Below are positions 1-34,451 of a stretch of 34,451 bases of DNA, piece by piece. Every line of letters starts with the position of its first letter. The first letter of the stretch is position 1. The notes under the pieces were generated by a model. That model was not told the origin of the DNA, did no database searches, and worked only from the letters and a program-made list of their open reading frames with translations. The position numbers and the translations under genes are program-made. The stretch lies in IMG/VR virus record IMGVR_UViG_3300020385_000032, positions 1 through 34,451 of that record; one strand, written 5' to 3'. The DNA comes from a virus.

Positions 1-244
1 CAAATCCAGTCAACTCAAAGCCGAGTCGAGGAGCTGTCATTCTTACCTTAACATCATCATCAATAGATGATGGTTGTCGAAGTCTAACTAAAAACTTTTC
101 CTTTGGTCCATACCCCAAAGGAACACGAAGACTTTCTTTTACAGTATCATCTGCATTGTATCGCTTTACGTCAATTTCATTGAACAGCGTACCAAAGCCA
201 ACCACTAGCTTACGAACTGAATTGTTGTAGAAATGTCCGAACAT
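1..244 (-). CDS. 15: gp15-like proximal tail sheath stabilisation protein (partial, N-terminal 81 residues)
   Basis: The gene starts at 244 and runs off the left edge, so only about 81 residues are visible. The N-terminus MFGHFYNNSVRKLV, followed by FGTLFNEIDVKRYN and a stretch with VPLGYGPKEKF, matches the start of T4 gp15 (MFGYFYNSSFRR, LFSNIQIKR, VPITYASKEHF) residue by residue. In T4, gp15 forms a hexameric ring at the top of the tail that caps and stabilises the sheath and joins the tail to the neck. The start codon overlaps the gp14 stop (TGATG), and a strong Shine-Dalgarno sequence lies at 254-259. Position directly after gp13 and gp14 supports the call. Only the C-terminal part is unseen. 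Confidence 0.9.
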   Translation of the reverse strand, partial: MFGHFYNNSVRKLVVGFGTLFNEIDVKRYNADDTVKESLRVPLGYGPKEKFLVRLRQPSSIDDDVKVRMTAPRLGFELTGF

Positions 245-1167
245 CAGTAGTTACCCTCCGAGAATGGATCGGTGTCGGTGAAGTCAATAATGTCCCCTTC
301 ATCCACCGTCGTATCTATGATAGAAGAGTCATTGTATGCATCATCAGTTACTATGAGATCAGAGTTTGCTGTAGATGTGAGTGCATATACGGCAGTAGAG
401 TCATCACCCTTCACATTAGTTCCGCTAGAAAATGCCGAAGTGTTTGCAACAAGATCGTCTGCATTTGGATTAGTTCGTCCCTTGATTTCGTCTATTCGTA
501 GAACCTTGGTTGTAGAGTTCCAGTCAACCACCACGGCTGTTGCAGTTGCAAGTGCAAGAGAATCGCCTTGGTATATAGTTTCTCCATCAAAGAAGTTCAA
601 CCCACCCGACACATATGATCCGAGTGATAGATCAACAGCAAGAGTCTTACGGTCGTCATCGAAGGAATCAATCTCACTGAATCCACTGTCGATATCTTCG
701 CTGCTGTAAACAAAGAGTTCACATGAAAGTTTATATGTGTATAATTTTCCTAATTGGTAAAAAGGATTTTCGTGTTCTACGAATTTGATTTCAAATAGAC
801 CCTTTGAGAGTGGGAAGAAGATGAGATCTCCTTCTCTTGGTCGTGTGATCGTGCTGTCATGTGAAAATGATTCTTCAAACCTACGTTTGGATAGTATCAA
901 CTCAACAGAGTCTCTGATCTCAAGACCAAATTTGCTAATGAAATCACCATCACCACCGAAACCGTCGATGGAGTTAATAAACATTTCTATTTCCACGCCG
1001 TTTTCAAACTTGGAAATAGTATCTTCTGAAAATAGTTCATCTTCATTAACAAGTGTTCTTGGAATGTATACCATATCACGACCATGTATTTTGATCGATT
1101 CTATGGTAAGATCATGCAGAAGATCATTCTCTGAACTTACGTCCCTGAAGTAGCTATTTTTTGCCAT
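244..1167 (-). CDS. 14: gp14-like neck protein
   Basis: A 307-aa protein (T4 gp14 is 256 aa). In T4, gp14 with gp13 forms the neck that joins the DNA-filled head to the tail. The N-terminus (MAKNSYFRDV, then LLHDLTIESIKIHGRDMVYI) is the typical start of T4-like gp14, which recurs in marine T4-like phages as a short variable part followed by an 'ESI+I+G.D..Y.PR' block. Residues about 110-150 carry the REGDLIFFPLSKGLFEIKFVEH segment, also typical. The C-terminal third is acidic and rich in Asp, Ser and Thr, with no recognised domain. It starts 3 bases after the gp13 stop and overlaps gp15 by one base. The assignment rests on sequence pattern and on the gp13-gp14-gp15 order. Confidence 0.92.
   Translation of the reverse strand: MAKNSYFRDVSSENDLLHDLTIESIKIHGRDMVYIPRTLVNEDELFSEDTISKFENGVEIEMFINSIDGFGGDGDFISKFGLEIRDSVELILSKRRFEESFSHDSTITRPREGDLIFFPLSKGLFEIKFVEHENPFYQLGKLYTYKLSCELFVYSSEDIDSGFSEIDSFDDDRKTLAVDLSLGSYVSGGLNFFDGETIYQGDSLALATATAVVVDWNSTTKVLRIDEIKGRTNPNADDLVANTSAFSSGTNVKGDDSTAVYALTSTANSDLIVTDDAYNDSSIIDTTVDEGDIIDFTDTDPFSEGNY
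254..259 (-). promoter_or_regulatory. Shine-Dalgarno for gp15 inside the gp14 3' end
   Basis: The minus strand reads GGAGGG nine bases before the gp15 ATG, inside the last codons of gp14. It fixes the gp15 start and shows translational coupling. Confidence 0.7.
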
Positions 1168-1170
1168 TGA

Positions 1171-1944
1171 TTATCCCGTCATAAAATCTATTGGGAGTTC
1201 ATAGCGGAGTTGCATTTCTTGTTCTATCTTTTCCATCTCTTGTCTAGCTTCGTCCATTATTGCTCGTCCATTAAACTGAACACCGCCTGGTAATTGCATA
1301 CCTTCATACTTCGAAAGGTTAGTTCCCCACTGATGTCTGAATAGTTCGGTGGTGTATTTTTTGATAAATTTATCTTTGAATATTTCAGTATGTGTGTCGG
1401 GATCAAGAGCGGAATAACATTCAAACACAAGGAAATCACCAGCCTCAACGTCTTCACCCCAATTCATATCGATGTGAAGTTTGTTTGTGACCCGAGTAAA
1501 GCGAATCATCTTTTCTGGATCGAGCATTTGCTGTAGTAAGGTAAGGTGATTTTTTGTGATATTATATTGGCTGATTCCACCCATACCAGTTCGAGTGCCA
1601 TAGAAATCGTTGAGAGACATCTGGTAACGAACATCGAACATGTTTATCGTACTTTCAGAAAACTGAAACAATCTCACGACACTGACGATGCTGGAATCAA
1701 TACCATCGGTTGATATATACCCACCATTTAAATCACTTGATGCTCTATCTATTTCTTCTTGTGTAACTTGATGCTTATAGTATCTTCTTTCCACGCCATC
1801 AAAATGGTACTCCGTGAACAGAGAAATAGCCTCGTCTATTCTATCCTCTAGTTGAGAATCATCGACGTTTATTTCAATTACGGGTGCGCCCAATTTACGA
1901 AGACAATACTGTTTAAGTTCTTCTCTTGTGTTTGGTTCTGCCAT
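1171..1944 (-). CDS. 13: gp13-like neck protein
   Basis: A 257-aa protein (T4 gp13 is 309 aa). It is part of the neck and connects the packaged head to the tail with gp14. The N-terminus MAEPNTREELKQYCLRKLGA, then PVIEINVDDSQLEDRIDEAI and YHFDGVER, is the strongly conserved start seen in cyanophage-type gp13. The middle contains a conserved LNDFYG segment and NHLTLLQQML. The start is supported by a strong AAAAGGAG six bases upstream. It follows the longest gene-free gap in the window (32 bases) and precedes gp14 directly. No anomaly was seen. Confidence 0.93.
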   Translation of the reverse strand: MAEPNTREELKQYCLRKLGAPVIEINVDDSQLEDRIDEAISLFTEYHFDGVERRYYKHQVTQEEIDRASSDLNGGYISTDGIDSSIVSVVRLFQFSESTINMFDVRYQMSLNDFYGTRTGMGGISQYNITKNHLTLLQQMLDPEKMIRFTRVTNKLHIDMNWGEDVEAGDFLVFECYSALDPDTHTEIFKDKFIKKYTTELFRHQWGTNLSKYEGMQLPGGVQFNGRAIMDEARQEMEKIEQEMQLRYELPIDFMTG

Positions 1945-1976
1945 GAAAGACTCCTTTTACTATATTATGTATGCTT
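1945..1976 (-). promoter_or_regulatory. Leader of gp13 with strong Shine-Dalgarno (AAAAGGAG at 1951-1958)
   Basis: This 32-base gap is the longest gene-free stretch in the window. On the minus strand it carries CATAATATAG followed by AAAAGGAG six bases before the gp13 ATG. The AT-rich part is only loosely similar to the T4 late promoter TATAAATA, so promoter function is a guess. The ribosome binding site is clear. Confidence 0.5.
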
Positions 1977-2243
1977 TTAGGAGACCATTTCACTATTAAG
2001 ATATTGTTTTAAGTAAATTAGATCGTTCACTTTGGTACAATAGTTATTTCCTTTAGCCCAGTTTAACGGACCAGAAATTTGACACTTTCCATTACCACGA
2101 ACGTGTTTTTTGTTTTCGATGTAATGACGAGTCCAACCTTTGTGGTACTCATATTTAGGATCCAACGTTAAAAATAAATCTAAGTCAAAGGCTCTTCCGT
2201 TTATAACAACCTTTTCATCATCCTGAAAAAATGTCTTAGTCAT
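1977..2243 (-). CDS. Hypothetical 88-aa protein between fibre cassette and neck genes
   Basis: I do not recognise this 88-residue protein. It has no signal peptide and no membrane segment. It is mixed charged and aromatic, with two cysteines (in GKCQISG and NYCTKV), several His residues and a W-x-R-H pattern in its middle. It begins 3 bases after the stop of the LamG-containing fibre gene and ends 32 bases before gp13, on the same strand as everything around it. It is therefore expressed with the tail genes and is probably a small structural or accessory tail protein. The upstream ribosome binding site is weak, so its translation may depend on coupling to the gene before it. That this is a gene is inferred from the tight packing and the strand. 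Confidence 0.6.
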   Translation of the reverse strand: MTKTFFQDDEKVVINGRAFDLDLFLTLDPKYEYHKGWTRHYIENKKHVRGNGKCQISGPLNWAKGNNYCTKVNDLIYLKQYLNSEMVS

Positions 2244-2246
2244 TTA

Positions 2247-4421
2247 TTATGGTCCATATCCAAATTCAAACTCGACATCTGGAATTATTGGGACGTTCTG
2301 CGCTTTACCACCAGTTGATGCATCTTCGATACTATCAGCACCTTCAATGTCGGTTACAATTTCGGTGTGTGTTGCTCTTTTGCCGTTTCTGAATAGGATC
2401 ACATCAGTGAGGAATGCAGCAAGTTCATATCCAAAGATTCCAAAACTCTCGGTGTTTGAATTTTCTAGATAGAACACATCGTTAGATGCAGCAGCACACA
2501 ATCCCACTAATTCATTCGCTTCTAAAAGTTCATTTGTATTTTGATCAGTCGCCAAGAATGTGAGCTGTTGGAATGGACCTGTTGCTGCGTTGTCTCCAGT
2601 TCCATTTGTTCCTCCACTACCTCCAGTGAAGCCCGCAAATGTTTGCGCAAAGTCTCCAGGCGCTCCCGAAGATCCTGACATACCAGCAAAGTTAGTTTCT
2701 CGTGTGAACCGTATGTTCTCAATTTCAACTAAGGTTTCCTGATAACTGCTTAGTGTGAGGCCCGTTGTGATACCAAGTTCCACTCCTAATATTGGGTGTG
2801 TTGCTTCACTGTTACCTGTGATACCAGCAGTGTTCCCTCCACCCAGATCTTGTCCTCGGAGGAAACCTTGTGTGTTATTAAATCCAGTTGCCGATCCAGT
2901 CAATCCATATCGACTAAGAGTGATGACTCTTCTGTCGTCATCATATGTTCGTGCCACTCCTTCTGTGACATTATAACCACTCTCAACAAAAAGTGTGGAC
3001 TCATCAATGCCATTCATGGGAAGTAGTAGTTTGGTGAAGTTATTACCAGTAGATCCAAATGCAGGGACAGTCAGAGTTGCACCTATTGCAAGGGTGGTTC
3101 CTGTTGCCCCGTTTGGTCCACCGTCTAATATACCCGCACTTCCGACTACTGTTGTGGTGTCAAAGTCCACTTGGACATGATCAATGTATCCTTCAAATCC
3201 TTGTCTTCCCGTAGTTCTAGATCCAATATTAAACGGAACCGCTGCATCTTGGAAAATTTCTTCAGTTGCACCCAAAGAGGATACGGCTCTAAGTACACCA
3301 TTGAGATACATTCTACCTTCAAGATCTCCAAATTCAATTTGAATATGAGTCCAGTCATTCAAGGTAACGCCAGCTATGGGTAAGTTTGCTGTCATTGATT
3401 TGTTAAATGATGAGGCAGAATCGTTGGTTGAGTATGTAAATATGAATGCATTTGGAGAGTTGTCTTTTATTAACTCATACGCACCAACTCCAGTTGAATC
3501 ATTTTTCTTACTGAATATAATTTGTTCTCCACTTGGTGATGCATCAGAGAACTTTACAAATGTTGACATTTTAGAAAGGTACTTAGATGTTCCATCAAAG
3601 GTGAATCCTGAACTACTGTTAATAGATAACCCAGGCCCAGTGGTGCCTAAGGTTGGAACTCCGCTAAAGTAAGCTGAAGCAGAACCAAACTTCTTTTGTG
3701 ATGAGTCGTGTTTAACACCTGTGTTGATTACCTTGTATACACTTTGTTCGATTTGTTCATCAAATTGATATACACCAACACCCTCAACATCAGCACTAAG
3801 ACCAAACGATACACCATCAACCGCTTGTAGTCTGATTATATTATGACCAGTTGGAAGAGATACATCGAAAGAACCCGTGAGTCCGCTAGTTCCCGTGGAT
3901 CCCGAAACCTTTGTCGCAATCAACTGATGATCATCAAATCCTCGAACGCTGTATATACCGTCTAACACTGTGGATGCAGAATCTATGATTTGGAAGTGAT
4001 CTCCTCTTCTTGCCTTGAGTTGCTCAAACTCAGGAAAGAAGTTCCAAACATAGCGAGATGTTGTGTTGTCTGGTAAAACAGAAAAGGTTCCAGACATTGT
4101 TGATCCTGTTACGTGTTGACCGCCTAAAATTAAACGACCTATCACATCATGAGAAGCTAGAAGTCTTTGTGGAACATCGTATTGGATTACGCCAGGAATT
4201 CTATCTGAATATAGATCGGAGGTGTTGGATAAATTTGTCTCGGGGACTGAACTTGTTGAGAGAGAATCATTGGTATCAACAAAGGAAACTTGACCCGTGT
4301 TTGACTGGATTGGAATGATGTTCTCTTTGGAGTCGATGATCTCAGAAAGAATTGAGTCATCTCCAGTCTTTCTGATTTCTCCAGTTTCTTTATTGAAGAT
4401 CGCAAATCTTTTGGTGGACAT
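2247..4421 (-). CDS. Tail fibre / adhesin with LamG-like lectin domain
   Basis: A 724-aa protein. Residues about 235-430 have the pattern of a LamG/concanavalin A-like jelly roll: FGSASAYFSG, an STFVKFSD strand, LNDWTHIQIEF, GRMYLNGVL, NIGSR and FEGYIDHVQV. These are the usual landmarks of LamG_3-type domains, which bind glycans in many phage adhesins. The N-terminal 230 residues are beta-rich. The stretch from about 580 to 620 is Gly/Ser/Thr-rich and resembles a fibre linker. The N-terminus (KRFAIFNKETGEIRKTG) may be the attachment end, which is inference. It overlaps the preceding beta-helix spike gene by one base (TAATG). It most likely helps recognise the host surface as a distal fibre or baseplate appendage. 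I cannot assign it to T4 gp34-37 or gp12. Confidence 0.72.
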   Translation of the reverse strand: MSTKRFAIFNKETGEIRKTGDDSILSEIIDSKENIIPIQSNTGQVSFVDTNDSLSTSSVPETNLSNTSDLYSDRIPGVIQYDVPQRLLASHDVIGRLILGGQHVTGSTMSGTFSVLPDNTTSRYVWNFFPEFEQLKARRGDHFQIIDSASTVLDGIYSVRGFDDHQLIATKVSGSTGTSGLTGSFDVSLPTGHNIIRLQAVDGVSFGLSADVEGVGVYQFDEQIEQSVYKVINTGVKHDSSQKKFGSASAYFSGVPTLGTTGPGLSINSSSGFTFDGTSKYLSKMSTFVKFSDASPSGEQIIFSKKNDSTGVGAYELIKDNSPNAFIFTYSTNDSASSFNKSMTANLPIAGVTLNDWTHIQIEFGDLEGRMYLNGVLRAVSSLGATEEIFQDAAVPFNIGSRTTGRQGFEGYIDHVQVDFDTTTVVGSAGILDGGPNGATGTTLAIGATLTVPAFGSTGNNFTKLLLPMNGIDESTLFVESGYNVTEGVARTYDDDRRVITLSRYGLTGSATGFNNTQGFLRGQDLGGGNTAGITGNSEATHPILGVELGITTGLTLSSYQETLVEIENIRFTRETNFAGMSGSSGAPGDFAQTFAGFTGGSGGTNGTGDNAATGPFQQLTFLATDQNTNELLEANELVGLCAAASNDVFYLENSNTESFGIFGYELAAFLTDVILFRNGKRATHTEIVTDIEGADSIEDASTGGKAQNVPIIPDVEFEFGYGP

Positions 4422-6367
4422 TACGCTTCTACCCCGTTAATCTCTATGTACCCAGTTTTAAGAGCCTCTTTATATAGCTTAGAACTGTCCACGGTTGAAT
4501 TTGAACAACGAACAATGGAACCATATGTTGAATTTATTTCATCAAGTGTTCCCGTACCACTAAATGTTATCTCATTACCAATAATCGTTGAGTTGTACAA
4601 TGCTTGAATTCCGTTGGCCCCGTATGAACCGACACTACACGATACAATATTTGTATTTGAATTTGTAGCACTGACTAACACACTTCCTGCAATTCCGTTT
4701 GCAGAATCCTGACCTGTTGATTCGAAGGACACGTCGTATAGTCGAGAGAAAGAAGAATCCGAAATGGCGTGTCCTACTGCATCTCCTGACGAATGGAAGT
4801 ATGGTCCAACAGTAGAAGATGAACATTCAGTGACGCTGACTCCCCGATTTATATTATCCATTGCGTCTGAACTGGATACACTTAGAGAAGAGTTTTTGTC
4901 TGTGTAATACCCAAACCCGTTTCTGAACGATATACAACCAACACATTCTGCGTTTGAATTTAATCTAGAACCAAATCCGATGCCACCTTCTTTAGAAGAA
5001 CTATAATTAGTAGCAGCGTCTTGGAAGTTGTATGCAGATACTGATCTAACTGCGATTATGTTACTGTTTCGTTTAGATACGAATCCGTCGAGACCCGAAC
5101 CCACTGCGGTGCAAGCAGTGAACGTTCCTTCTGACTGTTGGTTAACAACATAGGCAGATTCCCAAGCTCCACTTACCATAAAGCTAGAGAGGGCTGCTTG
5201 TGAGTTTTCCGAAACAAGAACTCCAGTTCCACAATATGTAACTGCGTTGAAACTGACGCTACCAGAAATGTCTTGTCTAATCAAAGACTTATTTCTTGCC
5301 GCGATTCCGACTTTGAAGTTTTTGACGGCAACTGCATTTCCTAGAATCATTTCGGAACCATTTTCTGCCAGAACACCCGTCTTTGTGGAAGGAGTTCCGT
5401 TGCTTGGATCCGTGGTAATTACGGCTATGTTTTCTAGTTTAAGACCAGATCCTTTTGTAATTCTTACTCCGTTTGAACCTGAGCTGACCGAAATAGTCGC
5501 TTTAATATGTCTGCACGGAATTGAAGTGGCGTTTGATGAAAATAAATCAACTGAGGTTGGATCAGATGTAGTGTGTACTCTACTTGTGATTGAGTTTGAA
5601 ATACCATCATAGGGATTTCTATTTCTTATATTGTTCTCTAAGACAAGTTGCTTTGTGGTAGTAAAATCCCTACCAGACGATTTGATTTCGAAAGCTCCAA
5701 CACCGAACAGTCTTCTTGTGGTGGCTTCTGATTCAGAATAACGATCTGGATTAGTTGAGTTTGCAGAAAGACCAAAGGTAGCATAATTACCAAGAGAACT
5801 TAAATTGTGATTGAGTTGTAGTTCACCTGCGCCTATTCCTGATGCCGAGACTGCGGTTTCATGGTGTGGTGATGCTACAATCATTGTTCCCGCAGATGTA
5901 GTTGAAATATCATGATCGACTGAGAAGTTTAAAATATGAATAAAGCGAGATTTACTTTCAACTCCACCAGTTTCGCTGCTCAAAAATGGAGTATAAGTTC
6001 CATACCTAAGCCTACCCACTCTACCACTGAAGGCTGTTGTATCGGTATATGAAGTCACCTCAGTTGCGGTTTTCACTAAAGTGCTTGGACCTTTGAGTGT
6101 GATTCTATTTCCCTGTGGGTGATCCATCACCAGTTCGCTGACAGTGTTATATGTACCTTCCGCTACGTTGATTGTGACTGTGCAGTCTTTCGCAAAGTAG
6201 AAAGCCTTAAGGTAATCAAAGGCTTTACTTATTGTACCAAATGGAGATGTTGATATTGTACCACTGTTGCTGGTGTCATTACCAGTAGTAGACACATACA
6301 GATCGATAGCTCCTCTTAAGGTCTGTCTATCACCTGGTCTTACTCTTGATCTAATTGCTACTGACAT
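4421..6367 (-). CDS. Tailspike-like protein with right-handed parallel beta-helix
   Basis: A 648-aa protein. From about residue 20 it reads LRGAIDLYVSTTGNDTSNSG, then SPFGTISKAFDYLKA and VTINVAEGTY, which is the classic opening of pectate-lyase-like beta-helix proteins (DUF1565/Pectate_lyase_3 type). The remaining roughly 500 residues are short Ser/Asn/Gly-rich beta segments with recurring patterns such as GVLAENGSEM, VGIAARNKSLI and GVLVSENSQA, spaced like helix rungs. Such proteins are usually trimeric spikes that bind or cut surface polysaccharide; I see no catalytic residues I can name. The N-terminus SVAIRSRVRPGDRQTLRG is likely the virion-attachment end, by inference. The start is preceded only by an A-rich weak ribosome binding region. 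It lies between two other adhesin genes. Confidence 0.75.
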   Translation of the reverse strand: MSVAIRSRVRPGDRQTLRGAIDLYVSTTGNDTSNSGTISTSPFGTISKAFDYLKAFYFAKDCTVTINVAEGTYNTVSELVMDHPQGNRITLKGPSTLVKTATEVTSYTDTTAFSGRVGRLRYGTYTPFLSSETGGVESKSRFIHILNFSVDHDISTTSAGTMIVASPHHETAVSASGIGAGELQLNHNLSSLGNYATFGLSANSTNPDRYSESEATTRRLFGVGAFEIKSSGRDFTTTKQLVLENNIRNRNPYDGISNSITSRVHTTSDPTSVDLFSSNATSIPCRHIKATISVSSGSNGVRITKGSGLKLENIAVITTDPSNGTPSTKTGVLAENGSEMILGNAVAVKNFKVGIAARNKSLIRQDISGSVSFNAVTYCGTGVLVSENSQAALSSFMVSGAWESAYVVNQQSEGTFTACTAVGSGLDGFVSKRNSNIIAVRSVSAYNFQDAATNYSSSKEGGIGFGSRLNSNAECVGCISFRNGFGYYTDKNSSLSVSSSDAMDNINRGVSVTECSSSTVGPYFHSSGDAVGHAISDSSFSRLYDVSFESTGQDSANGIAGSVLVSATNSNTNIVSCSVGSYGANGIQALYNSTIIGNEITFSGTGTLDEINSTYGSIVRCSNSTVDSSKLYKEALKTGYIEINGVEA

Positions 6368-6391
6368 TTATTTCTTTCTTTTAGATTACTG

Positions 6392-7723
6392 TTAGTCCGT
6401 CGTTGGTACGCCATCATTACAGAGCGATATATCACCAACACATTCACCTTCACATAGCTCTTGTCCATCAGGACACTGATCTTCACCGAATACATTTGGA
6501 TTAAACAGAATGTCAGATCCAACTTCACCTAGTTGTATTGCAAAGATATTGAACGGTCTGTTTTCAATACCTGTGCCCACATCCACACTTGACTTAACCG
6601 CTAGAACTCTTCTATCTGTTGTGTTAGAGGCAGTACAGATGATGTCGTGTATGCCGGTGTCATCGGTCGAAGTTGCATCATGTTCTGTGAACGTTGGAGA
6701 TACTATGAAAATGGGACTCGCTAAAGGTTCGTTGTCGAAAAACTCACCAAAGCGACGAATATTGTCACCAGTCGCAGTCATTGAATCGTTTAGATTAATG
6801 AAGAGAGTTGTTCCAGCTGGCATCGATGCATGAGTCACTCCGTCATACGACATCCCGAGTGCGCCCTCTACGCTGGTAGACGCTCTAGTACAAAGACCTG
6901 CCGCAGATCCCACGATTCTGGGACCAACCATTTGCTGTATCGCAAAGTTCTGATGAATGTTCTCAAACTCTGATACGTCAACGCCAGTTTCCAACTGGAC
7001 GTTCGAGAAGTCAACAGTTGACCCTGCGTAATCTACTGCTGCAACGAGATCGTTTTCGTTAGCAATGGTGGCTCCTGCTTGTAGGTAAAAGTCTAACTGA
7101 GTATAGTTGTCACCAGAGTTACCGACAAATTTACCAGAAATACTTGGAACATTAAACTGGAGTGTGTGTCTTTTCCAATCAGTTCCCAAGACAACTTCCT
7201 GACCTGGGATGAATATGGTGGAAGATGCATTGGCTCCCAGTCCAAACTCATCAGCGACACCAGCTTCTCCGAAAACTTGTCGTAGTCCAACACCTAACTT
7301 TGCATCTGCTGATGCACCTTTAGCATAGAATGATAATGTCACTGAGTTGTTCTGAAGAAGTCTTACGTTTGGAATTCTCTGTTCTAATGCGAGAACAAAG
7401 TCACCCTCATCTGGAGATCCCGCAGTTACTTTACCTTTATTGATACTTAAGAAGTAGTTTGGATTTCCACCAACAGCAGATTCACCGACAGCATGAGGTC
7501 TTTTATCAACAGTAAGAAGATCCGATGTTGATCCAGCTTCTCCTGCTCCATATCGAATAGACCAGTTGTTTGAGGTGCTGTACCTTCGAGGTATTGCATT
7601 TTTAACTGCACCTATGGCAAATGTATTACCAGCATCCCAGCTTGCAAATGATGCATTCGAAATTTGGTTTCGAAGTGCATCTCTTCCGAGGGATCCTTTA
7701 ACGTTGATTGCTGATGAACTCAT
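6392..7723 (-). CDS. Short tail fibre protein with jelly-roll-like module and Cys-rich C-terminus
   Basis: A 443-aa protein. Residues about 18-255 form a module that also occurs at the end of the 1183-aa fibre. Shared landmarks are N-x-S-F-x-x-W near the start, ALEQRI, VTLSFYAKG, a GTDWKRHTLQFNVP segment and a final NVQLETG...FE. This looks like the carbohydrate-binding-like jelly roll found in many marine phage fibres. Residues 256-410 continue with IQQMVGPRIVGS and a second beta-rich domain that may be the host-contact tip. The last 30 residues hold C417, C424, C428 and C435 in a C-x2-G-x-E-x-C-x3-C-V pattern similar to the end of gp6 in this window. AGGATA seven bases upstream supports the ATG. 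The role in adsorption is inferred. Confidence 0.68.
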   Translation of the reverse strand: MSSSAINVKGSLGRDALRNQISNASFASWDAGNTFAIGAVKNAIPRRYSTSNNWSIRYGAGEAGSTSDLLTVDKRPHAVGESAVGGNPNYFLSINKGKVTAGSPDEGDFVLALEQRIPNVRLLQNNSVTLSFYAKGASADAKLGVGLRQVFGEAGVADEFGLGANASSTIFIPGQEVVLGTDWKRHTLQFNVPSISGKFVGNSGDNYTQLDFYLQAGATIANENDLVAAVDYAGSTVDFSNVQLETGVDVSEFENIHQNFAIQQMVGPRIVGSAAGLCTRASTSVEGALGMSYDGVTHASMPAGTTLFINLNDSMTATGDNIRRFGEFFDNEPLASPIFIVSPTFTEHDATSTDDTGIHDIICTASNTTDRRVLAVKSSVDVGTGIENRPFNIFAIQLGEVGSDILFNPNVFGEDQCPDGQELCEGECVGDISLCNDGVPTTD

Positions 7724-7739
7724 GTATAATTATCCTATA

Positions 7740-10100
7740 TTACTGACTTTGTCCATCCACGAACAAGGAACCTAGTTCATTGTCGGACTCATTGGTTGTT
7801 GTTTTTCTAAAGTTAATAACTCCAAACATACCAGTGCTTCGGGGGTTTGCATCGGCGAAGACGAAGGTATTTGAATCTTTTGTAAACGAGTTTCCAGTTT
7901 TACAAACATTTTCATTGAAAGAACCAGAAACCTGCTGCTCGCTTCCCTCATTCTGAGCAAGACTCGAAAGATTGTTGATGTCAAATATTGCAGAAGCAAA
8001 ATGACCACCTACGACAATATCAGAGCCACTGTTATTGTTTACAGTTAATTTTAATCCAACGCGGTTCAGCCCGCCGCTAGAGGTCTCCACCTTTTCCACA
8101 GTAGCTTTAACTCCATTACCAGCCGTTCGAGTCGAAGCCCAAGGTGGGAACAATTCTATTGCGGTGCCACCACTACCAAGATGTATCGTATATGATGCTG
8201 TGGTCTGATCGTTAATCGCATCTCGAACTGCTTTTTCGGTGACAAGGTTGGTGTCAGTAGCGGTGGACGAGGGAGAAACCTCTGTTAAGATTTTGTTCAC
8301 GGGAGTCGATGAGCTGTTCGTGAAAAGAAGACCTTTGCTTCCGAGTGAAAGATTGGCTTTCTCCTCAGGAGGCCCGTTCGTTCCGATTGACGCAATGCCG
8401 TATGTTTGATCGGTTGTTGATGTTTTTTGCAGCGACATCAAAGGACTGTTGCCGCTGTTGAGAACCTCAAACTTAGGCGCACCCGATCCAAGACCGTCTA
8501 GGTTGACTGAGAATCCGTTTCTTCCTGAATCTGGTCCACCAAATCTTACATGGGGGAATGTAGAGGTAAAGTTTGCTGCGGAAGTATCAATCTGGAAGAT
8601 CTGTTCGGCGCTGCCCTTGCCATTGGCGCTCTCAACGTATTTCGTGAGCAAGTTATATGCTTTGAACTTCACGGGAGTGTTTGACGCATCGTACATTACA
8701 ATGTCACCGTCTGATGGTGTGATGCTGACATCCGTAAGATCTGTGAGCGGAATCTGAGTTGTTAGGTTATCAATAACCGCAGCCGCTGCATTTGCAGTCG
8801 TCTTGATGATCCAGTTGATTGCGACTGTTGGCTGGAGGTTGTTGTGTGATTCATTAGAACCAACAGTTTCACTTTGTACTTGCTGTCCTTTGTATCCTGC
8901 ACCACTGGAGTTGTTTACCGAGAACGGGGAATTTGGATTACTTGTTGAATCTACTTGTCCATGTTGTCGATCAGAATCTGTTTCTTTGACCTCGTGACTG
9001 TGAGCTGCCAACTCAGCCTCTGTAAGCGTATGCTCATACTCACCAAGAATCGATCCGCGAGGACTGTTGCGATCTGTTACGATCAGAGTTCCTTCTTGAT
9101 CGTTTCCTTCGGGAGTAAGCGATGCAGATCCCATGACAACCTTACCGCGCAAGTCAGGTTTTCTGAATGCGGTGGTTGTAACTGTTGGAGAAGATAGTGT
9201 GATGGTAGAACTTGGCTGATCGGATTCTGCCTTAGGAGTTAAGGAACCAGCATAGATGACACCATTAGATACACTGACCTGTTGGGGAATCGACAGATCC
9301 GTTTCGAATGATTCGTTATGTGGAGTAAAGCCATCAATTGTTCCTGTTGATTTTAAGTAGTCAACATCAACTGTGATTTGGTTCAGAGCAAGATCAATCG
9401 AAACGATACGTCCCGTGATACCACCACCCTGCTGAACCACTTGACCGACTACAATTCCTGCGCCTGAAGTAATAGCCGAACTCTGAATTGTAACGTGGTA
9501 TCCGAACTCTCTACCGATTCTATTATACAGATCGATGAACGCAGTTGTGGACAATGCTCCACCATCGCAGAGTGACCATGTTACTGGAACATCATTTGCT
9601 TGTCCAGCATAAGGTTCGATTGTACCAACGGGTTGAATTCCGTCTAGGTTAACAACAGAAGAACCGCCAATTACGGTTCCGATGAAGTTGGTGACAATTG
9701 CCTTGGTTCCCTCTGATCTAATCAGAACTGGTTTGATTACTTGACCAGCAGTGCTTGGAGGAATCTTATCAACAAAACCTGCTGTAATTCCAGATAAGAA
9801 GAATACGTCATCATCTTCGAGTGCATACTCACTATCAAAGTTTGCAGTAGATATTTCACCACCGTAAACCAGAACAAAGGAAGAGCCTTCTACAGATTCT
9901 ACAACTCCAATGACTTCTGAGTTTGCGGCACTATCTGCTATTGCTGGAGTATAGAAGTCATTAGGCACACCAGTCGCAGCTTCTCGGTTGAAACGAAGAG
10001 CTTGTCCCGCTTTGAAGGTATGTCCACTCACAGTAATGGTATTACGCATCGACTTACCGTCGAGTAATCCACCTGTAATTTTAATATGACTTTGTGCCAA
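7740..10100 (-). CDS. Collar-domain tail fibre protein (gp12-like architecture), TTG start
   Basis: A 786-aa protein. The start codon is TTG, fixed by AAAGGAG seven bases upstream; the frame meets a stop just upstream and the next in-frame ATG is residue 18. Residues 19-150 are a beta-rich module (SEVIGVVESV, FVLVYGGEIS, KAIVTNFIG) shared with the 1183-aa fibre. Residues about 153-435 are a phage tail-collar domain: PVGTIEPYAG, TWSLCDGGALS, KPDLRGKVVMG, an AAHSHE His pair and the closing LQPTVAINWIIKT. The collar is split by about 100 residues (205-312) inserted after IGREFGYH. The C-terminal 350 residues carry TEKAVRDAIND and beta-rich repeats without a named domain. In T4, the collar domain is in the short tail fibre gp12, where a His pair binds metal. 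Confidence 0.78.
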   Translation of the reverse strand: MAQSHIKITGGLLDGKSMRNTITVSGHTFKAGQALRFNREAATGVPNDFYTPAIADSAANSEVIGVVESVEGSSFVLVYGGEISTANFDSEYALEDDDVFFLSGITAGFVDKIPPSTAGQVIKPVLIRSEGTKAIVTNFIGTVIGGSSVVNLDGIQPVGTIEPYAGQANDVPVTWSLCDGGALSTTAFIDLYNRIGREFGYHVTIQSSAITSGAGIVVGQVVQQGGGITGRIVSIDLALNQITVDVDYLKSTGTIDGFTPHNESFETDLSIPQQVSVSNGVIYAGSLTPKAESDQPSSTITLSSPTVTTTAFRKPDLRGKVVMGSASLTPEGNDQEGTLIVTDRNSPRGSILGEYEHTLTEAELAAHSHEVKETDSDRQHGQVDSTSNPNSPFSVNNSSGAGYKGQQVQSETVGSNESHNNLQPTVAINWIIKTTANAAAAVIDNLTTQIPLTDLTDVSITPSDGDIVMYDASNTPVKFKAYNLLTKYVESANGKGSAEQIFQIDTSAANFTSTFPHVRFGGPDSGRNGFSVNLDGLGSGAPKFEVLNSGNSPLMSLQKTSTTDQTYGIASIGTNGPPEEKANLSLGSKGLLFTNSSSTPVNKILTEVSPSSTATDTNLVTEKAVRDAINDQTTASYTIHLGSGGTAIELFPPWASTRTAGNGVKATVEKVETSSGGLNRVGLKLTVNNNSGSDIVVGGHFASAIFDINNLSSLAQNEGSEQQVSGSFNENVCKTGNSFTKDSNTFVFADANPRSTGMFGVINFRKTTTNESDNELGSLFVDGQSQ

Positions 10101-10107
10101 AAATCTG

Positions 10108-10114
10108 CTCCTTT
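10108..10114 (-). promoter_or_regulatory. Shine-Dalgarno deciding the TTG start of the collar-domain fibre
   Basis: The minus strand reads AAAGGAG, then seven bases, then TTG-GCA-CAA. It lies in a 26-base gap after the previous fibre gene. An in-frame TAA overlaps this site, so no earlier start is possible. Confidence 0.75.
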
Positions 10115-10126
10115 AGAGTATGTATA

Positions 10127-13100
10127 TCAAAGTTCTGCGTCTACATCCCAGCCTGTTGCTTGCTGATCTGTTGTACCTGTGCTTGCCCATGTCAAACTTC
10201 TTTTACCTATGGTTTCTATTGCTGGTGTGCCTGAACCAGTCAGTGTGATCAGTCCAACACGAACATCAGTTGTTAGTGGAACTTTCCTCATGGTTACTGG
10301 GAAGAATAGTGTATTTCGATCAGCGGGGGCACCATCGTTCTGTGATAGATTATCATCTCTCCAGTAGTACCTCTGCAACAGCGGAAGTTCTTCGGCAACA
10401 CTCAGGTATTCGAACGGAGTTGGAGTTGAGCCTTCTTCAAGTTGAACTTGTGCAATGCTCAAAGTTCCTGTGTAGTTAATATCAGAGGTTCCAACGTAGC
10501 CTCTCTCTCCACCCTTTACTGCGGTGTGGAAAATTAAGCTAAGGTATGTGTCTTCTAGGTTGTTGTAACCGAACGTTACTTCTGGAACCACAATGCTGGC
10601 AGTGTACTTCTTCCAAGTTCCAGTCTCTTCAATGCGGAAATCTTTGATGTTGTAGAATGGCTCTGCTCCCAGATCATTCTTTCTTTGTAGTCCGACATGG
10701 AAGTTTCCAACAACATCTCCATTTGCCCAGAAAGACAGTGTAGCGTTTTTATGATTCAGGGTTCTATAATCTTCAATTCTCTGTTCAAGTGCAGCAAACT
10801 GAGCTGTCTTTAGATCATCTGAACGTCCCTTGAGTTTGATATAGTGCTTTGGAAAATTGCCAGATTCTAACTTTTCGGGTACACCAGTTGTGACATTGAA
10901 GTTGCCTCGTTGCACCTCACGAGTCATGTCACTATCGCCACTACTCGTTCTCTTCCATCTGTCTGCGGAGTAGAAATCTGTTGAGGTTGTATCGGCGGCA
11001 GCTCCAGTTGCAACCTGTCTTTCCCAGAAGTCAAAGTTACCGTTGAGAAGAAGGTTCTTACGAGATCCGTATGACTTCTTGAGACGAGTGAGGGAGTTGT
11101 CTACGACTTGTTCAACTCCAGTGATGAAAAGTTCAACACGGTGGTTAGGACCCGAGACTATAATAAATTCTAAGTCGGTTTGACTTGAATCTATTGGAAT
11201 GTTAATGAAATCTTCTTGGAAGAACGTCGTTCCAACAGCGGAATCGGAACTCGGTGAATCGACTGATACGCATTTTCTGAAGTTTCCATCTGGATACTTG
11301 TAATAGACACATGCACGAGTTAGAGTGGAACCAGTCGATCTAAATCTTAAACTACAACGTCTTAATCTTTCTGGGAAAATACCAACACCAGAATCTGTTA
11401 GATCTAATTTTCTTACGGTGACTTCTTGTATTCTATCGGGACCCACAGTTCCATTGAACACTGTGAATGCTCTATCTGTTTCTGATACAAGACTTGATAT
11501 TAAATCGAACTCGCCATCACCGTCTAGACCGTTTTGACCAAATGTAAGGTTTTCACCGACAGGCTGGAACTCAACATCTCCACCGAGAATCTGTGTACCG
11601 TCGAGGAGTGCGTTGACTCCCTTGGTGCGAATGATCCAGACGAGGGTGAGGTATGGTGGGCGGTTTTCGTGAGCTTCGGCAGCAGACTGTGCGCCAATCT
11701 CTTCTTCGGCTGCATTTCTAACACCGGTAGTTTGGTTAAATCTATCTGGGGAATCATTTCCTCCAAGGTTCCCTGTGCCACTCCCTCCCGAGCTGTTTGC
11801 TCGTCTCGCACCGTGGAAGTGTTCGGGTAAACCAGACTCTGCGGCGGAGAGTGTGACTTCAGCCAGTCCTCCCGCTTTACCTAATTCATCAGAACCCTTT
11901 CGATCACCAGAGTCTGGGTTGGTTCCCTTTCCGATGATGAATCTGTCTGTGAGATCGGGAAGTTTAAACGTACCGCTTGGTTCATTGCCGTCTGCGAAAG
12001 GAAAGTTCTCTCTTTCGAAATGTTTATGTAGATCTGTAAAATCTGCTATGTTTAGATATTGACCATCACACAGAGCATATCCATCGGGAATCTCTGTTCC
12101 ACTGAACGCCATGATTGCACCAACGGGAACATCAATTGTGTTGTTCTCTTCTGTGTCATCAAAGAGAATACCACGAAGGTTGGTGACGATTGCCGTGCTT
12201 TGGGAAGTCGCTACGAATAGTGGCTTGTTAATATCGTTGTTACCGAACCCACCAGCATCCACCAGATCGGTGTTTCTGATTACGTTTGCAAAGGTTGCGC
12301 TTGTTCCCGTTGGGGTGATATAGTGAGTATCACCAGCGGTCATCGCATTACATCCATGACCAGTTACTTCTGGGAATCGAATCTGACCACTTAGAACCAT
12401 CTCAAAGATATCCGCACTGTTTACTTTCTCAACAATACCAACGACTTCATCAAGACCATCTTGTGACTCTGCGACCCGATATTGACTAATCGCTCCATCA
12501 TAATAGAGAGCATGTCCGTTTGTAAATCCGTGAGCGGTCTGAGAAATCTGAATCTTGTTGGAAACCAGTGCGTCTGCGGCTCTTTGTTCCTGTGCAACTT
12601 CAGCACCGATAAAGTTCTTGACGATTGCTCTATCTGTAGTAAGTCCGATCAGAACAGACTTCTGGAAGAAGTCTTCGTTTGTTGGTTTGGTTGGTGTGAT
12701 CTTACCTGCGTTTGCAGTGTCAACAAAGTATGCTTGTCCTGCGACCAGAGCGGCATTACCTTCGTTGATTTGACTGAAATCACCGATGATCTCTCCAGAA
12801 AGAGACAGTTCAAATCTGTTGTCGTTGTATACTCGTGATACAACACCAATCACCTCGGATGTTGCAGCATTGTTTGCAAGTGCTTTGGTATACTTACCAT
12901 CTGCTGTTTTCATGTAGACGGGCATACCAAAACTAAGACCATGTGAGGTTTGATCCACAGTGATTTTGTTTGCACCGTTGACAATGCTTACATACCCATC
13001 GTCATTTACATAGAGTGCATCTGCTGACTGTCCCGCAGCAATGTCGGTGTTGAATGCTCGGATGAGAGTATCTGAAGCAGTAAGACCACCAGCGATTCCA

Positions 13101-13678
13101 GTTCCGGCAGTAAATCCAAAGATCAGTCCCTTGGTTGCGTTTCCACCTGAAGCACCTGTTGCAATTCGAACACCATCACCGCTTGAGCTAATACTCTTTT
13201 GATCTGCAAAGTCTAGGTTCTGGTTGATGTTGAACGCAGCGTTCGTATATTTCCATAGGAATTCTTTATCACCACTCGATCCACGGATGATGAAACCACC
13301 ACCCGCACTGTTGCCAGAGAAGTCCATGATCTCTTGATCATTCGCGGTGTTACCTGCGGTAGCACCAAGAACAATATTGAAGTCGTCCACGGTAAAATCA
13401 GTTGAGTTGATTGTTGTGGTGTTACCATTAACGGTTAGATTTCCGTTAAATACCATATCCTTTTGGATTGGTGAGATAACTTCGATGTGAAGAGCGCCAT
13501 TAGTATCAGTTCCAGCCGAAATACCATCACCAGCAGAACCACCAGCACTAAATGGGCTGTAGATTTCTAGACGGTTTAGTTTGTTTATGATCTCATTGTT
13601 TGTTAAAGTAAACCACTCGTAAAAGGTATCACCTAATACGAGTTCTGGTATATCATAACTGTTTGTTTCAACGCCCAT
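10127..13678 (-). CDS. Large modular tail fibre with collar domain and C-terminal jelly-roll-like module
   Basis: A 1183-aa protein. Order of parts: an N-terminal baseplate-attachment-like region (ELVLGDTFYEWFTLTNNEII, then FNGNLTVNGNTTTINST, a common opening of marine myovirus fibres); two related beta modules at about 238-356 and 375-503, each with an HG....PVYM/HALYYD strand, a VIGVV/VVGIV strand and LSGEI/LSGQI; a tail-collar domain at about 515-690 (VPVGAIMAFSG, IPDGYALCDG, KLPDLTDRFIIGKG, LPEHFHG, NRPPYLTLVWIIRT); a linker; and a C-terminal jelly-roll-like module at about 875-1091 (NLLLNGNFDFWERQ, DRWKR, ALEQRI, AQVQLEEG). The LLQRYYWR end is typical of adhesin tips. The EHFHG pair corresponds to the metal-binding region of T4 gp12. 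It overlaps the small upstream coiled-coil gene by 11 bases. Confidence 0.82.
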   Translation of the reverse strand: MGVETNSYDIPELVLGDTFYEWFTLTNNEIINKLNRLEIYSPFSAGGSAGDGISAGTDTNGALHIEVISPIQKDMVFNGNLTVNGNTTTINSTDFTVDDFNIVLGATAGNTANDQEIMDFSGNSAGGGFIIRGSSGDKEFLWKYTNAAFNINQNLDFADQKSISSSGDGVRIATGASGGNATKGLIFGFTAGTGIAGGLTASDTLIRAFNTDIAAGQSADALYVNDDGYVSIVNGANKITVDQTSHGLSFGMPVYMKTADGKYTKALANNAATSEVIGVVSRVYNDNRFELSLSGEIIGDFSQINEGNAALVAGQAYFVDTANAGKITPTKPTNEDFFQKSVLIGLTTDRAIVKNFIGAEVAQEQRAADALVSNKIQISQTAHGFTNGHALYYDGAISQYRVAESQDGLDEVVGIVEKVNSADIFEMVLSGQIRFPEVTGHGCNAMTAGDTHYITPTGTSATFANVIRNTDLVDAGGFGNNDINKPLFVATSQSTAIVTNLRGILFDDTEENNTIDVPVGAIMAFSGTEIPDGYALCDGQYLNIADFTDLHKHFERENFPFADGNEPSGTFKLPDLTDRFIIGKGTNPDSGDRKGSDELGKAGGLAEVTLSAAESGLPEHFHGARRANSSGGSGTGNLGGNDSPDRFNQTTGVRNAAEEEIGAQSAAEAHENRPPYLTLVWIIRTKGVNALLDGTQILGGDVEFQPVGENLTFGQNGLDGDGEFDLISSLVSETDRAFTVFNGTVGPDRIQEVTVRKLDLTDSGVGIFPERLRRCSLRFRSTGSTLTRACVYYKYPDGNFRKCVSVDSPSSDSAVGTTFFQEDFINIPIDSSQTDLEFIIVSGPNHRVELFITGVEQVVDNSLTRLKKSYGSRKNLLLNGNFDFWERQVATGAAADTTSTDFYSADRWKRTSSGDSDMTREVQRGNFNVTTGVPEKLESGNFPKHYIKLKGRSDDLKTAQFAALEQRIEDYRTLNHKNATLSFWANGDVVGNFHVGLQRKNDLGAEPFYNIKDFRIEETGTWKKYTASIVVPEVTFGYNNLEDTYLSLIFHTAVKGGERGYVGTSDINYTGTLSIAQVQLEEGSTPTPFEYLSVAEELPLLQRYYWRDDNLSQNDGAPADRNTLFFPVTMRKVPLTTDVRVGLITLTGSGTPAIETIGKRSLTWASTGTTDQQATGWDVDAEL

Positions 13679-13853
13679 CTATTAGTCTCTCAAGCAAAGT
13701 TTTTATAGATTCTAGATCATTCTTTACAGTATTTAGTTCTTTTTTAAGACCTATAATTTCATTTTTAAGTTTAGTCTTCGAGTTTGTTTTATAGAGTATG
13801 GCATTTGTACCATCGTCTCTAAACACGTCATTTCTTCCCTTTACCCGCTTCAT
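13668..13853 (-). CDS. Small coiled-coil protein upstream of the main tail fibre
   Basis: A 61-aa protein beginning MKRVKGRNDVFRDDGTNAIL. The N-terminal half looks like the short 'R.D..RD..T.AIL' proteins common next to fibre genes in T4-like marine phages. Residues about 30-58 (IIGLKKELNTVKNDLESIKT) show a clear heptad pattern of a coiled coil. Its start overlaps the stop of the DUF4815 gene (ATGA) and its end overlaps the 1183-aa fibre by 11 bases, so all three are translationally coupled. It may be a small structural or assembly factor for the fibre, which is inference from the neighbours. The function is unknown. Confidence 0.75.
   Translation of the reverse strand: MKRVKGRNDVFRDDGTNAILYKTNSKTKLKNEIIGLKKELNTVKNDLESIKTLLERLIDGR
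13700..13707 (-). promoter_or_regulatory. Candidate late-type promoter upstream of the main fibre gene
   Basis: The minus strand reads TATAAAAA, one base different from the T4 late promoter TATAAATA, 21 bases before the 1183-aa fibre start and inside the small coiled-coil gene. Spacing is compatible with a short leader, but AT-rich octamers arise often by chance here. This is a weak candidate. Confidence 0.2.
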
Positions 13854-16800
13854 GATGTACCGTGTTCAAGAGCAACTGTTCTTACGGACTTTACTATTGG
13901 AATGACTGTTCCATCGGGATCAACTACTGAAGCTCCTTCACTGTCATTCTTTCCTGAGTACAGACAGATTTTAATAGCAAATGTACTATACTTTGTGTTT
14001 GTGTTACTCAATCTAAATTCTTCTGTTATGATCGTAGATTCATCTTCTGAGAATTTTTCTTCGTTTATTCTTTGTAATCTTCTATATGGTAGTAAGTCAA
14101 AGTCGGTTTGATCTCCAACCTTTCTTGCTTTCACATATATTTCATATTGAGTGTTTTCTGGTTTTATCGAATCAACAAACACATGGAAATCATTTGCAGC
14201 ATTATCATCAATCAATTCTACTCGCTTGGAAATATACCGAACAGAAGAGCCGCTTGAAGTACCCAGTGGATTTTCATCATCCTGAGTTCGAATATTATTA
14301 TTCACTTCATTTTCGATGTGTAGCAGTGCAGTAGATCTACTGTCCATTACGGGGGAAACATCTGAATTCCCATTCAGGAAGCTAACCGTCAGTGATCCAG
14401 CATCTGTATTTACTGTCTTCTCTTCGTTTAGGCTAATGTTAGAGTTTTCATTGATTGCTGCATTATCTAAAAGGGAATATGTAATTTGCGTTTCGGTTGT
14501 CACTGGTTTTTGAATGTAACTAATTACTCTTGATAGGTGCGCTTTGTGACTGGATCCACTATTAGCAGCCTTTAGAGTTATGTTTTTATTTCCCGATGTT
14601 ACAAATTCACAACGATTAGCTATGAACATTAAATCTTTGGTGTAATCAGGTTCTGCAATATTAGTGTTCTGTGGTCTAAACAGTTTACCACTATACACTT
14701 GTTTCTGTATTCTGATGGCATTATCTGTACTAGACGCAAGTTCAGTTGCACCTGTAGTCGCTGTGTATAGTTCATAGTCTTTCGAGTTTGATGTTACACA
14801 CAAAGCATACTCGCCTGGTTCGAGATATACTGGAGTGTCGAACGTTACCTTAGTTCCTACGGTTGGGATTGTCTGATTTATTGAAATACTAGATGGGTAA
14901 ACGACAACTTCAGAGAATGGAATAATGGCAGATGGATGTGGGTATCCGTTTTTAGTGGGACGGATTTGGAACGTTACAGGCAGAGTTGAATCTTTCTTCC
15001 CAAAGAATACTTCGAGGTTCTGAAGGAAAATTCCCTGTGGGTTTTCGGATTCGTCAACAAAGAAAGTTTGTGCGAATGGATCTATCCATTGGTACTTCTT
15101 TGAAGTTCTAAGTTCTGACTTTCTTGTGTTAACATCAGAAGGAACCGAACTGCTGGTTACAGTTTGTCTTCTTCTGATGATAGGTCGCACAGAAGAAACA
15201 GTCTGTGAACTTGTTTCGTAAACTCCCTGAGCATAGAGGATTGTTTCTGCGACTGTAGTGTTTGCAGTATCTACGATCTTTAGAATTCTTTTACCAGTCA
15301 GGAAAGTTGAAGTTGGGAGCAACAAAGTAAACTGTTGAAGTTTTCCTGTATCGTCAGTTGTGTTTGACCAAGATGGTGTTGTGATGTAGCTTGTTGCTAG
15401 GGTATTATCAATGAAAACATTAACAGCGGTATTTGGTTTGAGGTTTTCTGTTGTGACAGTTATGACCTTTGATCTCATGTATGGAACAACACTCAGGTCT
15501 ACTATTTTCCCCTTTAGTGTCTTTATGATATGATCAGGGAAACTCGTCATAGATGAAACTATTTCGTTTGATCTTTGTTCTACACTCTTGGTTCTTCTTT
15601 GTAGAATCAAGTCCTTCTCAAATCTCTGTCTCATAGTATTAAGAGATTCGTTTACTCTCGGAATAGAAAGAAGATTTTTTACCTTGCTGCTATTTGGTTT
15701 TTTATCAGTTGCGATTCCAGACCAAATTGCCTCCCAGTCGTTCCACTGAGATCCAAAGCCAACTCTATTATCATCATATGATGTTGCCATCCAAGCATCA
15801 TTTTCTCCTAGCGTGTTTGTCTTCACACGAGGCCGTTTAGTTTCATCGAACCAAACATCAATTGGATCATCAACATGAATTCTACCGACCCAGTTAGTAA
15901 CCTGATACGGGTTGATCGAAGTCTTTTCACTTGCTTTGGTTTGCGCTGCAAGAGTTGAACCAGTAGAAGAGTAATTTACCATTACTATTCCATTTCCATC
16001 AACTGTAAGTCCAGCATCAATACTGTCCACACTTAAGCTATATGCATGAGTTTTAAATGCTGGTCTTAGCTCTTTGTTTTGGATATCTATTGCACACTTA
16101 TAGTCATCTTTCGAGACATCACCGATACCATGTCCACCGAAGTCATCAACAAGAATTGCTTTCTTGTCTGCTTCTCTACCGGACTCCATTCTATCATCAA
16201 AGGATATGGCATCTACTTTTGCCTCTACGCTGGTAAGTGAACTGAGAAGCTCAACTTGCTCAAGCCGTTTATCCACATCACCAATTTCACTCATCGTGTA
16301 TCGTTTATGTGGTGTTCTCTCCAGAACGACATCATCTGGATTGTGAGTATATGCAGGGACAATTAGTTTATATAAAGTTAAAGAGTTTTCCATATCCTCT
16401 GGGGGAACTGGAGATAGACTTGGGAATCCTTTGACTACTTTAAACACAGTGGTCTCGTTGTTGAGATCTCTATTCAATACCAACTTGTCTATTCTTGGAA
16501 GGTAATAATCATGCTTAACTTTGAGAACGTCATTCTCTCTAGATTGAGTTATCTGGAACACGGGAACAGAAGAAGAACTTAGAATATTAGCGGCAGGAGC
16601 ATCTTCAGTTCCACTGGATGGATCATTTGGGTTGAGTCTTCTTGGTTCGTCACGAGTAAACCTAAAGTCTACACACGAATTTAAAGATGTCGTCTTACCA
16701 GAAATTGGACTTGTAAAAAGAGGAATGTCTTCATAGTTAAATTCCTGCTCTCCCACGGGATATGAATCCACTGTAAGTGGTCCAAATCCATCATGCTCAA

Positions 16801-18850
16801 AGTAATCATATTTTACGGTTAAGCTAAAGCTGAAGTTTTGATCTTCATCTTTGTATTTGGTTTCGCTAGATTGTGTGAAGTAAAGTCTTCCGTATTCGTA
16901 TGAATAGTCTCTCTGACCATTATCAAACATAAAGTCACTAATAACAGACACGTTACTATTATTGTCATCAACTATTGAGTTTATCTTTAAAACATCTGCC
17001 CTGTTTAGCTCGATGTAAAATCTTCCTTCGTTGTCCACTCCAACATCAGTTTGATCTAATGTTAAGTTGTCTTCCTTTTTTAGTTTTCTTCTAATTCCAT
17101 TATCACCGCTTTGTGATGGATCTGTGTCCAATTCTACGGTGGCAAGAAGCGTATAGGTAAAACCAGATGATAAACCAGAGATCGTTAGTTGACTGCCCTC
17201 ATTTAATAACGTATAGTTAGAAACTAAACTAATAATTCCACTAGCGTCACGTTGGAATAGTTGATAATACGTGTCCTTAAATTCGCTAGTTAAAGAACCA
17301 GAAGGACCAACGAAAGAATAATTTCCTTGGATGAATGATGGAAGAGAGATTTCGAGTTGAGTTCCTAAAGGAGTTAGTTCGGTGAATGCTTTTCTTATAC
17401 GAACTTTCAAATCAGTTATACTCTTGACCGTTGTTCCTTTATCTACTGGGAACAACAAACTATGATTATTTCCTTCTGTTAAAAAAGCACCAACGCTAAT
17501 TTTTAAAGCAATATCAGTTCCATTGAGATCTTTGATTGCAAAAGGTTGATTGGTATTGCTTATTAAATTTTGATTGGGTAGAAGTTCAACATCACGGAAA
17601 TATAATCTATGTCCATTGGGACTTGTTTGAACTGAGATTATAGTTGCATTTGCAGTAAGAACATCGTTCTTGAAAATCTGGACATCAAGCCCACCTTCAA
17701 TCAATGCACCACGATTAAAGTATTCATCTTCAAACGGCTGATCGCTTTCCATTGAAACATCGTCCACATAATTACCAAGTTCGAATGGTTTAATTTCTGT
17801 GGATTCTCTGGTAGCAGTGGTTCTTGCTTTGTCTAGATCTTTGAACTCTATTGTTTGATTATCGAACTCGTGTCCGTAGATGTAAGCCTTACCCGAGCCA
17901 ATCGCCAAGGCCAGTTTACTGGTATTACTACCATGTTTCTGAACTTCTAACTCAAACGGATCAGTAATGTATGATCCCGATTCGTCAAATGTTCTTCTTG
18001 CTAAAGTTTTTTCTAGTTCAGCATAGTCACTGTAGATCACTTGGTTTGTGATGACTCCACCGTTTAGAGTGGCTAGTGGTACAAAGTTGTCTCGTTCTGC
18101 TGATGTGAAGAAACTGAGATCCAAAACGATTTGATATCTGTCAGACCCAGGCGCGTTGAAGTTATAAAAACCTCTCGCTGGATCTCGTAGGGTTTCGTCC
18201 TCATTCGCTCCAATATAGTTCTTTTGAATTTCAAAACCGAAGGAACCGTTTTGATCACCATACTGCCTTATTCCTGCTATAGTAGTCCCGAATGCAGGTG
18301 CGTGCTGTTCTTCTGTTCGAACAAAGTAACCATCAATAAAAAAGATACCTTCACTTACAGAGTAAAGTTTGGCTACCCCAGATTGTGTGGTTCCTCCAAC
18401 AGTTGCTGTCGCTACTTCAGTGTTGATGGAAGATGTTAGAGTTGTGCTTGCAACTAGATTAGCAAGAGTTCCCTTTACGACCTGTATAAACAAGACATAG
18501 AAATTATCTTCAGTGGTAGCGTCTTCTACATGAATTACTTTTGCAACGTTGAGATTGTCTTCACTAGAAACTTCAAATCCAGAGAAAGAAGCAATTGGTG
18601 ATGTGCTGGTAACTCGAATGAAGTCTACCGTCTGGAACGCACTGTCTGCACCGTATACTTTAGAACCATCTTTAAATACATGATTACCAAATCTTTCAAT
18701 TTGGTTTTGTAGGATTGACTGAATTTGTGATAGTTCTCTTGCCTGAACAGCGTATCCAGGCCTGAATAGAATCTTATGAAAATTCTTGTCTTCACTGTAG
18801 TCATCAAAATAAGGTTCTATGTTGAATAAATCGTTATTATAAGAAGGCAT
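13850..18850 (-). CDS. DUF4815-type large baseplate / fibre-attachment structural protein
   Basis: A 1666-aa protein, the largest in the window. The first 65 residues (PYFDDYSEDKNFHKILFRPG, then YAVQARELSQIQSILQNQIE, RFGNHVFKDGS) are the hallmark opening of the DUF4815 family of T4-like marine phages. Further landmarks are GKAYIYGHEF near residue 325 and, in the last third, QWIDPFAQTFFVDE, VFFGKKDSTLPVTFQIRP, NGYPHPSA and YLEPGEYALCVTSNSKDYEL, which look like a beta-sandwich region. The family is structural; its exact role is not established to my knowledge. Lying between gp8 and the fibre genes, where T4 has gp9 and gp10, it may connect fibres to the baseplate. That is inference. The start is preceded by AAGGG and lies 11 bases after gp8. 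Confidence 0.8.
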   Translation of the reverse strand: MPSYNNDLFNIEPYFDDYSEDKNFHKILFRPGYAVQARELSQIQSILQNQIERFGNHVFKDGSKVYGADSAFQTVDFIRVTSTSPIASFSGFEVSSEDNLNVAKVIHVEDATTEDNFYVLFIQVVKGTLANLVASTTLTSSINTEVATATVGGTTQSGVAKLYSVSEGIFFIDGYFVRTEEQHAPAFGTTIAGIRQYGDQNGSFGFEIQKNYIGANEDETLRDPARGFYNFNAPGSDRYQIVLDLSFFTSAERDNFVPLATLNGGVITNQVIYSDYAELEKTLARRTFDESGSYITDPFELEVQKHGSNTSKLALAIGSGKAYIYGHEFDNQTIEFKDLDKARTTATRESTEIKPFELGNYVDDVSMESDQPFEDEYFNRGALIEGGLDVQIFKNDVLTANATIISVQTSPNGHRLYFRDVELLPNQNLISNTNQPFAIKDLNGTDIALKISVGAFLTEGNNHSLLFPVDKGTTVKSITDLKVRIRKAFTELTPLGTQLEISLPSFIQGNYSFVGPSGSLTSEFKDTYYQLFQRDASGIISLVSNYTLLNEGSQLTISGLSSGFTYTLLATVELDTDPSQSGDNGIRRKLKKEDNLTLDQTDVGVDNEGRFYIELNRADVLKINSIVDDNNSNVSVISDFMFDNGQRDYSYEYGRLYFTQSSETKYKDEDQNFSFSLTVKYDYFEHDGFGPLTVDSYPVGEQEFNYEDIPLFTSPISGKTTSLNSCVDFRFTRDEPRRLNPNDPSSGTEDAPAANILSSSSVPVFQITQSRENDVLKVKHDYYLPRIDKLVLNRDLNNETTVFKVVKGFPSLSPVPPEDMENSLTLYKLIVPAYTHNPDDVVLERTPHKRYTMSEIGDVDKRLEQVELLSSLTSVEAKVDAISFDDRMESGREADKKAILVDDFGGHGIGDVSKDDYKCAIDIQNKELRPAFKTHAYSLSVDSIDAGLTVDGNGIVMVNYSSTGSTLAAQTKASEKTSINPYQVTNWVGRIHVDDPIDVWFDETKRPRVKTNTLGENDAWMATSYDDNRVGFGSQWNDWEAIWSGIATDKKPNSSKVKNLLSIPRVNESLNTMRQRFEKDLILQRRTKSVEQRSNEIVSSMTSFPDHIIKTLKGKIVDLSVVPYMRSKVITVTTENLKPNTAVNVFIDNTLATSYITTPSWSNTTDDTGKLQQFTLLLPTSTFLTGKRILKIVDTANTTVAETILYAQGVYETSSQTVSSVRPIIRRRQTVTSSSVPSDVNTRKSELRTSKKYQWIDPFAQTFFVDESENPQGIFLQNLEVFFGKKDSTLPVTFQIRPTKNGYPHPSAIIPFSEVVVYPSSISINQTIPTVGTKVTFDTPVYLEPGEYALCVTSNSKDYELYTATTGATELASSTDNAIRIQKQVYSGKLFRPQNTNIAEPDYTKDLMFIANRCEFVTSGNKNITLKAANSGSSHKAHLSRVISYIQKPVTTETQITYSLLDNAAINENSNISLNEEKTVNTDAGSLTVSFLNGNSDVSPVMDSRSTALLHIENEVNNNIRTQDDENPLGTSSGSSVRYISKRVELIDDNAANDFHVFVDSIKPENTQYEIYVKARKVGDQTDFDLLPYRRLQRINEEKFSEDESTIITEEFRLSNTNTKYSTFAIKICLYSGKNDSEGASVVDPDGTVIPIVKSVRTVALEHGTS

Positions 18851-18861
18851 TTATGTTTCCC

Positions 18862-21090
18862 TTAGAATCCTATCAAGATTCGTACTTCTTCTCGTTGGTT
18901 ACTTTGTCGATCAATAGACCTTACATTCTGTATGTATAAGACTTCTCCTGAGCCTTGTACCAGTTGTGAGTCATTTATGCTGCTAACTTTGTAGTTCGCT
19001 CCATTGGGACCACTGATAGTCCCTCCCGCACTAAATCCCCCAAGAACATCGGAGAGAACTAAGGTTCCGCTCGTTCCATTCGTGGCTGGTGTCCAAGAAG
19101 CCACTTTGGCAATTGTAAGTTTTTTACCTAAGTTTTCTTGTGTTATACCATTATCTAATGCAAAATCAGATGAAGTAAATGAACCAGATGTAGGAGTCAA
19201 TCCCAGTTCTGTTGTCATCCTATAGACTGGAGTTTCTGATGCATCGATGTAGAAATTCTCTCCAATTTTAATTCTACCAATAAAGGGGTCTCCATTAGGA
19301 TCGACTGTAAAGGAAGCCGCAGTTGTTCCAAATGTTGCAATAAGTTCTCCACCTTCATCTTCGATATTTGTATAGTCGTGTTGTTCAGCCCCAGAGGAAA
19401 TTCCAACCACGGAAGCAGTGGAACTTGCAGAGAATGGAACTGCACCCACATCTCCTGTTGCAGTTAATCTAACTAAAAGTTCTCGATTGGTACTATCCCA
19501 ACCACGAACTGCCCCAGTGGCAGTTATACCAAGAACACTGTTAAAGTGGGTAACATTTTCATTTACTGCAAAGTTTCCAGTTCCCCCACTTGCACCGAAG
19601 TTGATTCTGATTCTTTCCTCTTCTGAACTAGGGAGAACAAATTCTTTGGTGGGGTTTTTTAAAGTCAATTTACCTTCAATGTTGGCGCTATCATATTCCC
19701 ATCGTTCTATGGTGGCAACCGCATTTGATTGTTTACCGAAGATATAATCATTTGCTTTAAACAATTCTGTACCATAACCAACAGAAGATCCAAATGGTTT
19801 TTTGACTATTATGCTAGTTTTTCTGTCGAACTCGGATCCAGCAACTCGGAGACTATTGTCATTCAGTACTGGATTCTTTAGTATTCCAAATTGTCTAAAG
19901 TCATTGACATCAATTATTTCTGGTTGACCTTCAACATTATCGTTTATGATACGAACTAGAACTTTAGATGCGTTAAACTCATTCACAGCGTCTCCACCGT
20001 GTCCGCCCTTTGGTGAGATATAAATTCTTGCGGTGGGGGAACTACCAACAAGGCCTGGGGTTGGGAATGTTGCAAATGCTCCAGTATATTTTCTTCCTGT
20101 GTTTATTGCGACAAGATCCTTCGACGGCATCACGAACTTGGCATCTTCTCCGTCACCATGTATTAGAATCTCTGGAAGAATCTTAAAAGAAGTCTGTGCT
20201 TCATTGTCTGCAAGGCCAAATATTTTTCTCTCTAGTGGGGTTTCCAATGTTAGTGTTTTAACATTACCTTCAACCTCATAGTCAGATATTCTGTGTGCTT
20301 GACCCGAACCAAGGCCAGATGAAGTATAAAAAACATAACCATTGTATGCATCATCATCTTCTGAGAATAAAGAGTCGTTCGGATTTAAAACTACAGTAGT
20401 AGAGCCTCCATCGGTTGACTGATAAACATTTTTTGCGTCTGCTAATGAATTGGGGTATTGACTACTCAGAGTAGTTTGAAGTCCAGTAACATCAATTCTG
20501 TTTATTGCACCGTCCACGGTTTTCTGTTGAACTTCAAATTGTAGATTTGCAGTTTCATCTTCAGACTTTTCTCTGAACATAACAGGCATATATTCTTCTG
20601 TTAAGAAGTCTAGCTGATCATCTGTTATGGTATACATGAACTTCCACTTATAGCCATCTGAAAGCCTAAAGCTACTTGTTCCTGTTTGTGTTGGTGTTTG
20701 GGATGAGGCCGAACCGTTATTGTTGTCAAGGCACTTATAGACAGACTTCCCACCGACAAGAACATAATAATCGGTAACGGATTCTGGATCATTTTGATCT
20801 GCGGTGTCATCGTATTCTGAATATACTCTTCCCGCTGTCCAGTTGGTTCGAGGGATTACGAATGATATATTTCTAGAATCGACTCTGATGGAAAATAGAG
20901 AGTTCCTATAAGCAGAGAATTTTTCTGCAACCGAATCAACTACAGATGGTGGCGTTGTTTCATCTGTCCAAGGTAAAATCTTACCAAAGAAAAAGTAATA
21001 GTTATCATCGGATAAAGGATCAAGTTGCTTCTTTAAGCTATCAGCAAAAACTGTTCTGAAGTTATTTTGTAGTGCGTCTGTTAATGCCAT
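18862..21090 (-). CDS. 8: gp8-like baseplate wedge protein, internally expanded
   Basis: A 742-aa protein (T4 gp8 is 334 aa). In T4, gp8 is a wedge subunit linking gp7 and gp10 at the baseplate edge. The first 170 residues match T4 gp8 in pattern: FFFGKILPWTDE, FVIPRTNWTAGRVYSEYDD, VYKCLDNNNG and LSDGYKWKFMYTI, against T4 FGRSEPW, VIPRRDWGDTRY, VYRCLD and GDGYVWEYLFEI. The C-terminus (GSGEVLYIQNVRSI, then REEVRILIGF) also aligns with the T4 end (SGEMIYMENRPPI, EEINILFTF). The roughly 400 extra residues are therefore internal, mainly between about 370 and 700, and are beta-rich. AGGA lies upstream of the ATG. It follows gp7 by 9 bases. Confidence 0.9.
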   Translation of the reverse strand: MALTDALQNNFRTVFADSLKKQLDPLSDDNYYFFFGKILPWTDETTPPSVVDSVAEKFSAYRNSLFSIRVDSRNISFVIPRTNWTAGRVYSEYDDTADQNDPESVTDYYVLVGGKSVYKCLDNNNGSASSQTPTQTGTSSFRLSDGYKWKFMYTITDDQLDFLTEEYMPVMFREKSEDETANLQFEVQQKTVDGAINRIDVTGLQTTLSSQYPNSLADAKNVYQSTDGGSTTVVLNPNDSLFSEDDDAYNGYVFYTSSGLGSGQAHRISDYEVEGNVKTLTLETPLERKIFGLADNEAQTSFKILPEILIHGDGEDAKFVMPSKDLVAINTGRKYTGAFATFPTPGLVGSSPTARIYISPKGGHGGDAVNEFNASKVLVRIINDNVEGQPEIIDVNDFRQFGILKNPVLNDNSLRVAGSEFDRKTSIIVKKPFGSSVGYGTELFKANDYIFGKQSNAVATIERWEYDSANIEGKLTLKNPTKEFVLPSSEEERIRINFGASGGTGNFAVNENVTHFNSVLGITATGAVRGWDSTNRELLVRLTATGDVGAVPFSASSTASVVGISSGAEQHDYTNIEDEGGELIATFGTTAASFTVDPNGDPFIGRIKIGENFYIDASETPVYRMTTELGLTPTSGSFTSSDFALDNGITQENLGKKLTIAKVASWTPATNGTSGTLVLSDVLGGFSAGGTISGPNGANYKVSSINDSQLVQGSGEVLYIQNVRSIDRQSNQREEVRILIGF

Positions 21091-21099
21091 CTAAGCGTC

Positions 21100-22884
21100 C
21101 TACCCATTGTTCGTTTCTGATGTTGTTCCGTATGGAACACTGTAATATTGATCATGCGCTCCAGCCCCAGCCCCAGTTGTTCCAAGGTATGGAAACTGTG
21201 GAGATGTCCATGTAGAGTATGTAGGGTTGCTGTGGAAATGAAATCCTACGTTTAAGAAATTAAAGTCTCCAGTTGCTATTGCACCAAATGACGTTCCGAG
21301 AGCAATATTATTTATTCCCCTAGAATTTGGATGATGATATATTGGGAAGAAATCCAAACCAAGAGCTTGAGCAGAAGTATATCCTTCTGCTCCTGTTCTC
21401 CCTAGAGCAGCCGTCGCACCTGTTACACCAACAACATGTGCTGTTATTCCACCTTCTGGGACTGTCCCTATTGTTTCACCGTTTCCTGTCGGACCACCAG
21501 TGAATCCAGGCGCGAAACCATTTGGATATAGATCTACACTTGTTCCTGCGATAGAATTGTTTGCTCTGAGATCCTGTGTTGTGCCAAATGTGTATGGTGT
21601 ATAGTTTCCGATCACAGAGATTTCTTGTTTTTGTATTTCACTGTGAAACGGTGAGTCTGAACTTAGTGTGTCAGACAAGAGAACATCACCGAACAATTTA
21701 AACCCTGATGGATGTAAAAGTGCCTTTACTGAATCTGAATATTTTTGCAATGAAAGTTTAGTCTTTAGAACATAGGAGAAATACTGATAATAATCATTGT
21801 CTTCTAACTTTTTCTTTGAACTTAGCTTACCAGAGTTGTCAAAATAAAATCCATCATACTCTGCAAGTGCGCTGCTTTTTGCAGTTCCTTGTGCATTTCC
21901 GTTTCCTGTGGTACTTTCAATCGTGAATGTAACATCAGTGAAGTAGTTTACTCCGTGATTCAGAATTTCAATGTCTTTAATTCTACCTTTATTGTCTACG
22001 CGAGTTACTTTAGCTGCGGCTCCAATACCACCACCCTCTTCGACTAACTTAACAAAATCTCCGATTGCATAACCAACACCAGAGTTTGAAATCGTATATT
22101 CGCTCAACAAACCAAAAGTTTTTTCTCTTAGTTTTGATCCATCTGACAATTCAACTTCTATGGTCCTGTTTGGGATAAAATCACCATCTATGTTCTCTAA
22201 AAATAGTTCAGTGACTATAAAAGGAGGTAGATCATATTGAATAATATCAGAAACGAAAGCAGTTGCGTTTGTAGTTGACTCATCTAATGCCACCTGAACT
22301 AATGACTTATTTTTCATGGTGAAGTTACTTAAGCCATTTTCTGAAGTAACCCTAATAGACTTTCTTTCAATCCACTTACCAGTGGAAGTTTCAAGAATAT
22401 CAGTCTTTGGGTAGAACACCTCAGCGATACTATTGTAGAAAGCATCGAAGAAAAAGGCAAAAGAACTTTCCGATCCCTTTATGGCATAAAAGTCACGAAC
22501 TCTTTTTAGTAGTGACTTTCTGTCAAGTAAATTACCATCGGAATCTAGTGTACTTTCTTTTGGGAAGTTTCTCATGAACTTGTGTTCGAACGAATCAACA
22601 AACTCATCGAGTGTGTTTTCTATATCATAGAAATCATTCAGAAGCAAAGTTCTTTCGGTTGCATTACCCTGTTGTTCCATGAATTCATAATATGCTTCTA
22701 TGAAAGCAACAAAGTTTGGATGATCTAAATTAGTGAAATCAGGAACCTGACTTTCGATTAGAGGAGAAATACCGTTAACTATACTTTTGGTTCGAGCATC
22801 TAATGGGACAAGTTGACCATTATCAAATATAGTAGGTGGATCACCGCCGCCAGAAGAACCTCGAAGTAAAAGTGTCAGAGACAT
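21100..22884 (-). CDS. 7: gp7-like baseplate wedge initiator (C-terminal core of the T4 protein only)
   Basis: A 594-aa protein (T4 gp7 is 1032 aa). Residues about 45-185 match the C-terminal part of T4 gp7: PDFTNLDHPNFVAFIEAYYE against T4 PDSYLLQDSNFEAFCEAYIQ, then RVRDFYAIKGSESSFAFFFD against YDFYSTKGIEASYKFLFK. A later YYQYFSYVLKTKLSLQKYSD with LLHPSGFKLFG corresponds to T4 YYVMKIKSNLPSSRWKSD with FVHPVGFGFI. The large N-terminal propeller-like region of T4 gp7 is absent. The last 150 residues are Gly/Thr/Ala-rich (TGGPTGNGETIG, VGVTGATAALG) and not T4-like. In T4, gp7 nucleates wedge assembly and binds gp8, gp10, gp6 and gp53. Position between gp6 and gp8 supports the call. Confidence 0.85.
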   Translation of the reverse strand: MSLTLLLRGSSGGGDPPTIFDNGQLVPLDARTKSIVNGISPLIESQVPDFTNLDHPNFVAFIEAYYEFMEQQGNATERTLLLNDFYDIENTLDEFVDSFEHKFMRNFPKESTLDSDGNLLDRKSLLKRVRDFYAIKGSESSFAFFFDAFYNSIAEVFYPKTDILETSTGKWIERKSIRVTSENGLSNFTMKNKSLVQVALDESTTNATAFVSDIIQYDLPPFIVTELFLENIDGDFIPNRTIEVELSDGSKLREKTFGLLSEYTISNSGVGYAIGDFVKLVEEGGGIGAAAKVTRVDNKGRIKDIEILNHGVNYFTDVTFTIESTTGNGNAQGTAKSSALAEYDGFYFDNSGKLSSKKKLEDNDYYQYFSYVLKTKLSLQKYSDSVKALLHPSGFKLFGDVLLSDTLSSDSPFHSEIQKQEISVIGNYTPYTFGTTQDLRANNSIAGTSVDLYPNGFAPGFTGGPTGNGETIGTVPEGGITAHVVGVTGATAALGRTGAEGYTSAQALGLDFFPIYHHPNSRGINNIALGTSFGAIATGDFNFLNVGFHFHSNPTYSTWTSPQFPYLGTTGAGAGAHDQYYSVPYGTTSETNNG

Positions 22885-22887
22885 CTA

Positions 22888-25287
22888 TCAATCTCTCCCA
22901 CTTTGGGGACAGAAACCAGGCTGAACGCACGATCCGTCTGCACATCTTTCCAATCCTTCAGCACATTCCCCATCATCGTCGGGTGGTTCTACTGTACCAC
23001 AATCAACCTCTGAGCAGCTAGATCCATCCCCAAAATAATCACCACCAGCAAGACTACATTCTTCTGATGTCTTTGTTGTGCATACGTCTCCTATGCAACA
23101 TGCGCCAGTTTGTGGGGGATCACCGTCAGGTGGATCCGTTGGATCTTCACATGGGAATTGTTCACATGTGCTATTATCACCGTGATATATTCCACCATTT
23201 AGAGTACAGTTAACTTCCGTTCTGATTGAACAGTTATCTCCAATACAACAAGCTCCAGTTGGATCAATAGGATCTCCTGTACCATCACCGTCAGGTGGAT
23301 CCGTTGAATCATCTGTGTTGCCACTTTCATCCACGGGATCTGGATCTGGCGGCTCCACATACACTTCAACCAATCCACCACCGGGATTATATTCAAAGTT
23401 CTGTGCGGCGGGGGGAGAAACTGCCGATCTACTTAGTTCAATTTGCGATAATTTTATATCATTGATGTTCTGAGTGTCTACTGTTAAGTTTCCGTTTTGG
23501 GTGGTATCATAGTTTAGAATTTTATGTGTGGGTGCAAAAATTACATCTTCACGAGGAGTGACATCAAAGGTGATTATACCTTGTCTTGTAGCACTGACAG
23601 GTATAAAGTTATTGATAAAAACGGCCCCAGATGCAAAGTCTATAGAACCCATGTTTTTATAGATTGATATTCTTCTACCACCAACTAGCTCATAAATCCG
23701 AAGTTTACCATCCATGTCACTGTCAATGGCTCCTCTGAATATAGTTCCGTCTGGTTTCTTGTATGCAAAGTCGCTCGACTGTACTGATGGGATTCCTTGT
23801 ATACCACCAAGAGAGTCATGACTAGTATTCATTAAAGTGTTGTTGAATTCAAGAACGTAGTTTCTTTTATTGTTCACGGAAGGAGCTAAACGTTTTTGTA
23901 ACATGACATCAACGTCAACATAGAGCAAAGAATTTTCAAGGTTACGACACAGTGCTTCCAGTTGGTTGATGTATAGGTGCTTCCCAAACTTACATAATTC
24001 TGTGGTGGCAAACAGTGTAATATACGATATCAACAATGCCTTAAGCTCTAGTGCTGTTTTAGTTGTCAGCGTGGGATCATAAGCAGACTTTGCTTTGAAC
24101 ATAACATATGTGTATTCGGGATCAATTATCTCAGGAAGAATACCAACAATATTCTTTGGCTTCAATATGTTGTTCTTTATGTCTTCCTTTTCTTGATCTG
24201 TCAACACACTCGTTGTTTTTGGTTTTACCGCAATATACACTCTACCATATTCTGGTGGGTATATCTCTTCTCCTCCATAAACAAAGACATCATCAGCGTC
24301 CCCATACTCATTCAACACAAGGGACCTATAATCTTCTTCGGTTACTGCTCTGTTTTGAGTCTGGAAGAACAGAGGGGAGTTGAAACGAATACTGTCTTTC
24401 GTTTCAATCGCGGCTCCTCCTGCCGAAGACGATACCACAGATATTGTGCCATTTGCAATCGAGGCAGTGAATGTTCTGTTTGACGATGTGTCAGATTTCC
24501 CCACACCGTTTGCATCTGATCCTGTCGTGGTGAAGTACTCTATGATTACAACATTACCATCTTCTAACTTCTTACCAAGAACACCATCACCAAACTTGAT
24601 TTCGTAAAGTCCCGTGGATGTTACCTCTAAGAAGAATGAAGTACTCGTTGATTTGAGTGTTGTTATATCAGATACCTTTGTCCACACGTCATTCTTACCG
24701 TCAGAGTCTGTCGTTGACTTCAGAACTCTAACAGTTATGTGATCAGTGTCCACATCAAGTGTGGGAATAACAAACTTAGTTTCAGATGTGCTAGATGAGA
24801 CATAGGATACTGAATTGAACTCACCTTCAAAGATTGAAAACTCACTAGAAACGTGAGGAGCGGTTCCAGAAGTATCAATCGTTATTGGAGCCATGTTGAA
24901 GAATGAATATGGTGTACCGCCAATAGTAGCAGAAAACTTTGTTCTGCCAGGTATGATCTTCGTGGATGTATCTGAAGTTGAAAGGGAAACAGTGACTCGT
25001 GCTTCGGCAGCTTTCTTTGAGTGTGGCGTATATCCGATTTGCTTTGCATGGGACATCACAGATTCTTTCTTGACTGCACTGTCCAAGAACATTTCGTTCG
25101 CTACCATGTTTGTATAGAATGACTGGTAGTGTGTGTTGTATGCTAGAACGTCTAGAAGAACCGATAAACCAGATCCATTAAAATCAAAATCCTTGAACTG
25201 CTCTTGGCCTTCTAGGAAAGTTTGAAAGTTTGATCTAATCGCATTGAAATCTAGATCTGTTATTTGCTTTGTTTTATTAACCGCCAT
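22888..25287 (-). CDS. 6: gp6-like baseplate wedge protein with Cys-rich C-terminal extension
   Basis: A 799-aa protein (T4 gp6 is 660 aa). In T4, gp6 forms the inner ring that ties the six wedges together. The N-terminus (TDLDFNAIRSNFQTFLEGQE, DFNGSGLSVLLDVLAYNTHY, MFLDSAVKKESVMSHAKQIG, YTPHS) is the strongly conserved gp6 opening. Residues about 290-420 carry the baseplate-J-like AVTEEDYRSLVLNEYGDADD and RVYIAVKPK segments. The core ends near residue 640. The last 160 residues are a Pro/Asp-rich linker, two repeats of about 37 residues beginning TGACCIGD with eight Cys each, and a short C-x2-G-x-E-x-C-x3-G-x-C module. This tail is not part of gp6 proper as I know it. The start overlaps the gp25 stop (TAATG). 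Confidence 0.93.
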   Translation of the reverse strand: MAVNKTKQITDLDFNAIRSNFQTFLEGQEQFKDFDFNGSGLSVLLDVLAYNTHYQSFYTNMVANEMFLDSAVKKESVMSHAKQIGYTPHSKKAAEARVTVSLSTSDTSTKIIPGRTKFSATIGGTPYSFFNMAPITIDTSGTAPHVSSEFSIFEGEFNSVSYVSSSTSETKFVIPTLDVDTDHITVRVLKSTTDSDGKNDVWTKVSDITTLKSTSTSFFLEVTSTGLYEIKFGDGVLGKKLEDGNVVIIEYFTTTGSDANGVGKSDTSSNRTFTASIANGTISVVSSSAGGAAIETKDSIRFNSPLFFQTQNRAVTEEDYRSLVLNEYGDADDVFVYGGEEIYPPEYGRVYIAVKPKTTSVLTDQEKEDIKNNILKPKNIVGILPEIIDPEYTYVMFKAKSAYDPTLTTKTALELKALLISYITLFATTELCKFGKHLYINQLEALCRNLENSLLYVDVDVMLQKRLAPSVNNKRNYVLEFNNTLMNTSHDSLGGIQGIPSVQSSDFAYKKPDGTIFRGAIDSDMDGKLRIYELVGGRRISIYKNMGSIDFASGAVFINNFIPVSATRQGIITFDVTPREDVIFAPTHKILNYDTTQNGNLTVDTQNINDIKLSQIELSRSAVSPPAAQNFEYNPGGGLVEVYVEPPDPDPVDESGNTDDSTDPPDGDGTGDPIDPTGACCIGDNCSIRTEVNCTLNGGIYHGDNSTCEQFPCEDPTDPPDGDPPQTGACCIGDVCTTKTSEECSLAGGDYFGDGSSCSEVDCGTVEPPDDDGECAEGLERCADGSCVQPGFCPQSGRD
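22999..23259 (-). repeat. Two cysteine-rich protein repeats encoded at the 3' end of gp6
   Basis: Residues 677-713 and 727-763 of gp6 follow the pattern TGACCIGD-x-C-x3-T-x3-C-x3-GG-x-Y-x-GD-x-S-x-C-x4-C. In the DNA, an identical stretch of about 22 bases (beginning TCACCGTCAGG on the plus strand, at about 23120 and 23285) encodes the Pro/Asp linker before each repeat. This suggests a duplication. Confidence 0.85.
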
Positions 25288-25667
25288 TATCGAGTTCTTT
25301 CGAGGTTAAGTGTTACTGTTGCCGTATTTCTAACATTCACAGGTCTAAAAACTATACTCACCGTAAACGAATTTTTCGCGGGAACGGAAGTAACCACCAC
25401 ATCTAAAAGTTCTACTCTGGGTTCGTCTCGTCTTATTGTTTCTTCTATCTTGTTCTTGATCTTAATTGCAGTCACGGGTGTTGCCAGTTCAAATAAGTAC
25501 TGATGCACTCCCGCGTCTAGTTCAGGACGAAACGGTCTATCATATCTTTTGGTAAGAACCAGATTTCTCACAGATCTCTTCAGAGCTTCCATGTCAGTCA
25601 ATGTAACAATATCACCAGAGACTGGATGTGCCTTGAAGTCTAAATCTATATCTGAATATCTTGCCAT
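25287..25667 (-). CDS. 25: gp25-like baseplate wedge protein
   Basis: A 126-aa protein, close to T4 gp25 (132 aa). The protein has the gp25/GPW fold pattern: DIDLDFKAHPVSGDIVTLTD, MEALKRSVRNLVLT, KRYDRPFRPELDAGVHQYLF and ETIRRDEPRVELLDVVV. The segment with R-P-F-R-P-E-L-D-x-G is conserved in tailed-phage wedges and in type VI secretion TssE. In T4, gp25 joins gp6 and gp53 in the core bundle next to the hub and starts sheath polymerisation. It starts 29 bases after the 516-aa unknown gene and overlaps gp6 by one base. The upstream AGAGGC is about 12 bases away, so the ribosome binding site is loose. Confidence 0.95.
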   Translation of the reverse strand: MARYSDIDLDFKAHPVSGDIVTLTDMEALKRSVRNLVLTKRYDRPFRPELDAGVHQYLFELATPVTAIKIKNKIEETIRRDEPRVELLDVVVTSVPAKNSFTVSIVFRPVNVRNTATVTLNLERTR

Positions 25668-25696
25668 TGTAATATATATGCCTCTTTGTTATGTGA

Positions 25697-27247
25697 TTAC
25701 TGTTCTAAAATTCGTACTGCATCTCGGACAGTAAATATATTAACAAAGATTGATGCCTCCTCAATGAGAGAACGTTCTGACCGTGGACTATTGAGTCCCA
25801 TGTCTACCCAGTTAGCGTAATTCTTTAGATCTGTTATGCTGAAGTTGTCGGCGAGGAACTGGGCTAGCCCTCCCGGGGTCAGGTTATTATTTTCTCTCAG
25901 GACAGCTCTCCACCTGCTAACAAAAGATCTTGCTCTAGATAAGTTTGCCGGCACTTCAGGGTATGGAGGAGCGAGGAGTTCAGCCACCCTCCTCGCATTT
26001 TCTTCAGCCACCCTCCTCGAATTTTCGTATTCATCTATAACTGTATCAACATCAGGAGCCGAGGGTTCAGTATCACCACCATCACTATCATCACCAACTG
26101 CTCCCACTGCTACTACTTCTTCTTCTTCCTCGGAGAAGAAGTCTTCTACATTAGATCCAAACTCATTTATGTTTGTCGCAAGATCGGCAGCAGCTTGTTC
26201 TGCTTGTGCCACTAACTGCTCTCCCTGAGACTGTAGATCCTCAAACGATTTCTCTAACTTGTTGACTGCATCTTTACCTTTATCCACGACACTATCGATC
26301 AACTGTTCTGCCTGTTGTTGTACTGATTCTACTATACCCTCGACACTCGCCTTGATATCATCGACAAGCTCTTCTGGATCTGGAATCAGTGCAGCAATTT
26401 GCTCTAACGATGGGGGAGATGGCAGTTGCAAGTCGGGAATGAGTCCTTCGATTCCAGGTCCAGCAATAAGATCTTTAAATACTTTCCCTGCAAGGCAAGG
26501 ATCAGTCAACACCCCACTGAGTGCAGTGTTCGCTAAACCATATTGATCAAGGAATGCCAACGCTCCAGAAAGGAACGCATCTTCAGAGTTCGCTATGTTG
26601 AGGAATGACTGTTCTATTCCCTGAATTGTTGTGGTTATTCTTATTACTTCATCGAAGAATTGGTTGTCGCCTGGATCAAAATCACCCGCACCAAATTGAC
26701 CTGCAAATTGTACAATACCATCTAATACATTCTGTGATTCTTGTATTGCATTAACTCCGAACTCTTGCTTTAAACTGTTAAAGCCATGAGAGAAGTTGTC
26801 TTTAAGAATGTCTTCTGGATTTGTGGAGAGAGTGGCAAGAGCAGAATTATATGCACTACCAATTCCTAAAATCCTACCAAGATCTGGTTGTTCATCCTGA
26901 AACCCACTTACCACACCACTGATTCGATTTGTTCTTTGTTCAAATTCGACGATAGAACCTTGAAAATCTTGTACCACATTTTGTAGATTACTGGCCCACG
27001 GTGCTTGTACAAAACCACCAGCCGTACCATCTGGATTCTCTGTAAAACTACCAATACCTTGTAATCCACTCACCGCCTCACTTATCGTAGACTTCACTCC
27101 ACCAGCTAAATCTGCAATTGGGTTACTCAGAGCATCCCCACGCAAAAAGGACTGGATGAAGTCGATCTGCTTGGGTTCTAGGACGCCTTGTAGGATAGCG
27201 CAGTTGTTTAGGGGAAAGTCACCGTTTCCAATTTGACTTACTACCAT
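25697..27247 (-). CDS. Unknown structural-type protein with central coiled coil and acidic linker
   Basis: I do not recognise this 516-aa protein. Residues 1-250 are alpha-rich with a compact start (NCAILQGVLEPKQIDFIQSF). Residues about 280-370 form a long amphipathic helical stretch (ELVDDIKASVEGIVESVQQQ, AEQLIDSV, KLEKSFEDLQSQGEQL) that is probably a coiled coil. An acidic low-complexity linker follows, with a run of five Glu and then Asp/Gly/Ser (about 373-400). A tandem repeat of eight residues (NSRRVAEE, NARRVAEL) lies at about 409-424, and a folded C-terminal domain at about 430-516. It lies between the PAAR tip and gp25, directly adjacent to both, so it probably belongs to the central hub or its assembly. 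It has no signal peptide or membrane segment. Confidence 0.65.
   Translation of the reverse strand: MVVSQIGNGDFPLNNCAILQGVLEPKQIDFIQSFLRGDALSNPIADLAGGVKSTISEAVSGLQGIGSFTENPDGTAGGFVQAPWASNLQNVVQDFQGSIVEFEQRTNRISGVVSGFQDEQPDLGRILGIGSAYNSALATLSTNPEDILKDNFSHGFNSLKQEFGVNAIQESQNVLDGIVQFAGQFGAGDFDPGDNQFFDEVIRITTTIQGIEQSFLNIANSEDAFLSGALAFLDQYGLANTALSGVLTDPCLAGKVFKDLIAGPGIEGLIPDLQLPSPPSLEQIAALIPDPEELVDDIKASVEGIVESVQQQAEQLIDSVVDKGKDAVNKLEKSFEDLQSQGEQLVAQAEQAAADLATNINEFGSNVEDFFSEEEEEVVAVGAVGDDSDGGDTEPSAPDVDTVIDEYENSRRVAEENARRVAELLAPPYPEVPANLSRARSFVSRWRAVLRENNNLTPGGLAQFLADNFSITDLKNYANWVDMGLNSPRSERSLIEEASIFVNIFTVRDAVRILEQ
25981..26027 (-). repeat. Tandem 24-base repeat inside the 516-aa gene
   Basis: Two adjacent near-identical 24-base units (plus strand 25981-26004 and 26005-26027, beginning CAGCCACCCTCCTCG) encode the eight-residue repeat around RRVAE. 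One base differs in the shared core. Confidence 0.85.
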
Positions 27248-27526
27248 TTACACACCTCCTACATTTGGGGATCCAGTTATAGCCTTATGACCACACGAAC
27301 ATGCATTACCTACTAGAAGAATGGGTTTACCTTCGGCTGTAATAGTGGAAGAAAATTCTTGATTGAAAACACCGATCACAATAGAGTTTCCGTGTCTGTG
27401 TGGTGCCGTAGAAGAACCTTGTACAGCGATAGGCATCCCATTGACAAGAACAGAACTTCCTCCCGGCGACATTGAAATGATTGCTGGAGCGTTAGTGAGA
27501 TCATTTATTCTTAATAGACCCTTCAT
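27248..27526 (-). CDS. PAAR-domain spike tip protein
   Basis: A 92-aa protein with the PAAR pattern: a Gly-rich strand series (PGGSSVLVNGMPIAVQG), an APHRHG segment (His43, His45), then GKPILLVGNACSCGHKAITG (Cys76, Cys78, His80). PAAR proteins cap the beta-helical spike of contractile tails and type VI secretion systems, forming a metal-stabilised cone that first touches the target membrane; T4 gp5.4 is an example. The His/Cys set is a plausible metal site. The start overlaps the stop of the 720-aa gene (TAATG) and the stop is adjacent to the next start. With gp5 just upstream, it should sit at the very tip of the spike. Confidence 0.9.
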   Translation of the reverse strand: MKGLLRINDLTNAPAIISMSPGGSSVLVNGMPIAVQGSSTAPHRHGNSIVIGVFNQEFSSTITAEGKPILLVGNACSCGHKAITGSPNVGGV

Positions 27527-29688
27527 TAATAACCTCCTCCGCTACTACTACTACTACTTCCGCTACTACTACTTCTCACTGGTGTTCTTGTGGCTGATGG
27601 AGTTTCACCGAAAGAACCACCATCAATAACATTGTCATCAATGTTCGTGATCTTTACAAACGAACTTGACTTGTCTGGTAGTTGACCAAATACGGTTTTA
27701 GTTACTTCATAGAGTTCACCGTTATAGACAACGGTTGTTCCTTTTCTATATGTAATCAACTTGTTACTCGAATCTCTGACAGAGAACATCCCACCAGAGC
27801 TGGAAACAGCCGCACCGTTCCTAGTAATATTTACATACGGAACATAAGACTGACACCAGTAGTTCTTATTCGCAGTTGCTTTCCATGCAGAACAGTAAGC
27901 ATTATTCTGATTGAACAGTTTGCAATTACCACACTTCTGTCCATCTGGAACTGCTTGGTTTATAGAGTTCTGGTATGCAGTGGGGAAGTTGCCAGGAATT
28001 CTCTTTCCGTTTTCGTAGGTATTACGTTGACTGTTGTTTGAATTGTCGTTTTCTAATCTTCTTTCTTCTGGAGGTTCGCCTATGGTCTCGGTTTCAAGAT
28101 CACTTAATGGATCGTACTCAAAACTGAAGTTTGGATCTATTGGTACTGGAGTGCCTTGATCTCCCATATATGGTTCTCGATAAGTTTCGTCGTAATACCG
28201 AAGCAATAAATCTCGGTGATAATAATGATCATACAAATCTTCTGTACGAGCATACCAATATGCAAAGTGACTTGGATAGTCTCCCCAATACTCAATTTCA
28301 AGTGCATTCAGTTGATATGCAAGCTCGTCTCCAGGCAGATCCGAGTCAAAGGGATCCGCACCCGCATATTCTGTATTATTCAATAAATATGTGTTGTGAA
28401 TTATAGGTACAACGGGCTTCACTTCACCATGCTCTTGAATTATGTCTTCACATGTTTTTTTAGCTCTCTGTACTCTTTCTCCATTACGTATTCTACTAAG
28501 CGCAATAGGATCGTTATATTCAAAATACGCATACTGATATAATGTAGGACTTAAAAAATCAAGAACATCGAAGAGTGTTTTTCCTTGGTATTTTATATTA
28601 GAGGCAAATACCTGCCTCCGACTAAACTTAGCAACGTCGGTACTAAATCTGGGATTTCTACCATCTCCGAATCTCCATAGTCCAAATTTTGCATTTGGCA
28701 TAAATTCTCTAAGAATGTTTACTCTTCTTATCACACCTTCCACGAACGCTTTTAAATCTGACTGACTTGTATTCAGTAGGTTACCAAAATTTACTGGAGA
28801 TTCCCAATCAAGAAGAATCCACCCTGTGGTATTTTCATTAAGATATGTGTTTCTAACTGCGATAGGATCTTCACCAAATCTTTCTATCCATGTTTGAATA
28901 GCGTACTCGTAGGCGCAATCGCGATCGCAACCACTTTCCACGTAGGCGGCATAGATCGGGTCATTGTTACTAAAGAAAGATTCCTTGCTAAGATGATCCC
29001 TTACCCATTCTCTCCACTCCTCATCTGTTTCAGCTTTCCAAAACTCCATTCCTTTTCCCTCACGCTCTTCTGCCGTATCACCATAACAATAATTAATACC
29101 TTCATTGATTTTGCATTCATCCCGCCACTCTTGACGTTGTTGCATATACCACATTTCTTCTTTGGATCCAGTTTGAATAAGAGAAGGCATCATAGGAAAA
29201 CGTATCTTTCCACCAGCAATGGTTACGGATGGTACGTATCCCTCTGGATTGATTACTGTACCATCATCATCTAATTCGGGTACAGGAATTAGCTGCGGAC
29301 AGTCACCGTGGAATTGTGTTTCTCCCATAACCAAACCATTTGGCATATAATACCGACCGCCGTCAATAACGTGTACATGAAATCCCTTTGATTTCTCGCC
29401 GTTTCGAATCATATCAGGGTATGGACTAGCTGCGACAGCAGCGCGAGAAGTAGTATATAATGGACAATATCCACCAACTGAAAATGGACCATTTTCTCCC
29501 CGATTATTTCCAGCAGAACCGTCAAGTCCTGCTCTACTATTAGAACCACCAGATCGTTGCTCTGGTGTACTTCGGACTGTAGGGGAAACATAGGTCTGTT
29601 GGCGCGTTACGGGAGGAGTAGACGCCGGCGTACTCCTTTGTTGACTTGATCTATTATTGTTATTATTATTCCCTGTATGGTACGACAT
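27526..29688 (-). CDS. Tail-tip protein with glycosidase-like (hyaluronidase-type TIM-barrel) region and HiPIP-like Cys motif
   Basis: A 720-aa protein. Residues 1-70 are low complexity (six Asn, then Ser/Thr/Pro/Gln). Residues about 270-490 look like part of a TIM-barrel glycosidase: TTGWILLDWES (D294, E296), LREFMPNAKFGLWRFGD, VLDFLSPTLYQYAY, VKPVVPIIHNTYLL and YPSHFAYWYAR. This resembles the strand order of GH56 hyaluronidases, whose catalytic motif is D-x-E. Residues 586-612 (C-x2-C-x9-C-x12-C, within KCGNCKLF, YCSAW and WCQSYVP) resemble high-potential iron-sulfur proteins. A small beta domain (625-690) and a Ser/Gly tail follow. Lying between gp5 and PAAR, it may supply the cell-wall-degrading activity that gp5 lacks. 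Function is inferred. Confidence 0.6.
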   Translation of the reverse strand: MSYHTGNNNNNNRSSQQRSTPASTPPVTRQQTYVSPTVRSTPEQRSGGSNSRAGLDGSAGNNRGENGPFSVGGYCPLYTTSRAAVAASPYPDMIRNGEKSKGFHVHVIDGGRYYMPNGLVMGETQFHGDCPQLIPVPELDDDGTVINPEGYVPSVTIAGGKIRFPMMPSLIQTGSKEEMWYMQQRQEWRDECKINEGINYCYGDTAEEREGKGMEFWKAETDEEWREWVRDHLSKESFFSNNDPIYAAYVESGCDRDCAYEYAIQTWIERFGEDPIAVRNTYLNENTTGWILLDWESPVNFGNLLNTSQSDLKAFVEGVIRRVNILREFMPNAKFGLWRFGDGRNPRFSTDVAKFSRRQVFASNIKYQGKTLFDVLDFLSPTLYQYAYFEYNDPIALSRIRNGERVQRAKKTCEDIIQEHGEVKPVVPIIHNTYLLNNTEYAGADPFDSDLPGDELAYQLNALEIEYWGDYPSHFAYWYARTEDLYDHYYHRDLLLRYYDETYREPYMGDQGTPVPIDPNFSFEYDPLSDLETETIGEPPEERRLENDNSNNSQRNTYENGKRIPGNFPTAYQNSINQAVPDGQKCGNCKLFNQNNAYCSAWKATANKNYWCQSYVPYVNITRNGAAVSSSGGMFSVRDSSNKLITYRKGTTVVYNGELYEVTKTVFGQLPDKSSSFVKITNIDDNVIDGGSFGETPSATRTPVRSSSSGSSSSSSGGGY
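27541..27574 (-). repeat. Trinucleotide repeat coding the Ser-rich C-terminus of the 720-aa protein
   Basis: Plus strand shows repeated CTA/ACT triplets with few interruptions. On the coding strand these are AGT-type serine codons in a tail of Ser runs broken by Gly. Confidence 0.85.
29651..29670 (-). repeat. Trinucleotide repeat coding the Asn run at the N-terminus of the 720-aa protein
   Basis: Plus strand shows ATT/GTT triplets in a row. On the coding strand they are AAT/AAC codons giving six consecutive Asn (residues 7-12). Confidence 0.85.
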
Positions 29689-29690
29689 GT

Positions 29691-30662
29691 TTATCCTGGC
29701 GGGTTAAGTTCCACCATACCCCCTTGTAATTTAATCTTTGCGCCTCCCCCAACGAAATTAGCAACACCGCTTCCACCGATCTGAGCATCTGTACCTGCGA
29801 CTGCATTAATATTTTCTGTTGCATTCACATTAAAGTTCTTACAGTCTACTTGAAAATCGTCTGACAACTTGAAATGTGCTTTCCCGCCTTCGAAAATATA
29901 ATTCGCAGCTTTGAATACTGCATTACCATCAGTGGTGATGTTTAGATTACCTTGGACGTACATTTTCTCGTCACCCATTGTTACTTTATAGCCACCACCT
30001 GTTGACTTTATGACCATCTTTCCATCTGGATGAAACTCAACAAACGAACCAGAGTTGTGGTATATGTGTATTCTTTCATTGTCTCTTGTATCGTCAATTT
30101 CGATCAAGTGACCAGTGACAGATTCATATACCTTGTTAAAAGGATAAACAGGATTACCATCCCCTGCGGTTGGTTCGTTCCATGTTTCATCGTCCCCTGT
30201 TGGGACTTCCTCTGCTGGTTTCTTATTGAAGGATGGTGTTCCTTCTTCGGGAGGACCGTATGCTAAAATATTCGTGTCTGGTTTTCCAAGATACGTGTCC
30301 CGTGGGAAGTTATCATACGGATCATTCAAACCTTCTTCTTTGATGTTCTCTTGTGCGTTCACTCCAGGCACAGTTCCCATGATCATGGCTTGCTGTGGCA
30401 TAGGTTCCTTACCATCCAAGAAGAAACCAAACACCTGAGTGCCAGGAAGGAAACCTGGCACTGTGGTTCCAACCCCAGAACTGCTCGCGCTGGTTACGGG
30501 AAATATTGGATGCGCCCAAGGGAGTGATGACGTTGGAATATCCTCTTGGTTTGCACTATGATATCCGTGGATGCGAACTCTTGCTCGCCCCAACTTCTCT
30601 GGATCTTGGACATCCTCGACGACACCAAGCCACCAAACGAATTCTCCATTCAGATTAATCAT
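29691..30662 (-). CDS. 5: gp5-like baseplate hub / spike protein without lysozyme domain
   Basis: A 323-aa protein (T4 gp5 is 575 aa). Residues 1-100 are the OB-fold that sits on the gp27 hub: FVWWLGVVEDVQDPEKLGRA, RVRIHGYH, SLPWAHPIFP, FLPGTQVFGFFLDG, QQAMIMGTVPG. A Pro/Asp/Glu-rich linker (about 100-175) follows. Residues about 175-323 are the spike: TGHLIEIDDTRDNERIHIYH, SGSFVEFHPDGKMVIKS, then short beta repeats typical of the gp5 C-terminal beta-helix. The lysozyme domain that T4 gp5 carries between these parts is absent; only the linker is there. As trimer it should form the needle under the PAAR tip. The start overlaps the end of the 51-aa gene, with only a weak ribosome binding site, so coupling is likely. 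Confidence 0.88.
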   Translation of the reverse strand: MINLNGEFVWWLGVVEDVQDPEKLGRARVRIHGYHSANQEDIPTSSLPWAHPIFPVTSASSSGVGTTVPGFLPGTQVFGFFLDGKEPMPQQAMIMGTVPGVNAQENIKEEGLNDPYDNFPRDTYLGKPDTNILAYGPPEEGTPSFNKKPAEEVPTGDDETWNEPTAGDGNPVYPFNKVYESVTGHLIEIDDTRDNERIHIYHNSGSFVEFHPDGKMVIKSTGGGYKVTMGDEKMYVQGNLNITTDGNAVFKAANYIFEGGKAHFKLSDDFQVDCKNFNVNATENINAVAGTDAQIGGSGVANFVGGGAKIKLQGGMVELNPPG

Positions 30663-30810
30663 TCTTTTCGGCCCATTTTTCGGACCATGCTTTCCATTCT
30701 TCTAGTTCGTCTCGTGTAAAGTCATGACTAGTCTTTGTCTTTAGGTTTTCAATCTTCTTCTCATAATCTTTGAGATTCTGGTATTCATTAAACTTCATGT
30801 TATCACTCAT
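30655..30810 (-). CDS. 51-aa small protein between gp27 and gp5
   Basis: A short gene coding MSDNMKFNEYQNLKDYEKKI followed by a Lys/Glu-rich helix and a Trp-rich end (EEWKAWSEKWAEKND). It is real by context: AAAGGAG lies nine bases before the ATG, the ATG overlaps the gp27 stop (ATGA), and its stop lies just inside the start of gp5. The composition predicts mostly alpha helix, highly charged, with three Trp near the C-terminus. It has no membrane segment or signal. I do not know a named homologue. From its place it may be an assembly factor or a small component of the gp27-gp5 hub, which is inference. Confidence 0.75.
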   Translation of the reverse strand: MSDNMKFNEYQNLKDYEKKIENLKTKTSHDFTRDELEEWKAWSEKWAEKND

Positions 30811-32081
30811 GGTGCTAATCTCCTTTGCTGATTCTCAGCTTCAAATCTAGAACTTTCTGGTAGAGGTTCTGCATACGAATCAGAACACGCCTCTATTGTC
30901 ATTGTATATCCATTCACTTTATTGATTGTGTGTTTTATGGATGAAACAATATAATCCATACTACGGTATTTATTCATTCCATCGTCGTCCGAATTTATGT
31001 TGGACTGGTGTGTGAAGTCCACATGAATTTTATCACCAACGTTTATAGAACTATTTCCTGCTACTTTAAACTTGACTCTTTTGTTTAAAAACGATCCAAT
31101 CTGGGACATTCTCTTAGTCTTGAGATCTGGTGAGAATGGTCCACCAACAAATCCAGTGCCAAATGTAGACAGAGATCCTATATTTTTCTCTAATACTTTG
31201 TCTGTCATTATGGGGTGTTTATTACAGTGATTGATTTTATCAAATGCTTCTTTGTAATCGTATCTGAGACCACCAAATGATTTGTTCATGACATCGTGAG
31301 CCGCAACAAATCCACCATAAACCCCTTTGGTTATTTCAGTTAATAGATTTTCTTTACCTACTAAAATCATATCAGTAATTAACGATCTCGCTGTAGAAAT
31401 GTTTTGTGTCTCAAGTAGTTCGGATCTTCCATAAAAGAATTCTGCCTTTGGGGGAAGTTGATACATGGCCCCGAGAGAAGCAAAGTTAAAGTTGTTGAAA
31501 TCCTGAAAGAAAAAGTAATTTACTTCATCGGGATTGTCTTGTCTTTTTGCTTTTTTGCTAAGATCATTTATGTGCGTCATTGGAGTGTTGATAGGCAAAA
31601 CAATTGTAGTCTCACCCTCGGTTGGTTCTACACTCATGGGTTTGGAATCTACAAAAAGTTCAGACCAAATAGCACCTACTATGTCGGATATTTTCCCAGT
31701 ATATGACTTGGAAAATTTAGTGCTTCCGTTAAAAATAATTTCAGGTGAAACGAACTTGAGAGTGTATTGTGAAGTGCTACCAGATTCAGAAAGATTTATG
31801 TTTTCTCTGGAGTATAGAACCATATTCAGAATAACTTCTGAATCGCCTGGTGAAAGAAAAACTAATTTTAATCTTTCATTGTTTTTTATTGGCAGTTTAC
31901 TGTAAAGATCTATGGCATCAGAAACCAAAATGTTACATGTCATCGGAGACCCAAATAGATCTTGGTGTATGTTTATATTTGCCACCATGTCAAGCAAAGA
32001 AACAACATCACCAGAATCTAAAATTAAATCCAGTGACTTTATTCTAAAATCATTTACTTTTCTTAATGAAGTATCGGACAT
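30807..32081 (-). CDS. 27: gp27-like baseplate hub protein
   Basis: A 424-aa protein (T4 gp27 is 391 aa). In T4, a gp27 trimer forms the hub ring that holds gp5 and continues the tail tube. The first half has the pattern of marine gp27 proteins: LDMVANINIHQDLFGSPMTC, LVSDAIDLYSKLPI, GNERL-like NNERLKLVFLSPG and a QYTLKFVSPEIIFN segment, followed by FSKSYTGKISDIV and a conserved TPMTHINDLSKKA. The DFNNFNFASLG segment lies near residue 190. The C-terminus has a beta-barrel-like INVGDKIHVDF. It is one base from gp53 and overlaps the 51-aa gene before gp5. The gp27-gp5 pairing supports the assignment; identity to T4 is low. Confidence 0.78.
   Translation of the reverse strand: MSDTSLRKVNDFRIKSLDLILDSGDVVSLLDMVANINIHQDLFGSPMTCNILVSDAIDLYSKLPIKNNERLKLVFLSPGDSEVILNMVLYSRENINLSESGSTSQYTLKFVSPEIIFNGSTKFSKSYTGKISDIVGAIWSELFVDSKPMSVEPTEGETTIVLPINTPMTHINDLSKKAKRQDNPDEVNYFFFQDFNNFNFASLGAMYQLPPKAEFFYGRSELLETQNISTARSLITDMILVGKENLLTEITKGVYGGFVAAHDVMNKSFGGLRYDYKEAFDKINHCNKHPIMTDKVLEKNIGSLSTFGTGFVGGPFSPDLKTKRMSQIGSFLNKRVKFKVAGNSSINVGDKIHVDFTHQSNINSDDDGMNKYRSMDYIVSSIKHTINKVNGYTMTIEACSDSYAEPLPESSRFEAENQQRRLAP
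30820..30826 (-). promoter_or_regulatory. Shine-Dalgarno of the 51-aa gene, inside gp27
   Basis: The minus strand reads AAAGGAG nine bases before the ATG, within the last codons of gp27. It is one of the best ribosome binding sites in the window and supports the small gene. Confidence 0.75.
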
Positions 32082-32082
32082 A

Positions 32083-32985
32083 CTAACCCGCTATAAGTTC
32101 CTCAAAGGCAGAAATGACATTTTGTAATTGATCGGGGTGTACTAGTTTGATAGACCGTTTTGTTTCGTTGTGAGTCGCTTCATATTCATAATTGTTCACT
32201 GCATATGTCGTGTTCGAATCTCCACTGACTCCGAGGTATACTCCCAGTCTAGTTTGATAGAACTCAGGTGCAACTGCGGTGTAGTCCCCGCTCGATCCCG
32301 TCATTCCAAGGGGAGTCTCTTCAGCAGATGATGAAGCCAGTGGGTTTATGTCTGTGCCATCGGCCTTTTGGAATTTGTTCAATCCAAACAAACCGTCTTC
32401 AATCTTTTTAATCTTCGCTCGCTGGAGGACTCCTTCTCTCAAAACACCAATGACTTCATCAGCAACAAAACTGACATGCTCGCCCCCGTCAACTCGGATT
32501 CTACTCAAGGTGGGATCATGTTCAACAACCCTTGCCCTTGTTGTGAATTCATGTTGAATTGTACCGATGTCATCCGTGATGCCTGTGGTAGATGTTCTGA
32601 ACAGTGTCTCATCTGCGGAAAAAGTCATACCACTTGGCAGAACATTATTGTCATAATCGACAAGATAAAAGTACTTACCGAAATACTTTTTCTTGATATA
32701 GTTTTCCATTGAGATCGTATCAAGTGCCATATCATAGTATGGATTGAGGGCTTCGTTGAGAAGAAGAACGACCCAAAAGAAATCTGAACTATCATAGAGT
32801 CTATGTGAAATACTTTCTGGTGTGTCACCGTCTTGCGTATCATAGTCAATGAAAAATGAAGACTGTTCGGTCGATACATTTCTTGACCTGACTCTACGAA
32901 GAATATCTGTGACAAGTGTAATCCGAGCGTCCGTGTCGAACTCGTCTAGATATCTCAGTATTGGGAACTTATCAAAATACATCAA
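32083..32985 (-). CDS. 53: gp53-like baseplate wedge protein with LysM-like segment
   Basis: A 300-aa protein (T4 gp53 is about 196 aa). In T4, gp53 clamps wedges together near gp6, gp7 and gp25. The N-terminus (YFDKFPILRYLD, RITLVTDILRRVRSR) and residues about 46-100 (YDTQDGDTPESISHRLYDSS, DFFWVVLLLNEALNPYYD) match gp53 of T4-like phages, where this segment has a LysM-like fold. A long beta-rich insertion at about 115-250 includes EHDPTLSRIRVDGGEHVSF. The NYEYEATHNETKRSIKLVHP segment near the end is also typical. It overlaps gp48 by four bases (ATGA) and ends one base before gp27. Confidence 0.87.
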   Translation of the reverse strand: MMYFDKFPILRYLDEFDTDARITLVTDILRRVRSRNVSTEQSSFFIDYDTQDGDTPESISHRLYDSSDFFWVVLLLNEALNPYYDMALDTISMENYIKKKYFGKYFYLVDYDNNVLPSGMTFSADETLFRTSTTGITDDIGTIQHEFTTRARVVEHDPTLSRIRVDGGEHVSFVADEVIGVLREGVLQRAKIKKIEDGLFGLNKFQKADGTDINPLASSSAEETPLGMTGSSGDYTAVAPEFYQTRLGVYLGVSGDSNTTYAVNNYEYEATHNETKRSIKLVHPDQLQNVISAFEELIAG

Positions 32986-34340
32986 TAACCTTCCTCAATA
33001 TCTTCTCTGACCAGTGGTCTGAGTTCGGTGAATTGCATGGTAAGTGAAGTTCTGACTGGACTACCATCTGGGAACGTAGCGTTAATTCCGTTTGGTGTGT
33101 AGTCAACGTTTATGGCAGTAAGAGCGCATCTTCCGAGTTTGTTCAAGAACAGATTTTCTGCTACTACACCATTATTGAATACTTTGTAGTATCGTATTTC
33201 AAACTCGTCGGGGAGGTTTAGAAACGTACCACCAACCGCCAGTGATGGGTGTGCTTTCTTTCTAAACGCACGGATGATTTTTGAAACTTCAACGGCTTCT
33301 TTTTGGTTCTTTGGTGCAAACGAGAATGTAAAATCAAAACCTCTCGCATTGACTCCCTGAAAGGTTTGTTGCATTCTTGGGTTTATGGCAAGACCAGATA
33401 CTTGTGTGAGGGCAGCTTCAGCATTCGCAGCGACACCAGCAATACTAGCGGCATCATCAATGACACCCGCTACTGCTCTTTTAGCTAGTCCCCCTAAACC
33501 TTCGAAATCAAAATTAGTGAGGGACTCAACAGCTTTTGCTATTTCAAAATTTACGTTGTTGTATCCGATAGATCCAGAATTGACTAACTTGTTTGGAAGG
33601 TATAACGCTATGTTTGAATTTGATTTTTCCGTCGAAGAAGTAAACCGCAATCTACCCTCAGCAGATACTCTTCTTTGCACACCTAATAGTTTTTGTTGTT
33701 CGATAGTAGATCGAGATCTGTCTTGAATAAAACTTTCATGTGATCGCGTCGTTGAATCTGAGGCATCGGTTAGCTGTTTGAACGATAATTCCGACTCATC
33801 AGCAATTTCTTGTGCCGCTTGTCTTTGAACCGTCAAACGATCCACTTCTTCCTTAGCCTGACCAGTAGCAAATTCAATATCTCTTATACTCTCACTAGCA
33901 AAACCTATTTGATTCGCAAACATAGAGTCCAATGAACCGGGACCAGTAAAAAAATCTCTACCTTTATTTGCTGGTGGCATGTATAGCTCGGATCGATCCT
34001 GTTCGAGATCTGTTCTATACAACTGCGCTTCGATTCCTGCTTGCGCTATTTTTCCATATTTTTCATCTGCGACATCAATATCCTCTTCTAGTGTTAAAAC
34101 GTCTCGACCCGCCTGCCTACGTCTAGCTGCTGTTTTTTCGCCTTTGGTTTCGTAGCTAGTAAACATAATGAACTGATTATATTCATTCTCTCCTAGATCC
34201 TGTGGAAACTGGAGATCTTCTTGATCTGGAGTGCGGTTGAGTATTTCATTATCATTTGGAGATAGTTTATCAAAAACACCTTTACCCATAGGCATAACTT
34301 TAGAATTTTGTGCTGTTGTGTCGTTAGGAATCATCGACAT
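32982..34340 (-). CDS. 48: gp48-like baseplate tail-tube cap protein
   Basis: A 452-aa protein (T4 gp48 is 364 aa). In T4, gp48 and gp54 sit on top of the hub and start tail-tube growth. The C-terminal 130 residues carry the tube-fold pattern: RGFDFTFSFAPKNQKEAVEV, KIIRAFRKKAHP, DEFEIRYYKVF, LGRCALTAINVDYTPNG and SLTMQFTELRPLVREDIEEG. This is the usual end of marine gp48. Residues about 65-220 are polar and helical (KTAARRRQAGRDV, QRQAAQEIADESEL) and may be a helical extension. GGAGAGA seven bases upstream supports the start. It is the first gene of the minus-strand unit, divergent from gp4. gp54, a related fold, is the alternative, but gp48-gp53 adjacency and the LVREDIEEGY end favour gp48. 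Confidence 0.84.
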   Translation of the reverse strand: MSMIPNDTTAQNSKVMPMGKGVFDKLSPNDNEILNRTPDQEDLQFPQDLGENEYNQFIMFTSYETKGEKTAARRRQAGRDVLTLEEDIDVADEKYGKIAQAGIEAQLYRTDLEQDRSELYMPPANKGRDFFTGPGSLDSMFANQIGFASESIRDIEFATGQAKEEVDRLTVQRQAAQEIADESELSFKQLTDASDSTTRSHESFIQDRSRSTIEQQKLLGVQRRVSAEGRLRFTSSTEKSNSNIALYLPNKLVNSGSIGYNNVNFEIAKAVESLTNFDFEGLGGLAKRAVAGVIDDAASIAGVAANAEAALTQVSGLAINPRMQQTFQGVNARGFDFTFSFAPKNQKEAVEVSKIIRAFRKKAHPSLAVGGTFLNLPDEFEIRYYKVFNNGVVAENLFLNKLGRCALTAINVDYTPNGINATFPDGSPVRTSLTMQFTELRPLVREDIEEGY

Positions 34341-34368
34341 GTTTGTTTCTCTCCGTGATACATACAGT
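34341..34368. promoter_or_regulatory. Divergent 28-base region between gp48 and gp4
   Basis: This gap holds the GGAGAGA ribosome binding site of gp48 (34348-34354) on the minus strand. On its right edge lies a near-perfect short palindrome, CATACAGTATG (34361-34371), that includes the gp4 start codon. Promoters for both directions would have to lie inside the opposite gene. No clear TATAAATA was seen. Confidence 0.4.
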
Positions 34369-34451
34369 ATGAGCTATAAGGGAAGATATAAACCAAAAAA
34401 CCCATCAAAGTATATAGGTGACCCGACCAAGGTTATTTACAGAAGTCTTTG
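34369..34451 (+). CDS. 4: gp4-like head completion protein (partial, N-terminal 27 residues)
   Basis: The only plus-strand gene, cut by the right edge. The visible residues MSYKGRYKPKNPSKYIGDPT, then KVIYRSL, match the start of T4 gp4 (MAYSGKWVPKNISKYRGDPK, KITYRS) closely. In T4, gp4 is needed to finish the DNA-filled head before tail joining; the family has a nuclease-like fold. The start is chosen from this alignment, because no good Shine-Dalgarno sequence lies upstream. It points away from gp48. The rest of the gene is outside the window. Confidence 0.88.
   Translation, partial: MSYKGRYKPKNPSKYIGDPTKVIYRSL

Follow-up and report, generated by a model that had tools for sequence, protein, structure and literature searches.

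A HiPIP-like four-cysteine module in a putative tail-tip protein of a T4-type myovirus and its occurrence on other phage proteins

High-potential iron-sulfur proteins (HiPIPs) are electron carriers, chiefly of purple photosynthetic bacteria. What would a module resembling them do on the tail of a phage? The question is raised by the IMG/VR virus record IMGVR_UViG_3300020385_000032, the whole of which, 34,451 bases, was analyzed here (the window). According to Pfam and PHROGs, its tail genes are those of a T4-type myovirus, with gp6 and gp25 wedge proteins, a gp5-OB spike protein, a PAAR protein and a tube cap, and the best gp6 matches include Pelagibacter, Methylophilales and Synechococcus phages. 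An open reading frame with an ATG start on the minus strand (27526..29688) encodes the 720-aa protein that carries the module. It is located between the genes for the gp5-OB spike protein (29691..30662, minus strand; Pfam Gp5_OB E 1e-23, phrog_430) and the PAAR tip protein (27248..27526, minus strand; Pfam PAAR_motif E 3e-9, phrog_281), and the order is the same in the related sequence L004. Because these two genes flank it, we infer from gene order that the 720-aa protein belongs to the tail tip.

Two further proteins of this region deserve mention. A 516-aa protein with a coiled coil is encoded between the PAAR and gp25 genes (25697-27247, minus strand) and displays weak likeness to the tape-measure families phrog_1272 and phrog_4200. 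The gp6-like wedge protein (22888-25287, minus strand) has a Cys-rich C-terminal extension of ~190 residues, in which two copies of the repeat TGACCIGDxCxxxTxxxCxxxGGxYxGDxxxC and a CAEGLERCADGSCVQPGFC tail stand after Pro/Asp-rich linkers.

The initial annotation had described a C-x2-C-x9-C-x12-C motif at residues 586-612 of the 720-aa protein, flanked by KCGNCKLF, YCSAW and WCQSYVP, and exactly this is present in the translation of the open reading frame; the stretch to which it was assigned (27835-27951) corresponds to residues 580-618. The four proposed cluster ligands, all on the minus strand, are Cys586 (27931..27933), Cys589 (27922..27924), Cys599 (27892..27894) and Cys612 (27853..27855), and each is kept in all relatives. 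Around the last Cys, Trp611 and Tyr615 follow the rule for HiPIPs, namely a Trp at Cys4-1 and an aromatic residue at Cys4+2/+3. A loose C-x2-C...C...[WFY]C pattern matched four times in the six frames of the window, with one match spanning a stop codon, and among these the arrangement CGNC...C-x2-W...WC-x2-Y was found in the 720-aa protein alone. The motif in this protein is more than a chance occurrence.

Comparison of the window protein alone with the Pfam family HIPIP (PF01355) yielded 15.3-18.9 bits (E 0.0019-0.025), below the gathering score of 22 bits, which is a curation threshold and not a biological trait; the module is therefore called HiPIP-like here. PioC was the PDB match of the window sequence alone (E 0.013). 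When a profile of real HiPIPs was used, the window module ranked top among the 723 stretches of the six frames (E 0.0068), and none of 2,000 shuffles with the Cys residues fixed reached its score, indicating that the HiPIP likeness is carried by the non-Cys residues. The same control applied to other modules taken alone gave 15 of 2,000 for the prohead-protease module and 28 of 2,000 for the pelagiphage module. The weak single-sequence scores might suit a metal-free protein, in which the cysteines form disulfides after release or serve for packing only, and oxidation of the protein is possible outside the cell. However, virions form in the reducing cytoplasm, the shuffles just described stand against such a reading, and HiPIPs and HiPIP-like chains come first in the profile search as well as in the fold search, so that a metal-free module appears very improbable.

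A profile built from 21 phage modules was compared with 177,635 PDB sequences. The first 13 matches were HiPIPs (E 1.1e-4 to 0.41), followed by MasB, a HiPIP-like Fe-S subunit, and then by another HiPIP, while zinc-ribbon ribosomal proteins appeared at E > 1 only. In hhalign, the phage profile matched seven real HiPIPs (from plasmids) with E 1.6e-7, and the tail family alone matched real HiPIPs with E 2.7e-6. Aromatic residues occupied C2+3, C3+3 and C4+3 in 21 of 21 modules, and C4-1 was Trp, Tyr or aliphatic (Tyr or Val/Ile in the prohead-protease and pelagiphage modules). The Cys spacing is 2-9-12 in the window and 2-7..15-12/13 among the 21 modules. The sequence-profile similarity that would place the module with the HiPIPs is significant.

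Template-free AF2 prediction of the module from phage sequences only produced a best model of pLDDT 63 and four others of 41-44. A Foldseek search of the PDB returned seven matches, six of them HiPIP chains and the other the HiPIP-like subunit 2y8n_B. VIA-align gave Z 5.0 to both 1isu and 1js2, with an rmsd of 2.4 over 52 residues for 1isu. Structure prediction, which had been proposed as a check, thus returned the HiPIP as the best-matching fold of the module model (Z at most 5), and since that model is of middling confidence we regard a HiPIP fold of the module as likely. The HiPIP reading of the initial annotation is upheld by the profiles, the aromatic pattern and, at middling confidence, the predicted fold, and it falls short at the Pfam PF01355 cut-off (18.9 vs 22 bits).

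Some fold matches of the module in BFVD bear zinc-ribbon names, and four-Cys zinc sites are frequent in phage proteins. The cysteines might accordingly hold a single Zn (or Fe) in a zinc-finger-like structural site, the HiPIP likeness then reflecting a common loop arrangement; MASS-delta, which has a C-x2-C-xn-C-xn-C motif, binds one Fe (PMC12358834, PMC12590467). However, the module has a single C-x2-C pair instead of the two of zinc ribbons and rubredoxins, the zinc-ribbon proteins ranked below all HiPIPs in the 21-module search, and in the Cys-fixed shuffles it was the non-Cys residues that matched HiPIPs. We consider a single-metal site unlikely.

The architecture of the 720-aa protein was deduced by comparison with four relatives (L002, L003, L004 and L010). 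Its constant, low-complexity N-terminus (residues 1-31, MSYHTGNNNNNNRSSQQRSTPASTPPV; 29596..29688, minus strand) is common to all of them, L002 being cut there by the contig end, and the last ~165 residues are shared by the four at 85-90% identity. The middle (residues 67-482; 28243..29490, minus strand) is exchangeable. Among these relatives, the window's version is found in L002 only, and the second type in L003 and L004 and the third in L010 had no significant similarity to it. The L010 middle is Cys-rich and helical-looking, and unrelated middles between constant ends resemble an exchangeable cassette. The constant C-terminal unit starts at (N)TYENGxRIPGNFP, which is also the start of the HiPIP-like module. 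The module (residues 561-620, RIPGNFPTAYQ...VPDGQKCGNC...YCSAW...YWCQSYVPY; 27829..28008, minus strand) was recognized by Pfam (below threshold), profiles, hhalign and AF2 with fold search. Behind it lies a constant domain (residues 621-694; 27607..27828, minus strand) with sub-threshold likeness to EFP_N (KOW-like) and CBM_5_12. The extreme C-terminus (27526-27580, minus strand) reads SSSSSSGGGY, and tail-region proteins of L136, L137 and L160 have similar Ser/Gly-rich tails with a last Tyr (SGGGYGY, SSGRGGY).

The ~400-aa middle of the window protein occurs elsewhere (L135-L139) as a homologous extension at the C-terminus of the tail sheath stabilizer (phrog_227), without the module. These stabilizers belong to the opposite end of the tail, and the middle moves between phage proteins. 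No Pfam, PHROG or NCBIfam match was obtained for the middle, and the tail proteins had no match in NCBIfam. A full-length AF2 model of the 720-aa protein (9 sequences) reached pLDDT 36, and its fold matches were TIM-barrel glycoside hydrolases with E 0.017 and worse, a weak hint from modelling that the middle may be such an enzyme. In a tblastn search of phage records, the whole protein had no homologue, and only one prohead protease was hit, via the module. The match of the window protein to the PHROG head protease family phrog_80 (E 0.087) is likewise explained by the module shared with prohead proteases.

The module was recovered from DNA-pattern scans of viral contigs and from a homologue scan. 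In BLAST searches of few sequences, the window module matched L165 (46%, E 2e-14) and L160 (40%, E 4e-12), and these matches span the module only, as is the case for a shuffled domain. It forms an N-terminal extension of prohead proteases, with Pontimonas phage phiPsal1 as a cultured carrier, and it stands at the C-termini of portal proteins (phrog_145) and nucleotidyl/cytidyltransferases (phrog_395) in L169, L201, L212, L175 and many viral contigs. In another phage group it is part of MSYH-starting proteins encoded beside gp6-/gp25-like genes. Stand-alone proteins of 60-80 aa are numerous, with 150 pelagiphage-type relatives alone, including those of the cultured phages HTVC111P, HTVC202P and HTVC026P. 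Judged by sequence, the module is a domain shuffled among phage proteins of the head, of the tail and of stand-alone type. The initial annotation had assigned it to the puncturing device of the phage; it is not specific to such a device, as it also occurs on portal, prohead protease, nucleotidyltransferase, baseplate-region and stand-alone proteins.

In pelagipodophages (L019, L046, L047 and ~150 viral contigs), the genes upstream of the terminase large subunit include, a few positions away, one for a conserved HiPIP-like protein of 70 aa, which is annotated merely as hypothetical. A scan of bacterial and archaeal genomes with one pattern revealed only two small pelagiphage-type copies, both in MAG contigs, and one of them (L140) has terminase and portal genes as neighbours; no cellular source of the module was found with this one pattern. 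A 69-aa frame of Synechococcus phage S-SRM01 scored 22.6 bits with Pfam HIPIP, above the cut-off, and this copy was caught by Pfam but missed by the phage-module profiles A3 and A4.

All four Cys were retained in every homologue found, which was the conservation expected from the initial annotation, although search patterns containing CGNC bias the sample toward intact motifs and the collections consist of metagenomic fragments. This bias is softened by the pelagiphage-type set, which was scanned with several patterns, some of them without Cys, and which also keeps the four Cys. In these relatives the Gly and Asn of CGNC vary (CGDC, CGSC, CANC), while the four Cys are constant. Between relatives, the module core displayed 0-6 replacements vs 2-10 synonymous changes, and its pN/pS was 0.00-0.18 vs 0.23-0.39 behind the module. 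The core is under purifying selection.

We infer cluster binding, insertion by the host, a docking role and location in the virion from these comparisons. With a probability of about 60%, the window protein carries a HiPIP-type [4Fe-4S] module whose cluster is mainly a folding nucleus or docking knob that fixes the constant C-terminus. Cys586, Cys589, Cys599 and Cys612 would ligate the predicted cluster, which the host Fe-S machinery would insert while the protein is still cytoplasmic. The conserved aromatic residues would wall off the cluster, which, thanks to this shield, should persist in oxygenated seawater. With the cluster as its nucleus, a short chain poor in strands would become a compact knob, and the knob would dock the protein in the manner of the HiPIP-like [4Fe-4S] subunits of glycyl radical enzymes. 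Together with the beta-domain behind it, it would form the constant anchor of a tail-spike-region protein whose middle is swapped between phages.

HiPIPs proper carry electrons at high potentials, and the modules retain the shield of aromatic residues about the last Cys. The [4Fe-4S] cluster might for these reasons have a redox function, as a sensor whose state changes when the tail meets the periplasm or membrane and which helps to trigger or time entry. Portal, prohead protease, nucleotidyltransferase and small free carriers, however, have no evident redox step in common, the window encodes no redox partner adjacent to the gene, and in enzymes the close relatives of HiPIP-like type have a structural role (PMC12358834, PMC12590467). 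Carriers as different as portal proteins, proteases, transferases and tail proteins are more readily reconciled with a general role in docking or folding than with a single redox reaction, and a sensor is in our judgement rather unlikely.

Another possibility is that the cluster is not a structural part but a load of iron or a lure for the iron uptake of the host, as in the 'Ferrojan horse' idea; His-x-His sites in tail fibres have been put forward as iron carriers of marine phages (PMC11705849). However, aromatic residues enclose a HiPIP-type cluster, which would not be accessible to a receptor, and the module is also found on head-region and on small proteins of non-virion type. We see hardly any chance for such a role. 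The structural [4Fe-4S] knob is favoured because the module spans varied proteins and because the glycyl radical enzymes offer a precedent.

More tentatively, and with clearly poorer odds than even, a mobile HiPIP-like [4Fe-4S] module, borne by portal proteins, prohead proteases, proteins of the baseplate and tail-spike regions and small free ones, may be a common docking or switch element in many phages including marine ones, so that their assembly or entry would require host Fe-S biogenesis and virions would export cluster iron. Should the HiPIP fold be a shuffled structural module of phage heads and tails, the host Fe-S machinery would be required for assembling virions. The cell would then lose iron in a buried, oxygen-tolerant form, and marine phage particles would have a second testable iron carrier beside the His-x-His sites of their fibres.

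The gene occupies the position of the T4 gp5-type tail lysozyme (phrog_430), between the OB spike protein and PAAR. In the Methylophilales phage Melnitz-3, the same slot holds an annotated tail lysozyme with an endolysin-like end. The 720-aa protein had no PHROG match to tail lysozymes, and that its middle has enzyme activity is conjecture.

Lambda gpL and the RcGTA hub protein have [4Fe-4S] domains in siphophage-type tail tips (PMC11101478, PMC7296036). They share with the window protein a four-Cys [4Fe-4S] site on a tail protein, the cluster of the window being predicted, but they are baseplate hub proteins of a different build. The Cys spacing of gpL and the RcGTA hub also differs from that of the window module. 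The initial annotation had drawn the analogy to gpL; since the window protein had no match to the gpL-type family in Pfam or PHROGs up to E 1, this stands as a functional parallel at best.

HiPIP-like phage proteins were previously known as automatic database names (BFVD). One example is A0A879R316 of Synechococcus phage S-SRM01, auto-named in UniProt 'High potential iron-sulfur proteins family profile domain-containing', which is also a fold match of the module. The auto-named phage proteins are stand-alone or given without context, and no fusion to a tail-spike-region protein with an exchangeable middle is described among them. No report of HiPIP modules in connection with phage, prohead protease, portal or cyanophage emerged from a search of the open-access literature. 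Neither the tail-spike-region protein whose middle is exchangeable nor the distribution of the module across head, tail and free proteins seems to have been reported before.

Among HiPIPs (PF01355), the closest spacing is that of PioC from Rhodopseudomonas palustris (6xyv), with Cys22/25/34/47, i.e. 2-8-12 (PMC7462912), and C-x2-C-xn-C-x12-C is common to both. The GQxCxNC start, the aromatic residue at C3+3, Trp at C4-1 and the aromatic residue at C4+3 are further features in common, and a Trp before and an aromatic residue two or three positions after the last Cys form the HiPIP pattern (PMC7462912). HiPIPs obtain their cluster in the cytoplasm and, in the case of HiPIPs proper, are high-potential electron carriers; PioC, the smallest, has no clear secondary structure, and its folding is seemingly driven by the cluster (PMC7462912). 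HiPIPs proper are small (50-100 aa) and exported, whereas the window module of ~60 residues is inside a 720-aa phage protein, which is therefore not assigned to HiPIPs proper.

The glycyl-radical-enzyme subunits HPAD gamma (2y8n_B), MASS beta (9o8u_B) and BSS gamma are matched by the predicted fold of the module. In contrast to the module, these HiPIP-like chains are separate subunits of anaerobic enzymes, and the spacing of MASS beta differs (Cys32/35/51/86). The cluster of the HiPIP-like [4Fe-4S] subunits of MASS, BSS and HPAD lies > 30 A from the active site, and the subunits cover a hydrophobic patch and confer solubility or control flexibility (PMC12358834, PMC12590467). If the phage module works in the proposed manner, structural, not redox, HiPIP-like clusters would extend beyond the glycyl radical enzymes.
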